From Pyrinomonadaceae bacterium (GTDB taxonomy: Bacteria > Acidobacteriota > Blastocatellia > Pyrinomonadales > Pyrinomonadaceae): 64,000 nucleotides of DNA. A program made the position numbers and the translations under genes. The notes below the pieces were generated by a model. It was not told the DNA's origin and searched no databases. It worked only from the letters and a program-made list of their open reading frames with translations. Each line of letters begins with the position of its first letter. Position 1 is the stretch's first letter. Below, in pieces: positions 1 to 64,000 of this stretch. The stretch lies in the NCBI GenBank assembly GCA_021228405.1, contig JAJQRF010000001.1:826462-890461 (forward strand). Direction: 5' to 3'.

Positions 1-77
1 GCATTGAATCTTTCGTTGCGAGCATTGAATCTTTCGTTGCGAGCATTGAATCTTTCGTTGCGAGCATTGAATCTTTC
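1..77. repeat. 21-bp tandem repeat array, cut by the window edge
   Basis: Three identical 21-bp units (1-21, 22-42, 43-63) are followed by a partial fourth (64-77). Each unit carries GCATTGAATCTTTC followed by GTTGCGA. On the minus strand each unit contains one ATG and is open in more than one frame as a heptapeptide repeat, but no start signal or gene context suggests translation. The array probably continues left of the window. Perfect identity between units points to recent amplification. Confidence 0.9.
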
Positions 78-121
78 TCCACTCGTTTAAAAGAATTTTC
101 GGCAGAAGTGGAGAAAGATTC
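69..121 (-). terminator. Hairpin downstream of the pilus gene cluster
   Basis: Perfect 15-bp inverted repeat, GAATCTTTCTCCACT at 69-83 and its complement at 107-121, with a 23-base loop. It lies just past the stop of the last pseudopilin gene and overlaps the end of the 21-bp array. No clear U-tract follows on the minus strand, so it may be an mRNA-end-protecting hairpin rather than an intrinsic terminator. Confidence 0.45.
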
Positions 122-162
122 CCTGCGTCTGCCGAATTTGTTTATTTTTCCTTTCAGTCTTC

Positions 163-1455
163 TCACGGACCTTCGCCGGTGCTCGGCGTTGGGGTCGGAA
201 CCGGCGTTGGCGGCGGCGTTGGCGGCGGTGTCGGTGGCGGCGTTGGCGGCGGTGTCGGCGTTGGCGTTCCCGGAGTTCCGCCCGGTGTCGGTGTCGGGGT
301 TGGGGTTGGTGTCGGAGTCGGCACGGGTGTCGGAGTCGGTGTCGGAGTCGGTGTCGGAGTCGGTGTCATAAACGGGGTCGGTCCGGGATTCGGCAAGGTC
401 GTGTTGCCCTGCGCGTCATACGGAACGGGAGCCTGCATAAACTGTAAATTTCTGACACCGATCTCCGTGATGCCGTCAACGTTGTGTTTCTGTCCGTCCT
501 GCAAAGTGTTCGCCGTTTCGAGTTGGACTGACGATTCGATCATTCTGACCATCGGAGCATCGCTGATATTTACTTGTGAGATCGGTTGCCGATAGATCGT
601 GCCGTTTACGTCAGGCTGTAAAGTGTAGCGAAACTGGAGATTCGTGACGTGTTCGGCAACTACGCTGTCAATAAATGCCGAACCTTTCACACCGAAGGCG
701 CGGCGGATGAGCTTGCCGTCGGCATCGGTAAAATAATGAACGATATTGACGCGTGCCAACGTCGCGGGAGAATTCCCGTTTCCGCCCGTCGCCGTGCCGA
801 TGTTGCCCGTCGCGCCGAAATGATTCAAACCGAAAGCATCGCCTTCGCCCCAGACGATCTTTCCGCCCGCGATCGAAGTAATCGCGCCGAAGGAACCGTT
901 TCCGCCGCCCGAAATGTAATAAATCTCGCCGACCGCATACCCCGACGTGTCGCCGCCCGGAATCGTGATTTCACCTGTCGTAACATTCACACTGCTTGCC
1001 GGAAGCGGAACCGACATAAAAGACGGATCGATCGCCAGCATCGTGATCCTGTCCGTCGAAGGCAAAACTGTTGTAGCAGGATTCGTGTTCAAAACGTTCG
1101 TGCCGTTCGGCAGATTATCGTCGGAAATAACCGCGCCGACGCTGACATAACCTGCATTCGTCGGATCGACCGCCGTTGCCGAACGAACGGTCAGATAACG
1201 CGTGACAAAGCTCGTCGGCAACCAGATATTTGAAATTCCCTTGAAACCGTCGCCGACGACGAGCGCATCGCGGCTGATATATTCCTGTGCGTTGCGCAAA
1301 CCCTGCGCCGCCGTCGTAACTTCATAATTGGCGTTCGACGTAATGATCGTGCCGCGCATCAGCGCGAAAACAGCCGAAATGACGACCATCATCACGACCA
1401 TCACGACCATCAGTTCCATTATCGAAAAGCCTGTCTGACTGGTTTTGTTTCGCAT
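163..1455 (-). CDS. PilW-like pseudopilin with a long Pro-Thr-rich C-terminal tail
   Basis: About 430 residues. The N-terminus is a type III prepilin signal: a short basic leader ending in glycine, then FSIMELMVVMVVMMVVISAV, with Glu at +5 of the mature protein, as prepilin peptidase substrates require. The body is beta-rich and of PilW-like size, so it is probably a minor pilin processed at the inner membrane. The last ~75 residues are almost pure Pro-Thr-Pro repeats with Gly/Val breaks, which is unusual for a pilin and suggests an extended, perhaps glycosylated, stalk. The ATG at 1455 gives a normal 9-residue leader; an upstream ATG at 1488 would give a 20-residue leader. It is last in a four-gene pseudopilin run. 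Confidence 0.8.
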   Translation of the reverse strand: MRNKTSQTGFSIMELMVVMVVMMVVISAVFALMRGTIITSNANYEVTTAAQGLRNAQEYISRDALVVGDGFKGISNIWLPTSFVTRYLTVRSATAVDPTNAGYVSVGAVISDDNLPNGTNVLNTNPATTVLPSTDRITMLAIDPSFMSVPLPASSVNVTTGEITIPGGDTSGYAVGEIYYISGGGNGSFGAITSIAGGKIVWGEGDAFGLNHFGATGNIGTATGGNGNSPATLARVNIVHYFTDADGKLIRRAFGVKGSAFIDSVVAEHVTNLQFRYTLQPDVNGTIYRQPISQVNISDAPMVRMIESSVQLETANTLQDGQKHNVDGITEIGVRNLQFMQAPVPYDAQGNTTLPNPGPTPFMTPTPTPTPTPTPTPVPTPTPTPTPTPTPGGTPGTPTPTPPPTPPPTPPPTPPPTPVPTPTPSTGEGP

Positions 1456-1491
1456 CTTTTTTTCTTTCGATAGTTTCAAGCCAAGCATTTT

Positions 1492-4400
1492 CTAATTAAG
1501 TTTCTGACGGAATCCGGTCGCCTGCACGTATTGGAAAAACGGCGTTCCGGGCGGAAGCTTCTGCGGTGTCAGAAATGTGTCGTCAAAGCTCCAGTTCCGG
1601 CGCGGCGGCAGATAGGTTATTGATGTGCTGTTTTCCCATTGCCCCGTCGCCTGTGTCGAACGAAACAGCGGCACGAACGAACCCGAATAGTTCCAACTGT
1701 AGGTCGTGCCCGACGAATTCCACAATTCGAGAAAGCGCGGATAGTTGATAATTCCGCCGTTGCGCTTCAAACCGCTCGCGTCTTTGCCCGGAATTGCCGT
1801 CAAGGTCGAGATCGTGTTTCCCGCAATGATTCCTGCCCGAACCGAAGTTCCGGCGGACACCGAAGGCAGATTGTCGTCCGCCATTCGATAAGGTTCGCCC
1901 GCAAGATTGCGCGCGTCCGAACTGCCTTCGGGATAAAATACCGTCAGCGCGTCAAACCACGTTTTGGAAAGCGGCGAAAAAGCATCGGCAACGATCGAAG
2001 AAGGAATCTGCGGTCCCGTAAATCCGCCGTTGTTCAGGGTCGAACCGTCCGCCGGCATTCCCGTGATGCCCGTCGTGTTGTAATTTCCCCAGATATAAAT
2101 GAGATTTTCCGACGAAACCGAAATGCCCTTCGTCGGCGAAAGTTTTCCGGCGGCGGCGGAAAAACTCTGCGTTTCGCCGTCGAATAAACGAAATGAACGG
2201 CGGAAAAACGGAGTCTTCATCGGTAAAACCGTCAAAGCCCGCGCCAGCCTGTCGGCAATCGGCGCATTCGTCGCCGGGGTCGTGCCGAGTACGCCCGAAT
2301 CGGGCAATTCGGTCGTATCTTTTTGCAAACTGCCTTTTTTGCTCGAACCGTCAGGATTCCAGCCGAAATCGATCACGTCCTCGCCATTGTCTAAAATACT
2401 GTTCGGACCGTAAATGTCCTCGTTATCGACAATGCCGTTCGTGCTTCGATACGTCGTGCCGTCGCTCAAGAATTCGTTCTTAACCTTGTCGCCGCGGCGG
2501 TCGGAAAGATAAATGACGTAACCTTCGTCACCCTTGACGTTCGTGCTCACGGCAGGCGTTCCTGAAAGAAGATTGTTATCGTAAACGCCGTCGAGCCAGC
2601 GCGCCAGATTGCGCATATTAATATCGACGACGCTCATCAAACCGCGTTCGTGAATGTCGTATTCGCTCAAAGAACTTCGCACCCAGCCTTCGCGGACGTT
2701 GTAAACATTGATCGGAACGATCAGATTATAACCGTTGACCAGAGTTCCGTTGTCATAACCGGGCAGATATTCGCGCGTCACCGTGCCGCCGCCGTCATCG
2801 TCGGAAGCCGCGATTCCCATACTCAGATAACCGCGATTTGCCGCAAACGAAGCCGCCGTCGGCGCGGTTATTTCGCCGTCGGAGATCGTTCGGTAATTTC
2901 TCGTTAAGTTGACGAGATCGAAATTGTTCGTTCCCTGACGGTCGCGGCTTCCCTGCACGAATGCCGCCCAGAGCGGACGCTGAAGATAGACAATGCCGTT
3001 CGGTTCGCCGACCGTCATTCCCATACTCAAAATCTCGCGCGTGACATCGACCGTCGTGCCGTCGGGTTTGACGATCTCGATATAAATTCGCGCTTCGATA
3101 CCCGAACCTGCCGGAATCGTGTTTCCGCTGACCGTTTCCGTCGTGCTTTTTACGCCGCGCACGACCTGTGCGGGATCGGTCGAATTTCCGCTCGGATTCT
3201 TTTTCTGCAGGATCGTTGACGCGTCGAGATACGCGCCGCCATCGGAAACCCGCCGCAAAGCGTTTCCGCCGCCGAGCGGAATCGGGTCAAAGCCCGTCGC
3301 ATCGTTTTTCAGCAACACACCTTTTCCCGCCGGAATTCCCGCAACATTTGCCGCGCCGTTTCCCGCGTTCCAATCGTCGATCAAAATTCTCACCTGAGAT
3401 TTCGAGTGATAACGCGATTCGAGCAGAATATCGCCGTCCGAAGGCAATGAACGTTTGATGAGTTCCGCCGGATTGTTGCCGCCGATCTCAAGCGGAAGCT
3501 TTAAGGATGTCGCGCCGGTCGTTCCCGTGAAAACCTGTCCGCCGAAACGATTCGGAACGCCTGCCGCGATCGGCTTAACGGATTCCGTTTCCCAGTTCGG
3601 ATTGGCAATGCCGAGCGGACTGTCGGGGAAAAACCCGCGCTGTCCTAAAATGCTTCCCGAAATAAACGGTCCGCCGACGAGTCCGCCGAGCGACATCACG
3701 CTTCCGCTTCCGAGCGTACTGCGAACATTAACACCGTTCGTCTGAAAAAAGATTTCCGTGTTGCCGCTCGCCGTGTTCGGTTCGCCGCCGCGCGTTGCGT
3801 CGCGGACTAATTCGCCCGCGATCGTGACGCGATTCAGAAATTTCGTGTTTCGCAGGGCGTATAAATTTTGATTCGTATGAACGCGACCGTTAAAGGTCAT
3901 CAAAGGTCCCGGATGAACTTCGATGTCTTCATTGCTGAACATTCCGAACTGGAAAAGCGGCACCAGATAATTGTTGAATTCGCGCTCGAGTTTGACTTCG
4001 GCTTTTGAATAGCCCTGTGTTGCGATCGAGTGCATTTTATACGGAATAATACTCGCATAAAGCCCCGAATAGGGTCCGTCGGGAATATTGACGCGCGGGT
4101 AAACCGTATTGGGAAGCCCTTGCGCCGCTCGAAGCTGGGCAAGCCGCGCCGTGTCTTCTTCAATGTTTTGGATAAAATCAAAACCTTCGTCGCGTAAAGC
4201 CTGCGGCGGCGCGTTTTCGATCGCGTCCAAATCCGCCGTGGTCGGATACATTTTACTGCGGAACAGATTGCTGAAATCGTTCGTCATCTTCTCCATTCCG
4301 GCGGCGGCGGCGTAAAAAGCGTGTGTGCGCTGCAGATCGCTTCCGGCGACACGCGCTTCGGTCGACGAAAACGCCAACGCCGTCAAGCCGACGACCGACA

Positions 4401-4497
4401 AGATCGCCACGATGATGATCGCAATTGCCAATGCCGCGCCCGCTTCGTTATTTTTTTGAGAAATGTTCCTAAACTTCTTTTTTCCGACAAATTTCAT
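1492..4497 (-). CDS. PilX-like pilus assembly protein, very large
   Basis: About 1000 residues. After a short basic N-terminus, a hydrophobic helix of the PilX N-terminal type (AALAIAIIIVAILSVVGLTA) is followed by the typical alpha-helical STEARVAGSDLQRTHAFYAA segment. The remainder is a large extracytoplasmic region without a family I can name. Ordinary PilX minor pilins are below about 250 residues, so this is a much enlarged version, possibly exposed at the pilus tip as in PilY/PilX systems (inference). The ATG at 4497 is preferred over an upstream TTG because GAGG sits at suitable spacing. The gene lies between the PilV- and PilW-like genes in the same operon. Confidence 0.75.
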   Translation of the reverse strand: MKFVGKKKFRNISQKNNEAGAALAIAIIIVAILSVVGLTALAFSSTEARVAGSDLQRTHAFYAAAAGMEKMTNDFSNLFRSKMYPTTADLDAIENAPPQALRDEGFDFIQNIEEDTARLAQLRAAQGLPNTVYPRVNIPDGPYSGLYASIIPYKMHSIATQGYSKAEVKLEREFNNYLVPLFQFGMFSNEDIEVHPGPLMTFNGRVHTNQNLYALRNTKFLNRVTIAGELVRDATRGGEPNTASGNTEIFFQTNGVNVRSTLGSGSVMSLGGLVGGPFISGSILGQRGFFPDSPLGIANPNWETESVKPIAAGVPNRFGGQVFTGTTGATSLKLPLEIGGNNPAELIKRSLPSDGDILLESRYHSKSQVRILIDDWNAGNGAANVAGIPAGKGVLLKNDATGFDPIPLGGGNALRRVSDGGAYLDASTILQKKNPSGNSTDPAQVVRGVKSTTETVSGNTIPAGSGIEARIYIEIVKPDGTTVDVTREILSMGMTVGEPNGIVYLQRPLWAAFVQGSRDRQGTNNFDLVNLTRNYRTISDGEITAPTAASFAANRGYLSMGIAASDDDGGGTVTREYLPGYDNGTLVNGYNLIVPINVYNVREGWVRSSLSEYDIHERGLMSVVDINMRNLARWLDGVYDNNLLSGTPAVSTNVKGDEGYVIYLSDRRGDKVKNEFLSDGTTYRSTNGIVDNEDIYGPNSILDNGEDVIDFGWNPDGSSKKGSLQKDTTELPDSGVLGTTPATNAPIADRLARALTVLPMKTPFFRRSFRLFDGETQSFSAAAGKLSPTKGISVSSENLIYIWGNYNTTGITGMPADGSTLNNGGFTGPQIPSSIVADAFSPLSKTWFDALTVFYPEGSSDARNLAGEPYRMADDNLPSVSAGTSVRAGIIAGNTISTLTAIPGKDASGLKRNGGIINYPRFLELWNSSGTTYSWNYSGSFVPLFRSTQATGQWENSTSITYLPPRRNWSFDDTFLTPQKLPPGTPFFQYVQATGFRQKLN

Positions 4498-4515
4498 AAA
4501 CAACCTCAAAACTTT

Positions 4516-5112
4516 CTATCTGGAAATGCGGGCTTCGTCGTTCAGATATGAAACGCCCGTAATTTCGCCGATCTTTCCGCCGCTTCCCGTATATTGGACA
4601 CGCACGACGATCTTTTTCAGAGTCGTGCTCAAATTCGTGATAACGATCTCGCGCATATAACCGTCGCGCGCCAGATTCGGGTCGGTAACGTCATCCGCCG
4701 TTCCGAAAATGCCGTCTGCGCCGGGCGCAATCGAAAGATCGTCGTCCGTTCCGTTCACGCCGTCGTTGCCCGGATTGTTGGAAACCGGTCTGAATCCGGT
4801 GCTAAAACCTAAAAATTGATTCGGCGAACCAGCGTTATCGACGTTTCCTTTGTTTGCAAACTGTTTGAAATCGAGCCGCCGCGCATTTCGCATCGATTCG
4901 ATCTCCTCGATCGAAGCGACCACAACCAATTTTGCTTTTGTGACATTGCGGCTGATCGCGCTGAATTCGAGCGCGTAAGTGACGGCGGCGGCGGTTCCGA
5001 TCAAGCCGATGGTCAGAATAAAAATCGCCACGATCGCCTCGATCAGCGAAAAACCCTCTTCGCGCGTCGAAAACGATACTTTTTCGGCATTTTTATTTGT
5101 TTTATTCCACAT
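4516..5112 (-). CDS. PilV-like type IV pilus minor pilin
   Basis: 198 residues. The prepilin motif is EEGFSLIEAIVAIFILTIGL, with Gly before the cleavage point and Glu at +5; its I-A-I-F-I-L-T-I-G-L stretch is typical of the PilV/PulI subgroup. A periplasmic beta-rich domain follows. The start codon lies inside the end of the preceding FimT-like gene (11-bp overlap), so translation is probably coupled. It likely helps prime or decorate the pilus fibre; the precise role is inferred from family. Confidence 0.8.
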   Translation of the reverse strand: MWNKTNKNAEKVSFSTREEGFSLIEAIVAIFILTIGLIGTAAAVTYALEFSAISRNVTKAKLVVVASIEEIESMRNARRLDFKQFANKGNVDNAGSPNQFLGFSTGFRPVSNNPGNDGVNGTDDDLSIAPGADGIFGTADDVTDPNLARDGYMREIVITNLSTTLKKIVVRVQYTGSGGKIGEITGVSYLNDEARISR

Positions 5113-5698
5113 ATTTGTTCACGCTCCGGCTGTAACGCCAGATTTTTACCCGTCCGCCCGCGCCTAAAACCGAAACGGCAAATGCCATTTCCGCCGGATT
5201 TTTCGTGTGATAAAAGAAGATCGCTTTGTTGACCGGATTGTTTGCCGCATCGAGCACCGAACCGTCAGGCTGAAACGTAATATCGACAACGCCGCCCGTC
5301 AGCGGAGTTTGATTGGAACTGTCGTCGAGCGCGGCGGTCGATGCGCCCGTCGGACGACCGTAAACTATTTCGTTCTGACTCACGCCCGAACCGTATAAAG
5401 ATTCGACGCGATTGTTCGTGTCGCCGAAAACGCCGTAGCTTCCGCCGTAAAGGGTCGTTTCCTTTGCGCCGTCGTTATAGCGAAACGTAACCGCACGCCT
5501 TTGCGACATCGCCTGTTGGCGGGCTTCGCTCAAAGTTGCGGCAACCTGTCGCTGCATTCCCGAAAATCTGAATGCGCGCCGCGATGAAACGATCTGCGGT
5601 AAAGCCAGCACGCCGATAATGGCAATTATCAGAATCACCACCACCAACTCGGGAAGACTGAACCCTTTCTGCCCCTTTTGATCTCTTTTCCGATTCAT
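5102..5698 (-). CDS. GspH/FimT-like pseudopilin
   Basis: About 198 residues. The leader MNRKRDQKGQKG is followed by FSLPELVVVILIIAIIGVLA, a prepilin peptidase site with Glu at +5, then a helix with the conserved arginine-rich S-S-R-R-A-F-R stretch and the SEARQQAMSQRRAVTFRY segment characteristic of GspH/FimT proteins. It is first in the pseudopilin operon FimT-PilV-PilX-PilW. The ATG at 5698 is used rather than a TTG two codons upstream. In type IV pili such proteins prime assembly. Confidence 0.82.
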   Translation of the reverse strand: MNRKRDQKGQKGFSLPELVVVILIIAIIGVLALPQIVSSRRAFRFSGMQRQVAATLSEARQQAMSQRRAVTFRYNDGAKETTLYGGSYGVFGDTNNRVESLYGSGVSQNEIVYGRPTGASTAALDDSSNQTPLTGGVVDITFQPDGSVLDAANNPVNKAIFFYHTKNPAEMAFAVSVLGAGGRVKIWRYSRSVNKYVE

Positions 5699-5907
5699 AT
5701 ACAAGACCTGATTTTTATCCTGATCCTTACGGGAGAATTTTCTCTACTTCTCAAAAGATTAAATAACTTGGTTTTTTCAGAAAAAACTTTGTTAATCAAG
5801 TAATTTTGGAAGATTGTTAGAAGATTGTCGGATTAAATAGCTGCGTGGAATTTGTTTCGGAGGAAAAAGAAGATTTTCGAGCAAGTAAGGAAATGCTGAA
5901 AGCAAAA

Positions 5908-5941
5908 TTTCCCGTCAGAACAAATTACGTCTGACGGGAAA
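5908..5941 (-). terminator. Probable intrinsic terminator after the roadblock gene
   Basis: Perfect 12-bp stem, TTTCCCGTCAGA paired with TCTGACGGGAAA, with a 10-base loop. On the minus strand it is followed by an AT-rich tract (ATTTTGCTTT). It lies between the roadblock gene and the FimT-like gene, so the pilM-Q transcript probably ends here and the pseudopilins have their own promoter in the AT-rich stretch 5705-5870. Confidence 0.7.
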
Positions 5942-5968
5942 AGCTTGAGGAAACATAAATTCGGGGTT

Positions 5969-6334
5969 TCATATTATCAATTCATTTGCTAAAAGAAGCT
6001 CTGCACATCTGAGTTCATAGCGTCCGCGTCCGAAATTCCCGTCAGGCGAGAGAATCATCGCCAGAAAATAATTTTTCGTTACGGAACGCAAAATGAATAT
6101 TGCGTGATCGCCGGTAAGCGACATTTCCCTCAGCCGTCCGAGATGCGAATCGGATTTTGTCCGGTCGGCATTTCGCATCAGCGCGGTAAATTCAGCCAGA
6201 GCAACGTCGAGGTTTCCCTTTTTTGCTCCGTCTTTCCAGACGCTTTCGACGGCGATCCCGTCTATTCCCATTATCAAAAGACCCAAACAACCTTCGGTGC
6301 GGTCTAAAACATTGTGCAGAACTTCTCTAAACAT
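5969..6334 (-). CDS. Roadblock/LC7-domain protein (MglB-like)
   Basis: 121 residues spanning a single roadblock/LC7 fold: an N-terminal helix (REVLHNVLDRTEGCLG), the LLIMGIDGIAVESV beta pair, a central helix, then a second sheet (GDHAIFILRSVTKNYFLAMIL). Such proteins bind or activate small Ras-like GTPases; MglB and MglA set pilus polarity in Myxococcus. It starts 20 bp after pilQ and is the last gene of the pilM-pilQ run, which suggests a regulatory link to the pilus. No GTPase partner gene is present in the window. Confidence 0.75.
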   Translation of the reverse strand: MFREVLHNVLDRTEGCLGLLIMGIDGIAVESVWKDGAKKGNLDVALAEFTALMRNADRTKSDSHLGRLREMSLTGDHAIFILRSVTKNYFLAMILSPDGNFGRGRYELRCAELLLANELII

Positions 6335-6354
6335 CAGAGACAGTTTAACTCAAA

Positions 6355-8046
6355 TTACGGTTTGGTTGCACTGCTCGGAGCGGCTTCGGGTTTGACCGAC
6401 GGCAAAACCGGAACCAGCGGGGTGCCGTTAGTGGTCGGTGCCGATATTTCCGAATTTGACGGCGGGTTGCCGAGCGGAACGGGTTGAATGATCGTGGTCG
6501 AACGGGTTCCGTTGCTAACCTTGCCCGGTGTCGGATTTCCTTCAAAATCAGGACGGTAAATGCGCGGCGTGATGAAGAAAAGAATTTCATTCGTGTTGCG
6601 CGAATTGCCCTTACGTTTGAAGAGATTTCCTAAAAGCGGAATTTTTGAAATTCCCGGTGTGCGGTCCTGGCTTTCGCGTTCGTCGTCGAACAAAACGCCG
6701 CCGACAACCGTTGTTCCGCCGTCGGGAACCGTAACCTGCGTCGTCATACTCTGCGTATTGATCGCCGGAGCGAGTCCGTTGACCGATGCCGATGCCGAAC
6801 TGTTTTCAGCCACCACGTTCAGGATAACCGTTCCGACATCCGTGATTTGCGGTGTAATGGCAAGACGCAAAGGAACGTCAATATATTCTGTAGTGGCGAC
6901 AATCGCTCCACCTGCGGCGGTCCCGGGTTGGATCGTGACGACCGGAATTTTTGAACCGCTCTTGATCTCAGCCGGTCGGTTGTTTAAGGTTGTCACGCGC
7001 GGAGTCGCGATGATTTTCGCCTGACCTTTTTGCTCACCTGCCGTGAGCAGTAAGCTGATCTGCGCTGTTCCGAAAACTCCTGTCGTTAAACCGATAACCG
7101 TATTCGGAATGCTCGAAAGCAAATTGTTATTCGGCTGAATTCCGATTCCGGTCGGATTTCCGTTCGGATTCGTGCCGGTCGTATTGGTACTTCCGGGAAG
7201 CGTTGAACCTGATCCGACACTTCCGCGCGGACCTAAGACCAGCGCGCCGAGTTGAACACCGACATCGCGGCTGAAGTTTCTCGTTGCAACCACGATGCGG
7301 GCTTCGATCTCGACTTGCGGTTCAGGTTGATCGAGCAATGTTACGAGTTGGCGGATAGCATCGATATTTTCACGAACATCGGTAATGATAAGCGTATTGC
7401 TGCGACCGTCAACTTCGACCGAACCACGGCGTGACAAGCGTCTTTTGATGATTCCCAAAATCCCCTGATCCGTGCCGTTGCCGCCGCCTGAGGTACTGCC
7501 GTTGCCGCCTGTATTTGACGAACCGGTCGATGTTTGACCTGCGCCGCCTGCCTGACCGCTCAGGTTTCCCTGACCATAGGCATAATTAAGACGCATAAAT
7601 TCCGTGTAAAGCGGCGATGTGTCGAGTTGATTTTCTTTGCGTTGCTGTTCGATCGCACCTTCGTCGGCGAGCGTTTTTGAATCGGCAACACGCAGGATCG
7701 GACCGTTTACCTGAATTCCGAGAGCCTGCGAGCGCAGGATCGAATCGAGTGCGATGTTCCACGGCACGTCGCTGACATTGACCGTCACGGGAATGTCCTT
7801 AACGGATTTATCGATCACGAAATTGATACCGTATTGCTCGGTGACATAGTTAAGAATATCGCGGATGTCGGCGTTGACGACATTCAGGTTGATCGGTTCG
7901 CCGCGAAATCCGGCATCACCATACATTTTTCCTTGCGATTGCGGCGCAACTTTTTGTGCAGAAACCGCAACAGCTAACATACTGACAATCATTAAAGCGA
8001 AGATGGCGGTTTTGCCGTAAACGCTAAGTTTATGTAGAGAATTCAT
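6355..8046 (-). CDS. pilQ: Type IV pilus outer-membrane secretin PilQ
   Basis: 563 residues from the ATG at 8046, which has a strong GGAGG 8 bases upstream. Signal peptide (about 1-30), an STN-type domain (about 50-120), a Gly/Ser/Asn-rich linker, a secretin_N domain (about 200-255) and a C-terminal secretin domain carrying the VPDGGTTVVGGVLFD and GISKIPLLGNLFK signatures and ending the barrel with LFFITPRIYRP. It forms the outer-membrane channel through which the pilus passes. It is shorter than proteobacterial PilQ and I see no AMIN domain. A Pro/Thr/Asn-rich tail follows the barrel. Confidence 0.93.
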   Translation of the reverse strand: MNSLHKLSVYGKTAIFALMIVSMLAVAVSAQKVAPQSQGKMYGDAGFRGEPINLNVVNADIRDILNYVTEQYGINFVIDKSVKDIPVTVNVSDVPWNIALDSILRSQALGIQVNGPILRVADSKTLADEGAIEQQRKENQLDTSPLYTEFMRLNYAYGQGNLSGQAGGAGQTSTGSSNTGGNGSTSGGGNGTDQGILGIIKRRLSRRGSVEVDGRSNTLIITDVRENIDAIRQLVTLLDQPEPQVEIEARIVVATRNFSRDVGVQLGALVLGPRGSVGSGSTLPGSTNTTGTNPNGNPTGIGIQPNNNLLSSIPNTVIGLTTGVFGTAQISLLLTAGEQKGQAKIIATPRVTTLNNRPAEIKSGSKIPVVTIQPGTAAGGAIVATTEYIDVPLRLAITPQITDVGTVILNVVAENSSASASVNGLAPAINTQSMTTQVTVPDGGTTVVGGVLFDDERESQDRTPGISKIPLLGNLFKRKGNSRNTNEILFFITPRIYRPDFEGNPTPGKVSNGTRSTTIIQPVPLGNPPSNSEISAPTTNGTPLVPVLPSVKPEAAPSSATKP

Positions 8047-8178
8047 GTTTCCTCCGTTACAAAATTCATCCTTTGTCTTTCTACAAAAAGACATTGATTA
8101 AAATAAAATTGATATTTGAATTGATGGGACGGCTTCGGGACAAAAGCCGTCGCTTTTGAAACTTAAGTAGAAGAACTT

Positions 8179-8976
8179 TTACTTTTTGTTTTTCGCAACC
8201 TTCACGGGCTTTTTGCCTTTTTTGTCTAATTTTTCAGGCTTTTCCGGGGTTTGCGGCTGACGATTCATCTCGTCGAGCGGTGAAACAACGGTTGTCGGAA
8301 CGATTCCGGCGGCGGCTGTCTTTGCATCGACGGGCGGCGGAGGCGGCGTGTTGGCGGCGTTTTCCGCAGGTTTTTCAGCTGTCGGCTGAACGGGCGCAGT
8401 TCCGCGAATCTGTTCCGTATCGGTGTATTGACGCAAGGCTTTGTTTTCGACCGAAGCGATAAATTTGCCGTTGCTCATCTTGGTAACTTTACGAAAGACC
8501 AGACGGTTTTCTTCGATCGCCACGAGCTGTCCGTCAAAGAATTTTTCGCCCGGATAGATCGTGTAGGAAAGTTTGATCGGCTTTGCCTCGACCATTGCCG
8601 CGTAGCCTCGCGGAGTGCGGAAAATTCCGGTGATCGCCATTTCGTCCAGAGTCAGAACGCTCGTTACCTTCGGAAGCGGTAAGCCGTTTTCCGCCGCTCT
8701 CTGACGCTCGTTTTTGTAATAATTGATGCGGGCGTTGATGTCAGGAGCCAGGATCGGACCGACCGGCGGCGGTTTCGGTTTTTCGACCTTCGGTTTCGGC
8801 GGTGTGTTTGACGGATTTGATGGAGCCGGAGCATCTTTCTTTTTATTATACGGAGCCTGTCCAAACGGATCTCTCGTTTGACCATAACTTTCCGTAAAAT
8901 GTCCGCTCAACAGCATGAAACCGGTAACGGTCAGGCTTAAACTCAGGATTCGTAAAATTTTCGATTTATTCATCAT
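8179..8976 (-). CDS. pilP: Type IV pilus alignment protein PilP
   Basis: 265 residues. N-terminal signal sequence, then the R-D-P-F motif that opens mature PilP, a proline-rich linker and a compact beta domain around ALTGIFRTPRGYAAMVEA-type sequence (residues about 110-185), as in the PilP HR domain that contacts PilQ. The tail is Pro/Lys-rich. No lipobox cysteine is evident, unlike proteobacterial PilP lipoproteins. Its place between pilO and pilQ fits its role linking the inner-membrane PilMNO platform to the secretin. Confidence 0.85.
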   Translation of the reverse strand: MMNKSKILRILSLSLTVTGFMLLSGHFTESYGQTRDPFGQAPYNKKKDAPAPSNPSNTPPKPKVEKPKPPPVGPILAPDINARINYYKNERQRAAENGLPLPKVTSVLTLDEMAITGIFRTPRGYAAMVEAKPIKLSYTIYPGEKFFDGQLVAIEENRLVFRKVTKMSNGKFIASVENKALRQYTDTEQIRGTAPVQPTAEKPAENAANTPPPPPVDAKTAAAGIVPTTVVSPLDEMNRQPQTPEKPEKLDKKGKKPVKVAKNKK

Positions 8977-9019
8977 GGCTTTTTCTCTCTCTAATACTTA
9001 AAAACTATGCAAAGTCAGA

Positions 9020-9694
9020 CTACTTTGCGGCGGGAGCCGCCGGAGCGGGAGCCGCAGGTTGTCCGTTTGCCGGAGCAGGTGCGCCCGGTTTTGCAGGTGC
9101 GCCCGGTTTTCCGTTCGCCGGAGGCGGTGTCAGATTTTCCGGTGCGGCATAATATGCGGTGAGCAAAAACTGTGCGTGGAGAGTTTTGTCCGCCGTTTGT
9201 TTATCTAACTGGTTGATCTTGAAATCAGTGACCGAAACGATGCGGGGCAGTTTTGCCATTTTGTCGAAAAATGCCCGGAGATTGCCGTAATTACTGTCAA
9301 CTTCGACCTCGACGGGTTTTGCCATAATCGAATCCTGCTGTGAATCTTCACGTGGACTGAAACGCATCACGCTCAGGCGGCTTTCACCCGCAGATGTTTG
9401 AAGTCCTTGTAAAACGTTGGTGATCTCACGCTGTTCGGGCAAAAGAACCTTTAATTCGTCGTATTCCTGCGATTTGCTGGCATAGAGCGAACGAAATTCG
9501 TTAATGCGCTGGGTCGCTACGCGTGCCGCTTCGTTTTTCGATTGCAATTGCGAAATCTGATCGTTCAAGGTTGCTACTTCGGCGCGGGTTACGCTGGTCA
9601 CGAAATAATAGACGCATCCGTAAATAACTGCCGCAATGCTGACCAAAACCACCAGTTGCAGATACCATTGTAGATTTTTGATTTTCTCTAACAT
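9020..9694 (-). CDS. pilO: Type IV pilus inner-membrane protein PilO
   Basis: 224 residues: one transmembrane helix (about 12-34), a coiled coil (ATLNDQISQLQSKNEAARVA) and a periplasmic ferredoxin-like domain, then a low-complexity Pro/Ala/Gly tail. PilO pairs with PilN to form the periplasmic alignment complex. The order pilM-N-O-P-Q is the standard one. A tail of repeated PGAPAKPGAPAPANG-type sequence is an addition not usual in the family. Confidence 0.88.
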   Translation of the reverse strand: MLEKIKNLQWYLQLVVLVSIAAVIYGCVYYFVTSVTRAEVATLNDQISQLQSKNEAARVATQRINEFRSLYASKSQEYDELKVLLPEQREITNVLQGLQTSAGESRLSVMRFSPREDSQQDSIMAKPVEVEVDSNYGNLRAFFDKMAKLPRIVSVTDFKINQLDKQTADKTLHAQFLLTAYYAAPENLTPPPANGKPGAPAKPGAPAPANGQPAAPAPAAPAAK

Positions 9695-9749
9695 TTGTCG
9701 TTTACCTTCTTTTCTTTGTAATCAACCAATCAATTAATGCAGGAAGCGT

Positions 9750-10505
9750 TTATTGGTTTTTTGCCACTTGAGCCGGTGCGGTGTTATTAGGCTGTGCCGC
9801 CGGAGGAGTTTGCGTTCCGCTTTGCGGCGCGTTCTGGGCAGTTGTCGGATTCGCGTCCGGCGAGCCTGCTTTCGACGGCGTGTAAGATGTGCGGATCGTG
9901 AAATTTACAACTTGCAGTTTCGGCGTTTCGACGGGCTGACCGTTCGCGCTCGGCGCAGGTGCGGAAGTCTGCGTTGCAACTTCTTTTTTCTGTGTTTCGA
10001 TATTGAGATTCGAGAAAAGTCCGTTTGAAAATTCAAGACTGCTACCGAAACGCGTGATCGCGGCTTCGTCGAGCGAATTTCCTTTGATCGTGACCGTTTC
10101 GCCCGATTGTTCGACGCTTTCCAGATAAAGATCGGGATTCATCGCGATTCTTTCGCTGAGCGCGGCTAAGACCGCGCTCGGTCCGGCTTGCGAATTACGC
10201 AGTTTCTTGATCGCTTCGATGCGCAGATCGATGTTTTGAATCTTTGCTTCGAGTTCCTTCTGCTCTTTCATTACCGATTCGAGTTGTGCCGCGATCTGTT
10301 TTTGTTCTTCAAGCCGTGTTTCGGCATCGGATTTCTTCCAGTTGGAATCGATCACGTCAAAACCCGTAATAAGTGCGAGCAGGAATCCGACGGTTAAAGA
10401 CATTACCAACAGGCGCGTGGCAGGACTGCCGACCTTGCGTTCGACCGCAACCGCCGCACTGCTGTGTCTTTCTGTTACTGAATATAAAAGATTTATCTTA
10501 ATCAT
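9750..10505 (-). CDS. pilN: Type IV pilus inner-membrane protein PilN
   Basis: 251 residues. It opens with MIKINLLY, the short cytoplasmic motif by which PilN docks on PilM, then one transmembrane helix (about 31-50), a coiled coil (SDAETRLEEQKQIAAQLES) and a periplasmic domain. The C-terminal ~45 residues are Pro/Thr/Asn-rich. The start overlaps the pilM stop in an ATGA arrangement, which implies translational coupling. Confidence 0.9.
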   Translation of the reverse strand: MIKINLLYSVTERHSSAAVAVERKVGSPATRLLVMSLTVGFLLALITGFDVIDSNWKKSDAETRLEEQKQIAAQLESVMKEQKELEAKIQNIDLRIEAIKKLRNSQAGPSAVLAALSERIAMNPDLYLESVEQSGETVTIKGNSLDEAAITRFGSSLEFSNGLFSNLNIETQKKEVATQTSAPAPSANGQPVETPKLQVVNFTIRTSYTPSKAGSPDANPTTAQNAPQSGTQTPPAAQPNNTAPAQVAKNQ

Positions 10506-11563
10506 CTTAATTCCACTCCCCTTGCCGCTAATCCGACAGCGACCGCCATTTCAGGCATAATTTCGCTCAGATAATCGGGATCGAATTTGCGTGTATCAAC
10601 CTTGATATTTCTGAATGGATCGAGAACCTCGACGGGCAATTCAAGCCGTGCCGAAAGGTCTTCCGCCAAACCTGCCAGTTTTGAACCGCCGCCCGAGATC
10701 AGAATCTTCTGAACGACCGTTTCGTTGTCTTCGCTGGTAGCGCGGTAAAAATCAAATGTTTTCTGGATTTCCATCGCGACGATCTCCGTCACGTTGCTCA
10801 TCAGAGGTTCGATCGATTTTTCTTCCAAACCTTCGACGGCTTCGGAAACGCCGCGTTTGACGGCTTCGGCTTGCTGGAAACTGAGTCCGAGACTTCTTTG
10901 CAGAACGTCCGTAAACTGGCTTCCGCCGACCGTGATGTCGCGCGTAAACAGCGAACGCGTGCCCTGCACGATGTTCACGTTCATCGTCGATGCACCGATG
11001 TTCAAAAGCGTTACGACCTGCGAAGCGTCCGGCTGATAATTGATCTCGTAGCAGTTTTGCAATGCAAACGTATCGACATCGATGACGATCGGTGATTTTC
11101 CGGCAAGCTGAATGGCTTGCTTGATATTGTCAATTCTTTCGCGTTTGCAGGCGGCAATGAGAACCTGTGTGGCTTCGGGAGTTTCCGCGGTCACTTGATA
11201 ATCGAGGTTTACGTCTGAAAGATCGTATGGAATATGTTCTTCGGCGTGCCAGTCGATCGATTCTTCGAGTTCTTCCTGGCTCATCGGCGGCAAAACGATA
11301 TTTTTGATGATGACCGAATGTCCGCTAACGCCCGTCACAACCTGATTGGCATTGATCTGATGATTCGAGCAAACGCTCTGAATGACATCGGAAACGACGT
11401 TCAACTCCATGATCTGTCCATCAACAATCGTATTGTCGGGCAGATTTTCATAACCTAAACTGACCAGATTCAGACTGTTTACTTTTCCGTCAAGTTCGAC
11501 CATTTTGATCGAGCTCGAACCGACATCCAAACCGGCAACGCTTTTCTTTTTACCGAACAGCAT
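10502..11563 (-). CDS. pilM: Type IV pilus actin-like ATPase PilM
   Basis: 353 residues of the FtsA/PilM actin-like fold: the phosphate-1 motif AGLDVGSSSIKMVEL near the N-terminus, GVSGHSVIIKNIVLP, LLNIGASTMNVNI (phosphate-2) and ILISGGGSKLAGL (adenosine motif). It binds nucleotide and the PilN N-terminus on the cytoplasmic side of the pilus machine. An AAGGAG ribosome site precedes the ATG. It is the first gene of the cluster after a 427-bp spacer. Confidence 0.93.
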   Translation of the reverse strand: MLFGKKKSVAGLDVGSSSIKMVELDGKVNSLNLVSLGYENLPDNTIVDGQIMELNVVSDVIQSVCSNHQINANQVVTGVSGHSVIIKNIVLPPMSQEELEESIDWHAEEHIPYDLSDVNLDYQVTAETPEATQVLIAACKRERIDNIKQAIQLAGKSPIVIDVDTFALQNCYEINYQPDASQVVTLLNIGASTMNVNIVQGTRSLFTRDITVGGSQFTDVLQRSLGLSFQQAEAVKRGVSEAVEGLEEKSIEPLMSNVTEIVAMEIQKTFDFYRATSEDNETVVQKILISGGGSKLAGLAEDLSARLELPVEVLDPFRNIKVDTRKFDPDYLSEIMPEMAVAVGLAARGVELR

Positions 11564-11990
11564 TATTTTTTCTACTCCTTTTAGCTTTCACGCCAATCTT
11601 TTTTATATTTTTTGTAGGTTTTCGTTTGCTCTAACGTTTAACGACACGGAATTTCGGCTGTAGAAGATTTTTGCCACCTTCGGATTGACTGTTAAGACGG
11701 GACATATTTGATAGGTCAAACTGAATGCAGAGCCAAAACACCTGTTTCGTTTCTTTCATATTTGAATCGCGACGTTAATGCCAAAAAAATGGCTGCTTTT
11801 TGAAAACTTTGTGCATTAGGTGGCGAAGAGATTCGGCAACGTGATGTGCCGTCACCATTTAAAATCGCATATTTCGTAAACTATTGTCAACATATATTTA
11901 CATCGTTTAACGCAATTTGCGCAAATTATTTTCAAAGTGACCGGACTGTTCGGGCAATTTGAATCGAAAATGCAGAATTTATCGACGGTT
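11564..11990. other. 427-bp spacer upstream of pilM
   Basis: No gene is seen here. It separates the leftward pilM operon from the 3' end of a leftward hydrolase gene, so it should hold the pilMNOPQ promoter. On the minus strand TTGGCATTAACGTCGC (about 11784-11769) resembles a sigma-54 -24/-12 element with correct GG-to-GC spacing but an imperfect -12 part. An AT-rich stretch occurs at about 11880-11935. Neither is conclusive. Confidence 0.4.
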
Positions 11991-12779
11991 TCAGTTTTTC
12001 CTTTTGATTATTTCGGTAATTTTTTCGGCGGTTTTTTGCGGGATTTCAAGCGGAAAAAGATGTGAGCCATCTAAAAGATAAAAATCTATCGGGAAATGTT
12101 TTTTCATAAAACCGAGCCGCGCCATTTTCGCTTCGCGTGAATGCGAACCGCCGATGTAAGCCGCCGGAACTTTCAGCTTTCCGCGCATTTCGGGAAGATG
12201 ATGCGGCAAGGTTTGATAAATTCGCGCTTCGATCGAAGGCTTGAAAAAAAGCTCGAAGCCTTTTTCGTTTTCAACCGTTCCGTATTCGACATAATCGCGC
12301 AAAACGTCTTCATCGAAAGCATCGAATTTCGGCTTTTTCTTGAAATGTTCAAAGGCTTCCTGCTTCGTTTTCCAAAGATTTCGACGAAAACGCGTCATCT
12401 GCGACGGCGTGTAGCGATCCATCAATCTGGCAAGTTTTAAGATGCGCAAACCGTGACTACTCAAACGGCTGATGATCGGCGAATCGAGTAAAATGATCTG
12501 TTTATAAAGTTCGGGACGCTCGACAGCGACGAGAAAATGAAGAATTCCGCCGAGTGAATGCCCGACCCCGATGATCGGTTTTGTGTAGCGTTTTTCGATC
12601 TCCGCACGAAGTTCGTCGCGTAAATTGTGCCAATTGTCGTCAACCGGAAAATCCGGGTCGTGCGCGTGACGTTCGAGAAAACCGATCTCGAAATCGTTTT
12701 CGAGAAAGGAAAAAATTTTACTGTAAGTTTTCGACGGAAAACCGTTGGCGTGGGCAAAATGGATGATTTTCTTCGACAT
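11991..12779 (-). CDS. Alpha/beta hydrolase family protein
   Basis: 262 residues from the ATG at 12779. The order HFAHANGFPSKTY (oxyanion region), VGHSLGG (nucleophile elbow, G-H-S-L-G) and a late DGSHLFPLE carrying the probable catalytic His fits a serine alpha/beta hydrolase. The substrate cannot be told. The start codon shares one base with the stop of the upstream acetyltransferase gene (TAATG), so the two are probably translated together. An in-frame start 14 codons earlier would lie within that gene and is less likely. Confidence 0.85.
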   Translation of the reverse strand: MSKKIIHFAHANGFPSKTYSKIFSFLENDFEIGFLERHAHDPDFPVDDNWHNLRDELRAEIEKRYTKPIIGVGHSLGGILHFLVAVERPELYKQIILLDSPIISRLSSHGLRILKLARLMDRYTPSQMTRFRRNLWKTKQEAFEHFKKKPKFDAFDEDVLRDYVEYGTVENEKGFELFFKPSIEARIYQTLPHHLPEMRGKLKVPAAYIGGSHSREAKMARLGFMKKHFPIDFYLLDGSHLFPLEIPQKTAEKITEIIKRKN

Positions 12780-13270
12780 TACAATCTGTTCATCATCTGC
12801 CAGTAGCCGACATCGACCCAACGTCCGAGTTTATAGCCGACTTCGCGGAAATGAGCGACTTTGGAAAAACCGAGCCGTTCGTGAAAACGGACGCTCGCAT
12901 CGTTCGGCAAAGCGATTCCGGCGATGATGACGTGCGCGTTGGTTTCGGCGAGATCGTCAAACATCTGCGTGTAAAGACTTGTCCCGATTCCCTTTTGCTT
13001 TGCCGCGTTCCTGACATAAATCGAAACTTCGACCGCATACGCATATGCCGTCCGCATTTTGAATTGCGAAGCATACGCATAACCGCAAATCTCGCCGCCG
13101 TCTTCCGCCACCAGATACGGATACTTTTCGATCGTGTCAACAATTCGCTTCCGCATCTCTTCGCCCGACAGCGGATCGGTTTCAAAAGTATGATGCGTAT
13201 TTTGAATATAATAATTGTAAATCTCAGCGATCTGCCCGGCATCAGCCAATTCAACTTTACGGATGTTCAT
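12779..13270 (-). CDS. GNAT N-acetyltransferase, phosphinothricin acetyltransferase-like
   Basis: 163 residues matching the Pat/YncA subgroup of GNAT enzymes: IRKVELADAGQIAEIYNYYI at the start, THHTFETDPLSGEEM, the acetyl-CoA loop RNAAKQKGIGTSLY (motif A) and LHERLGFSKVAHFREVGYK-like sequence near the end (FHERLGF seen). The family acetylates amino groups of small molecules such as methionine analogues or phosphinothricin; the true substrate here is unknown. It sits 5 bp after the acyl-CoA dehydrogenase gene and is coupled to the hydrolase gene. Confidence 0.88.
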   Translation of the reverse strand: MNIRKVELADAGQIAEIYNYYIQNTHHTFETDPLSGEEMRKRIVDTIEKYPYLVAEDGGEICGYAYASQFKMRTAYAYAVEVSIYVRNAAKQKGIGTSLYTQMFDDLAETNAHVIIAGIALPNDASVRFHERLGFSKVAHFREVGYKLGRWVDVGYWQMMNRL

Positions 13271-13275
13271 TTTTT

Positions 13276-14460
13276 CTACTTTAACTCCATTTTTGCAATA
13301 GATTCAAGATGAACCTCATCGGGTCCGTCGGCGAGGCGCAGGGTTCGCGCGTAAATCCAGAAATTCGAGAGCGGAAAATCTTCGCAAACGCCGCCGCCGC
13401 CGTGTGTTTGAATGGTGCGGTCGATTATCTTCAGAGCCATCTGCGGAACGACCGCTTTTATCATTGCGATTTCTTTTCGTGCCGCTTTGTTCCCGACTTC
13501 GTCCATCATCCACGCCGCTTTCAAAACCAGCAACCGCGCTTGTTCGATCTCGTTGCGCGATTCGGCAATCCATTGGCGAATCACGCCTTGTTCCGCCAGA
13601 GGTTTGCCGAAAGCGATGCGTTGCTTGACGCGATTTTTCATAAATTCGAGCGCACGTTCGGCAATTCCGATCAGGCGCATACAATGATGAACCCTTCCCG
13701 GACCGAGCCGACCTTGCGCGATCTCAAATCCTCGACCTTCGCCGAGCAGAAGATTCGCCGCGGGAACGCGCACATTCGTAAAAGAAGCTTCCGAATGTCC
13801 GTTCGGGGCATCGTCGAAACCGAAAACGTGCAAGTTTCTTTCAACCTTTACGCCTCCTGCGTCCATCGGCACAAGAATCATCGATTGTTGCAGGTGTTTC
13901 GGCGCGTTTACATCGGTTTTGCCCATAAAGATCGCCAGTTTACAGCGCGCATCGCCCGCGCCGGTCGACCACCATTTACGACCGTTCAAAACGTATGAAT
14001 CACCGTCTTTTACAATTGAACTTTGAATATTCGTCGCATCGGACGAGGCAACTTCGGGTTCGGTCATCGCAAAACACGAGCGGATTTCGCCGTTCAAAAG
14101 CGGTTTCAGCCACATTTCCTTCTGTTCCGCCGAACCGTATCTTTCGAGCACTTCCATATTTCCCGTGTCGGGCGCGGAGCAATTGAAGACCTCGCTCGCC
14201 CACGTCACTTTGCCCATTTCTTCGGCAAGCGGCGCGTATTCCAGATTCGTCAAACCCGAAATTTCCGGCAAAAACAGATTCCACAAACCTTCCGCCTTCG
14301 CTTTTTCCTTTAAATCTTCGATCAACTGCGAAGGCTGCCAACGGTCGCCCGAATTTGTTTCCGCTTGAAAAGATTGTTCGTTGGGAAAAATGTGTTCGTT
14401 CATAAATGACTGCAATTTTTTTTGCAGTTCGCGCGTTTTCGTTGAATAGTCAAAGTTCAT
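13276..14460 (-). CDS. Acyl-CoA dehydrogenase (ACAD10/11-like)
   Basis: 394 residues covering all three ACAD domains: the FAD-contacting [16 protein letters not shown] and [11 protein letters not shown] segments, the middle beta domain, and the C-terminal [20 protein letters not shown] and [18 protein letters not shown] helices. The sequence, including the [13 protein letters not shown] end, is of the kind related to the dehydrogenase half of eukaryotic ACAD10/11. A gene for the phosphotransferase half of such proteins is found at 19564. It heads a three-gene leftward run with the acetyltransferase and hydrolase. Confidence 0.92.
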
Positions 14461-14516
14461 AGTTTTGAACTAATTATAAATCACAGTAAAGTTATGAAAT
14501 CAAAATCGAACCGCGA

Positions 14517-14888
14517 ATGACTTTAATTTTGAACAAAAAATATATTTTCGTGACAATTGTGCTGTTTCTGACCGAAGTTTTTATCGCGCTTTTCGTCAAC
14601 GATCAATTCGTTCGTCCGTTCGTCGGCGATGTTTTGGTCGTCATTTTGATCTATTGTTTTTTGCGGATTTTCTTAAATTTTTCAACTTGGAAAATCGCGT
14701 CGGGCGTTTTGGTGTTTGCGTTTGTGATCGAAACTTTGCAGTATTTCGACTTCGTTAAAAAGATCGGTTTTGAAAATAATCGGCTAATTTCCACCGCCTT
14801 GGGAAGAACTTTTTCAGGGTTTGATCTGTTGGCTTATGCGGTCGGTTTCGGATTGATAATTGCGGCTGAAAGATATTTTTCAAAATAA
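14517..14888 (+). CDS. DUF2809 membrane protein
   Basis: 123 residues, strongly hydrophobic, with four predicted membrane helices and conserved DUF2809 features: PFVGDVLVVILIYCFLR in the first half and ALGRTFSGFDLLAYAVG near the end. Function is unknown. It diverges from the acyl-CoA dehydrogenase gene (56-bp spacer holding both promoters) and converges on the wHTH-TPR regulator, whose stop is only 5 bp away. Confidence 0.82.
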   Translation: MTLILNKKYIFVTIVLFLTEVFIALFVNDQFVRPFVGDVLVVILIYCFLRIFLNFSTWKIASGVLVFAFVIETLQYFDFVKKIGFENNRLISTALGRTFSGFDLLAYAVGFGLIIAAERYFSK

Positions 14889-14893
14889 ATGTT

Positions 14894-16756
14894 CTAAGTT
14901 TGGAGAAAGACCTGTTTCATTATTTCGACAAATCTTTTATCGGCGCGAACAGGGTCGAAAACCGGATCGCTGTTTGCCGAAGGAAGCGCACGGTTTTTCT
15001 CTTTCAGCGCGATTTCCAGATAATCGACGGCTTTTTCATTTTCGCCGATCAAAAGATAATTGGAGGCAAGCGACATCGGATTCACGTTCGGCTTTTTCAA
15101 CATTTCTTCGATACCTTGCCGGAAATACGGACGCAGATCGTTTTCGGCAATGGCTTTCGTTAACGGATGCGCGGATTTTTCGGCGGGCGGAAGTTTTCCC
15201 AAAACCAATTCGCCCACCTCGGCGTTCATTTTTCGTTTGATATAAATCCAATACAAAAGTTTCGGAACGCGCCAGAAATCAGGCTCGATCTGTTTCGCGT
15301 AATTGCATTCGGTCAGAGCCTTGTCGATTTTGTCGTCAAAATAATAGAGTTCACAAAAAGAACTGCGTAACAGCGGCGAAAAAGGTTCGCTTTTAGCGGC
15401 TTCGGAAAGCTGTGCATCGGCTTCGGCAAAACGCCTTTGATAACGGAGCAAAGACGAATATTTCTGGCGCGCCGAAGCGTTTTCCGGCGCAAGCGTCACG
15501 GCTTTCCTGAATTCGTTTTCCGCCTCTTTCCAATTCCAGTCACGCCATTGATAAATCTCTCCCAAAACAATGTGCGGCGAAGCGAGAGAATTATCGAGTT
15601 CAAGAGCTTTTTTCGCATTTTGCTCGACTTTTTCCCAGTCGACATTGAATTGATCGGAAGCGGTCAGGGCTTCGGCAAAACTCGCGTAAGCCAAAGCCCA
15701 GCCGGGTTCGAGTTCGATGGTCTTTTCAAAAAGTCCGATCATTTCCTTACGGCGGTTTAATTCGCCCGTTCGCCAGATTTTCCGCGCCGAAAGATAATTT
15801 TGAACCGCTTCGGCGTTTCGGTTTATGTCTTTCAGCGATCTTTCGTCTTCGATGTCGGCAATTTTCAATGAAATAAGCCGCGCCGTGCGAAGAGCGACGG
15901 AATTTTCAAGGTCGAGATCGTTTTTGCGGTTCGCCGCAAAAGTTTCCGTCCAGAGCGTTTCACCGTCGGAAACACGTGAAAGATTGACCGTCACGCGCGC
16001 ATTTTCGCCCTCGAAACGATAAGTTCCCGACAAAACCGCGTCCGCTCCGATCTCATTTCCCGCGGTCAGAGCATTGAAACTTTGCCTTGAATATTTACGC
16101 ACCGAGGCAAGCGGCAAAACTTTTAACTGTTTGAGTTTGCCGAGATTTGTAATCAAAGCGTCAGCCAAACCGATCTGAAGATCGTTCTGCCCGTCCCCGG
16201 CAGATTCAAACGGCAAAACGGCAATAGATTGAAATTCGGTAATGTTTTGCGGGGCTTTTTGGTTGAAAAAGATTTTCCAAACTCCGAAACCGACTCCCGA
16301 AAAGATCAGGATCACCGTTAAAACTCCGACGAGTTTTTTAAGTGCGGTCGATTTGCTCCCGGTCTTCGGCGGAATCGAAATTTCTTCCGTTTTGATTTCA
16401 TCTCCGGTTCGATTTTTTTCCGTATCAGATTCAGCATTTTTCAGCGGCGTTTCAACCAAAAAACGATAGCCTCTTTTCGGTAAAGTTTCGATATAGTCTT
16501 TGCCTTGCGAATTTTTGCCGAGGGCTTTTCTTAACGCGTGAATGCAAAATCTGAGGTTCGTTTCTTCGACGAAAGTATCCTTCCAAACCGCCTTCATCAG
16601 TTCGTCGCGGGTGACGAGCTCGCCGTGATGCAGGGCGAAATGAACTAACAAATCGAAAACCTTCGGCTGTAAAGAAACAGTTTGACCGTTTTTGCGCAAA
16701 AGTTTTTCCTTTAAGTCGAGGGCAAACTCGCCGAATTCATAAGTCTTTTCATTCAT
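14894..16756 (-). CDS. Winged-helix (CadC/OmpR-type) DNA-binding protein with membrane helix and TPR domain
   Basis: About 620 residues. Residues ~5-100 form an OmpR-type winged helix (FDLLVHFALHHGELVTRDEL, then NLRFCIHALRKALGK). One transmembrane helix lies near 145-165, followed by a TolB/adenylate-cyclase-associated segment (IAVLPFESAGDGQNDLQIGL, SVRKYSRQSFNALTAGNEIG) and several TPR repeats (FEKTIELEPGWALAYASFAEA). These one-component regulators are abundant in Acidobacteria; the signal is unknown. The ATG at 16756 is chosen over a TTG five codons upstream. It diverges from secreted-protein genes beginning at 16881, which may be targets (inference from position). Confidence 0.85.
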   Translation of the reverse strand: MNEKTYEFGEFALDLKEKLLRKNGQTVSLQPKVFDLLVHFALHHGELVTRDELMKAVWKDTFVEETNLRFCIHALRKALGKNSQGKDYIETLPKRGYRFLVETPLKNAESDTEKNRTGDEIKTEEISIPPKTGSKSTALKKLVGVLTVILIFSGVGFGVWKIFFNQKAPQNITEFQSIAVLPFESAGDGQNDLQIGLADALITNLGKLKQLKVLPLASVRKYSRQSFNALTAGNEIGADAVLSGTYRFEGENARVTVNLSRVSDGETLWTETFAANRKNDLDLENSVALRTARLISLKIADIEDERSLKDINRNAEAVQNYLSARKIWRTGELNRRKEMIGLFEKTIELEPGWALAYASFAEALTASDQFNVDWEKVEQNAKKALELDNSLASPHIVLGEIYQWRDWNWKEAENEFRKAVTLAPENASARQKYSSLLRYQRRFAEADAQLSEAAKSEPFSPLLRSSFCELYYFDDKIDKALTECNYAKQIEPDFWRVPKLLYWIYIKRKMNAEVGELVLGKLPPAEKSAHPLTKAIAENDLRPYFRQGIEEMLKKPNVNPMSLASNYLLIGENEKAVDYLEIALKEKNRALPSANSDPVFDPVRADKRFVEIMKQVFLQT

Positions 16757-16880
16757 TAGGGTTTCTAACAAAAATCTAACATTTTTCTAACGCAAATACA
16801 AAGCCTTTTCGGTGTCGAACAAACAAGCTTGATTCGCTCTCCCGAATGATCGAGTTGGAAAATTGTTAAGGAGAAAAATT

Positions 16881-17735
16881 ATGAAAAATCAAGAAATTAA
16901 AATTAACGAGAATGCTTTGCCGGGAGTTTCCGCCAACGTTGAAACTATTAACAGACAAAAAAATACGGAAAACTATTTTCAGTATTTATTTGTTCGTATC
17001 TTTTTAGGCTTGATGCTCGGATTATTCCCGATTTTGGTAAATGCACAAACCACGTTTACAGTCGATGCCGGCACGGGCGGCGATGACTTACGCGGCGGAA
17101 ACACGGCATTTTTGAGTTTTGTGCTGACAAGCGGCAGAACCACGTCCGAACAAATTTTAAGCCGGGGTTTCGCCGGAAACAGCAATACGACAGGCATTCG
17201 TGTAACTTTTCCCGAAACTATAAATGAAACGCAGATCAGAAGTATTCGGATTCGTCACGACGGCAATCCGCGTTCGGGACATCCTTTCGACACTTATGAT
17301 AATTGGAATTTGAAATCGCTGCGCGTATTGCTCGGTGGAACACAAATCTACACTTCAACCCGCGACACGGATTTTCTCGGTGCACAGATTCGTTTTACGG
17401 GTGCTTTGCGCGTAGCTGATTTTGCAATTCGTTCACTTCGCGACGAAGCCGACTTCACGATCACGCGAATCGCGCCGGGCTTGAGAGGTCTTTCGGTAAC
17501 GGTTTCAAATATCGGCGGCGCAACGGGCACCATCGTTAATCTTCGCTGTTCAACCTTCAGCCGTTTCATTACGACAAGTGTCGGAAGAAGTTTGGCGGCG
17601 GGTAGTGAAACCTTTGTTTCCATAAGTTTCGCCCGCCCTGCAGGAATTGTTACCTGCAGTATCCAAGGAACGAATTCCGACGGAATGCCCGAAACGGTCA
17701 CGGCAAATAATGTCCTTTCGTCGGTTCCGCGCTAA
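16881..17735 (+). CDS. Secreted protein with C-terminal CARDB-like domain
   Basis: 284 residues from the ATG at 16881, with AAGGAG 8 bases upstream. A long basic N-terminus precedes a signal-type helix ending in VNAQ. The middle (about 60-180) is a beta-rich region with IRIRHDGNPRSGHPFDTYDNW. The end (about 190-284) resembles a CARDB adhesion-type beta sandwich (LSVTVSNIGGATGTIVNLRC, then GSETFVSISF). The function is not known; a surface or extracellular role is inferred. Same-strand genes with similar signal peptides follow at 17840 and 18797. Confidence 0.65.
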   Translation: MKNQEIKINENALPGVSANVETINRQKNTENYFQYLFVRIFLGLMLGLFPILVNAQTTFTVDAGTGGDDLRGGNTAFLSFVLTSGRTTSEQILSRGFAGNSNTTGIRVTFPETINETQIRSIRIRHDGNPRSGHPFDTYDNWNLKSLRVLLGGTQIYTSTRDTDFLGAQIRFTGALRVADFAIRSLRDEADFTITRIAPGLRGLSVTVSNIGGATGTIVNLRCSTFSRFITTSVGRSLAAGSETFVSISFARPAGIVTCSIQGTNSDGMPETVTANNVLSSVPR

Positions 17736-17839
17736 ACAGCAAAAATAAATTAAATGGAAACTGCCGAATCTGACAGGATTACTGAAATGAATGCAGAGGC
17801 TTCGGCAGTCAAAAAAACAGTCAGATACAGGAGAAAAAA

Positions 17840-18712
17840 ATGAAAAAGAATAATGCAATTTTAGGTTTGATTTTAGCAGTTTTGACAATCGGAGTTTTCA
17901 ATCTTTCGCTGAATGCACAATCGATCAACGAAAGCCGCCCGACACCTATTACGTCGGGAACGATGAGCGGCGTGGTCAACGGAAGTAAAACTTACTATTA
18001 TTCATTGCGGGCAAAACGCGGCGCGGTCATTACCGTCAATGCAAAAGTTGCGTGGACGCGGGGCGTGAGTTTTTCGCTCGATTTTCGCGGAATGCGCGGA
18101 AGCGACGGCGGACAGAAACGTTGCTGTGACGGCGATTCGTATCTTTTCCACGATCACGGCTCAAACGGCACAAGGGAAATCGAAAAATCATTTGTCGCGA
18201 CGAGCGACGACAGATTTTTAATGGTTTTCAGTTTCAACACGCCTAATCTGGTTTACACCTTCAAATTCGACGGCATCGAACTCGACCGCGAAACAGTTTC
18301 CGATTCGGAGAAAGAAGCTTATCAGACGGGCGATTCGGACATTATCAGAGTTCCCGGCAACAGCGGAAACCGCTGGGTAAATACGGGAATCAAGGTTCAG
18401 CGCGGCGATACCGTGATTTTGAGCGCGACGGGCAGAGTAGATGTCAGCGCAGGTTGGGGCGTTCACAGCGCAAGAGGCACGCGAAACTTTGCTTTAATGC
18501 CGAATTATCCCGTCAACAGCCTGACGCGCTACGGTTTGGCGGCAAAGATCACGTCGACGAGCGGAATTACGAGGCAGAAATGGAGTTACGGCGATGCAAA
18601 CTCGATGTATGTTACGAAAAACGGCACGCTTTATCTAACCGTCAACGACGACGCGCCCGAAGATAACAGCGGCGAATTTCAAGTAAAGGTCACAGTCAAA
18701 CGCGGCAGATAA
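17840..18712 (+). CDS. Secreted protein with C-terminal LecA (PA-IL)-like domain
   Basis: 290 residues with a signal peptide (cleavage near LNAQS) and an AGGAG ribosome site. Residues ~35-150 look like a PPC-type beta domain (SGTMSGVVNGSKTYYYSLRA). Residues ~180-288 resemble the galactose-binding lectin LecA/PA-IL fold: DTVILSATGRVDVSAGWG, then YGLAAKITS and GTLYLTVNDDAPEDNSGEFQ, the last matching the calcium/sugar-binding loop of that family. Sugar binding is thus a reasonable inference, not shown. The gene is part of a run of three secreted proteins. Confidence 0.65.
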   Translation: MKKNNAILGLILAVLTIGVFNLSLNAQSINESRPTPITSGTMSGVVNGSKTYYYSLRAKRGAVITVNAKVAWTRGVSFSLDFRGMRGSDGGQKRCCDGDSYLFHDHGSNGTREIEKSFVATSDDRFLMVFSFNTPNLVYTFKFDGIELDRETVSDSEKEAYQTGDSDIIRVPGNSGNRWVNTGIKVQRGDTVILSATGRVDVSAGWGVHSARGTRNFALMPNYPVNSLTRYGLAAKITSTSGITRQKWSYGDANSMYVTKNGTLYLTVNDDAPEDNSGEFQVKVTVKRGR

Positions 18713-18796
18713 ATCAACAGTCAGAAAGACGAATTTCCTGAAAAGAAGTTCGTCTTTCATTTTGAATGCCGATAAAATAATTTAAGGAGAAAATCA

Positions 18797-19480
18797 ATGA
18801 ATACCTTGGCAAAATCAGTAATTTTGACAATTGTTTTTTTAGCTTTCGTATCTTTGGGTTATGCGCAAAACTGTAAACCGAAATTGATCGTTTTCCCCGC
18901 CGATAGCAAAACGGTCACACTCAAAGGAAACATCAAAAAATGTCCCGAATATTTGCTTCAAATAAAGAAAAATCAACGTTTGCAAATAAAACTGACATCT
19001 GCAAATTCCAACGTCTATTTTGCGCTCGATCCGGCAAATCCAAGCGCGGAAGAAGAAGGCGGCGATTCGTTTTGCGAAGACTGCCGGGAATTCGATGATT
19101 TTTTTGGCTCCGCCGGAAGTTGGAAAATCTTCGTTTACGGGGACGAAACCGTCGAAAATAAACCTGTCGAATACATTTTGACGATAACTTTGACCGATTC
19201 GGCAATTGTGGAAGGCGGCGTTTTGAACGGAAAAGCGATCAGTTTGCCGAAACCGCCATTTCCGAAAGAAGCGCGCAGAACGGGCGCGAGCGGTTTGGTT
19301 ACGGTTAAGGTTTTGCTTGATGAAACCGGAAAAGTCCTGACCGCCGAAGCCGTTAGCGGAAACAAAGTATTTTATGATACTGCCGAAGAAGCCGCGGTCA
19401 AAGCCAGTTTCACGCCGACTTTGCGCAACGGAAAACCTGTCAGAGTCGAAGGCGTGATCGTCTACAATTTTAAGCCTTAA
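18797..19480 (+). CDS. Secreted TonB C-terminal domain protein
   Basis: 227 residues. A cleavable signal peptide ends near GYAQN. A beta domain with several cysteines (CKPKL, KKCPEY, FCEDCREF) spans about 25-130. The last ~85 residues are a TonB C-terminal fold: PPFPKEARRTGASGLVTVKV, then AEEAAVKASFTPTLRNGKPV and VEGVIVYNF. It lacks a TonB membrane anchor and Pro-rich spacer, so it is a periplasmic TonB-like protein of unknown partner, a type frequent in Acidobacteria. AAGGAG precedes the ATG. Confidence 0.78.
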   Translation: MNTLAKSVILTIVFLAFVSLGYAQNCKPKLIVFPADSKTVTLKGNIKKCPEYLLQIKKNQRLQIKLTSANSNVYFALDPANPSAEEEGGDSFCEDCREFDDFFGSAGSWKIFVYGDETVENKPVEYILTITLTDSAIVEGGVLNGKAISLPKPPFPKEARRTGASGLVTVKVLLDETGKVLTAEAVSGNKVFYDTAEEAAVKASFTPTLRNGKPVRVEGVIVYNFKP

Positions 19481-19563
19481 AGATAAAAACTTGTTCGTTG
19501 CTTTGTCAGAAAAACCGGATTCGGCATAAAATTGCATTAACTTTTTTCGATCAATGCAATTTT

Positions 19564-20619
19564 ATGTCTGACACGAAACCGATTCGGCAAGGCGAAGAAC
19601 TGAATGCGGAAAATCTGCAAAACTTTCTGCGGGAAAAATTAAATCTCGATTCCGGAGAGATCGGGATTTCACAATTTCCGGCGGGAAATTCAAACCTGAC
19701 TTACTGCGTCAGAATCGGCGAAACGGAATACGTTCTGCGCCGTCCGCCGTTCGGTAATCAGGTCAAATCGGCGCACGATATGTCGCGTGAATTCAACGTT
19801 TTGTCGAAGCTTTCGCAAGTTTACGCGCCCGCGCCGAAGCCGCTTATCTACTGCGGCGACGAAAACGTGATCGGTTCGGAATTTTACCTGATGGAACGGC
19901 GAAACGGTTTGATAATTCGCGGAAAATCGCCTGAGATTTTAGAAAATTCGCCCGGATTACAGCGCAAGGTCTGCGAATCATTCATCGAAAATCTGGCAAA
20001 TCTTCACGCGCTCGATTATCAAAACATCGGTTTGGAAACATTAGGAAAGCCCGAAGGCTACGTCAGCCGACAGGTCGAAGGCTGGACGCGGCGTTATTTC
20101 AACGCCAAAACCGACGAACATCTCGAACTCGAAAAAACCATCGAATGGCTCGCGGTAAACATTCCTGAAGCTCACGGCGCGGGTTTGATTCACAACGATT
20201 ACAAATTCGACAATGTGATGCTGAATCCTGAAAATCTGACCGAAATCGTCGCCGTGCTCGATTGGGAAATGACGACGATCGGCGAACCTTTAATGGATTT
20301 GGGTTCGAGTTTGGCGTATTGGATGTCGAAAGACACGGGCGCGGAACTGCTTTCGATGCCGTTTAATCCGAAGGTTTTGATGATAAACATTTCGCGCGCC
20401 GAACTTGTCGAAATGTATGAGGAAAAATCCGGTAAGAAAGTTTCAAATATGCTTTTTTATTACGTTTTCGGAACTTTTAAACTCGCGGTCATCGCCCAAC
20501 AAATCTATTTTCGATACGTCAAAGGCTTTACCAAAGACCGACGCTTTGCGACGTTTAATCATTTCATCAATTCGCTCGGCAAGATCGCTTTGCAAGCAAT
20601 TGAAAGCGGAAAAATTTAA
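19564..20619 (+). CDS. Phosphotransferase family protein (APH fold, ACAD10/11-type)
   Basis: 351 residues from the ATG at 19564; an upstream in-frame codon at 19498 is less likely. The aminoglycoside-phosphotransferase/kinase fold is clear: FPAGNSNLTYCVRIGETEYV (nucleotide loop region), YVLRRPP, LIHNDYKFDNVMLN (the catalytic HxDxxxxN motif) and VLDWEMTTIGEPLMDL (metal-binding D). It resembles the kinase half of ACAD10/11, thought to act on 4-hydroxyacyl-CoA before dehydrogenation. A separate dehydrogenase gene lies about 5 kb away. Confidence 0.85.
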   Translation: MSDTKPIRQGEELNAENLQNFLREKLNLDSGEIGISQFPAGNSNLTYCVRIGETEYVLRRPPFGNQVKSAHDMSREFNVLSKLSQVYAPAPKPLIYCGDENVIGSEFYLMERRNGLIIRGKSPEILENSPGLQRKVCESFIENLANLHALDYQNIGLETLGKPEGYVSRQVEGWTRRYFNAKTDEHLELEKTIEWLAVNIPEAHGAGLIHNDYKFDNVMLNPENLTEIVAVLDWEMTTIGEPLMDLGSSLAYWMSKDTGAELLSMPFNPKVLMINISRAELVEMYEEKSGKKVSNMLFYYVFGTFKLAVIAQQIYFRYVKGFTKDRRFATFNHFINSLGKIALQAIESGKI

Positions 20620-20628
20620 TCTGAAAAA

Positions 20629-21365
20629 TTAGTGCGAACCTTTCAATTTCAAAAGAACAAAGGACGCTCCAAACAAAAGCAGATAGAGCGCGATGCTCGC
20701 AAATATCTGTGAAAGAATGAATTGAATAACTCCCCAATACCATTTTGAAGGTTTGAAAAATCCCCAATAGGTCAAAATCCAATACGGATATTTCAAGAAA
20801 AATTCGATCAGATGGAAAGCAATTTTGTGGTTTTCGTCCAGACTCGTTGATCTCAGAGCCATCAGAATTATATCCGCAATCACCAATTGTCCGGTCAGAT
20901 AAGCATTCAAAACGAGGTGCTCGGCAAAATTATATCCAGACCTGAAATATGCCAAATACGAGCCGATCGTGACAGGAATTATCATTGCCACGACCAAATC
21001 TTGTAATAATTTTCTTCAATATAACGCAGAGCGTCGGCAAGAGATTTCAATTCCGTATGGACATTTTCGGGCTTGGGAATCAGAAAATGACTGGCGACCA
21101 CATAAACGCCGCATAAGATCAACACATATAGAAACGGGCTGAACAAAAGTTTGCGTTTGCCCTGCAAATATTCACGAATCGCATTACCGTGACGGAGGAA
21201 CAGCGTTTTCATCGTCACGAAAAATCCGCTGTCAACGTGCCAGAGGCTGTGCGGGATTTCGTGCAGCCATTCGTGCATCGTAAAGCGGTGCGTGGCGGCT
21301 TTTTGTCCGCAAAGATTGCAAAAGAAACCTTCAAATTCGTTGTCGCAATTCAGGCAGGTTGTCAT
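20629..21365 (-). pseudogene. DUF3667 protein gene split by a frameshift
   Basis: Two overlapping reading frames together make one DUF3667 protein. The first (20982-21365) has the N-terminal zinc ribbon (CLNCDNEFEGFFCNLCGQKA), the THRFTMHEWLHE and GKRKLLFSPFLYVLI segments, and stops after KIWSWQ. The second (20629-20997) begins mid-domain in the +1 frame with MIIPVTIGSYLAYF, then NFAEHLVLNAYLTGQL and further membrane helices. One missing or extra base near 20990-21000 would explain this. It may be a true mutation, a sequencing error or, less likely, programmed frameshifting. Family function is unknown. Confidence 0.75.
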
Positions 21366-21543
21366 AAATTACTGACAATATAGATTATTGAAAAATAATT
21401 AACAATCAAAAATGAAAATTAATCGGATTTTTTTTCAAGCGATGACCCTTTTCCGCAACGAAGTCCGTTTACGTGTGTAGGCGGGCAAATTTTATTTCGT
21501 CCCAAAAGCAAAATTGCTCGATTTTATGAAAGGAGATAAAAAA

Positions 21544-21930
21544 ATGAAAAGCAGAATATTGAGAATTGTTTTAGTCGGTTTAATGACTTTCGGGGCGTTT
21601 TATTTGCCTTCGATCTCGACGGTCGAAGTTTCGGCACAGGCGGCGCAGGATTTTGTTTTGGTCAATGAAACAGGCGTTGAAATCCACGCGCTTTATGTTT
21701 CGCCGCACAGCGTAAACGAATGGGGCGAAGACATTCTGGAAGAAGATACGATGCGGGCGGGCGAAGCCTTTGACATCACTTTTTCCAGAAAGGAGCGCGC
21801 GAAATTTTGGGATTTGAGAGTCGAAGATTCGGAAGGAAATTATATCGTCTGGGAAAAACTGAATTTACTGGAAATTTCCAAAGTGACGCTTTACTACAAA
21901 AACGGCAAAGCAACTGCCGTGGTCGAATGA
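21544..21930 (+). CDS. Small secreted protein of unknown function
   Basis: 128 residues from the ATG at 21544 (AAAGGAGAT upstream). An N-terminal signal peptide ends near VEVSAQAAQ. The mature ~90 residues are a compact beta domain: FVLVNETGVEIHALYVSP, then WGEDILEEDTMRAGEAFDI and KFWDLRVEDSEGNYIVWEKL. I recognise it as a recurring conserved family of short exported proteins but know of no function. It is followed 34 bp later by a lipoprotein gene in the same direction. Confidence 0.7.
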   Translation: MKSRILRIVLVGLMTFGAFYLPSISTVEVSAQAAQDFVLVNETGVEIHALYVSPHSVNEWGEDILEEDTMRAGEAFDITFSRKERAKFWDLRVEDSEGNYIVWEKLNLLEISKVTLYYKNGKATAVVE

Positions 21931-21964
21931 CTTCAATTTTAATTTAAATTTACAGGAGAAAATT

Positions 21965-22669
21965 ATGAAAAAGAAACTTTTGGCATTAATGACAATTTCA
22001 ATCTTGAGCGCGGGAATGATCGGATGCAGTTTTTCGGCTTCGATGGGCAATATGAACACGGCTTCAAACACGGCTTCCAATGCAAACGCGGCGAAACCGG
22101 CGGCAAATACGAACGCGGCGAAACCCGAAGCAAAACCGCAGGCGACTTTGACGAACGAAAAGAAACCCGAAGGCGAAACGTCGAAAAAGGCGAAAACAAA
22201 TCCCGTTCCCGAAAACTGGATTTACATTTATGACGAAGTAAAAGGCTACGGATTTTACGTTCCCGAAGGCACGAAAGGCGGCTCGGATACGCAGGAAGGC
22301 GTTGACACTTTCGCCGCGATGACACCTGCACCGTCGGAAATCGCTATCGTCGTGATCGCTTTCAAAGATAAGCAAATGACCAAGGAGGATTTGCTGAACG
22401 TCGGCGTTAAATTCATCGAAGAAATGGGTTCTACCGTTCAATCCGGCAAACTGACGGGCGAAAGCGACAACTACGCCGTTTCCGAAATAACGACGACCGC
22501 CAAAGACGGATCGAAAACGAAGGGCAAAATCCTGGTCGGAACGGATGTGACGGATAATTACGTGATGGTGCTCGGCACGGAAGAAGCGAAATTCGCAGCG
22601 AACGAAAAGATCATCGACGAAATCTGGGGAAGTTTTGAAATGTGGAGCGGCGGCGCAAGCAACAATTAA
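21965..22669 (+). CDS. Putative lipoprotein
   Basis: 234 residues. The signal sequence ends in a lipobox-like GMIGC at about residue 20, so lipid anchoring is likely. A low-complexity Asn/Ala/Lys/Pro linker (about 28-75) follows, and then a single globular domain with WIYIYDEVKGYGFYVPEGTK and SEIAIVVIAFKDKQMTKEDL. No family is recognised. AGGAG precedes the ATG, and a strong terminator follows the stop. Confidence 0.72.
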   Translation: MKKKLLALMTISILSAGMIGCSFSASMGNMNTASNTASNANAAKPAANTNAAKPEAKPQATLTNEKKPEGETSKKAKTNPVPENWIYIYDEVKGYGFYVPEGTKGGSDTQEGVDTFAAMTPAPSEIAIVVIAFKDKQMTKEDLLNVGVKFIEEMGSTVQSGKLTGESDNYAVSEITTTAKDGSKTKGKILVGTDVTDNYVMVLGTEEAKFAANEKIIDEIWGSFEMWSGGASNN

Positions 22670-22698
22670 AACTTTTTCCGAAAAATATACCCCCAAGC

Positions 22699-22759
22699 AA
22701 AGAGAGTTCAAACTTTTAGGTGTCCTGTCTGAAAAGAGTTTGAACTCTCTTTCTTTTTT
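22699..22759 (+). terminator. Intrinsic terminator
   Basis: Perfect 15-bp stem, AAAGAGAGTTCAAAC (22699-22713) with its complement at 22738-22752, followed directly by CTTTTTTCTTG. It ends the lipoprotein transcript. The rest of the 288-bp spacer to the next gene shows no other clear structure. Confidence 0.85.
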
Positions 22760-22957
22760 CTTGTCGCTTTCCTCGAAAAAAATTCTGCAAACTTTGTATT
22801 TTTTTATTTTTCCCCGTGACTTTACCAATGGACATTCAGACCGTAATACGGCTAAACCGGAATTTAATCGATCGGCTAAGACCGCAAACCGAAAAACGCG
22901 TCTTATTTTTTAGCAGTAAATACACGGCTTCTAACCATAAAACGAGGAAAATAAAAG

Positions 22958-25111
22958 ATGAAACGAAACAGAGTTGTTTCCAAAAAAACGAATAAATTAA
23001 AAACCTGGAAGATTGCCTTTATTGCCTTTGCTCTCGGCTTGATGACGATCGTGCCGTTTTACTTCGGCGAGCAAACCGGAGCGCAAACGACGACAGGCAC
23101 TTTTCTGGTCGCAAATTTGACGGGCGAGCCGATCGGATCGGCAACGCCGCGTGGTTTCGGCAGATATTTTGCCACTACGAGCGGACCGAAAACATTTGAT
23201 GTCGAAGTGGTCAACGTCAATCTTCCATTCCGCACGGTTCTGGAAGTTTTTGTCGGCGAAACTTCGGTCGGCACTTTCCAGTTAAGTTCAAATAAAAGCG
23301 GCAGATTGCATCTGGAGGCACCGGAACAAACTGTTCCGACTGTTGCCGAAGGTGCAACCGTGACCGTCAAACAAGGCGCAACCGTCGTTTTGACGGGCGC
23401 ATTTGCGCTTCCGCCGACCCCTTCGCCGACTGCAACGCATACGCCGTTCCCGTCGCCGAGCGGTTCGCCGCACCAATCGCCGACACCGCGCCCGACAATG
23501 ACTCCGCGCCCGACTCCGGTTGCCACGTTCTTTGCGCCGCTAACAGGCGAAACCATCGACGGCGTGGCTCCGCGCGGAATGGGTCAATATGTCGAGTTTA
23601 CCGAAGGCAAATATTTGAACGTCTTCGTCGGTCACGTCAATCTGGCGGAAGCTACGGTTTTGACCGTTTCGGTTGATGACGCTTCGGTTGGCGAAATCAC
23701 TCTGGACGACGACGGTGAAGGCAATCTTCGCCTCAGCACGGCAAACGGCGACACGGTTCCGACCGTCGCGGCTGGTTCGACGCTCGTTGTCAAAAACGGT
23801 GAAACGACCGTTCTTTCGGGAACTTTCGTAGTTCCGACACCGACTCCGCATCCGTCGCCGTCAGCGTCACCGTCGCCGACAGGCTCGCCGACCACGACTC
23901 CGACTCCGCGTCCGTCGCCGTCACCGCGTCCCGTTCGCTTCTTTGAAGGCAGAATGAACGGCGCGCAGGTTGTTCCGGCGGTTACGACCCAAGCACGCGG
24001 CGGCGTTAAAGTCGTTTTGAACAATGACGAAACGCAGATCACGGTTTACGCAGGATTCCGCAATCTTTCGAGCGAACAGACGACGGCAACCATCAATGGT
24101 CCCGCGATCGCAGGAGAAACGGCTGATACGATCTTTGAATTAACCGCAGTCGGCGGAACGAGCGGACATTTTGCTCCCGCGACATTCGATGTCACGGCTG
24201 AACAGGTCGAACAGCTTCGTAATGGTTTGTGGTATATCCAGATCGGTTCGACCGATAATCCGACGGGCGAAATTCGCGGACAGATTCGCGCACGCAGTCA
24301 TCACAGCGTCTTCACGGGTTCGGAAACCGAAGACATCGCAGTTTTCCGTCCGAATAGCGCAACGTGGTATGTCAGCACAGGCACAGGATTGACCGCGAAG
24401 ACACTCGGAACGGCTGATTCGATTCCCGTTTCGGGCGATTTCGACAAAGACGGACAAACCGATTATGCGGCATTCCGCAACGGAACGTGGCTTATCAGCC
24501 GAAGTTCGGACGGCGGCACGACCGTGAAACAATTCGGCACGACGGGCGACATTCCCGTGCGCGGCGATTATGACGGCGACGGCGCGAACGATCTTGCGGT
24601 TTTCCGTCCGTCAACGGGTTCGTGGTATATCCAGAAGAGCAACGGCAGCGGAATGATCGCCACGCAGTTCGGGCAAAACGGCGACCGCCCGGTGGCTTCC
24701 GATCTCGACGGCGACGGCAAAACCGATATTACCGTTTTCCGTCCGTCAACGGGCAACTGGTATTCGCTCAGAAGCTCGACGGGTGCTTTCTACGGAGTTA
24801 AATTCGGACAGAACGGCGACGTTCCCGTGGTCGGCGATTTCGACGGCGACGGTTCGGACGACGTGACCGTTTTCCGTGCTTCGACGGGCGCGTGGTATTC
24901 GTTGAAGAGTTCCAACGGTGCTTTTCAGGCAATCGCCTGGGGAACTGCCGGAGACATTCCGATTCCCGGATTCTACGACGGCGATATGACCAGCGACATC
25001 GCGGTTTTCCGTCCGAGCAACGGAACCTGGTATATTCTTCGCAGTTCAAACGGCACTTATGATTTCAAAGCCTTTGGAACGAACGGAGATATTCCGACGA
25101 CATCGAACTAA
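22958..25111 (+). CDS. Secreted multidomain protein: two internal repeats, CHRD domain, FG-GAP/VCBS repeats
   Basis: 717 residues. A signal anchor spans about 17-38. Two homologous ~100-residue domains follow (about 48-152 and 190-292; both carry a TPRGFGRY/APRGMGQY and a VPTVAEG/VPTVAAG element), each trailed by a Pro-Thr-Ser linker. A CHRD domain (about 325-445; MNGAQVVPAVTTQARGG, ending NPTGEIRGQIRA) comes next. About five FG-GAP-like repeats (DIPVRGDYDGDGANDLAVFR) finish the protein and probably form a beta-propeller with Asp-rich calcium sites. It is likely exported and surface-associated; a binding role is inferred. Confidence 0.85.
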   Translation: MKRNRVVSKKTNKLKTWKIAFIAFALGLMTIVPFYFGEQTGAQTTTGTFLVANLTGEPIGSATPRGFGRYFATTSGPKTFDVEVVNVNLPFRTVLEVFVGETSVGTFQLSSNKSGRLHLEAPEQTVPTVAEGATVTVKQGATVVLTGAFALPPTPSPTATHTPFPSPSGSPHQSPTPRPTMTPRPTPVATFFAPLTGETIDGVAPRGMGQYVEFTEGKYLNVFVGHVNLAEATVLTVSVDDASVGEITLDDDGEGNLRLSTANGDTVPTVAAGSTLVVKNGETTVLSGTFVVPTPTPHPSPSASPSPTGSPTTTPTPRPSPSPRPVRFFEGRMNGAQVVPAVTTQARGGVKVVLNNDETQITVYAGFRNLSSEQTTATINGPAIAGETADTIFELTAVGGTSGHFAPATFDVTAEQVEQLRNGLWYIQIGSTDNPTGEIRGQIRARSHHSVFTGSETEDIAVFRPNSATWYVSTGTGLTAKTLGTADSIPVSGDFDKDGQTDYAAFRNGTWLISRSSDGGTTVKQFGTTGDIPVRGDYDGDGANDLAVFRPSTGSWYIQKSNGSGMIATQFGQNGDRPVASDLDGDGKTDITVFRPSTGNWYSLRSSTGAFYGVKFGQNGDVPVVGDFDGDGSDDVTVFRASTGAWYSLKSSNGAFQAIAWGTAGDIPIPGFYDGDMTSDIAVFRPSNGTWYILRSSNGTYDFKAFGTNGDIPTTSN

Positions 25112-25145
25112 TTTTCAAAGCATAAATATCCTTTGAAAACTCGAC

Positions 25146-25187
25146 AGGCAACAGACAGTTTTAGCCTTCTGTCTGTTGCCTTTTTTG
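25146..25187. terminator. Intrinsic terminator between converging genes
   Basis: Perfect 13-bp stem AGGCAACAGACAG / CTGTCTGTTGCCT with a 10-base loop and a T-run on the plus strand. It lies between the CHRD gene and the converging permease gene and can serve the rightward transcript; the minus-strand side is less U-rich. Confidence 0.88.
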
Positions 25188-25194
25188 TCCGATT

Positions 25195-26316
25195 TCAACT
25201 TTCTTCCTTCAATTCTTCTTCGGTTTCTTCATCCTTCAAATTCTTGTCTTCAACCTCGACATCTCTGTCGCCGAGCACGTCCTGCACATAAACCATTTGA
25301 ATCAAAACCATCAGCACGGCAAGCAGGGGCGTTGCCAGAACCAATCCCAAACCGCCGATCAGAACGCCCAGAACAAGCTGAAAAACGATCGTCAGCGCGG
25401 GCGGAAGTTCGACCGTCTGGCGTTCGATCAAAGGAGTGACGATGTTAGACTCGATAATTTGAACGACAATGAAAAGAATGAGCACGTAAACCGCTTTCAT
25501 CGGACTTTCGATAAAAGCGAGCAAAATCGCGGGAAGTGCGGAAAAGATCGGACCGAAATTCGGAATAAACGAAAGCAGTCCGGCGATCAGACCGAGCGTC
25601 AAAGCGAGCGGAACACCCAGAATCGACAAGCCGATCCACGTTAAAACGCCGATGAACAGCATCGAAGCGACCTTCCCGATGAGCCACCAGCTCAAGGTTT
25701 CGCCGACTGCGCCGAGAATCTCGGCAACACGCGGACGAATCCGCAACGGAAAAAGTTTGGTAAAACCGACCGCATAAAATTTCGGTTCGGTCGCCAGATA
25801 AATAGCGAGAAGAATCGTGATAAAAAAGTTTCCGAGCGCACCGACCGTCGAAGAAAAATAACCGCCGACACGCGAAAAGATGCTTGAAAAACCGATCTCC
25901 TGAAGTTTATCAGCCAATTGCTGGCTGGTCGGAAATTGCGCGATCAAGGTTTTTCCCCAACCGAATTGGGCAATGTAATCCTTTGCTTTCTGGAATGAAT
26001 CCGGCAGTTGAGTTCGTAAATTCTGCGCTTGATCGGCAACGCTCGGCGCAAGAAGCGCGATCGTGCCGCCCAAAATAACCAACAGCAAAACCGATACCAG
26101 CAAAACCGACATCGTTTCGGAAAGTTTTGTATAGCGATTAAGCAGATCAGCCAGACCGCGCAGAAAAACCGCGATCAAAACCGCCGCAAAAATCAGCAGA
26201 ATAATGTCGAAAACCGAAAAAAACAGTTGATAAATCAGGTAGGTAAAAAGAACGATCCCAACCGCGATGAGGACTTTTTGAATGTAAGTTCTCTCTGAAA
26301 ATGAATAACCCGTCAT
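25195..26316 (-). CDS. AI-2E family transporter (PerM/YdiK-type)
   Basis: 373 residues with about eight membrane helices. The family pattern is present: paired N-terminal helices, a long amphipathic central region (AQNLRTQLPDSFQKAKDYIA), then GLIAGLLSFIPNFGPIFSALPAILLA-type sequence and the closing glycine-rich helix LGVLIGGLGLVLATPLLAV. The C-terminal tail is highly acidic. Members include proposed AI-2 exporters and Na+/H+ antiporters; the substrate cannot be assigned here. Confidence 0.9.
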   Translation of the reverse strand: MTGYSFSERTYIQKVLIAVGIVLFTYLIYQLFFSVFDIILLIFAAVLIAVFLRGLADLLNRYTKLSETMSVLLVSVLLLVILGGTIALLAPSVADQAQNLRTQLPDSFQKAKDYIAQFGWGKTLIAQFPTSQQLADKLQEIGFSSIFSRVGGYFSSTVGALGNFFITILLAIYLATEPKFYAVGFTKLFPLRIRPRVAEILGAVGETLSWWLIGKVASMLFIGVLTWIGLSILGVPLALTLGLIAGLLSFIPNFGPIFSALPAILLAFIESPMKAVYVLILFIVVQIIESNIVTPLIERQTVELPPALTIVFQLVLGVLIGGLGLVLATPLLAVLMVLIQMVYVQDVLGDRDVEVEDKNLKDEETEEELKEES

Positions 26317-26537
26317 AGTTTCTTCCCTTTGCTCACAATAATTAACACTATATTCAACTGTAAATCAAACGGCAATTTTCAATAAAAGATTTCATTTCAC
26401 GCAACAACCCGCGCGCAACTTTGAAGATTGTCACGAGCCTTAACGTCGCAGTGTGGCGTTCGCAAAAGATCGACCGGAAAGTTAAACCGCTAAAGTTACA
26501 CACGGAGCTGAATCACCGTTTTTCGTTATCAGTCAGG

Positions 26538-27317
26538 TCAAAATTCGGGCACGAAATCGACAAGCTCGGCTGATATTTTATCGGAGTCGAGGTTGATGTC
26601 GGGCGGCAGATCGGCGAGGTCACGAAACGATTCCAACGATCTGAATGTGGTGCCGCCGAGCCAGCCGACTTTTACTTTGCGGACACGGAAAAGCGGGGTT
26701 AGTTGTTCCTGTGCGATGATCTGCGTATTGATGCCGCTCGATGCGCCGACGGCAAATTTGGCATCGAGATCGGCGAGGCTGACCGCGCCCAGATTCAAAC
26801 TATTTTCAGCGATCAATTCCACCTTTCCGCCCGAATTTTCGCTGATAAAGACAGACATCGAAGCCGCTTGTTTTATCTCCGTGACGACCGTATATTTCGC
26901 GTCCCACTTGCCGAGATTATAGAGCCTGATGATTTCCTTGCCGAGCGAAATCTGGTCGGAGATCGAAGGCGAAATGCAGTCTTTGGCGACGAAAACCACG
27001 CCCGCGCCTTTGCTGAATTCGATGGTCGCGCCCGCTTTCTGAATGAGCAATGAACTGCCTTCGATGATCGGCGAACCGGCAATTTTGAAGTTCAGATTAA
27101 CGCCCGATTCGGAGGTATAGGTCAAATCTTCGTGCGCCCCGCCGCGCCTGACCGTAAACGAAACGCCCATTTCCTTCAAACTCGAAACGCGCCGGAAAAC
27201 ATTCCCGTCCATCTCGCCGACATCGCCGAGCGCAACCGGAGTCGCCGGAGTCCAAGCCGCGAGATACCCGAAACGCTCGTAAAGCTCCTTAGTATATTGA
27301 TATTGCGGACCTTTCAT
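26538..27317 (-). CDS. Uncharacterised protein, possible gasdermin-like beta fold
   Basis: 259 residues with no signal peptide, no membrane helix of obvious type and no cysteine-rich motif. The sequence suggests alternating strands and amphipathic stretches: YERFGYLAAWTPATPVALGD at the start, KYTVVTEIKQAASMSVFI and LTPLFRVRKVK later. The order of these elements reminded me of bacterial gasdermins (N-terminal strand segment, a Y-x-V-V-T-E-I strand, and a terminal P-x-x-F-R-x-R strand), but I cannot align it and no protease gene is adjacent. The gene stands alone, flanked by spacers of 221 and about 540 bp. Confidence 0.55.
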   Translation of the reverse strand: MKGPQYQYTKELYERFGYLAAWTPATPVALGDVGEMDGNVFRRVSSLKEMGVSFTVRRGGAHEDLTYTSESGVNLNFKIAGSPIIEGSSLLIQKAGATIEFSKGAGVVFVAKDCISPSISDQISLGKEIIRLYNLGKWDAKYTVVTEIKQAASMSVFISENSGGKVELIAENSLNLGAVSLADLDAKFAVGASSGINTQIIAQEQLTPLFRVRKVKVGWLGGTTFRSLESFRDLADLPPDINLDSDKISAELVDFVPEF

Positions 27318-27344
27318 ATTTTTCTTCTATTATTCACCCGTTCA

Positions 27345-27400
27345 GAGTCCCGCCTTCAGGCGGCAATCCCTAAGCGAAAAGCCTGCTAAAGCAGGGACTC
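27345..27400. repeat. Composite REP-like element, copy A
   Basis: A 56-bp unit bounded by GAGTCCC (27345) and its complement GGGACTC (27394-27400). Inside are two smaller hairpins: CGCCTTCAGGCG on the left and CCTGCTAAAGCAGG on the right. The second copy at 29041 has the same architecture with partly different hairpins. This is the form of REP doublets mobilised by RAYT (TnpA_REP) transposases; no such transposase is in the window. Confidence 0.75.
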
Positions 27401-27574
27401 AAAACGACTCAAAACATCTGATTCCGTCTTTCCTTCATTTTGCGCGATTGTATCAGCAATTCGTTGAAAACCTTCGCGCACTTCCGCTTCCGATGATCCT
27501 AAAACCTCGCCGAGCTTCAACAAAATCTCGTCATCACTGCTTTCTTTCCATAAGAAATAAAGATTCCGGTGGAA
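27386..27574 (-). pseudogene. Possible gene remnant running into a REP-like element
   Basis: On the minus strand a 62-codon open stretch without an ATG reads like real protein (WKESSDDEILLKLGEVLGSS, then FQRIADTIAQNEGKTE) and stops inside the REP-like element. An in-frame stop lies just upstream. It could be the tail of a decayed gene interrupted by the repeat, or a small gene starting at TTG. The rest of the 27318-27857 spacer shows no convincing gene. Confidence 0.35.
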
Positions 27575-27857
27575 ACGTTAAAATTTCGGAAATTGAATAT
27601 TTGCTCAAAGTAAGATCGGAAAATTCGCGGTCAATCTTTACTGAACTTTTTTGTCAATACTCGTGCGAACATTCTAGAACGAAACGCCTTCAAGTTCAAA
27701 TATTTTTATATTTCCCGACCGCCTGTTTTTTCGTGTTCAAATCCGGTGCGTTTTGTTCACGAAAACCGTTCTCGCCGGATTTGCCGGGGTGTTTTTCAGG
27801 ATGCTTTTAATTCACGCGCCTTTGCGCGGCGGGCAAGCGTTAAAATTTGCGCCGCAT

Positions 27858-28667
27858 TCATTTCATCCAGCCTTTTTCACTCTGACTGAATATCCGAGCT
27901 TCGGCTTCGACAAAGCCGATCCCGGGATTCTTGCATTCATATCTTCTGACGATCAGGCTCGGATATGAAAATTCGATGACGTTGAACGAATTTGCTTCGC
28001 CGCGTCCGCGTGTCGAGGTCGCGGTTCCGGCTTGGATAATGAGCGCGTTGCGACCTGTCGGCAACTGGTAGCGGTTCGCGGTGTGGGCGACGTGGCTGAC
28101 GTGGAGATGCCCCGACAGGAAAACGTCCGCGCCGCAATCGGCGATGAGCGGCATCGCGTGTCCGGCGTTGTTCACGATGTCGTCCTCATCAAAGCCGGCG
28201 GGCAGATCGAACGGGTGATGCGTGACGACGGCTTTCAGCATTCGCTCGTCCAATGCGCACATTCGCTCACGGATCGCGCCGATCTGTTTATCGTTGATGT
28301 TGCCGTCCTTGATCGTTAGCGAACGCGCCGTATTGATGCCGATCACGGCGATCTCCTCGTCGGCGTAGAACGGCTCTAAATCTTCGGTGATGTATTTTTT
28401 ATATTTGTCGAGCGGCGTGATGAACCGCGCAAACGGATTGTGCATCGGGATGTCGTGATTGCCCGGCACGACGATCTGCGGTTTCGGCAGACTGTTGAGA
28501 AAGTCGCGCGCTTCGATGAATTGCGCCGAACGCGCCCGTTGCGTCAGATCGCCCGAAACGATCAGCAGATCGGGCGCAAGTTCGGTAATTTTCTCGTGCA
28601 AACGCGCAGTTACCGCGTAATCGACGCGCCCGAAATGAATGTCGGAAATATGAATGAGTGTCCGCAT
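27858..28667 (-). CDS. Metallophosphoesterase (calcineurin-like, CpdA-type)
   Basis: 269 residues with all the metal-binding motifs of the family in order: HISDIHFG, VSGDLT, VPGNHD, a VVTHHPF and SGHLH. A dinuclear metal centre and phosphodiesterase or phosphatase activity are expected; the N-terminal similarity to cyclic-nucleotide phosphodiesterases is only general. It is separated from its neighbours by repeat-rich spacers, so it is probably transcribed alone. Confidence 0.9.
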   Translation of the reverse strand: MRTLIHISDIHFGRVDYAVTARLHEKITELAPDLLIVSGDLTQRARSAQFIEARDFLNSLPKPQIVVPGNHDIPMHNPFARFITPLDKYKKYITEDLEPFYADEEIAVIGINTARSLTIKDGNINDKQIGAIRERMCALDERMLKAVVTHHPFDLPAGFDEDDIVNNAGHAMPLIADCGADVFLSGHLHVSHVAHTANRYQLPTGRNALIIQAGTATSTRGRGEANSFNVIEFSYPSLIVRRYECKNPGIGFVEAEARIFSQSEKGWMK

Positions 28668-28757
28668 AAACCTACCCTCGATTTAACGCTTTTTAAGCCG
28701 TAAAATGCAAAGACTTTGCTCGCCTGATAATTAAATTACGCCGATTTCTTCCGCTCA

Positions 28758-29009
28758 AATCGAACCGCGTAATTAAATAATCCTTCAAAAAAGATAAATA
28801 ATCTCGTGAGCGTAAAGCATAATCTCTTGAGCGTATTAAATAATCTCGCCAGATTAGCCTTTACGCTCGTGAGCGTAAAAGGAAATCTTTAAAGATTATG
28901 TCTTACGTTCACGAGCGTAAAAAGAAATCTTACGAGCGTAAAGCATAATCTCTTGAGCGTAAAGCATAATCTTTAAAGATTATTTAATAATCCCGCAAGC
29001 TAACCTGGA
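28758..29009. repeat. Diverged array with 21-bp period (12 units)
   Basis: Starting at 28758 the sequence can be cut every 21 bp for 12 units. Ten units begin with AAT (mostly AATCT or AATCC), and the other two (28863, 28905) are related ACG-initial forms. Recurring words are TGAGCGTAAAGCAT, AATCTTTAAAGATT and ACGCTCGTGAGCGT; the last two are palindromic. Units differ by substitution but not by length. This fills most of the 506-bp spacer between the phosphoesterase and lipid kinase genes. Confidence 0.8.
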
Positions 29010-29040
29010 ATCAACCCCGGAGATGTTCGGAACGCGTTTA

Positions 29041-29097
29041 GAGTCCCTTCTTCAGAAGGCTCATTTCTCGGTGCATTGCCGCCTGAAGGCGGGACTC
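29041..29097. repeat. Composite REP-like element, copy B
   Basis: A 57-bp unit bounded by GAGTCCC (29041-29047) and GGGACTC (29091-29097), with inner hairpins CCTTCTTCAGAAGG and CCGCCTGAAGGCGG. Its right arm is the reverse complement of the left arm of copy A at 27345, so the two copies are in inverted orientation relative to each other. It lies next to the 21-bp array. Confidence 0.78.
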
Positions 29098-29173
29098 AGA
29101 ACGCTTAAAAATTATTTACGAAATTATTTCTTAATAATCGCACGAGCTTTCCGTCGTTTCTTCAAAGCTAAAA

Positions 29174-30079
29174 CTATTCTTCGTCAATCTCGCGCGGTGC
29201 GATGACGCGTAAGACCTGCGCGTGAATTTTGTAATCAAGCGGCGTTTCGAGCTTTCCGACTTCGCCGTCGAAGGCAACCAGAATCCTTTTTTTGCGCGTT
29301 TCGATCGTGATCGCTTTCGCATTTATCGCTTCAAAATCCTTTGTTTGCCGCAGTCTGCCGAAGATCATCCGCAAAACGAGCAGGAAAAGCCTGCGCCGTC
29401 CGCTTCGATGCAGGAAATAAACGCTCAATTTCCCGTCGTCCAACTTTTCGCGTCTGCCGATGTGGAAAAAATCCATTTCATATTCGTTATTTCCGACAAA
29501 AACGAAAGGCGTTTTCACGATGCGTCTGCCTTTTTCCGTTTCGAGGCGAACCGCAAAAAACGGCGAACGTCTTAAAATCCGCAACGCCGCCCAAAACGCC
29601 GCCGCCCATTTCCCGCGTCCCAAACGCTGTTGTTTTTCACGCCGCCGAACGATGTGCGGATAAAGCCCGATGCTCGAATTGTTCACGAAGAAACGCCCGT
29701 TCACTTCACCGACATCGATGTTCTTCACATATTTTTCGGCGATTACGCGCACCGCATCTTCGATATTTTGTGGAATTTGTAAATCTTTCGAGAAATTATT
29801 GAGCGTGCCGAGCGGCAAAACGCCGAGAATCTTGCCGTGTCTGAAAATCCGTTCGGCGACCGCGCTGATCGTGCCGTCGCCGCCGCCCGCGACGATGATT
29901 TCCGCCTCGCTTTCGGCAAATCGGTCGGCTAACCCGGCAATTTCAAGCCCGCCCCGCGCCGGATGGATATTCGCCTCGACACCGTTTTCCCGAAACAATT
30001 CGGCAAGCCGTCCGGCGGTCGTTTCGGAATCGACGCTTCCCGAACCGGCATTGATGATAACTTCAACATTTCGAGGCAT
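29174..30079 (-). CDS. Diacylglycerol kinase family lipid kinase
   Basis: 301 residues of the DagK_cat/YegS fold: VIINAGSGS at the start, the nucleotide-binding VAGGGDGTISAVAERI, then ILGVLPLGTLNNFSKDL, the family's hallmark motifs. The C-terminal half carries the beta-sandwich domain (FVGNNEYEMDF, KRILVAFDGEVGKLETPL). It probably phosphorylates a lipid such as diacylglycerol at the membrane; the substrate is unproven. It follows dapD in the same direction after an 86-bp hairpin-containing gap. Confidence 0.9.
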   Translation of the reverse strand: MPRNVEVIINAGSGSVDSETTAGRLAELFRENGVEANIHPARGGLEIAGLADRFAESEAEIIVAGGGDGTISAVAERIFRHGKILGVLPLGTLNNFSKDLQIPQNIEDAVRVIAEKYVKNIDVGEVNGRFFVNNSSIGLYPHIVRRREKQQRLGRGKWAAAFWAALRILRRSPFFAVRLETEKGRRIVKTPFVFVGNNEYEMDFFHIGRREKLDDGKLSVYFLHRSGRRRLFLLVLRMIFGRLRQTKDFEAINAKAITIETRKKRILVAFDGEVGKLETPLDYKIHAQVLRVIAPREIDEE

Positions 30080-30092
30080 AATTTATTAAACT

Positions 30093-30164
30093 GAAAATGG
30101 AAAACGAAAAATGGAAAATCTTATTTATGTGCTTTCCACTTTCCGTTTTCCATTTTCCATTTTC
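30093..30164. repeat. Simple-word intergenic hairpin (GGAAAA word)
   Basis: The left arm (30093-30119) repeats the word GAAAATGGAAAA with variants; the right arm (30131-30164) carries its complement TTTTCCATTTTC repeated. The two fold into a long imperfect stem with a short loop that ends at the dapD stop codon. It belongs to a set of four such hairpins in the window, each with its own word. Confidence 0.65.
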
Positions 30165-30165
30165 T

Positions 30166-30996
30166 TTATCGAAGATAATCTTCGAGTTTGGTCGAAGCGT
30201 CGGTTTTTTCGTCGCGGTATTTGACGATTACGGGAGCGTAAAGCGAAAGCCCGTTTTCTTTGCCGAATCCGCTCGTGATTTGCCGCGAGCCTTGCACGAC
30301 GACCGCACCCGCCGGGATTTCGAGCGTTTTTTCGGGCGTTGATTTTAAGATTTCGCCTTTGACGAGATCGAAAACAGGTGTCGAACGCGTCAATATCACG
30401 CCCGAAGCCAGAACGACCTTTTCGCGGACGATCACGCCTTCGTAAACGCCCGTATTGCCGCCGATCAGACAATCGTCTTCGATGACGACGGGATTGGCGT
30501 TGACCGGCTCTAAAACTCCGCCGATCTGCGCCGCCGCCGAAATATGAACGCGTTTGCCGATCTGCGCACACGAACCGACGAGTGCGTGCGAATCGATCAT
30601 CGTGCCTTCATCGACATACGCTCCGACGTTGATGTAGCACGGCGGCATCAGCACGACGTTCGGCGCGACGAACGAACCGTCGCGAATCGTCGAACCGCCG
30701 GGAACGATGCGGACTTTGTCTTCCAGAGTCATCGGGCGCAGAGGGTATGTTTCCTTGTCGAAAAACCTGAAAGTTTCCGCATCTTTAGACATTTCAATCA
30801 TTTTGCCCATTCTGAAGCCGAGCAAAATTCCCTGTTTGACCCACGCGTTCGCCTTCCAGTTTCCGTCCGCGTCCTTTTCCGCCGAACGTATTTCACCCGT
30901 TCGCAGGGCGGTTTTGAATTCCTCAAAAACCTTGCGGTCGTCGGCAGTAAATTCCGTTTTCGTTAGCATCTGTTCGATCTGTTCCTGTAAATTCAT
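30166..30996 (-). CDS. dapD: 2,3,4,5-tetrahydropyridine-2,6-dicarboxylate N-succinyltransferase
   Basis: 276 residues, the usual DapD length. An N-terminal helical domain is followed by left-handed beta-helix hexapeptide repeats ([20 protein letters not shown], then [20 protein letters not shown] and [20 protein letters not shown]), all strongly conserved in DapD, including the [17 protein letters not shown] segment. It transfers succinyl from succinyl-CoA in the lysine/diaminopimelate pathway. No other dap gene is adjacent. Confidence 0.95.
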
Positions 30997-31398
30997 TTAT
31001 TTATAAACAAAAAGATAATCTCTTTGCACTTGTGAAATTGAAATCCCGTTCGGTCGTCAGTCAATTTCATATAAACCAAAATAATTAATATGAAAGACAC
31101 GACAATAAAACATTTTTCGTAAATATCCAGCCGTAACTGAAATTTTCGTTTACTTTACCAACTTCAACTTCATTTCTCAACTTTTACCACTCCGCGCCGC
31201 AGTTAAGCGGATACGTTCTGCCGTTTACGCGGGACGCAAACAAAAGAGCCGCCAAAGCCGCCTGACGCTGGGCGGCGCGACTGAAGATTCGCCTTCTTTC
31301 GCAGACGGAAAAATTTTAACGGTGATTTGTTTTTTAAGTATTTTGCAATCGACGCTTCGATTTCAGGCGGCATCCGCTTATCCGCTTACGGCTTTCAT
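30997..31398. other. 402-bp spacer between dapD and a NifU-like gene
   Basis: No convincing gene. A 56-codon minus-strand open frame (31203-31373) starts with MPPEIEASIAKYLKNK but lacks a ribosome site and becomes basic and low-complexity. A GC-rich patch at 31220-31300 contrasts with the AT-rich 31010-31160. The upstream half likely contains the dapD promoter. Confidence 0.4.
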
Positions 31399-31989
31399 TT
31401 AATACGGATTTTCCAGCCAATGAATGTCGATGAGTTCCTGGATGAGAAATTGGCACGAACCGCAACCTGTCCCGGCATTGCAGAGTTTCCCGATCTCTTC
31501 GACGCTTTCGGCGTTTTCACCGGCAATAAGCCGTTCGACGGTTTCCTCGGCAACGCCGAAACAAGTGCAGATAAGAGCTTTTTCGCCCTGAAACTCTTCG
31601 ATCTGAAACGAACGGAAATCGTTCAGAGAGCGGTGCAAAGCGTCGAGGCAAATCTCCAGACAATGCCGCCGCGAAATCTCAAAACTTCCGAGTGCGGCTT
31701 CGATCTCGCGTTTTAACTCGTCATTGTTTGCGCCGTGAAGCTCGTTAAGCCGTTTATTTTTTATTTTGTCGAGCAAAACATCCGCCGCCGCCAGCGCAAA
31801 TCCGCATCCGTTCGACTTAAATTTCGCTTCCTTTATCTCCTTCGTTTCAATGTCGATCTCCAGATAAAACCTGACGAAAGAACCGCACGTAAAGCTCGCG
31901 CCCGTCCCGACGGCGTTCGTCCGTTCAGCCTTTCCGCTGTTTCGGATTGCGTAAAATCTCGCGCCGATCTCTTTCGGATAAAAGTTCAT
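31399..31989 (-). CDS. NifU-like protein: IscU scaffold domain fused to a BFD [2Fe-2S] domain
   Basis: 196 residues. Residues ~1-125 match the IscU/NifU scaffold with cysteines in GASFTCGSF, KSNGCGFALA and RRHCLEICLDAL. Residues ~138-190 are a BFD-type [2Fe-2S] domain (ICTCFGVAEETVERL, then CNAGTGCGSC). It has no C-terminal Nfu domain, so it equals the first two thirds of NifU. The aspartate normally following the first scaffold cysteine (CGD) is serine here, which could change cluster transfer. It diverges from a TlpA-like gene and no cysteine desulfurase is nearby. Confidence 0.85.
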   Translation of the reverse strand: MNFYPKEIGARFYAIRNSGKAERTNAVGTGASFTCGSFVRFYLEIDIETKEIKEAKFKSNGCGFALAAADVLLDKIKNKRLNELHGANNDELKREIEAALGSFEISRRHCLEICLDALHRSLNDFRSFQIEEFQGEKALICTCFGVAEETVERLIAGENAESVEEIGKLCNAGTGCGSCQFLIQELIDIHWLENPY

Positions 31990-31990
31990 T

Positions 31991-32074
31991 CGTAAATCGT
32001 AAATTGTTAACAGTTAATAGTAAAATTGTTGTCGTCGGCTTTTATTTACGATTAACGATTTATCATTTACCATT
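31991..32074. repeat. Simple-word intergenic hairpin (CGTAAAT word)
   Basis: The left arm (31991-32025) is built from CGTAAATCGTAAATTG and GTTAACAGTTAATAG; the right arm (32040-32074) from ATTTACGATTAACGATTTA. The arms pair imperfectly over about 30 bp. It occupies nearly the whole spacer between two divergent genes, so promoters must lie in or beside it. Confidence 0.6.
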
Positions 32075-32083
32075 GTCCTTGTT

Positions 32084-32656
32084 ATGAAGTATTTTTACTT
32101 TCTACTTTTAATATTAGCTTTCGGTTTATACGTCACGGCTTGCAACCACGCCGCCGCGCCCGTTTCGATCAGCAACACGCCCGTTTCGGGAAACGAATTT
32201 CCCCCGACAAAACCGGTCGAAGATATGTCTTGGACGAAATTCGATGCGGTCACGAACATCGACGGCGGCATCAATAAACTGAAAGATTTGCAGGGAAAAG
32301 CCGTGATCCTGGACTTTTGGGCGACATATTGCCCGCCCTGCATCGAAGAAATTCCGCATCTGAAGAGTTTGCAGGCGAAATACGGCAAGGAAAATTTAGA
32401 GATCATCGGTCTGCACGTCGGCGGCGATGACGACCGCCCGAAAGTTCCCGCGTTTGCCGAGAAATTAAAGATAGATTACCCGCTCGCCACGCCCGAAAAC
32501 GAATTGTCGAGCTTCATTTTCGGCAGAGAAACCGCCATCCCGCAAACCGCCGTCTTCGATCGTCAAGGAAAATTAGTCGAAAAATTCGTCGGCTTCGGTC
32601 CCCAGATCAAAGACCGAATGGATGCGGCAGTCGAAAAAGCCGTCAACTCGAAATAA
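32084..32656 (+). CDS. TlpA-like thioredoxin-fold lipoprotein
   Basis: 190 residues. A lipoprotein signal ends with VTAC at residue ~20. The thioredoxin/AhpC-TSA fold follows with the active site WATYCPPC (C-P-P-C), the EEIPHLKSLQAKYG helix and the cis-proline region ETAIPQTAVFDRQGKLV. It is probably a membrane-anchored periplasmic thiol-disulfide reductase like TlpA/ResA, which maintain cytochromes or apo-oxidases; the partner is unknown. It is followed by GH15 in the same direction with a 10-bp gap. Confidence 0.9.
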   Translation: MKYFYFLLLILAFGLYVTACNHAAAPVSISNTPVSGNEFPPTKPVEDMSWTKFDAVTNIDGGINKLKDLQGKAVILDFWATYCPPCIEEIPHLKSLQAKYGKENLEIIGLHVGGDDDRPKVPAFAEKLKIDYPLATPENELSSFIFGRETAIPQTAVFDRQGKLVEKFVGFGPQIKDRMDAAVEKAVNSK

Positions 32657-32666
32657 ATTTATAATT

Positions 32667-34616
32667 ATGCGTGACATTCCCGTTGGAAACGGTTCTTTTC
32701 TTGTAACATTTGACGATAAATATCAGATTCGCGACGTTTATTTTCCGCACGTCGGTCAGGAAAATCATTCGGAGGGATTTCCGTTTCGTTTCGGCGTTTG
32801 GGTTGACGGCAAATTTTCGTGGATTTACAAAGACGAATGGAAACGCGAACTGAAATATGCGAGTGAAACGCTCGTTACGGACGTAAAATTGACCAATGAA
32901 ACGCTCGGCATCGAGATCACTTCGAGCGATACTGTCGCCAGCCGCGAAAACGTCTTTCTGCGTCACGTTCACGTTAAAAACCTGTCAGAGAAACCGCGTG
33001 AGATACGTCTTTTTCTGCATCAGGATTTCCGCATTTCCGAACAAAAGGTCGGCGATACCGCAATTTACGATCCCGAAAGCGTTTCGCTCATTCATTACAA
33101 GAAAAACCGCTATTTTCTCATCAATACCGAACCGCATTTCGATTCCTTTTCGACCGGACGCAAGGCTTTTCGCGATCAGGAAGGCACGTGGCGCGATGCC
33201 GAAGACGGCGAATTGAACGGCGGTGCGATCACGGAAGGCTCGGTCGATTCGACGATCTGCGTGAAACTGCATATCGAACCGCAGGAAACGGGAGAATTTT
33301 ATTACTGGATTTGCGCGGGAACGTCTTATGACGAAGTTACGAAAATAAATCAAAAAATCGTTGACCGCACGCCCGAACGCCATTTCAAATATACTTCGCA
33401 TTACTGGCGCGCCTGGGTTAACAAAAACGAAATCGATTTCGGTGACTTGATGCCTGAAATCGTCGATCTTTTTAAGCGTTCATTACTTATCGTGCGAACT
33501 CAAATCGACAATGACGGCGCGATCTTAGCCGCCAACGATTCGGATGTGACCGAACGCGCGACCGATCATTACAGCTATCTCTGGACACGCGACGGTGCAT
33601 TTATTGCCAACGCGCTCGACCTTGCGGGTTATCCGTTTCTGACGCGCAAATTCTTCGATTTCTGCAACCGGATCGTTCACAAGAACGGCTATTTTCTCCA
33701 AAAATATAACGCCGACGGCACGGTTGCTTCGGGTTGGCACGCGATGTGGGACATTTGGGAAAAGAAAAAACTCACGCCGATTCAGGAAGACGAAACCGCG
33801 CTCGTGCTGTGGGCTTTATGGGAACATTACCACAAAGAACGCGACATCGAATTTATCCGCCGCATTTACCGAAATCTGATCGTGCGCTGTGCCGATTTTA
33901 TGAACGATTTTCGGCACGAGCATTTGAATCTGCCGAAACCGAGCTGGAATCTGTGGGAAGACCGGCGCGGAATTCACACTTTTACGGTTGCGAGCGTGAT
34001 CGCCGGACTTCGTGCGGCGGTGAAATTTGCGCGGCTTTTCGGCGAGGACGAAAATGCCGACAGATGGGAAAAAACCGCCGACGAATTCACGGACGGAATG
34101 CGCAAGCATCTCTACAGCAAGGAACTGGGCAGATTTCTGCGCTCACTCCAATTTAACGGCGACGAGCATTTCGAGCACGACGCAAACATCGACGCGTCGA
34201 TGTTTGCCGTCTTTTATTTCGACGTGCTTCCGACCGGCGACGAGATGGTTGTCGGCACGATGAAAGCCATCGAAGAAAATCTCTGGGTAAAAACGAAGAT
34301 CGGCGGCGTGGCGCGTTTTCAGGACGACGGTTATATGCGGATTTCGCAGGAAACGACGGGAAATCCGTGGTTTATCTGCACGCTCTGGCTCGCGGATTAT
34401 TACATCGCGGCGGCGAAAACCAAAGAAGATTTGGGCAAAGCCTTGTGCATTCTCGAATGGACGACGATGCGTGCACTTCCTTCAGGCGTGCTGGCGGAAC
34501 AAGTAAATCCGCTCAACGGCGAACACGCTTCCGTTTCGCCGCTGACGTGGTCGCACTCGACGTTTATCGCGACGGTGATGAATTATCTGAAAAAGGTCAA
34601 AGAACTTGAGAATTAA
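32667..34616 (+). CDS. Glycoside hydrolase family 15 protein (glucoamylase-like)
   Basis: 649 residues from the ATG at 32667. The N-terminal beta domain opens with RDIPVGNGSFLVTFDDKYQI and DVYFPHVGQENHS as in bacterial GH15 enzymes. The (alpha/alpha)6 catalytic domain contains YLWTRDGAFIANAL, PSWNLWEDRRGIHTFT (catalytic acid region, W-E-D-R) and SGVLAEQVNPLNGEHASVSP (catalytic base region). It has no signal peptide, so it likely acts on glucans or trehalose-type substrates in the cytoplasm. An RDD gene follows after 2 bp. Confidence 0.92.
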   Translation: MRDIPVGNGSFLVTFDDKYQIRDVYFPHVGQENHSEGFPFRFGVWVDGKFSWIYKDEWKRELKYASETLVTDVKLTNETLGIEITSSDTVASRENVFLRHVHVKNLSEKPREIRLFLHQDFRISEQKVGDTAIYDPESVSLIHYKKNRYFLINTEPHFDSFSTGRKAFRDQEGTWRDAEDGELNGGAITEGSVDSTICVKLHIEPQETGEFYYWICAGTSYDEVTKINQKIVDRTPERHFKYTSHYWRAWVNKNEIDFGDLMPEIVDLFKRSLLIVRTQIDNDGAILAANDSDVTERATDHYSYLWTRDGAFIANALDLAGYPFLTRKFFDFCNRIVHKNGYFLQKYNADGTVASGWHAMWDIWEKKKLTPIQEDETALVLWALWEHYHKERDIEFIRRIYRNLIVRCADFMNDFRHEHLNLPKPSWNLWEDRRGIHTFTVASVIAGLRAAVKFARLFGEDENADRWEKTADEFTDGMRKHLYSKELGRFLRSLQFNGDEHFEHDANIDASMFAVFYFDVLPTGDEMVVGTMKAIEENLWVKTKIGGVARFQDDGYMRISQETTGNPWFICTLWLADYYIAAAKTKEDLGKALCILEWTTMRALPSGVLAEQVNPLNGEHASVSPLTWSHSTFIATVMNYLKKVKELEN

Positions 34617-34618
34617 AT

Positions 34619-35119
34619 ATGGAAAAATACAGAACCTTTTTTCCGCGGCTCGTTGCGTTGCTGATCGACAGTTTTATTATGCTGCCGATCGCGATTTTTG
34701 ACGATTGGTTTCGCCGCGCCGAGTATCCGCCTTTATTTTTTTATATCTGGATTCCCCTTTCCGCCGCCGTTTTCCCTGCTTATATGATCTTTATGCACGG
34801 AAAATACGGGCAAACGCTCGGTAAAATGTATATGAACGTCAAGGTCGTAAGAGTCGAAACGGAAGAAAAAATCTCGTTCGTTAACGCCTTTTTGCGCGAA
34901 TTGCCGCAGTTTTTATTCAATATTTCTTCGGTCGTTCTTGGAATAGTTTTCTTGGGCGAAAATCCCGAATCGGAACGGCTGAAAATCCCTTTCGGAGTTT
35001 TCGGATTCGTCACCGTTGTTTGGGCAATCGCAGACGTTACGACTTTTTTCTACAACGAAAAACGCCGCGCTCTGCACGATTACATTGCCGGAACCGTGGT
35101 CGTTAAAACGAACGTATAA
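34619..35119 (+). CDS. RDD family membrane protein
   Basis: 166 residues. It has the RDD pattern: FPRLVALLIDSFIMLP with the early Arg and Asp, a membrane helix pair, HGKYGQTLGKMYMNVKVV (the conserved G-Q-T-x-G-K loop) and a late RRALHDYIAGTVVV element. Three to four membrane helices are predicted. Function of the family is poorly known (some act in ion transport). It lies tightly between GH15 and an AlbA_2 gene. Confidence 0.85.
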   Translation: MEKYRTFFPRLVALLIDSFIMLPIAIFDDWFRRAEYPPLFFYIWIPLSAAVFPAYMIFMHGKYGQTLGKMYMNVKVVRVETEEKISFVNAFLRELPQFLFNISSVVLGIVFLGENPESERLKIPFGVFGFVTVVWAIADVTTFFYNEKRRALHDYIAGTVVVKTNV

Positions 35120-35124
35120 AAAAT

Positions 35125-36036
35125 ATGGCGCGAAGCTGGACGGAAGCGAAACTGCAAAATTTCATCACGAGCGAGATCGAAGAATCTTTGACGCTCGAAT
35201 ATAAGAGCGGCGAAGCTTTAGACCGCAACGAAACCAAGAAAAAGGAAATTACCAAGGACGTTTCGGCAATGGCAAATTCGGCGGGCGGCATCATCGTTTA
35301 CGGAATCCGCGAATTTGAGCAGGAAAACAAACGCCACTTGCCGGAAAAGATCGCGCCCGTCGACCGCCGCTCGTTTCCGCGTGAATGGGTCGAGCAGATC
35401 ATTCAGGCGATTCGTCCGCGCATCGACGGCATCCTGATCCATTCGGTAAACTTAAGTTCGGGCGAAAACGATGTCGCCTTCGTCATCGAAATCCCGCAGA
35501 GCAACACCGCGCATCAGGCGAGCGATCACCGCTATTACAAACGCTTTAATTTTCAAGCCGTGCCGATGGAAGATTACGAGATACGCGACGTGATGTTTCG
35601 CGAGCAAACGCCGAATATCGCGCTCAATTTCCTGATCGAAGTCACGCTCGAAACGCAGAATATCGTCATTCAGGCGCGCAATAACGGTTCGGCATTCGCA
35701 CAATATGTCGCTTGTTTTCTCGATGTTCCGGTCGCACTTCTGGAAAAGGTCGAAAACAAAATGAACCTCAAAGACGGCGGAAAATTTTATCGTCACCGGC
35801 TGACGAATCTCAATCAGGAATACGCCGACGAAAAATTCAAGGCAAGTTTTCCGCTTTTGCGAAGTATGGTGATGCACTGGAAAATCCCGCTCAATTCGGA
35901 ATTTGAAGCTCTGCGCGAAAGCGATCTTGCGCTTAAATGGAAAATCTACGCCGACAACGCACTGCCGAAGGAAGGACGAATTTCTCTCAGGGAAATTGAG
36001 ATTGTTGATTTGAGAAGAAACCGCGAACAGATGTAA
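35125..36036 (+). CDS. AlbA_2 (Schlafen-like) DNA-binding domain protein
   Basis: 303 residues. Residues ~15-140 match the AlbA_2 domain: ESLTLEYKSGEALDR, KEITKDVSAMANSAGGIIVY and GIREF, then HRYYKRFNFQAVPMEDYEIR. The domain was called a divergent AAA-4/ATP-binding domain in older annotation and occurs in regulators and nucleic-acid enzymes. The C-terminal half (about 160-303) resembles no family I know. It starts 5 bp after the RDD gene and precedes pyruvate kinase. Confidence 0.75.
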   Translation: MARSWTEAKLQNFITSEIEESLTLEYKSGEALDRNETKKKEITKDVSAMANSAGGIIVYGIREFEQENKRHLPEKIAPVDRRSFPREWVEQIIQAIRPRIDGILIHSVNLSSGENDVAFVIEIPQSNTAHQASDHRYYKRFNFQAVPMEDYEIRDVMFREQTPNIALNFLIEVTLETQNIVIQARNNGSAFAQYVACFLDVPVALLEKVENKMNLKDGGKFYRHRLTNLNQEYADEKFKASFPLLRSMVMHWKIPLNSEFEALRESDLALKWKIYADNALPKEGRISLREIEIVDLRRNREQM

Positions 36037-36063
36037 CATCTAGTTTTTATATTTAATCAAAAT

Positions 36064-37512
36064 ATGCGAAGAGCAAAAATTTTAGCAACACTCGGACCTG
36101 CATCGAATACGCAGGAAACCATCGAAGCAATGATCGAAGCCGGACTTAACGCCGTCCGCATCAATATGTCGCACGGCAGTTACGAAGAACACGGCGCGAC
36201 CATCAAGCTTGCCAAAGCCGCCGCGAAAAAGCTCGACCGCCCGCTCGCGATCCTGGTCGATCTTTCGGGACCGAAAATTCGCACGGGACTTCTGCAAAAC
36301 GCCAAGCCCGTCATTCTCGAAGCAAACGCCGAATTTGTCATCACGTCGCGCGAGATCGAGGGAAACGCGTCCGAAGTTTCGACCAATTTCAAGGAAATTC
36401 CGAAGCTCGTCCAAAAGGGCGATAAGATTTTGCTCGACGACGGCGCGATCGAACTAACCGTCAAAAAAGTTACGAAAACCGACGTGACGACCGTGATCGT
36501 CAACGGCGGAGTTTTGAGCGAGCGCAAAGGTATTAATTTGCCGAACACCAAACTTCCGATTCCCAGTTTGACCGAAAAAGACCGCAAGGATTTGGAATGG
36601 GCGATGACGCAGGACGTTGACTACATCGCGCTTTCGTTCGTCCGTCAGGGTTCGGACTGTAAAGAGGTGCGGGATTTAATCAAAAAGCTCAACACGCGCA
36701 AATGGGGCAGACCGATGCTGGTCGCCAAGATCGAAAAAGCCGAAGCGATCGAAAATCTCGACGACATTATTGCCGAAACCGACGGCTTAATGGTCGCGCG
36801 CGGCGATCTCGGCGTTGAAACCAGCGCGGAACTCGTGCCCGTTTACCAGAAACTCATCATCGAAAAAGCCGTGATGCGCGATAAATTCGTGATTACGGCG
36901 ACGCAGATGCTGCAATCGATGGTTGAAAACCCGCGCCCGACCCGCGCCGAAGCGTCCGACGTGGCAAATGCCGTCTGGGACGGAACGGATGCAGTGATGC
37001 TTTCGGCTGAAACGGCGGCGGGCGCGTATCCCGTCGCATCGGTCGCGACGATGGCGCGCATCATCGATTCTGCCGAAACCGTTAAAACGACGAAATTGAA
37101 ACGTCCCGTCAAATTTTCGGAAGCACCGACGGGCAGAACTTCACAGGCAATCTGCAAAGCGGCGGCAATGGCGGCGCGCGAGATTTTGACCGATAAAGTC
37201 GCCGTGTTTACCGAATCGGGTTTGATGGGGCGGCGTTTGTCGTCCATCCGTTCGGGACTTTCGACGTATGCGCTGACCAACACCGCCGAAGTCCGCAATC
37301 AGCTTGCTTTGATCTGGGGCGTTGAACCTTTGCTTCACCAGCAAATGGACACGACCGAAGGAATGCTCGAAGACGGCGAAAAGATTCTGCTTTCCGCCAA
37401 AGTCGTCGAAAAAGGCGAAACGATCATAATGATGGCGGGAAGATTATCAGGCTTAGGGCTTTCGAGTTCGGTCATCGTCTGGACGATCGGCGAAAACACG
37501 CCGCGCAGGTAA
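36064..37512 (+). CDS. pyk: Pyruvate kinase
   Basis: 482 residues, normal for the enzyme. Motifs are complete: AKILATLGPASNTQETIEAM, VRINMSHGSYEEH, LVDLSGPKIRTG, VAKIEKAEAIENLDDIIAET followed by DGLMVARGDLGVE (catalytic Lys and metal-binding Glu/Asp), and ATQMLQSMVENPRPTRAEAS. It makes pyruvate and ATP from phosphoenolpyruvate in glycolysis. The C-terminal allosteric domain is present. It probably shares a transcript with the upstream genes from 32084 on. Confidence 0.97.
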   Translation: MRRAKILATLGPASNTQETIEAMIEAGLNAVRINMSHGSYEEHGATIKLAKAAAKKLDRPLAILVDLSGPKIRTGLLQNAKPVILEANAEFVITSREIEGNASEVSTNFKEIPKLVQKGDKILLDDGAIELTVKKVTKTDVTTVIVNGGVLSERKGINLPNTKLPIPSLTEKDRKDLEWAMTQDVDYIALSFVRQGSDCKEVRDLIKKLNTRKWGRPMLVAKIEKAEAIENLDDIIAETDGLMVARGDLGVETSAELVPVYQKLIIEKAVMRDKFVITATQMLQSMVENPRPTRAEASDVANAVWDGTDAVMLSAETAAGAYPVASVATMARIIDSAETVKTTKLKRPVKFSEAPTGRTSQAICKAAAMAAREILTDKVAVFTESGLMGRRLSSIRSGLSTYALTNTAEVRNQLALIWGVEPLLHQQMDTTEGMLEDGEKILLSAKVVEKGETIIMMAGRLSGLGLSSSVIVWTIGENTPRR

Positions 37513-37521
37513 GGGATAAAA

Positions 37522-37576
37522 GATGAATGATGAGGGATGAAAAATAATTCAGAGTTTTTCATTCCTCATTCTTGTA
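37522..37576. repeat. Simple-word intergenic hairpin (GATGAATGA word)
   Basis: The left arm GATGAATGATGAGGGATGAA (continuing to 37544) pairs with TTTTTCATTCCTCATTC at 37555-37571, 14 of 16 central positions matching. It lies 10 bp after the pyruvate kinase stop and could also act as its terminator. The remainder of this 310-bp spacer holds a terminator at 37755 and a short minus-strand open stretch without a clear start. Confidence 0.6.
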
Positions 37577-37754
37577 AAACTCCGAACTCCGCCCATCACC
37601 AAACCGCACAGAAGCCGAATCCACCAATTCGTCACGGCAAGCGCGACCGCTTCGCGGGAAATCCATTTGTTGATGTCCTGAAAACGCGTCTGTGTGCAAC
37701 GTGCGCCGCGCACGTCGGCTAAACCGCTTCTTTATTTGCGATGCTACAAGTAAA

Positions 37755-37791
37755 AACGCCGCCCGTAAAATTAATTACGGCGGCATTTTTA
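37755..37791. terminator. Intrinsic terminator, probably bidirectional
   Basis: GCCGCCCGTAA pairs with TTACGGCGGC around an AATTAA-type loop, with A-runs on the left and T-runs on the right. It lies 32 bp beyond the stop of the leftward gene at 37823, whose transcript it should end, and can also stop rightward transcription from pyruvate kinase. Confidence 0.8.
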
Positions 37792-37822
37792 TTTTTGAGT
37801 TGAAAGGTTTCGGGTTTGATTT

Positions 37823-38707
37823 TTACACGAATTCGTTGGTGGATTTTTTGTATTTTTTGTTGAAAACTCCTGCGTCGGTCAGTTTTTTGATGACGGCGCG
37901 AACGGTGGCGATACGCGAAGCGTAGAGCGGCTGTCCGAGTTGTAAGAGTTTGTTGTAGGCGAGTTCGTGATTGCCGCCGGTGTTGAGCGCGGTGATTATC
38001 TGGCTGCTCTTGGCTCTTCCCTGGTGGCGGATGTCGCAGATGACCTGACAGACCTTGGCGGGAAAACCGTCGAGATTATAGCTTTCGGCGTAATCCTTCA
38101 TATTTTCCTTGAAATGGTCGATTGCCACCTGCACCTGAAGCTTGCGGTGTTGCGGGTCGTTGCTTGCCCAATGCACCATTCGCGCGGCACAGATCAGTTC
38201 CTGATTTTCGATGGTATCGAGCGTCGGGTTGAGATAATCCAGCAACGCTTTCGTCGATGAATCGTTTTCAAGTTGCGAAAGCGAACCGCCCGTATTGCGG
38301 TAAAAGATGCGGTTATTCTGCAAAGTCAGCTTCGGAAAATAATCCGACGCATTCGGCAGGGCGAGAAGCTGTTTGAAGAAACGGACGAAATCGCCGTTCG
38401 GAACGTGCGCGGCATACTGCATAAAGCCGAACGTAAACCTGGCGCGGTCGTAGGTGTTCAGACAGAGAAACGAATTATTGCTTTCCGCCTTGGCGGTCGG
38501 GGCGATGAAATATGCCCAGAAATCGTAATCGTTTTCGTAATCTTCGGGATTATAAACCAACCCGGCGGGCGTGCTCAGATTGAACAAACCGTGTTTGGTA
38601 TGCTCGAAAACCGTTTCCTTGCCGACCAGAAACCTCGGCTCGGCAGTGCCGATAACCTGTGCAAAATGCGAATTGTTTGTCTTTGAAAACTGAAAATTCA
38701 GTGCCAT
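37823..38707 (-). CDS. Uncharacterised protein, possible lysozyme-like hydrolase
   Basis: 294 residues with no signal peptide. The central segment AKAESNNSFLCLNTYDRARF followed by TFGFMQYAAHVPNGDFV looks like a lysozyme-superfamily active-site region (catalytic Glu, then a G-x-M-Q element), and a long helical part follows to residue ~230. The last ~60 residues (SSQIITALNTGGNHELAYNK onward) look like a separate small helical domain. Cell-wall cleavage is inferred, helped by the neighbouring DUF2272 gene. AAGGAG precedes the ATG. It is last in a leftward run of four. Confidence 0.5.
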   Translation of the reverse strand: MALNFQFSKTNNSHFAQVIGTAEPRFLVGKETVFEHTKHGLFNLSTPAGLVYNPEDYENDYDFWAYFIAPTAKAESNNSFLCLNTYDRARFTFGFMQYAAHVPNGDFVRFFKQLLALPNASDYFPKLTLQNNRIFYRNTGGSLSQLENDSSTKALLDYLNPTLDTIENQELICAARMVHWASNDPQHRKLQVQVAIDHFKENMKDYAESYNLDGFPAKVCQVICDIRHQGRAKSSQIITALNTGGNHELAYNKLLQLGQPLYASRIATVRAVIKKLTDAGVFNKKYKKSTNEFV

Positions 38708-38751
38708 TTTAATATCTCCTTTTTGATCTTGCCGTTTTTAGCGAACGGCGT

Positions 38752-39330
38752 TTACGTTTTCAGATTTTTGATGAGTGAAATGAACGGATTTGCCGTGCGC
38801 TGTTTGATAAATCCCTGCGCGTCCAGACGCACGATCTTGCGGCGGATCGAATCGCCTTCGTTGCCGCCGATGGTCAAGGCGAATCCGCCTTCCGAATCAA
38901 CGCCCGTTTCGACCACGATCGCCGAATGCGACGCATAGTCGGCGTTATTTTTGGCAAATTGGAAATTGAACGTTTCGCCGTTGCGATTGTTCTGGATAAT
39001 ATCGCCGACGGCGGGTTTGTCCTTTGTGATGTCAACGCCGCGAAATACGCCCGTGTTGTTCGTCGCGTTTTTGATCGCCTGGTGCACAAAGACCGAATGC
39101 TGTGCCGAAAACTTAAATTCCGCCGCCGCCGCGCCCGCTTTTTTGACGCAGAACGAAACGAAGACCGCCGACCACGGAACGGTCGAACAACTGACGAAGG
39201 GCGCGATGCCCTGCCAGTATTTCTTGATCTGCGCGCATAAGGGCGGCTCGGTTTCATCCATCATATGAAACATATTGTGCTGTTCCTGCGCGATCGACGC
39301 TAATTTTAATGCAAATGCTGCTGGTGCCAT
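38752..39330 (-). CDS. DUF2272 domain protein
   Basis: 192 residues, nearly all one DUF2272 domain: CSTVPWSAVFVSFCVKKAG, a following HSVFVHQAIKN, KPAVGDIIQNNR and DYASHSAIVVETG. The layout resembles NlpC/P60/CHAP-type amidase folds, and family members are proposed cell-wall amidases. There is no signal peptide. The last ~40 residues (IRRKIVRLDAQGFIKQRTAN) match the tail logic of the downstream protein. AAGGAG lies before the ATG. Confidence 0.75.
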   Translation of the reverse strand: MAPAAFALKLASIAQEQHNMFHMMDETEPPLCAQIKKYWQGIAPFVSCSTVPWSAVFVSFCVKKAGAAAAEFKFSAQHSVFVHQAIKNATNNTGVFRGVDITKDKPAVGDIIQNNRNGETFNFQFAKNNADYASHSAIVVETGVDSEGGFALTIGGNEGDSIRRKIVRLDAQGFIKQRTANPFISLIKNLKT

Positions 39331-39353
39331 ATTTTTTCTCCTTAACTGTTAAT

Positions 39354-40058
39354 TTATGAAATCATTATTTCGGTATTTTCGGAAAATTGTCCGATCTCCT
39401 TGTTGTTTTCGACGAAACGCGAACGGATTTCTCCGGCTTCGGGCGTTTGTGCCTGGGCGGGCGTAATCTGTAATTCGCCCGGCAATTTCGTGAGAAAACC
39501 GACATAAATCCATTCGGTCGTGCCGCGCCGCCGATAATAGAATTTTGCCGCCGACATTTTCTGCATTTTGCCGGTCACGCGGACGGTAAAATTCGGTTGC
39601 GCGGTGTAGGAAAAGTCGGTTTTCGCTTCGGCAAGATTCAATTCTTCGCCTTTTTCCTTGACGATTCTGAGGTCTTTGCCTATATCGACCGTGTAATTGT
39701 CGTTTTCCTTGATCTGTCTGACCTTTTCACGAAATTCGGTCACGAACCCCTTGAACGCGTCGGACGAAAGCGTCAATGCCTGAAAGCTCGGCGGCGGGGT
39801 CGGCGGTTCGCTTTCCTTGCCCGTTTCCATATCGTCGCGCCAATCGTAAACCTGCGAAAAGGTCGCTTCCGTTTGGTCGAGCCAATCGTGAATTGCAATA
39901 AACGTTTGACAGATCAGCTTCAAACGCCTTATCAAATCCGAATTTAAAACCAAGGTCGGCGCGTGCGTGTCGATCTTCGCCAGAAAATTCGCATACATCG
40001 CCCGCTGTTCGGGGCGTGTCGAAGGATACCAATCATTACTCTTAATACTTTCAGACAT
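39354..40058 (-). CDS. Uncharacterised protein with helical N-terminus and Ig-like C-terminus
   Basis: 234 residues from the ATG at 40058. The first ~130 residues are helical and open with NDWYPSTRPEQRAMYANFLA; a C-terminal beta domain (about 150-215; FTVRVTGKMQKMSAAKFYYR) looks like an Ig/FN3-type fold. I have an impression of distant relatives of the same two-part plan, but no known function. The frame stays open for another 79 codons upstream only because it runs through a 21-bp repeat array, so the longer start is rejected. Confidence 0.55.
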   Translation of the reverse strand: MSESIKSNDWYPSTRPEQRAMYANFLAKIDTHAPTLVLNSDLIRRLKLICQTFIAIHDWLDQTEATFSQVYDWRDDMETGKESEPPTPPPSFQALTLSSDAFKGFVTEFREKVRQIKENDNYTVDIGKDLRIVKEKGEELNLAEAKTDFSYTAQPNFTVRVTGKMQKMSAAKFYYRRRGTTEWIYVGFLTKLPGELQITPAQAQTPEAGEIRSRFVENNKEIGQFSENTEIMIS

Positions 40059-40104
40059 ATTTAATCCATCTTCTTTTTTATTCTTAAAACTATTAATTAT
40101 CTTT

Positions 40105-40293
40105 GGAGAATCCTGAATCTTGAACGGAGATTTTATAATTCTCCGTTCCGATTTCTCGATTCTCCATGGAAAATTTGCAATTCTCCGTTCCGATTCCGTA
40201 AGCCTCCGTGGAGAATCTTGAATTCTCCATCCAAAATCCTGATTTCTCCATAGAGAATTCTGATTTCTCCATAGAGAATCCTGATTTCTCCAC
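40105..40293. repeat. 21-bp tandem repeat array of hairpin-forming units
   Basis: Nine consecutive 21-bp units. The consensus begins GGAGAATC, has a short central TGA and ends ATTCTCC plus two bases, so each unit can pair GGAGAAT with ATTCTCC. Units at 40210-40293 are the most alike; others have diverged without changing length. All three minus-strand frames are open through much of it. It lies upstream of the leftward gene that starts at 40058. Confidence 0.88.
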
Positions 40294-40340
40294 ACACATT
40301 TTCAATTTTTCCGTTCCCGATTCGGACTTTTCAATTCAAT

Positions 40341-40391
40341 TTTCGGAAATACCGTCCGGCATTCGGCGTTTATCGGACGGTATTTCCGAAA
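40341..40391. repeat. Perfect 18-bp inverted repeat
   Basis: TTTCGGAAATACCGTCCG (40341-40358) and its exact reverse complement (40374-40391), with a 15-base loop. It lies between the CBS-type gene and the 21-bp array, 138 bp past the stop of the former. No U-run follows on the minus strand, so its job as terminator is doubtful; it could be a recombination or protein-binding site. Confidence 0.85.
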
Positions 40392-40528
40392 CGGGCGACG
40401 ACAGACCCCGTTTGTGAGGGGAAAGTCGAGGGTTCGATTAATGAGAATTTGCGCCGGAACCCTGAAATTTTGTGAGATTAGAGAGTAATCCATTTAGTCG
40501 GCAAACTTTTGTCTGCCTGCTGTTTCGG

Positions 40529-41308
40529 TTAAACCACCGAACTTTCGGCAATTTTGATATTGGTAATCCAGCCGAGCAAAGGTTCATCTTTTGTTCCGTT
40601 CTTGGTGACGAAAACATCCTGACAGCCGAATTGTTTATCCAATGCCGCTTTTGCATCCGCCAACGTTGCGTCTTCCTTGACGATCACGAAATTGTTCGCT
40701 CTTTTTATCATTTCGGGATCGTCGAGCAGGTCTTTCAACGTCAAAGCGTTCGTATCTTGCGGCGGCGAAACGACGGCACGGCTCCGCTCGAATAAAAATT
40801 CGACGATCGTGCTTTTATGAACGATATTGGCGGGAAAATTTGATTCGCTCAGCACGGGAATGCGGTTTCCGCGACGGGTCGCTTCGAGGTCTTTCAGCAT
40901 CGTCGCCAACAAATTCTGTTCAGCGGGCAGTTTGACGCTGAATATTCTTTCGGGCGGCTCCATTTTCTCTTTGACCGGAATGGATTTGAGTTTTTCCTGC
41001 GGCGACATTTGATTAACCAACGCCGTCACATTGCGCGTTGCCGACTCAAAGTTCTCTCTCGAAAAATAAAAGGCGAGAATCGTCCCGACCCAGCTTCCGA
41101 TAAGTGCGACCAATGTGGTGAAAACGGTCATAATCTTGTCCGTGTCGCGCCCAATCACGGTATTACCTTCAACTTCACCTTTAAGAAGCGTAAAAATTGC
41201 TATCGATATTCCCACTAAACCCAAAATCGAGATAATGGAAATCAAAAAAGCCACCCAATCCCTGATCGATGGTTTTTCCTTTACTTCGCTATTATTATTT
41301 TCAGCCAT
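40529..41308 (-). CDS. Membrane protein with C-terminal CBS-like domain pair
   Basis: 259 residues. Two membrane helices (about 17-40 and 62-84), then a short charged linker and a region with the spacing of tandem CBS domains: NRIPVLSESNFPANIVHKST near 145-165, and NFVIVKEDATLADAKAALDK, DVFVTKNGTKDEPLLGWITN near 205-255. CBS pairs sense adenosyl ligands. Its sensing role and partner are unknown. The gene points away from the recombinase gene at 41613, across a 304-bp spacer. Confidence 0.6.
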   Translation of the reverse strand: MAENNNSEVKEKPSIRDWVAFLISIISILGLVGISIAIFTLLKGEVEGNTVIGRDTDKIMTVFTTLVALIGSWVGTILAFYFSRENFESATRNVTALVNQMSPQEKLKSIPVKEKMEPPERIFSVKLPAEQNLLATMLKDLEATRRGNRIPVLSESNFPANIVHKSTIVEFLFERSRAVVSPPQDTNALTLKDLLDDPEMIKRANNFVIVKEDATLADAKAALDKQFGCQDVFVTKNGTKDEPLLGWITNIKIAESSVV

Positions 41309-41411
41309 ACTATTGATTACCGAACAAACGGCTTTCCCGCTGTGTTCACGGATGTTTTAGATTTATCGAAGTTCTTTATAAACCGCTTTGCAGGGCGTTT
41401 TCAACGGCTAA

Positions 41412-41445
41412 TCGGGATAACGTCCGAATTAGGAGGTTATCCCGA
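41412..41445. repeat. 34-bp near-perfect inverted repeat, candidate recombinase core site
   Basis: Two 14-bp arms (TCGGGATAACGTCC at 41412-41425 and its complement with one mismatch at 41432-41445) flank a 6-bp centre GAATTA. Arm length and centre size match tyrosine-recombinase crossover sites, and it lies about 170 bp upstream of such a gene. An operator role is also possible. The rest of the 41309-41612 spacer shows no gene I trust. Confidence 0.5.
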
Positions 41446-41612
41446 AAGAATTTTCGTGAAGCTTTCTGCCGCCAAGTTGAAACCCGAACAACCGATTTAT
41501 CATTTCCGCTTATTTTCCGTCCCGCAATTAATGAATCTTGCTAAAACAATGTTATTTTCCGCGCTCAAAAAGCCATTAACTATATAGAAAGTCTTTTTTT
41601 ACACAGGATTCT

Positions 41613-42539
41613 ATGCAGAAATTCCCCTTATTTTCCGAAGTTTTTCGGCAGACGCTTACCGAGCGCGGTTTGAGCCGTAAAACGATGAACGCGTATCTGA
41701 ACCATTTCCGGCGGTTTGGCGCATACTTTAAAGACCGCGAACCGCTCTCGGTCAAGGCGGACGAGATCGGTGTGTTTTTGAAGCAGTTGGAGCGTGAGCG
41801 GGGATTTTCCGCCGCTACCACCAAACAGGCGGGAAGCGCGATACTGTTTTTCTACCGCGAGATATTAAATTGCGAAAACTTCAAGATAGCACTGCCGAAC
41901 CGCGACCGGCGAAGCGAAAACGCGGTCGTTTATTTCACCGACGCGGAAGCCAAAGCCGTGCTAGCGCGTCTGCACGGTGCGGTTTATCTTGCCGCCGCAC
42001 TGATCTACGGTTCGGGCTTGCGTCTGTCGGAAGTGCTGAAACTGCGCGTCGGCGACATCGATTTTGAACGGCGCGAAATAGTCGTCCGCAATGCCGGCGG
42101 AGCACGCGAACGCACGACATTTCTTCCCGCATCGCTGATCGCGCGTTTGGAAAAACATCTCGAAAACGTCCGCTACGTGTTTGAAGACGATCTGCGGTTT
42201 GCCGAAGAAGTTTCCGCAACTGAAAAAAATTGGCGGCGGCAATTCGTTTTTCCCGCCTGCAAGCTTTCAAAGGACGAAACGACAGGCGCGTTTCGCCGTC
42301 ATCACCTTGCCGAATCGACCATTCAAAAAGCCATCAACCAAGCCATCCGTAAAGCCAAGATCAGCAAACAGGCGTGCTCTCAGACCTTGCGCCACAGCTT
42401 TGCCGCCCGCCTTGTCGAAAATAACTGCGATGTGCATCGGCTTCGCAGTCTGCTCGGGCACAAAAACCTGAAATCGACGCTCGCCTACGCCAATCTCTCT
42501 TCGTCCCGCCGAATGATGTTCAGTCCGCTCGACCTCTGA
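41613..42539 (+). CDS. Tyrosine recombinase of the integron-integrase (IntI) type
   Basis: 308 residues: a SAM-like core-binding domain (about 5-100) and a catalytic domain. Present are Arg137 (GSGLRLSEVLKLR), Arg260 (TLRHSFA), His283 (LLGHKN) and Tyr292 (TLAYAN). The IntI-specific insertion is recognisable around 205-235 (WRRQFVFPACKLS, then GAFRRHH) and the end reads SPLDL, as in IntI proteins. Two expected residues are changed: the His of the HxLRH box is Gln257, and the beta-hairpin Lys region reads AGGARER with no Lys. The gene faces away from a leftward gene block, as intI does in integrons. A weak hairpin (42557-42597) follows the stop. Confidence 0.85.
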   Translation: MQKFPLFSEVFRQTLTERGLSRKTMNAYLNHFRRFGAYFKDREPLSVKADEIGVFLKQLERERGFSAATTKQAGSAILFFYREILNCENFKIALPNRDRRSENAVVYFTDAEAKAVLARLHGAVYLAAALIYGSGLRLSEVLKLRVGDIDFERREIVVRNAGGARERTTFLPASLIARLEKHLENVRYVFEDDLRFAEEVSATEKNWRRQFVFPACKLSKDETTGAFRRHHLAESTIQKAINQAIRKAKISKQACSQTLRHSFAARLVENNCDVHRLRSLLGHKNLKSTLAYANLSSSRRMMFSPLDL

Positions 42540-42779
42540 AAAACAACCTTCAGAGGATGTTTTCCCGCGGCAATGTTCTAAAAGCGACGGAAAACATTTC
42601 TGCAAGGCGACCGCCTAATCCTTGTTGCTACCGGGCGCAGGTTCGCTCCAGTTGCCGAAAGATTCGTATTCAGGGAGGGTTTCTCGTTTCGCGCCGCTTT
42701 TCAAAATTATCTGCAGCGATAAACTCGTGTTCGTCGAAAAGTAGAATTTGCCGTTTGAATTTATGTTAAGCTGAAAGAT

Positions 42780-43142
42780 ATGAGAGAGGCGCGAACCGAT
42801 GAAATTTTTCCGGCAATTTATGTTCGGGTTTTGGAAATAAGCGGCATCTTTTTATTCAAAAAAACGCCGGAAACCGAAGAAATCTTTAAGGAATTGAACA
42901 AAAATGCGGAGGAAACCGATTTTGAAAAAATCCGCTGTCCCTTGTGCGAGTGGAAACCATCGAAATCGAGTTACTGGTTTTGTGCGGACTGCGACGCACC
43001 CGAATATTTTTACAACGGTTGCCATACGCAATGGAACACCTTTGAAACTCGCGGAAAATGTCCGGCGTGCGCGCACCAGTGGCGTTGGACTTCGTGTTTG
43101 CGCTGTCACGGCTGGTCGCTCCATGAAGACTGGTATGCGTAG
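42780..43142 (+). CDS. Small cysteine-rich zinc-ribbon-like protein
   Basis: 120 residues. The first ~45 are variable; from about 55 on there are five C-x2-C-type or related pairs: CPLCEW, CADCDAPEYF, CHTQW, CPACAHQW and CLRCHGW, which suggest two or three zinc-binding ribbons. Several Trp/Tyr residues follow each pair. It has no signal peptide. I recognise similar short proteins in Acidobacteria and Chloroflexi without known function. The ribosome site is weak. Confidence 0.6.
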   Translation: MREARTDEIFPAIYVRVLEISGIFLFKKTPETEEIFKELNKNAEETDFEKIRCPLCEWKPSKSSYWFCADCDAPEYFYNGCHTQWNTFETRGKCPACAHQWRWTSCLRCHGWSLHEDWYA

Positions 43143-43175
43143 GAATAAATTTACCTTTATTCGCGCCGAAGCTCG

Positions 43176-45287
43176 TTAGCCGACACTGAAAACCGCTTCA
43201 CGAACGGCGGTGTCGCCCGAATTCAGATCGTTGACGGTAACGCGCAAAAGATACTTTCCGGCGGTCGCCGCGTCCTGTTTGATCGCTCCTTTCAGCGGGA
43301 TATGCGAAATATCCGCCACGCTCTGAACTTCCAGACGGCGCACGGGACTGTTTATGATTTTTTTGCCCCGCGCATCGAAAACTTCGATATGTGCCGTCAG
43401 ATTCGGCTTGTCCTTTTCAGGCTTGCTCGAATTATAGATAAACGCCACGAAATTAAACTGCAAAGGTCGCCCGAAACGATGATCGACACTGAACTGAACC
43501 TGATTTTTCCCGTCTTTTCCCGTCACTTCCTGACTGTCGAGAAAAAGACTGCTGAGAGTAATTTTGCGCTTTGACAGATCGGGCACGAATATCCATTTGA
43601 AACCGCCGCCGAGTTTGCCCGTCTTTTGTTCACGCGCCGCGATCTTGACCAGATAAATTCCCGGTTCGAGCGGTGTGCGGGCGTTGTAGATAATGTTTTG
43701 CTCACTGCCCGAAGCCGAATCGATGTCCAATCCGGTTTTAAAGTCGGCAACCTGTTTCCCTTTTTCATTCAAAACGATGCCCGCGAGATCGACGTGAGCG
43801 ACCGTTTTACCGTTCGCGCCGTAATCGAGTTTGCCCGTTTTTATCTGCACCGAACTGGTTATCATCGCGTTTTGTCCCGGCACGTCGAGATAATTGACGG
43901 AAACGCTGACGGGCAAATTCTGCGGTATTTTCCTTTCATCCGAAGTAAAAACTTCCGCGTTTTTTTCAGTTTGTTTTTTCTCTGATTTAGCGTCACCGGG
44001 CTTTTCTTTTCCCGTCAGAAAGCCGTTTTGCAAACGAACTTTGAGGTTCGGGCGACCGATCACCGAAACTTCGATCTTTTTGAATTTCTGCGCCGTCTGT
44101 TCGTCCTCTTCGGGAAGCCACGCGAGCGTGTAATAAACGGAAGTTTCGGTCAAAACCCGGTCGATCCATTTGTCGAAATAATTGGTTCCGCCGAGAAAAA
44201 CTCCGCCCGTGCCGTCGGCGATCTCGAAAAGTCCTTCCTGCAAAGCCGAGTCTTCCCCGAGCCGCCCGACTTCGAGCCGCCCGTTGGGATCGTTCGGGCG
44301 CGAACCCGTTGCATCTACAGCAATACTGTTCGACATACCGCGTGCGTCGATCGTGTAAAAAGTAAAATCGTCTTTCGCCGCCTGTCCCGCCAGTCTTTGC
44401 AAAAATCGATTATCGAGATTGCCATTGCCTTTATCCGTCAGAAAAAAACCATCGGAGAAAAGAAACACAAGCTTGCGACCACGCATTCCGCGCAGAGAAT
44501 CGACCATACTGCGGACGGATTCGAGGGTCGATTGCGAAACGACGGTGAGCGATTTTACGATGCTGTTTGCGCGTTGGATAACCGTTCGTCTGACCGCTTC
44601 ACGGTTTACGCTCGAACTTTTGATCTTGATCGATTCGATGAATTTTTCGACGTAATAATCGGTAACATTGGAATTACCGTTGAGAATCTGAATGGCGAGA
44701 TATTCGGGCATCGGCGGCTGGTCGGTGTCGCGCGTCAGGTCGGGAAACGGCTGAATGCGTTCCGCAATTGCGTTGACAACTGCCGGATTATCGGTAAATT
44801 GCTGTAAAAATCCGAGTCTGCCGCTCGAAGTAACGACCAGAATCTGGTCGAGCGGAAGCATATTATCGTCGGTGAATTTTTTGATCGCCGACCGCGTTCG
44901 GTTCAAGCTGTCGGGAGCCAGATGCAGATCGTCGAGAAAAAAGATGATTTTTCGTTCGCTGAGAATTGCCTTGGAATTAATGTTCGCTTGCGGAGTTTCG
45001 GTGCCGTCTGCGCCCGAAACTATTTGCCCGGTGCTGTTGGCTTCAAAAAACTCGATCGGACGCACCTTTCCGTCGACCTTCAGCTCGAATTGTTCCGGTT
45101 TCAACCCTTCAACGGGACGGTCGTTTTTGTCGAGGATGACGACGCTTGCCTGAAACAGATCCGTCGAAATCCTGACTTCATCCGGATCGGGATCGTCCTG
45201 CTGACCGATTGCTGTCGTAAATAAAAGAGAAACTGTAAGTAATAGGCGGCTGAATTGAAGGATTGCCGATAAATTTGACCTGCACAT
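43176..45287 (-). CDS. VWA domain protein, Acidobacteria 'VWFA-related' family
   Basis: 703 residues. A signal peptide ends near AIGQQ. The next region (ISTDLFQASVVILDKNDRPV, GLKPEQFELKVDGK) and the VWA-like domain with IIFFLDDLHLAPDSLNRTRS and RGRKLVFLFSDGFFL are the hallmarks of the VWFA-related family that is expanded in Acidobacteria (TIGR03436). A ~300-residue beta-rich C-terminal part follows. It is probably periplasmic or secreted. The classical MIDAS DxSxS is replaced by DDLHL, so metal binding may differ. Confidence 0.9.
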   Translation of the reverse strand: MCRSNLSAILQFSRLLLTVSLLFTTAIGQQDDPDPDEVRISTDLFQASVVILDKNDRPVEGLKPEQFELKVDGKVRPIEFFEANSTGQIVSGADGTETPQANINSKAILSERKIIFFLDDLHLAPDSLNRTRSAIKKFTDDNMLPLDQILVVTSSGRLGFLQQFTDNPAVVNAIAERIQPFPDLTRDTDQPPMPEYLAIQILNGNSNVTDYYVEKFIESIKIKSSSVNREAVRRTVIQRANSIVKSLTVVSQSTLESVRSMVDSLRGMRGRKLVFLFSDGFFLTDKGNGNLDNRFLQRLAGQAAKDDFTFYTIDARGMSNSIAVDATGSRPNDPNGRLEVGRLGEDSALQEGLFEIADGTGGVFLGGTNYFDKWIDRVLTETSVYYTLAWLPEEDEQTAQKFKKIEVSVIGRPNLKVRLQNGFLTGKEKPGDAKSEKKQTEKNAEVFTSDERKIPQNLPVSVSVNYLDVPGQNAMITSSVQIKTGKLDYGANGKTVAHVDLAGIVLNEKGKQVADFKTGLDIDSASGSEQNIIYNARTPLEPGIYLVKIAAREQKTGKLGGGFKWIFVPDLSKRKITLSSLFLDSQEVTGKDGKNQVQFSVDHRFGRPLQFNFVAFIYNSSKPEKDKPNLTAHIEVFDARGKKIINSPVRRLEVQSVADISHIPLKGAIKQDAATAGKYLLRVTVNDLNSGDTAVREAVFSVG

Positions 45288-45373
45288 AAAACCCTCGCTG
45301 AAAATATTTTTCAGTATATTATTTTAAGCTTTATTTTGAAAGAAATTTCTCATCGCAGGAATAAATGCGGCGA

Positions 45374-45793
45374 TCAGGGATTTTCGTAACCCAGAGCGCG
45401 AAGCTCCATTTGAAATTCGTGCGGGTTTTTCGCAAAAATAAGTCCGCCCTCTTTTTTGGAATGCGACGGCGCGTAGGCAAACGTCACCGAACTCGTTTCC
45501 ATATCTTCGCCGCCTTTTTTCAATTTGCCTTCGACCGTCACTTGCGAAGCGTTACTGCCGCCTTTGTTTTCGAGCGAGATTTTGACGAGATAGCCTTTCT
45601 CGGTTTTCGTGACCGCGTCGGCAACGACGTTCAGATCGGGCGGCGTATCCTGCTTGATAATCGCGCTGTAAAGCAAAAAACCGATTGACGACAGAACCAG
45701 AATTAAGCCGATCGCCGCCGCCAGCCATTCGAGCGCAGGGGTTTGCGATTTATTTCTACCGCTCTCCGAATCTTTCTTTTCGTCCTCTTTCAT
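45374..45793 (-). CDS. TIGR02588 family membrane protein
   Basis: 139 residues. One membrane helix (about 22-44; LEWLAAAIGLILVLSSIGFL) and a small extracytoplasmic beta domain (GYLVKISLENKGGSNASQVT). It matches the TIGR02588 family, whose members are found next to TIGR02587 proteins, as here (gap of 12 bp). Function of the pair is unknown. Both genes run leftward and probably form one operon. Confidence 0.8.
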   Translation of the reverse strand: MKEDEKKDSESGRNKSQTPALEWLAAAIGLILVLSSIGFLLYSAIIKQDTPPDLNVVADAVTKTEKGYLVKISLENKGGSNASQVTVEGKLKKGGEDMETSSVTFAYAPSHSKKEGGLIFAKNPHEFQMELRALGYENP

Positions 45794-45805
45794 ATTCTGT
45801 AGATA

Positions 45806-46663
45806 CTATAAAATCAACCTCGAAGCCGACGCACCGAGTGCCGCCGGAAAACTCATCACGACGACGGTTTTGGCAATGTTTTCGCCGTCCAGACCGTCGA
45901 TATGCCCGAACGTCCAGACGAGATACAAACTGATAATCAAAACCAGCGCGTAGCCAACGATCGTATACCGCAAAAAAACGCTCCAAAGCGGACTTTCCGC
46001 CGGCTTGCGTTTTTCCTGTCCGCGAAATTCGACCTTGTAAACAAAGGCGTGCATCAAAATAATGATGAAAACAGCGAGCAGAACGGCTTGCCAATCGGTC
46101 ATCTTGAAACCAATCAGAATAATTTCTTCGGTCGGTGCGGGATTCATTCCGAGAAAGACCGCGCCGACCATCATCAGAAACATTTCGCCGCCGTAGCCTG
46201 CCTTTCTCCGCCGTTTTTCTTCCTCCGAGTTTTTCTGCGAACCGTTGCCGAGTTCGCTTTGCGCAAGCAACGCGCCGATCGCCGCGACGACCGCCTGAAT
46301 CGAGATGATTCCGATTATTTCATCCCAAGACATCGAAAAATCGAAAACACCGAACAAAAACAGCAACGCGCCCGACGTGATAAACCCGACCGCATACGCC
46401 ACGAAAGCGTCGATCACGTCGTCCGTAAAACAAGACGTGTCTTCAAAGCCGATAAAATACGACATTCCGATCAACAGCGGAATCGCCAATGTCATAAAGA
46501 TCATCAGACGGTAACGTTCGACGGAAAAGCCGAGTGCCCACATCTCCATCGTCATAATCATCGGAAACGCAAAAATAATGGCTCCGGCAAATGCCCGAGC
46601 CAAACCGATCAGAAAGGTTTTATTGGTGTGTTTATTATTATTTTCCGCGCTTGTTTCAGCCAT
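45806..46663 (-). CDS. TIGR02587/DUF2391 family membrane protein
   Basis: 285 residues with about seven membrane helices, opening with LARAFAGAIIFAFPMIMTME and MEMWALGF, followed by FGVFDFSMSWDEIIGIISIQ and MMVGAVFLGMNPAPTEEIIL, all typical of the TIGR02587 family. Biochemical role unknown. It is paired with the TIGR02588 gene just downstream. Confidence 0.82.
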   Translation of the reverse strand: MAETSAENNNKHTNKTFLIGLARAFAGAIIFAFPMIMTMEMWALGFSVERYRLMIFMTLAIPLLIGMSYFIGFEDTSCFTDDVIDAFVAYAVGFITSGALLFLFGVFDFSMSWDEIIGIISIQAVVAAIGALLAQSELGNGSQKNSEEEKRRRKAGYGGEMFLMMVGAVFLGMNPAPTEEIILIGFKMTDWQAVLLAVFIIILMHAFVYKVEFRGQEKRKPAESPLWSVFLRYTIVGYALVLIISLYLVWTFGHIDGLDGENIAKTVVVMSFPAALGASASRLIL

Positions 46664-46749
46664 TTTGTAATTGATTATACAGAATGGCTGATACGTCGGA
46701 AAGATATTTTTTCATTCTGCCTGCAAAACATACACGACGGTTTCTCTTT

Positions 46750-47610
46750 TCAAGTCTTTATCTCAAGTGCCAGATTTCTCAACCAATCGAGTTTCATAGA
46801 TTGTTTATTCAACAGTTCTTTGACGAACAATTGTTTTTCGTTCTTGCTCTTGCCCGCATTATATAAACAATGCGCTTCATTCAACGCTTTTATCGTTTCT
46901 TCCGAATAATTCGGTGATTCCGACTCTTCCGTTTCCCACATTTTCGGGGTAAATGATTTCGTAATTTTGGGCTGATAATTTGCAACATGATGCCAAAATC
47001 CATAATCCATCGAAATATTTTTAATGTTCGATGATTTAAGATATTTCGTCCATTCTGTTTGCTGTTGCCATCTCCAAGTATTCGGGCTGGTTTTCTTGCG
47101 CAGCGTGATACCGATGAATCTGATTTTTTTATTCATTTCAGCCGAACCATTTTCAAGTTCATCTGACCAGTCATTTAACAACCTGAAAATCTGCTCATAA
47201 GTTCCGCCTTCATAGACCACATCGACAAACGAAGTTGGAATTTTGTTGCTTTTTATAGCAGTGGGATCAATAACAAGTTCTTCAAAGTATTTTTTCAGTA
47301 AGGCAAAAGACTTAGGATGATTCTGTCGAATATAATCAATGGATTGTCCGTAAAGTGATATATTCAATCTGAGTAAGCGATTATGCCAACTCGTATTTTC
47401 CAATATTGCCGTAAGATAATCGTGGACGCTGTCAAGCGAACGCCCGACAAATACAAGCCGCGAATTTTGACTGAAAGCTAAGATTCGTGCCGCACAATAA
47501 CGAACATCGGAAAGTAACTGTTCATTTAATTCAAAATCAGACTTTATAAGCGAACCAAGTTCGTCAGGTGATTCAATTTTCCAACGAAACGGGAAATTTG
47601 TTTCACTCAT
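46750..47610 (-). CDS. Uncharacterised protein, possible phosphoribosyltransferase-like fold
   Basis: 286 residues without signal peptide. Two elements recall type I phosphoribosyltransferases: RLVFVGRSLDSVHDYLTAIL near residue 55 and SFVDVVYEGGTYEQIFRLL near 130, the latter where the PRPP-binding loop would be. Whether ligand-binding residues are kept is not clear. The C-terminal ~80 residues are helical and rich in Lys and Glu. It lies 17 bp after the radical SAM gene and may be cotranscribed with it. Confidence 0.5.
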   Translation of the reverse strand: MSETNFPFRWKIESPDELGSLIKSDFELNEQLLSDVRYCAARILAFSQNSRLVFVGRSLDSVHDYLTAILENTSWHNRLLRLNISLYGQSIDYIRQNHPKSFALLKKYFEELVIDPTAIKSNKIPTSFVDVVYEGGTYEQIFRLLNDWSDELENGSAEMNKKIRFIGITLRKKTSPNTWRWQQQTEWTKYLKSSNIKNISMDYGFWHHVANYQPKITKSFTPKMWETEESESPNYSEETIKALNEAHCLYNAGKSKNEKQLFVKELLNKQSMKLDWLRNLALEIKT

Positions 47611-47627
47611 CTTGAAACACCTGCCTT

Positions 47628-48653
47628 TTACTTCATACTCAAAACGCTTTCAACGGTTTCTTTTTTCAATCCTTTACCGTTGCGGTTATTGTAATCGTTG
47701 AGCGAGATTTGTTTGTCGCGCCACGCGTCGAGATGTCCGACCTGATGAACGCACTGAATCGTGCAGGTCGGCGCACACCATTTTTCGGTGATGTATTCGC
47801 GTTTCATATCTTCGTGCGTGTAGTCGTGAATCGAAATTCCGGGCGTTCCGCGCTGTTGCGAACACCAACTGACGATGCCCGCTTCGTCGATATACAAATA
47901 TCTCGCCCCCGCACGGCAACGCCATTGATATTCCTTGCCTTCGACGAGCTCGTCCTGAAACCAGTTCCAGCGCGCATAGCTTCGCGTCCCTTTCGCTTTG
48001 ATCTCTTTGTAAACCTTCTTTTCGTGGTCGGTCAAACCTTTGTTCAAACCCATTTCGTCGTGAATCACGCCGACGGTCGAAGAAAAACCGAGTTCGATCG
48101 CGCGGTTGGCGATAATCAACGCTTCGTCGGGATTGGCAACGCCGCCGCCGACGACCGAATTGATGTTTACCTTAAATTTTGCGTGGTCGCGCAAGTTGAC
48201 GAGCTTTGCGTCCAAAACCTTCAAACTCTTTTTGGAAACGTCGTCGGGATTGACGTTGTCGATCGAGATTTGCAGGTAATCCAAACCTGCTTCGTTGAGT
48301 TTCTTGACCTTATCGACCTGAAAATAATAGCCGTTGGAGATTAAACCCGCGATCATTCCGTGATGACGGATGCGTGCGATGATGTCGTAAATCTGCGGGT
48401 GCATCATCGGTTCGCCGCCCGAGATCGTGACGACCGACGTGCCGAATTCCGCCAATTTATCGATGCGTTTGAGCATTTCCTCGATCGGCACCGGATCGCT
48501 CGTTTTGTCGTATTCGTTGCAATACGCGCACGCGAGATTGCAACGGCGCATCGGGACAATGTGAACTAAAACCGGATGTTTCGTCGAGGCGAACGCTTTG
48601 ATCGTATGTTTTACGCCGCGTGTAAAACGGCTGAAACTGCTTGCTTTTGGCAT
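47628..48653 (-). CDS. Radical SAM protein
   Basis: 341 residues. The 4Fe-4S/SAM motif is CNLACAYC (C-x3-C-x2-C) near residue 37, followed by [12 protein letters not shown] and the [16 protein letters not shown] barrel strand. A C-terminal cysteine cluster (CSQQRGTPG, then [12 protein letters not shown]) suggests a SPASM-like auxiliary cluster, as in MoaA/PqqE-type enzymes that modify peptides or cofactors. No precursor peptide gene is evident nearby. The substrate is unknown. Confidence 0.88.
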
Positions 48654-48710
48654 AGATTAAACTTCAGAACAGGTGTCAAATGTGTAATTATAAATTTTGC
48701 CGCACTTCTT

Positions 48711-48772
48711 TTCAAATATGCGCAAAAGGCTTTGGCTCACCGCGGAGTCAAAGCCTTTTGCGCATATTTGAA
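48711..48772 (-). repeat. Perfect 24-bp inverted repeat downstream of the LolA-like gene
   Basis: TTCAAATATGCGCAAAAGGC (and four more bases, 48711-48734) is exactly complementary to 48749-48772, with a 14-base loop. The stem is unusually long. It lies just past the stop of the LolA-like gene on the same strand. A short AAAAG tail rather than a U-run follows, so it is a hairpin of uncertain role, perhaps a terminator or RNA stabiliser. Confidence 0.85.
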
Positions 48773-48782
48773 AATCGGATTT

Positions 48783-49478
48783 TTAGCCTTTTACGAGTTC
48801 GGTTCCTTTCGGCAGATTTATGCTGAAGATCGAACCGTCGATCGACACGTTTTTCTGCAAATTGCTGATTAAAACCTCGTCCGTGTCATTATTCAGACCG
48901 ACAACTTTCGCTTGGATCGGCATTCCGTTTCCGTCAACCCAGAGTTCGGCAAATTTATAGCTTGCTTTTGTCTTCGGCGTAAGTTTGAGATGCCACGTTT
49001 GAATCGCGCCGGTCACTTGTTCCTGCCCGATGTATTGAATGTCGTAGTTAGCTTTCAATTCTTCCTTCGACATACTCATTATTTTCAAGACATTGCCGCC
49101 TTTTTCGCTGGCTTTTGCGGAACTGGAACTTCCCGTATAAGCTCTTTTGATACTCGGAACATACGCAACGTATTGACCGTTCACGATCGAAAGTTTTTCT
49201 TCCTTCGGCTTGTTCCAATCAAGCCGAACCGAAAAATTACGTCCTTTCCCGGGCAATAAAACCAGGTTTCCCATATATTCGTCGCTTTCTCCGAGCGTGG
49301 TGTCTGTTTTCACTCTTTTTATGTCGGCTTTCAATGATCTGAGCAGTTTATAATGAGAATCCATTCTTTTCAGAATTTCATTCAAAATCCCCTGTGCCTT
49401 TGTTTCAGTCACGGCAAAACCGTTAAATATCAATGTCAAAACAAAAATAGAAAAACCTGCTTTCAAAAATTTACTCAT
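48783..49478 (-). CDS. Outer-membrane lipoprotein carrier (LolA)-like protein
   Basis: 231 residues from the ATG at 49478; an upstream in-frame start would add 29 hydrophobic and basic residues in a hairpin region and is unlikely. Signal peptide (about 1-28), then the LolA fold: KRMDSHYKLLRSLKADIKRV, YMGNLVLLPGKGRNFSVRLD and VNGQYVAYVPSIKRAY. It should bind lipoproteins in the periplasm, or related lipids. It is grouped with an ABC ATPase and a LolB-like lipoprotein. Confidence 0.8.
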   Translation of the reverse strand: MSKFLKAGFSIFVLTLIFNGFAVTETKAQGILNEILKRMDSHYKLLRSLKADIKRVKTDTTLGESDEYMGNLVLLPGKGRNFSVRLDWNKPKEEKLSIVNGQYVAYVPSIKRAYTGSSSSAKASEKGGNVLKIMSMSKEELKANYDIQYIGQEQVTGAIQTWHLKLTPKTKASYKFAELWVDGNGMPIQAKVVGLNNDTDEVLISNLQKNVSIDGSIFSINLPKGTELVKG

Positions 49479-49505
49479 AAAAAAATAATCAACTCCTTTT
49501 CGTTT

Positions 49506-49583
49506 GAAAGTGAAAATCGAAAAGTGAAAACTGAACTTTGTCTTAAGATAATTTTCAGTTCTCACTTTAATATTTTACGCTTT
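49506..49583. repeat. Simple-word intergenic hairpin (GTGAAAA word)
   Basis: The left arm GAAAGTGAAAATCGAAAAGT (to 49535) pairs with TTCAGTTCTCACTTTAATAT and the following TTTTACGCTTT (to 49583) with few mismatches. It lies between two leftward genes and ends at the stop of the upstream one (49582). Fourth of the simple-word hairpins. Confidence 0.6.
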
Positions 49584-49878
49584 AACGAATCTCGATCTCG
49601 TAAAAAACTTCTCCCTTCGGGGTTTGCTTTTCGCGCCAGGTGACGATCTCGGCGTTGTCGTTTCCGCTGATCTCCTTCACGCGTTTTTCCATTTCGCCGC
49701 GCTCGGAAATCGGAAAGTCTTGTGCTTTGACGACCAAACGCGAGGTTTGGGTTGCCAGACGCTCTTTTCTTTCAAACCACGTCTTCGGAGTTAAAAAAAT
49801 AAACGCGACGATTAAAAGACAAAGAACGTCCCATTGCCAACTCGCTCGTTCATAACTCCAAAGAATGATTTTCTTCAT
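49582..49878 (-). CDS. Small membrane protein of unknown function
   Basis: 98 residues from the ATG at 49878, whose ATGA overlaps the stop of the ABC gene, so translation is coupled. One membrane helix (about 17-34; [20 protein letters not shown]) followed by a charged ~60-residue domain. It is probably attached to the ABC ATPase function by position. No family recognised. Confidence 0.6.
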
Positions 49879-50549
49879 TTTTCGATCTGCCCGTCTTTCA
49901 TCCGAATAATGTGCGAACAATGTTCGGCGGCTTCCGGGTTATGCGTGATCATAATGATCGTCTGTTTGAATTTCGCATTCAGATTGCGAAACATATCGAG
50001 CACGATCTCGGAATTTTCCGAATCGAGATTTCCCGTCGGCTCGTCCGCCAGAATGATCGCGGGATTGTTGATGACGGCGCGCGCCAGTGCTACGCGCTGT
50101 TGTTCGCCGCCCGACATTTCGAGCGGTTTATGGTGCATCCGGTTTTCGAGCTTTAAAAGCCGCAGAACTTCCTGTCTGCGCTCGGAGCTTCCGCCACCGT
50201 TTCCCGTGTGAATCTTTTCCGCCAGTTTCAGATTGCCTTCCGCCGTCAAGGTCGGGAAAAGGTTGAAACGCTGAAAAACGAAACCTATCTTGCGTCTGCG
50301 AATATCGGTTCTCTGGGCATCGGAAACTTTTGAAATATCTTCGCCGTCAATGATTATTTTTCCCGAGGTCGGCGACAGCAATCCGCCGAGAAGATGCAGA
50401 AGCGTCGATTTTCCGCAACCCGATTGCCCCATAATGGCGACAAATTCGCCTTCCTTGATCTCAAGCGAAACCCCGCGCAAAGCGTGCGTTTCCACTTTCC
50501 CGACTTTGTAAGTCTTGGTTAAATTTTCCGTTTCTAAAATCGTTTTCAT
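49875..50549 (-). CDS. ABC transporter ATP-binding protein (LolD/MacB type)
   Basis: 224 residues with all ATPase motifs: Walker [14 protein letters not shown]-loop [17 protein letters not shown], signature [17 protein letters not shown], Walker [18 protein letters not shown] and H-loop [11 protein letters not shown]. This is the LolD/MacB/FtsE-like subgroup of lipoprotein and efflux ATPases. No permease gene is adjacent, so its membrane partner must be elsewhere. An ATG (50549) follows a TTG one codon upstream. Confidence 0.93.
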
Positions 50550-50558
50550 CAAATGACG

Positions 50559-51629
50559 TTATTGAAACCGCGTCGTATTTTTCGGAACTTCGGTCGTCGG
50601 TGACTGACTGCGCGTTTCTTCTAATTTCTTGTCGAGATCGACTTCTTCCAAGCCCCAGGTATTTTCCAGAACAAAGGCTTTGCCCGGGTAGGTTTTTCCG
50701 ATCGATACGCTTTCCGGTGCCTGATACGTCAGGCTCATTTTATATTTTTCCTTCGGTCGCGTCACCTCGATGCGCAAAGGCAGATTGACATACTCGGCAG
50801 AAGCCGACAGATTTCCCGGCACACCGTAGATAATATCCGAATCGATCTCGCCTTTCGCGTCGAAAATCTGCTGACGGGCAAGGCGGATTCCGCCGACGCG
50901 GTCAAACCAGAAACGCCGTGAAACCTTAAAACTGCCGTCTTCGCCTTTGTGTAATTCGTCAAGCAGATAATAACTCCGCAAAACCCAGCGTGTCGGCGAT
51001 TTTTTCTGGGCGTTAATGTCGAATTCTTCCTGAAAGATCGAACTTTGCGCGTAAACGTTATTTGCTACATCGATCGGGCGAACAAGCATCGCTTCGGTAA
51101 AATGCTGTGGACGCAGATTTGAAAAAGCCTTTGCGTTCTGCTTTGCCGTCTGCCCGCCCTTCAAGTCCAGATTGTCGATATTTTTCTGTAAAGAAGAATA
51201 ATCGGCATTGTTCGAGCCGATAATGAATTTCTTGTTTTTCCCGTCGCCGCCGTCCTGCAAAACCGCAACGCGAAATTTTTCGCCGTCCGAAGTCATTTGC
51301 GCAACATCCGTTTTGATGACGGGAACCTGAACTTTCAATAAAATATTCGCCGGACGCTGAACGACGACCTCTCCGTCGGCTGATTTATATTTCTCGGCGA
51401 TTCCTTCCTCGGCAAATGAATTATCTTCAAATTTCAAATCCATTTTGGCACGCATCGAGTTGACCTTCGCAAAACGATTGACCTCATTCATCAATTGATC
51501 CTGCGAGGCGTTTTCCGCTTTCAGGAGTTTTGGTTTCTCTATCTTATCCTTGACCGTGATACAACTGCTGAAAAATAATACCGAAACTACTATTAAAAAT
51601 AATGACAATAAAGGGGTTTTGATAAACAT
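50559..51629 (-). CDS. Putative outer-membrane lipoprotein with LolB/LolA-like fold
   Basis: 356 residues from the ATG at 51629 (the longer open frame starts 56 codons earlier but has no signal). A lipoprotein signal ends FFSSC. A LolB/LolA-type half-barrel is suggested by SMRAKMDLKFEDNSFAEEGI, VVQRPANILLKVQVPV and MTSDGEKFRVAVL. It could be the outer-membrane acceptor in lipoprotein sorting, but is about twice the length of LolB. It precedes the ABC ATPase gene by 9 bp. Confidence 0.6.
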   Translation of the reverse strand: MFIKTPLLSLFLIVVSVLFFSSCITVKDKIEKPKLLKAENASQDQLMNEVNRFAKVNSMRAKMDLKFEDNSFAEEGIAEKYKSADGEVVVQRPANILLKVQVPVIKTDVAQMTSDGEKFRVAVLQDGGDGKNKKFIIGSNNADYSSLQKNIDNLDLKGGQTAKQNAKAFSNLRPQHFTEAMLVRPIDVANNVYAQSSIFQEEFDINAQKKSPTRWVLRSYYLLDELHKGEDGSFKVSRRFWFDRVGGIRLARQQIFDAKGEIDSDIIYGVPGNLSASAEYVNLPLRIEVTRPKEKYKMSLTYQAPESVSIGKTYPGKAFVLENTWGLEEVDLDKKLEETRSQSPTTEVPKNTTRFQ

Positions 51630-51766
51630 CACTGATTTCAGATGTCGGATACTGCACGTCTGTTGTCTTGTAAAAACTTTCACGAATTCCGTTATAAAAG
51701 CAAAATCAAACCATTCAAATCGAAAATAATAACACGTTAAGTAAGTAAATACTAACAAGCAAAAGA

Positions 51767-51801
51767 CGCGGTGCCAAAAGACTTTTGCCTTCTGCACCGC
51801 G
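51767..51801 (-). terminator. Probable terminator at the end of the respiratory operon
   Basis: CGCGGTGC (51767) pairs with GCACCGCG (51801) and an inner CAAAAGACTTTTG palindrome fills the loop. On the minus strand it is followed by TCTTTTGCTTG. It lies 25 bp past the stop of the subunit IV gene. Confidence 0.6.
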
Positions 51802-51825
51802 CTTATGAATTTTCGAGCCGATTTT

Positions 51826-52170
51826 TTAGTTTGAAAAATTTCCGATCGAACGCGTCAGGTAGTCCTGCATCGTAAAGGCAAACATAATCGCTAAAAACAA
51901 AAATGTGCCGACGATGCTCAAACCGATCAGTTTCGGGCTGTATTTTACGTGCATAAAATACAGCATAACGAAAGTCATCTTGATCGTTGCGATCAGTAAA
52001 GCGACCAATGTGTTCGCGCCGGGAAAAATGTGGTCGAGGTCAACAACCGCCGCGCCGACCGTCAGGATCGTGCCGACCATCAAAATTCCGAAAACCATTA
52101 AATAAAGCGGGATCGGAACGATATGATGTTCGCCGTGTCCGTGTTCGTCGTGTTTATCGTGATCTGCCAT
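51826..52170 (-). CDS. Cytochrome c oxidase subunit IV
   Basis: 114 residues. A His-rich cytoplasmic start (HDKHDEHGHGEHH) and three membrane helices with TLVALLIATIKMTFVMLYFM and HVKYSPKLIGL, as in COX4/CtaF-type (prokaryotic subunit IV) proteins. It assists assembly or stability of the caa3-type oxidase. It is last in the act-cox operon. Confidence 0.88.
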   Translation of the reverse strand: MADHDKHDEHGHGEHHIVPIPLYLMVFGILMVGTILTVGAAVVDLDHIFPGANTLVALLIATIKMTFVMLYFMHVKYSPKLIGLSIVGTFLFLAIMFAFTMQDYLTRSIGNFSN

Positions 52171-52176
52171 AAACTT

Positions 52177-53058
52177 TTAATGTCCTCCTCCGAAATGTCT
52201 TCCCAGCAGATAAAGCAAAGGGAAAAGGAAAATCCAAACAATATCAACAAAGTGCCAGTAAAGCCCCGACATTTCAACGGGCGAATAATAATCCGCCGTG
52301 TATGTGCCGAGCCAGGCTTTCCATAAAAGCCAAGCCATCAAGCCCAACCCGACGATCATATGAAGCGCGTGGAGTCCGGTCATCGCGAAATAAATCCAGT
52401 AAAAGATACGGACTTTATCGCGAAACTTATTGGCATCCAAAACCCCGTTCGCATAATACCCGGCTTTTTCCGCACTCGTCAGATAACCTGCGTCTTCGGC
52501 TTTTTTCGCCAGGCTCGCATCCGTCCACTGGAATTCGCCCTTCGGATTATGATAAGCGTGTTCCGTTGCGCCCGTTTTATGTTCGCCTGCCGTTTCGACG
52601 GGAGCTTGCGCTTCGCCCGCCGGAGTTCTGCGGTTCAGTCCCGTCACGGGCACGATTCCTTCATTATACTTAGCCGTATATTCGACCGCTTTAACGCCCA
52701 AAAAGGTTGCGCCCAGGATCATCGTCAGAATAATACAGAGGACCTGCGCCATTCGCTTGCCGAGCTGGGCATAGTGAACGGCGAGAGCCATCGTCAAACT
52801 GCTGACGATCAGGACGACCGTGTTTCCCGTTCCCCAGTAAATGTCGAGGTGATTACTTCCGGCGGCAAATGCCATCGGAAATTTTGCACGGAATACGAGA
52901 TAAGCCGTGAACAGTCCGCCGAAGAACATAATTTCCTGGGCGAGAAACATCCACATCCCGATCGATGCGGATTCCTGTTGTTGTCCCATATCTTCAAACT
53001 GATGCTGAAGTCCGGGCGGATGATAATGATGTTCGTGTGCGCTTACGTTTGTCGCCAT
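52177..53058 (-). CDS. ctaE: Cytochrome c oxidase subunit III
   Basis: 293 residues. The heme-copper subunit III pattern is present: [55 protein letters not shown] and [20 protein letters not shown]. Between helices three and four there is an insertion of ~80 hydrophilic residues (about 135-215, including [17 protein letters not shown]) absent from typical CtaE. The start lies 56 bp after ctaD. It is part of the same oxidase. Confidence 0.93.
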
Positions 53059-53114
53059 TTGTTTAGATTAAGATTTCGATTCTTAAATTTCAGTTTTTAT
53101 ACAACGCCTGACTT

Positions 53115-54788
53115 TTATGCAGTCGGCGCAAGTGTTGTTCTGCGTGCTTCTTCCGTGTGCAATCCGCTTTCTTCGCCGAATTCGTATGCTTCCCAGGTGA
53201 CGATCGGCGTTGATTCAAAATTCTCGGTTATCGGCGGGCTTGCCGTGCGCCATTCCAATCCCGGTAAGAGCCACGGATTGTCCGCCGCTTTCTTGCCGAA
53301 GAATAACGAATGAACCAGATAAAAGACCGGCATAATAAATCCGACCCCGAGAACCGAAGCACCTGCGGTCGAAAAGATGTTCAAAACCTGCAATTCTTCG
53401 GGATACGACGCATAACGGCGCGGCATTCCCATATATCCGAGAATAAACTGCGGGAAGAACAAAAGGTTGAACCCGATGAAAACGACCATCGCCGAAACCT
53501 TGCCCCAGAATTCCGAATATTCGCGCCCGGTCATTTTCGACCACCAGAAATGAATTCCGCCCAAATAACCCATTACCGTTCCGCCGACCATAATGTAATG
53601 GAAATGCGCCACGATGAAATATGTGTCACTTAAGTGAATATCCAATCCGGCAGTTCCTAAGAACAATCCGGTCAGACCGCCTACCAAGAACAGTCCCAAG
53701 AAACCTAATGCGTAAAGCATCGGCGTATCCCACGAAATACTTCCTTTATAAAGCGTCGCCGTCCAGTTAAATGTTTTGACCGCCGACGGAATCGCCACAA
53801 CCATTGTCAGGAACGAAAAGACCAGTCCCGCGTAGATCGATTGTCCGCTGACGAACAGATGATGTCCCCACACGATAAACCCGATCACGGCAATCGCAAT
53901 GCTTGAAAAAGCAACGAATTCGTAACCGAAAATGCGTTTACGCGAAAAGTTTGCGATCAATTCGCTGATTACGCCCATACTCGGCAGAATCATAATGTAA
54001 ACCGCCGGGTGCGAATAAAACCAGAACAGATGCTGGAACAGAATCGGGTCGCCGCCGATCGCGGGATCGAAAATTCCGACTTTGGCAAGTCTTTCCAAGG
54101 CAAGAAGCAAAATCGTGATCGCGACCACCGGAGTTCCGAGAATCATAATCAGGCTCGTTGCATAATGTGCCCAAACGAAAAGCGGCAGTCTGAACCAGGT
54201 CATCCCCGGCGCACGCATCGTATGAACCGTCACAATAAAGTTCAAGCCCGTCAGAATCGATGAAAATCCGATGATGAAAGCTCCTAATCCCGTCGCCACG
54301 ACATAACCGTTTGAAAAGGTCGTGCTATAAGGCGCGTAAAAAGTCCATCCCGTATCGACTCCGCCCTGAAGCAGAGCGTATGCGGCAACCGCCGCGCCCG
54401 ACATATATAGATACCAACTCAGCAAATTGATTCGCGGAAATGCCAAATCCTTCGCGCCGATCATCAGCGGAATCAAAAAGTTTCCGAGTGTCGCCGGAAT
54501 TGCCGGAATCAGGAACAGAAAAACCATGATAACGCCGTGCGCCGTAAAAACTTTATTGTAGCTAGCCGATTCGAGAAGATCGCTCTGCGGTGTCAGCAAT
54601 TCCAGACGAATGAGTCCCGCAAAGATGCCACCCAACATAAAGAAGAACGAAACGCTTGCCAGATATAACATCGCAATGCGTTTATGATCTCTCGTCAAAA
54701 GCCATGACTTGAGACTATAACCATTGTTCAAATAATTTACTGCCGGTCTTTCGATAATTTCCGAATTAATTGCATCAATGTTTTGCAT
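53115..54788 (-). CDS. ctaD: Cytochrome c oxidase subunit I
   Basis: 557 residues, 12 membrane helices. Heme and copper ligands are visible: [20 protein letters not shown] (heme a His), [20 protein letters not shown] (His-Tyr CuB region with SHPAVYI), WGHHLFVSG (CuB His-His) and [20 protein letters not shown] (heme His). The C-terminus is extended by ~45 residues. It is the oxygen-reducing subunit of a caa3/aa3-type oxidase that receives electrons from subunit II. Confidence 0.97.
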
Positions 54789-54801
54789 AATCTTTTACCA
54801 C

Positions 54802-55908
54802 CTATCTGTTACTGTTTGCCGGTTCCGGCTGATTTTTCGGCGCGTTCGGGTTGCTTCCCTGTCTGTTTGCCGCCGTATTTGCCGGTGTCGTGCCGCCGGT
54901 CGTCGGCGAACCAGTTGCAGCTGGAGCAGTCGGAGCCGCCGTGCTGGTCATATTTGCAGAGCCGTTGCCGCCGAGCGATTTGATATAAGCCACGAGCGAA
55001 ACAAGCTGTTCTTCCGTGACCTGTCCCTTAAAGGTCGGCATAATCGGCTGATAGCCTTCGACGACCTGTGCGCCCGGATTAATGATCGAATTACGGATAT
55101 ATTCGTCGGTCGCTTTGACGGTTTGCCCGCCGACGAGCTTAACGTCAGTGCCGAACAATCCTTCGAGTTTCGCGCCGCGCTGATTTGCGCCGCCCGCGTG
55201 ACACGAAGCACAGCCGAGTTTGTTTTCAAACAGATCGCGTCCGGCTTCGACCGGGGTTTGTCCCGAAGTATTCCCGCTCAACCAGTTGTCAAATTCGTTT
55301 TGCGGCATCACGATTACCGAACCGCGCATTCCCGAATGATTCAAACCGCAATATTCCGCGCAATAAAGATGATATTTTCCCGGCTTGGTCGCTTCAAACC
55401 AGAGCGTCGAGTAACGTCCCGGAACCACGTCGGCTTTTGTTCTGAAAGCCGGAATGTAAACGTCGTGAATCACGTCTTCGGTCGTCATTACCAATTTGAT
55501 TCGGCGACCGGCAGGAACGTGAAGCTCGTTAATTTCGCGTTGTCCGGTGCCGTGTTGAAATTTCCACATCCATTGTTTCCCGACCACGTAAATATCCATC
55601 GTATCTGCGGGCGGACGATAAAGATTGTAGAAAACCACCGCGCCGAAAATGAATATTATCATCGAAATAACGAACGGGATAATCGTCCAGGTCACTTCCA
55701 AAACCATCGAGCCGTGAATGTCGGCACCTCTGCCGAATTTTTCCTTTTCACGATATTTGACCGCGAAAAAGAAGATCACGACCGCACAACCGATACCGAA
55801 GAAAAGCGTTACCGCAAGGATGAAAAAATATAAATAATCAACCTCTGAAGCAAAACTTGAAGCCTGTTCGGGAAATAATGGAATCCACGAATTCTGTTGC
55901 ATAATCAT
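54802..55908 (-). CDS. ctaC: Cytochrome c oxidase subunit II fused to cytochrome c
   Basis: 368 residues. Two membrane helices (about 23-50 and 70-95), the cupredoxin domain with CuA ligands (AEYCGLNHSGMRG, C-x3-C) and a C-terminal cytochrome c with CASCHAG. A Pro/Thr/Ala tail ends the protein. The fused heme domain defines a caa3-type oxidase. Electrons from alternative complex III probably arrive through it. Confidence 0.95.
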   Translation of the reverse strand: MIMQQNSWIPLFPEQASSFASEVDYLYFFILAVTLFFGIGCAVVIFFFAVKYREKEKFGRGADIHGSMVLEVTWTIIPFVISMIIFIFGAVVFYNLYRPPADTMDIYVVGKQWMWKFQHGTGQREINELHVPAGRRIKLVMTTEDVIHDVYIPAFRTKADVVPGRYSTLWFEATKPGKYHLYCAEYCGLNHSGMRGSVIVMPQNEFDNWLSGNTSGQTPVEAGRDLFENKLGCASCHAGGANQRGAKLEGLFGTDVKLVGGQTVKATDEYIRNSIINPGAQVVEGYQPIMPTFKGQVTEEQLVSLVAYIKSLGGNGSANMTSTAAPTAPAATGSPTTGGTTPANTAANRQGSNPNAPKNQPEPANSNR

Positions 55909-55972
55909 CTTATTAACTCTTTGCGACGACTCACTTTTTATAAATCAGGAGTTCGTCATTAATTGCTTTCCG

Positions 55973-56878
55973 TCAATTCAATTTCTTCTTTTTGTTATAA
56001 CGCCAAAAGACGAAAAACATTCCGCCCATTCCGAGCAAGGTCAGCACTCCGGCGATTCTGATCACGTTAATGACCGCCAGACCGTATCTTCCCGTCGAAG
56101 GATCATAGTGAAAACAGTAAAGCAATAATTGCTCCGCCGGATTTCCGACCTTGTTTTCCGCCGATTCCATAATCCCGAATTTCACGTCCTTCGGAGAGTA
56201 ATCGATCCCGTAAAAATAACGCGAAATCTTGCCTTCGGGCGTAACGATCATAATTCCGCCGGCGTGTGCAAACTGGTCGGTCTGCTTATCGTATTCGTAA
56301 TTAAAACCGACGGCTTTCGTTACCTTGTCAATCTCTTCCTGTGTTCCGGTCAAAAAATGCCAGCCGTTTTCCGAATTCGGACGCTGATAGCGTTCGATGT
56401 AGCCCGCTTTTTTATTCTTCGCCAGATCGGGCTTATCGTTTTCCCGCGCATCGAAGCTGATCGCCAAAATGTCGAATTCCTTTCCCGCGTCGAACGAGAT
56501 GCCTTTCAGCGAACCCGTCAAACCGTTCAAAACTTCGTTGCAGAGCATCGGGCATTCGTAGTAAACGAGTGCCAGAATAACGGGTCTGCCTTTGCCGAAG
56601 TAATCGCCGATCCTGACCTGTTTGCCGTCTTCATTTTTGAAAACCGCATCCATCGGCAATTGGTCGCCCAATTTCTGCTCGATACCGACCGTTTTCAGAA
56701 CATTCGGCAAACCGTTGCTGGTTTCCGCACGATTCGGATCGTAGGTTTTCGGCGAATAAAGCGGCGAATTATAATGCTCGACACGTTGCGCCGATGCGCT
56801 GATAAATGTCAAAGAAATTATTATCAGAGCAAAAAGTTTCAGTCTTAAAACTGCCAAACTTGCGAAACTTTTTTTCAT
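55973..56878 (-). CDS. SCO1/SenC family copper chaperone
   Basis: 301 residues. An N-terminal signal sequence, the thioredoxin-like SCO fold with the CuA-binding CPMLC motif (YYECPMLCNEVLNGLT), and a later conserved His (DQFAHAGGIMIV). A membrane helix lies near the C-terminus, which is unusual because most SCO proteins have theirs at the start. It loads copper into subunit II. It sits between actF and ctaC, as expected in this supercluster. Confidence 0.9.
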   Translation of the reverse strand: MKKSFASLAVLRLKLFALIIISLTFISASAQRVEHYNSPLYSPKTYDPNRAETSNGLPNVLKTVGIEQKLGDQLPMDAVFKNEDGKQVRIGDYFGKGRPVILALVYYECPMLCNEVLNGLTGSLKGISFDAGKEFDILAISFDARENDKPDLAKNKKAGYIERYQRPNSENGWHFLTGTQEEIDKVTKAVGFNYEYDKQTDQFAHAGGIMIVTPEGKISRYFYGIDYSPKDVKFGIMESAENKVGNPAEQLLLYCFHYDPSTGRYGLAVINVIRIAGVLTLLGMGGMFFVFWRYNKKKKLN

Positions 56879-56922
56879 TTTTACTTCTCTCTGTCCGGTT
56901 TTGAAATAAAATCGGAGAAAAT

Positions 56923-57474
56923 TTATCTTCTCTTTTCGGAAGTCAATCTGCCCGCGCTAGAATCGGAAAGAATCATCTGCGATTTCTTAAACGTTTCGTC
57001 ATTCACGCCCGATGCAGGAGCCGGATTTCCTTCGAGAAGTTTTGCCTTTGCGTCATTGATCGGCAAAGTAACAACCATTTCTGCGCCCGTTTTCGGGTCT
57101 TTCTGTTTTTGTCCCTTTGACAATTCTTCGTTCCAGATTCCCTGCAAAGTTCTGTATTCAGCCTGCGGCATCTGTAATTCAAGACTGACGCGACCGTTCG
57201 GCGAATCGACACCGAAACCGGGCGCGGCTTGCAGACGCGGTTCGGGCGGCAGACGTTCCTTATCCTTCAGCATCAAAGGATTAGCGTTAGCCTTGTCTTT
57301 TTCGAGCGTATAATCTTCGAGAACGCTCTGCAAAGCCCACATCAAACCGAAGGCAACAACGATCAGGAAAAACAAACCGATTCCGAAATAAACGATGCCG
57401 CTTAATCCGATCACGTTCCGCTCGTAAGTCTTATCAAAATCTACAAATGATTTTTCGTGTTTAGTGCTTCCCAT
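56923..57474 (-). CDS. Small membrane protein of the actF-SCO gap
   Basis: 183 residues. One membrane helix (about 23-48; GIVYFGIGLFFLIVVAFGLM) and a ~130-residue periplasmic domain with PEPRLQAAPGFGVDSPN and TLQGIWNEELSKG-like sequence. It starts 5 bp after actF. It is found at the same place in similar clusters as far as I recall, but the function is not known; a role in cytochrome or oxidase assembly is inferred. Confidence 0.6.
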   Translation of the reverse strand: MGSTKHEKSFVDFDKTYERNVIGLSGIVYFGIGLFFLIVVAFGLMWALQSVLEDYTLEKDKANANPLMLKDKERLPPEPRLQAAPGFGVDSPNGRVSLELQMPQAEYRTLQGIWNEELSKGQKQKDPKTGAEMVVTLPINDAKAKLLEGNPAPASGVNDETFKKSQMILSDSSAGRLTSEKRR

Positions 57475-57479
57475 AACTA

Positions 57480-58688
57480 TTAGTGTCCTTTGCCGTGCTT
57501 GATGGCGTTTTCCAAAAACGGATCATTGATCGGAACCATCGGACGCTGTTTGAGCTGGTAGAAGAAAAACGCCAGCCACAAACCGCCGACTGCAATCGGT
57601 CCGACGAGATAAAGCCAACTGAAATGCGATGCCTCGTGTCCGCCGCCGTGTTCGATCAACGGACTCGGCGCGATCAGGTAAAACATATCGACGAGCCGCA
57701 TTACCAAAATAAAAACTCCCATTCCCGCCAGCAATTTTGCTTTGCGCTTGAAATCCTGCTGAAGCAGGATCAGGAACGGAAACGCGAAATGGAAAAGGAT
57801 CAAAAGCAATCCGATCACGCCCCAAACGCCTTTCGTTCTGGTTAGATACCAGCCTGTTTCTTCGGGAATATTTCCCGACCAGATAATCAAATACTGCGAA
57901 AAATTGAAATACGCCCAAACCATCACGAGCGCGAGCATCAATTTGCCGAGATCGTGAAAATGACGTTTGCCCAAAACGCGGTTCATCGGTGCTTTATCGG
58001 AAAGTAAAGCCAGAATCGCCACGACAAAGCAGAAACAGCTCAAGCCCCAACCGGCGATGAAGAGCATTCCCCAGATCGTCGAAAACCAGTGCGGTTCGAG
58101 CGTCATCACCCAATCGACGGCGGCAAATGTCACGACCAACGCGAAAGCAACCATCGTCGGACCTGAAAAAGCCGTCGCCGTTCCGAGCCATTTTGCCGAT
58201 TCTTCCATATCGGCGGCTTTGTCCTGATTTGCCGACCATTTGTTCAGCAAATACGCCATTACGCCCCAAAGAATGAAGTAAACGACTGCCCGCGCAATCC
58301 AGCCGCCGACGGTCAGATACCAACCGCGCCCTTGAATGATCGGGTCGTTTTCGAGATGCGTCCATTCATACAAATGCGTGACACCGACCGCCAAAGGGAT
58401 AAACAAGATCGGAAGAATCAGAAGCGTGCGCGAAGCCGCTTCGACGGTTCTTCTGATAACCACGCCCCACGCGCCGCCGGTCAGGTATTGAAGAATCAGA
58501 ACTCCGAGTCCGCCGACACCGATGCCGCCCCAGAAAATAAAGCCTAAAAGCCACGAGCGCAAAGCATTTTGCGAGTCGAAATAACAGCCGACCGCCCAAA
58601 TTATTAATCCGATTCCGCCGATACCGAGCGCAAGCGTGCGCCAACGGTTTATTTCGTCAGGTGCCTGATAATTTTCAAGATTCGTCAT
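57480..58688 (-). CDS. actF: Alternative complex III subunit ActF
   Basis: 402 residues with about ten membrane helices, of the ActF (quinol:cytochrome c oxidoreductase, PsrC-like) type: FIFWGGIGVGGLGVLILQYL, then GWYLTVGGWIARAVVYFILW and WFSTIWGMLFIAGWGLSCFC. Together with ActC it anchors the complex and contributes to quinol handling. Its stop and the start of the next gene leave 5 bp. Start abuts the actE stop. Confidence 0.9.
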   Translation of the reverse strand: MTNLENYQAPDEINRWRTLALGIGGIGLIIWAVGCYFDSQNALRSWLLGFIFWGGIGVGGLGVLILQYLTGGAWGVVIRRTVEAASRTLLILPILFIPLAVGVTHLYEWTHLENDPIIQGRGWYLTVGGWIARAVVYFILWGVMAYLLNKWSANQDKAADMEESAKWLGTATAFSGPTMVAFALVVTFAAVDWVMTLEPHWFSTIWGMLFIAGWGLSCFCFVVAILALLSDKAPMNRVLGKRHFHDLGKLMLALVMVWAYFNFSQYLIIWSGNIPEETGWYLTRTKGVWGVIGLLLILFHFAFPFLILLQQDFKRKAKLLAGMGVFILVMRLVDMFYLIAPSPLIEHGGGHEASHFSWLYLVGPIAVGGLWLAFFFYQLKQRPMVPINDPFLENAIKHGKGH

Positions 58689-59399
58689 TTATCTGCCGCC
58701 TCCCTGCGAATTCGTATTTGAAGATGTATTTGCATTTGCATTCTGCGGCGGAGTTGCCGTGTTCGCATTTGCGCTTGTATTTGAATTCATTGTTTTCTGT
58801 CCATTCGGATTTTGGCTCAACTGCAAAGCCCGAATATACGCCACGATCGCCCAACGGTCAGCCGGGGAAACCTGATGTGCATAACTGTTCATTCTGCCCC
58901 AACCGTTCGTAATGACATCGAAGAAATGTCCGTCGGGCGCATTTCTCAGACGGTCGTCGTTATAGGTCGGCGGTTGCGGATAGCCGCGGCGGACGATCAT
59001 ACCGTCGCCGTTTCCGACCGGTCCGTGGCAAACGGTGCAGTAAACGTTATATTTTTCCTGTCCGCGTTCGAGCAACTCTTTGGTCAAAGGAACGGGGCTT
59101 TTTTCAATATCGTTCGGGAAACTCGTGACTAAAGTATTACCCGACGGGCTGGTAGTCGTTTGAACCTGCACGTTCGGGTCGGCGTTTTCCTTTTTACCCG
59201 TGTAAAAAACCTTGTCTTCACGCAGATTATTGCGGGCAACGGTTCCCTCGGGAAGATCGCGCGAAGCGCGTCCATCAGTGAAAAAATCGCTCTTTTTATA
59301 AGCCTTATAGCGCGGCTGATCCTGCATATCGTAACGACAGCCGACGCTTACAATAAATAAACCGATCGTTGCGATCCACAAAAGTTTATTCTTCAACAT
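58689..59399 (-). CDS. actE: Alternative complex III subunit ActE, monoheme cytochrome c
   Basis: 236 residues. A lipoprotein signal ends SVGC, then a cytochrome c domain with one heme motif CTVCHG and a distal Met candidate in NSYAHQVSPADRWAIVAYIR context. A low-complexity Asn/Thr/Ala tail follows. It passes electrons from the complex to the oxidase. Its end overlaps no gene, but its start overlaps actD by 14 bp. Confidence 0.9.
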   Translation of the reverse strand: MLKNKLLWIATIGLFIVSVGCRYDMQDQPRYKAYKKSDFFTDGRASRDLPEGTVARNNLREDKVFYTGKKENADPNVQVQTTTSPSGNTLVTSFPNDIEKSPVPLTKELLERGQEKYNVYCTVCHGPVGNGDGMIVRRGYPQPPTYNDDRLRNAPDGHFFDVITNGWGRMNSYAHQVSPADRWAIVAYIRALQLSQNPNGQKTMNSNTSANANTATPPQNANANTSSNTNSQGGGR

Positions 59400-59919
59400 C
59401 GAAAACCTCCTGCGGATTCAAGCTTTCCATAAAACTTCTCGTTTCCTCGTAATTAAATTTCGGGTCTTTTGTTTCGATCAGGAGAAAGAATTTTTCTCTC
59501 GTCGCCAAAGCAAAACGCGGAACATTGAAGACCGGATGATACGGCTGAGGCAATCCGTTCAAAAAGAGCATACCGAAAACTGCCGTGAAACCGGCGAGCA
59601 AGATCGTCAACTCATAAGCCGGCGGCACAAACGCGGGAATACTCAAATGCGGACGACCGCCGACGATGATCGGATAGTCGAAAACGTGCGTGAAAACCTG
59701 TAACCCGATTCCGGTTAACAGTCCGGCAACGCCGCCAGCGAAGACCAAATACGGCAAAATACTGCGTTTGATTCCGAGTGCTTCATCGATTTCGTGAAGC
59801 GGAAACGGCGAAAAAGCATCGGTTTTGACAAAACCTGCGTCACGCACTTTTTCCGCCGCCCGGACGAGTTCGGTCGGCGTGTCGAATTCCGCTAATAATC
59901 CGTAAATCTGTTTTTCCAT
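59386..59919 (-). CDS. actD: Alternative complex III subunit ActD (DUF3341)
   Basis: 177 residues. Two membrane helices and the DUF3341 signatures: LLAEFDTPTELVRAAEKVRD, then DAFSPFPLHEIDEALG and SFVPPAYELTILLAGFTAVF-type sequence (FVPPAYELTILL seen). It is an accessory membrane subunit of alternative complex III. A 121-bp spacer separates it from actC. Confidence 0.92.
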   Translation of the reverse strand: MEKQIYGLLAEFDTPTELVRAAEKVRDAGFVKTDAFSPFPLHEIDEALGIKRSILPYLVFAGGVAGLLTGIGLQVFTHVFDYPIIVGGRPHLSIPAFVPPAYELTILLAGFTAVFGMLFLNGLPQPYHPVFNVPRFALATREKFFLLIETKDPKFNYEETRSFMESLNPQEVFDVEE

Positions 59920-59934
59920 ATTTTTTGCTTTAGC

Positions 59935-60022
59935 TTGCAGCCGAATTGCTTTGCTGGCAATCGTTTCGGCATGGGTGAGTTGCCCACTAATCCGATTGCG
60001 GACAAAACGAAATCGGCTGCAA
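59935..60022. repeat. Long-range hairpin in the actC-actD spacer
   Basis: TTGCAGCCGAATT (59935-59947) and AAATCGGCTGCAA (60010-60022) pair at 12 of 13 positions and bracket a 62-base loop that has its own short stems (TGGGTGAGTTGCCCA). It fills most of the only long gap inside the act operon and may shape processing or stability of the mRNA. Confidence 0.55.
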
Positions 60023-60040
60023 TATCAATTTTACAAAACT

Positions 60041-61486
60041 TTAAGCAGTTTCACCTTTCGGTTCATTCACCTGCTCGATAAAACTTTCTTTGTGCTCTCC
60101 ATCGTGTCCGTGATGATGTTCGACTTCGGCTGACGGCAATAAGGTTCTGACCTCGAAGATCGAAATGATCGGCAAAAATCTGACGAACAAATAGATCAGG
60201 GTAAAGAAGAAGCCGAGCGTTCCGAGAAACATCGACCAGTCGAACATCGTTGGCGAATACATCGCCCACGACGACGGCAGAAAATCGCGGTGCAAGCTCG
60301 TCACGATAATCACGAAACGTTCGAGCCACATCCCGATGCTGACGACGATCGAGATCGTGAACAGCCAGAATTCGCTTTCTCTGAAACGTTTGAACCAGAG
60401 AAGCTGAATCGACGCGCCGTTGCACAAGATCAAAAGCCAGTATGACCACCAATACGGACCTTCCCAGGCGCGGTTTTTCATCATGAAAACTTCGTATTGC
60501 GCCTGGCTATACCACGCGAAAAACGCTTCCATCGCATAGCCGTAACAAACGATCAACCCGGTCGCGAGCATCACCTTTGCCATATAAACAAGGTGCGTGT
60601 GCGTGATGAAATCCTTCATCCGGTAAACGTGGCGAAGCGGAATACAAAGAATCAAAACCATTGCGAATCCCGCGAAAACGGCTCCCGCCACGAAATAAGG
60701 CGGAAAGATCGTCGCGTGCCAGCCCGGAACCTGCGAAACCGAGAAGTCGAACGAAACGATCGAGTGAACCGAAAGCACGAGCGGCGTTGAAAGTCCTGCC
60801 AATAACAAATATGTAATCTCGTAACGATGCCAGTGCCGTGCCGAACCGCGCCACCCCCACGAAAGCAAACCGTAAACCAACTTGAAATATTTGTTCTTTG
60901 CACGGTCGCGCAAAGTCGCCAAATCGGGAATCAAACCGACATACCAGAACAATGCCGAAATCGTCGCGTAGGTCGAAACCGCGAATACGTCCCACATCAA
61001 AGGACTGCGAAATTGAGGCCACATTCCCATTGTATTCGGATACGGGAAGAGCCAGTAAGCCAACCACGGGCGACCTGTATGCAGTAACGGAAACAATCCT
61101 GCACAGGCAACGGCGAAAAGCGTCATCGCTTCGGCGAAACGGTTGATCGACGTGCGCCATTTCTGATTCAGGAGCAACAGAATCGCCGAGATCAGCGTTC
61201 CCGCGTGCCCGATACCGATCCACCAGACGAAGTTGATAATATCGAAAGCCCAGCCGACGGGTTGGTTATTTCCCCAGATTCCGATACCGGTCGTGACCAG
61301 ATAAAGAATCGTGAATAAAAGAATCTGAGCAATGATGAAGGCTATTCCGAAACCGATGAACCAGTGAAACGGCGTTTTCTTTTTCAGCGTCAGATCACTG
61401 ATTTTGTCCGTTACGGTGTCAAAGGTATGTTCGCCCTCGACCATCGGCGGATAAATTCTTTCTTGAATTTCTTTAATATCTTGCAT
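60041..61486 (-). CDS. actC: Alternative complex III subunit ActC (NrfD/PsrC family)
   Basis: 481 residues from the ATG at 61486; a TTG 11 codons upstream is less likely. Ten membrane helices of the NrfD/PsrC type, with WWIGIGHAGTLISAILLLLN, SVHSIVSFDFSVSQVPGWHA and TTIFPPYFVAGAVFAGFAMV-type sequence (IFPPYFVAGAVFAGFAMV seen). It binds menaquinol and passes electrons to ActB. The C-terminus is charged and His-rich. Confidence 0.95.
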   Translation of the reverse strand: MQDIKEIQERIYPPMVEGEHTFDTVTDKISDLTLKKKTPFHWFIGFGIAFIIAQILLFTILYLVTTGIGIWGNNQPVGWAFDIINFVWWIGIGHAGTLISAILLLLNQKWRTSINRFAEAMTLFAVACAGLFPLLHTGRPWLAYWLFPYPNTMGMWPQFRSPLMWDVFAVSTYATISALFWYVGLIPDLATLRDRAKNKYFKLVYGLLSWGWRGSARHWHRYEITYLLLAGLSTPLVLSVHSIVSFDFSVSQVPGWHATIFPPYFVAGAVFAGFAMVLILCIPLRHVYRMKDFITHTHLVYMAKVMLATGLIVCYGYAMEAFFAWYSQAQYEVFMMKNRAWEGPYWWSYWLLILCNGASIQLLWFKRFRESEFWLFTISIVVSIGMWLERFVIIVTSLHRDFLPSSWAMYSPTMFDWSMFLGTLGFFFTLIYLFVRFLPIISIFEVRTLLPSAEVEHHHGHDGEHKESFIEQVNEPKGETA

Positions 61487-61531
61487 AGCTTTTCCAAATC
61501 CGGTTTTCAGTTCTTTCAAACCGCGAACCGA

Positions 61532-64000
61532 TTAGTGGCTTTCGCCTCCCGTGTGCTTTTCTCCGCTCGATCTCGGTTTGTAATCCGGCATTTCCTTGTT
61601 GTAATTCTTCACGCTTGCCAGATAAGTCGTGCGCGGCTGTGTATTCAATTCAGCCAAAAGCGAGTAGTTGCGCGGATCGTTTTTCAATTTCGCAACCATA
61701 CTTTCTTTGTCGTTCAAATCGCCGAAAGTGATCGCTTCGGTCGGGCAAGCCGATTGACAAGCCGTTATCACTTCGCCGTCACGAATTCTGCGGTTGTCCT
61801 TGCGACCTTCGATTCTTGCGGCGGCAATTCTCTGTGTGCAGTAAGTACATTTTTCCATGACCCCGCGACTGCGCACCGAAACTTCGGGGTTACGCATCAA
61901 TTTGTATTGCGGCGTATTCCAATCCTGATAAAGCAGGAAGTTGAAACGTCTGACTTTATACGGGCAGTTGTTCGAGCAGTAACGCGTTCCGACACAGCGG
62001 TTGTAAACCATATCGTTCAATCCTTCGGCACTGTGAACGGTTGCGTGAACCGGACAGACAACTTCGCAGGGTGCTTGTTCGCACTGCTGACAAAGCACGG
62101 GTTGGAAATGCGGACCGTCGGGATTGTTGACATCCGTTCCGCCGAAATAAGCGTCGATTCTGAGCCAGTGCATTTCACGGCTTCGTTCGACCTGTTCTTT
62201 TCCGACGACCGGAATATTGTTTTCCGACTGGCACGCCACCACGCAGGCATTACAGCCGACGCAGGAGTTCAGATCGATCGCCATTCCCCATTTATGCTGC
62301 CATTCGTGCTCAGAATAATTAAACGGGTCATACATCGATTTGTCATAGCCCGAATGCTTCAGCTCGTGTTTTTTCGATTCTTCGGCGAGCTTTTCGATTT
62401 CTTCGACTTCCCAAACGCGTAAAAGATCGCGTCCTTCCATATTGAAATGGATTTGCGTCGAAGCGATCGTCGTTCGTTCACCTCGTTTGACGACCTCGCC
62501 CGTTCCGAAGCTCGGCGCATCCGAACGGCGCACGTCAAAGGCGTTGTAGCCTAAATTTGTGCCGACGCGTCCGGCTTTTGTGCGTCCGTATCCCATATAA
62601 ATGGTGATTACGTCGTCGGGCTGTCCGGGCGAAATCCACATCGGAACCCCGTTTTTGATCTCTGCGCCCTGATATTTGAGCGTTACGAGATCGGATGACA
62701 TATTTCCGCCTTTGGTATTGATAAATGCCGTTCCGCGAACGCCGCCCGACATTTCATCCTGATCGTTTCCCTGGTTGACTTCGAGTTTAGCCGCCGTTGC
62801 CGGACTGACCAGAGCAACGTTGTCCCAGGTGATCTTCGTTAAAGGATTCGGCAGTTCCTGAAGCCAGCCGTTATTTGCAAAACGTCCGTCATAAACGCCC
62901 GGATCGGGTAAGATCAAAATTTCGAGATTTCCCGACGAAGCAGGTTTCGTTTCGGGCTGACTTAAAAATGCCGTGTTGACCGTAACCGCTTTTGCAGGTA
63001 ATGCGGAATTTGCCACGAAACCGTCGTGAATCGCTTTCCGCCAACTGTCTTCAAAAGATTTCGCAGTTGTCGAAGCCGGTGCGCTCGGCGTAGCCGGAGC
63101 AGGACTCGCCGCCGGAGTTGCTGACGGCGACGCGCCCGGCGATGCCGTCACGACAGGTTTCGGCGCAGATGAACCGATATTTTGTGTCTGCCAGAAACCT
63201 TTCACGATGTCGAGATCGGTCTTGTCAAAATTTTCTCTAAAGAAAAGCTGGACTAATTCGTGTGCGCTCTTGCCTTCGTAAAGCGGCTTGATAAGCGGCT
63301 GAATGAGCGAAACCGTTCCGTCGTATGCGCGCGCATCGCTCCACGTTTCGAGATAATGTTTTTCGGAAATATTCCACTGGCAAAGTTCGCCCGTTTCGTC
63401 GATGTATTGTCCGAGCCGAACACGAAGCGGAACTTTTTCCATTCTTTCGGCGGTTAGCTTCAGATCGGCAGGTGTATTGTAAACCGGATTTCCACCCAGA
63501 ATGACGAGCATTTTTACTCTTTCGCCGTCGATGTCGCCAATTAATTCGCGAAGCTGATCGACTTGCAGTTTATCGGCGGCAGGCGAAAGCGGTTCGGTAT
63601 AAACGACCGTCTGCCCGACATTTCCGAGTGCGCCGTTGATCGCGTGTGCCAGCGCGTGAACCATCGGCGATTGATGATCGCCCGGGATAACGACCGTTTT
63701 ACCGCGGCTTGCCTGTAAATCCTTCGCCATCACGGTAATCCATTTCTGCGCGTCCGCCGGTAATCCGGCGGCAGGCGTTCCGCCCGAAACTCCGACCGCC
63801 GCCGCGAGTGCTTTCGCAACTTCGACGACCTGGCTCGGCTTGACCGCCAAACGGTGATCGGCTTTTGCGCCTGTCAAAGTCGTGGTCGATTCGACTGCGT
63901 AAAGACGGTTGACTTGTTTTTTATCTTCTTTGTATGCCCGACCTTTCGCGTAATCCTTCATATAACGGACATTGAAATCCGAGAAAAGGTCTTTGTCGAG
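61532..64000 (-). CDS. actB: Alternative complex III subunit ActB, 5' end outside window
   Basis: Partial. The open frame continues to the window edge with in-frame sequence (DKDLFSDFNVRYMKDYAKGR) before any start, so the N-terminus is missing. About 820 residues are seen: a molybdopterin-oxidoreductase-like part without obvious cofactor ligands, then a ferredoxin-like part with CVGCNACVVACQSENNIPV, CQQCEQAPCEVVCPVHAT, YCSNNCPYKVRRFNF and CTYCTQRI, giving several Fe-S clusters. A Pro/Ala/Ser linker lies around 280. It connects quinol oxidation in ActC to cytochrome subunits. Confidence 0.93.
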   Translation of the reverse strand, partial: LDKDLFSDFNVRYMKDYAKGRAYKEDKKQVNRLYAVESTTTLTGAKADHRLAVKPSQVVEVAKALAAAVGVSGGTPAAGLPADAQKWITVMAKDLQASRGKTVVIPGDHQSPMVHALAHAINGALGNVGQTVVYTEPLSPAADKLQVDQLRELIGDIDGERVKMLVILGGNPVYNTPADLKLTAERMEKVPLRVRLGQYIDETGELCQWNISEKHYLETWSDARAYDGTVSLIQPLIKPLYEGKSAHELVQLFFRENFDKTDLDIVKGFWQTQNIGSSAPKPVVTASPGASPSATPAASPAPATPSAPASTTAKSFEDSWRKAIHDGFVANSALPAKAVTVNTAFLSQPETKPASSGNLEILILPDPGVYDGRFANNGWLQELPNPLTKITWDNVALVSPATAAKLEVNQGNDQDEMSGGVRGTAFINTKGGNMSSDLVTLKYQGAEIKNGVPMWISPGQPDDVITIYMGYGRTKAGRVGTNLGYNAFDVRRSDAPSFGTGEVVKRGERTTIASTQIHFNMEGRDLLRVWEVEEIEKLAEESKKHELKHSGYDKSMYDPFNYSEHEWQHKWGMAIDLNSCVGCNACVVACQSENNIPVVGKEQVERSREMHWLRIDAYFGGTDVNNPDGPHFQPVLCQQCEQAPCEVVCPVHATVHSAEGLNDMVYNRCVGTRYCSNNCPYKVRRFNFLLYQDWNTPQYKLMRNPEVSVRSRGVMEKCTYCTQRIAAARIEGRKDNRRIRDGEVITACQSACPTEAITFGDLNDKESMVAKLKNDPRNYSLLAELNTQPRTTYLASVKNYNKEMPDYKPRSSGEKHTGGESH

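Follow-up and report, generated by a model that had tools for sequence, protein, structure and literature searches.

An integron-derived recombinase of Pyrinomonadaceae with an altered active site, possibly repurposed as a DNA-binding protein at a conserved palindrome

The window analyzed in this study (the whole stretch of 64,000 nucleotides) carries an integron integrase (IntI) gene which encodes a protein lacking two catalytic residues and is preceded by a conserved palindrome, the latter being a new finding of this analysis. Judging from the sequence, the locus is best explained as a frozen (In0-like) chromosomal integron, the integrase of which has taken on the role of a site-specific DNA-binding protein, and we give this reading a probability of about one half. 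An ancestral integron would first have taken up cargo at attI, and its attC sites would later have disappeared. The protein would now bind the palindrome as a dimer and act mainly as a site-specific DNA binder, probably controlling the divergent genes as well as its own; it would exchange strands very slowly or not at all and would no longer handle single-stranded attC.

An intact gene of the integron integrase lineage

The gene and its diagnostic positions are:
41613..42539, + strand: IntI-derived protein P0001 (308 aa), with R137, Q257, R260, H283 and Y292, and with Gly162 at the position of the catalytic Lys
42192..42197, + strand: junction of an 11-codon gap within the IntI-specific insertion (around residues 194/195), from alignments with all other IntI
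42381..42383, + strand: codon of Gln257, replacing the His of HxxR, from translation and alignment

The open reading frame is intact, and the best NCBIfam model for its product was TIGR02249 (integron integrase; E 7.8e-70), whose score of 235.7 bits exceeded that of every Xer model (far ahead of XerC and XerD) and lies below the curated cut-off of 265. The closest solved fold to the predicted structure (mean pLDDT 85.9) was that of VchIntIA (PDB 2a3v; TM 0.78, Z 26.5), while the next-ranked Xer structure gave Z 20. Relatives were sought in 119 genomes of the order Pyrinomonadales, among which canonical IntI genes are common. Only three near relatives (48–51%) were found, in the genomes G029, G030 and G032 of one other genus (g13), and named counterparts are Pyrinomonadaceae and Acidobacteria MAGs. 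In the phylogenetic tree, P0001 and the three g13 proteins formed one clade (support 100/100) inside the Acidobacteriota IntI (support of the IntI stem 98/97). Xer recombinases have a related fold, but P0001 branches with IntI, apart from the Xer proteins of its own genome. Since the HMM, the fold and the tree position agree, P0001 is assigned to the integron lineage. The identity proposed in the first-pass annotation was thus borne out, and the phylogeny with IntI and Xer that it had asked for placed the protein within IntI, not outside.

A phage or plasmid origin of P0001 was considered and rejected: no relative was present in viral contigs, and the plasmid and phage matches were of the IntI or Xer type with <40% identity.

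Active site and insertion

The catalytic set of P0001 is R-G-Q-R-H-Y, compared with R-K-H-R-H-Y in canonical integrases and R-R-Q-R-H-Y in the three g13 orthologues. Its hairpin AGGARER replaces the motif GKGxKDR, placing Gly162 at the first Lys and Arg165 at the second, a variable position. In line with what is known of XerD and lambda Int, we take the first Lys of this motif to be the catalytic one, an assignment based also on its invariance (56/56 other IntI) and on the variability of the second; in one published account the second is named as catalytic (PMC7790495). The catalytic Lys (K160 equivalent) and the HxxR His (H267 equivalent) were lost in all four clade proteins and kept in 56/56 other IntI: the His is replaced by Gln in each of the four, and the Lys by Gly in P0001 and by Arg in the remaining three. 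Both Arg, the His of LGH and the Tyr were retained throughout the clade (4/4). Most of what had been noticed earlier in P0001 was therefore confirmed, namely Arg137, Arg260, His283 and Tyr292, the C-terminal SPLDL, the substitution of Gln257 for the HxxR His, the absence of a hairpin Lys (neither Lys of GKGxKDR is present) and, with the loss of both residues, the suggestion of an altered integrase. The claim that the IntI insertion is kept held in part: the insertion is present, but 11 residues are missing from it in comparison with all relatives.

Integron integrases are thought to owe their handling of single-stranded attC to the I2 insertion, the deletion of which abolishes IntI1 function (PMC7790495). 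In VchIntIA, Q145, K209, Y210 and W219 hold the extrahelical G20'' of attC (PMC3053210). The equivalents of these contacts were lost in 3–4 of the 4 clade proteins, those located in the insertion (K209/Y210/W219) in 3/4. As for catalysis, Cre K201A is inactive and Cre H289A is not, and Gln or Tyr occupies the His position, which tolerates change, in a few recombinases (PMC4381057). Because the Lys substitution inactivates Cre, whereas the His position is tolerant, catalysis by P0001 is probably impaired; the g13 proteins, with Arg at the Lys position, may still perform some chemistry. This Arg, and the retention of Tyr, both Arg and the LGH-His in 4/4 proteins, as in enzymes, count against a repurposed DNA binder. 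The conversion of a recombinase fold into a repressor has a precedent: MrpR of phage SPbeta keeps the Tyr and Lys and has no recombinase activity (PMC10516654).

Absence of an attC array

The attC covariance model was built from sites located beside canonical IntI of the same phylum, and in positive controls it detected the arrays that accompany canonical IntI in the same family, mostly at 30–65 bits. No attC was found in the window with filters off (best 13.7 bits vs 40–65 for most real sites), beside any of the four clade loci, or in G032, and none that was convincing in G029. The genome-wide search, in which 150 of 2071 candidates were scored (a coverage that could overlook an isolated weak site but scarcely an array), revealed one typical solitary attC of 41.6 bits in the carrier genome (L099:8654-8768, i.e. 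G000 contig C7:929653-929767), on a contig other than that of the integrase. The earlier statements that no attC array is seen and that the integrase is solitary thus stand, as no array lies near the gene. An intI-type gene without nearby attC corresponds to In0 elements, i.e. integrases without cassettes (IntegronFinder, PMC9024848). The clade differs from these in being old, in being kept across genera, and in its shared active-site changes, sub-cut-off IntI score and conserved palindrome.

An ordinary working IntI, with attC sites too divergent for detection and with tolerated active-site changes, would agree with the typical attC of the carrier genome and with the known cases of Gln at the His position. 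We regard it as very improbable, as the model that detects arrays in the same family finds none beside the clade or in G032, and the residues gripping attC are lost.

The solitary attC lies directly 3' of a 349-aa ORF, beside a serC-like gene, as a lone integrated cassette. Another genome of the same family, G012 (e.g. locus L086), has a large attC content, with 76 sites found.

Chromosomal position and selection

The genes surrounding the integrase are:
36064..37512, + strand: pyruvate kinase, left chromosomal anchor, from synteny
37823..38707, - strand: divergent gene adjoining pyruvate kinase, with a relative beside the same locus in genome G009
38752..39330, - strand: divergent gene of the same block, DUF2272
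39354..40295, - strand: divergent gene of the same block, without family match
40529..41308, - strand: first divergent gene, at the cassette position; encodes a membrane protein with a weak CBS match
42780..43142, + strand: zinc-ribbon-like protein, right chromosomal anchor, from synteny

In the window and in G029 the integrase gene sits between the pyruvate kinase and zinc-ribbon genes, and in G030 and G032 it adjoins the same zinc-ribbon gene. In G031, a genome of that same genus without the integrase gene, the two anchors are 6 bp apart, and the gene was absent from this position in other genera too. The first divergent gene resembles an old cassette lacking attC, since it is present in only 2/119 genomes of the order.

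All four clade genes have open reading frames. By the Nei-Gojobori method, the closest pair gave a dN/dS of about 0.21 (0.198/0.94), and P0001 with its nearest relative one of about 0.3 (0.449/1.42, with dS near saturation); these values are above those of most canonical IntI pairs, yet well under 1. The dS of the integrase gene resembles that of the neighboring genes, as for vertical descent. On these sequence comparisons the clade gene is under purifying selection. The earlier suggestion of a decaying integrase is not supported, as the residue changes are common to orthologues that are intact, syntenic and subject to such selection. In its slower form, i.e. a cassette-less integrase drifting with the palindrome as an attI leftover, decay would account for the branch leading to P0001, which at 1.32 is four times as long as the median, the elevated dN/dS, the deletion within the insertion and a degenerate attI core (see below). 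We consider it unlikely, given that four frames have stayed intact despite synonymous divergence near saturation, that identical residue changes are found across genera and that the palindrome is conserved amid otherwise diverged intergenic DNA.

A conserved palindrome at the attI position

Three elements were recognized between the first divergent gene and the integrase gene:
41308..41320, + strand: putative degenerate attI core TAC-TATTGATTAC, compared with the family consensus RYYYAAC-TAYTGATTA; it adjoins the first divergent gene at its start codon
41400..41448, + strand: 49-bp conserved block with the 32-bp palindrome CGGGATAACGTCC-GAATTA-GGAGGTTATCCCG (41413-41444), a candidate cognate binding or attI-type site
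41494..41516, + strand: second conserved block GATTTATCA...GCTTATTTT, between the palindrome and the gene, from the four-locus alignment and a right-flank shuffle test

In canonical relatives the homology upstream of intI stops at RYYYAAC-TAYTGATTA, the expected attI/cassette junction; this core is common to loci L008, L010, L011, L015, L018 and L026 and is apparently lineage-specific. The degenerate core at 41308 (TACTATTGATTAC) was equalled by 1/300 shuffled sequences. A clear attI core was not found in the g13 loci, and a consensus scan, covering the sigma-70 consensus only, gave no cassette promoter Pc.

The intergenic DNA upstream of the four integrase genes is largely unrelated except for the 49-bp block and the second block. 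The palindrome consists of 13-bp arms and a 6-bp centre (13-6-13), and its spacing to the start codon is 153–167 bp over the four loci, with a variable left side. The chance expectation of such matches in the window is 0.01. When the 119 genomes were searched for the pattern, the palindrome was found in exactly 4, the four carriers of the clade integrase; the pattern was derived from those same four loci, and only its absence elsewhere is independent evidence. That absence from the 115 other genomes of the order led us to reject a general repeat or a host-regulator box, and the palindrome was not found in viral contigs or plasmids either. Compensatory change in the arms was limited to one pair (T-A to C-G), which is not above shuffles. 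Binding of the protein to the palindrome is suggested because the site is conserved, its spacing to the gene is fixed and the reading frame is selected. A mechanism differing from that of canonical integrases, raised in the first-pass annotation, is possible and has become concrete, as the conserved palindrome occupies the attI position.

Looser GATAAY...RTTATC palindromes were found upstream of intI in the canonical relatives L015, L018, L026 and L030. Since some canonical intI genes have such upstream palindromes, this type of site is probably ancestral, coming from attI regions, and not an invention of the clade. In two of these loci the stretch separating attI from intI holds tandem GATAAY...RTTATC palindromes at intervals of about 41 bp (L030 at -178, -136 and -95; L015 at -113 and -72), and in these working-type integrons they are possible accessory or regulatory sites of the integrase.

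There is one palindrome per genome in three of the four carriers, and G030 has two extra copies. These solo palindromes (L135:1799-1847 and L134:7434-7482) are intergenic, about 155–370 bp from accessory genes that encode a membrane/receiver protein and a VWA protein. The four related genomes that were tested yielded no full-length relatives of these genes; the genes are missing from sister genomes, and orthologous empty sites of the two palindromes were not found. In left-flank similarity, the window and the G030 C40 copy exceed all 300 shuffles. Hybrid half-sites among the G030 copies were considered and rejected, as the outer arm positions merely vary. The solo copies may have arisen by recombination, by duplication or as a regulon.

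The main rival to a repurposed integrase is an active recombinase restricted to double strands. Having given up single-stranded attC, it would have gone back to recombination between palindromic attI-type sites; Arg (g13) or a different residue would stand in for the Lys, and DNA beside these sites would be moved or inverted. The dif site of Xer recombinases is double-stranded, its short inverted arms flanking a 6-bp centre. The 13-6-13 site, the retained R, R, H and Y, the extra G030 palindromes beside genes absent from sister genomes and the cargo varying next to the site between genomes all agree with such an enzyme, as does the ability of IntI1 to recombine attI x attI by second-strand exchange (PMC4792948). 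We consider it rather unlikely, because the catalytic Lys, without which Cre is inactive, is lost in 4/4 proteins (Gly in the window), three of the four carriers have a single site, and the solo sites share ~42 bp, yet a reciprocal junction or circular form was not seen. The fuller version, in which an IntI lineage reversed its history, gave up attC, recombines double-stranded palindromes with an unusual active site and places accessory genes beside palindrome copies, appears distinctly doubtful. The varied distances of the solo palindromes, i.e. no fixed operator geometry, count against the repurposed DNA binder.

Comparison with known systems

The clade shares with Pyrinomonadaceae/Acidobacteriota IntI and with VchIntIA the fold, the SPLDL, the Arg/Arg/His/Tyr set and a putative attI-type upstream region. 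It differs from them in having a fixed locus and in lacking the catalytic Lys, the HxxR His, the attC pocket and an attC array, and, in the window copy, in the shortened insertion. Recombinase folds turned into DNA-binding repressors are known from MrpR/YopR of phage SPbeta (PDB 8a0a) and SroF of phi3T (PMC10516654), both among the structural matches of the P0001 model; unlike P0001, these are phage proteins, distant in sequence and not IntI-derived. A literature search on divergent or domesticated integron integrases returned nothing on point.

A selected natural lineage that erodes its attC-handling parts and keeps an attI-type palindrome would illustrate the fate of an integrase freed from cassettes, and the clade offers a defined protein-site pair for distinguishing domestication from reversion to double-strand recombination.

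Among the loci surveyed, L023 (G035:C216) and L024 (G038:C299), assigned to different genera, lie on equally long contigs with identical hit coordinates and the same in-frame TAG, and the contig is probably shared or misbinned.
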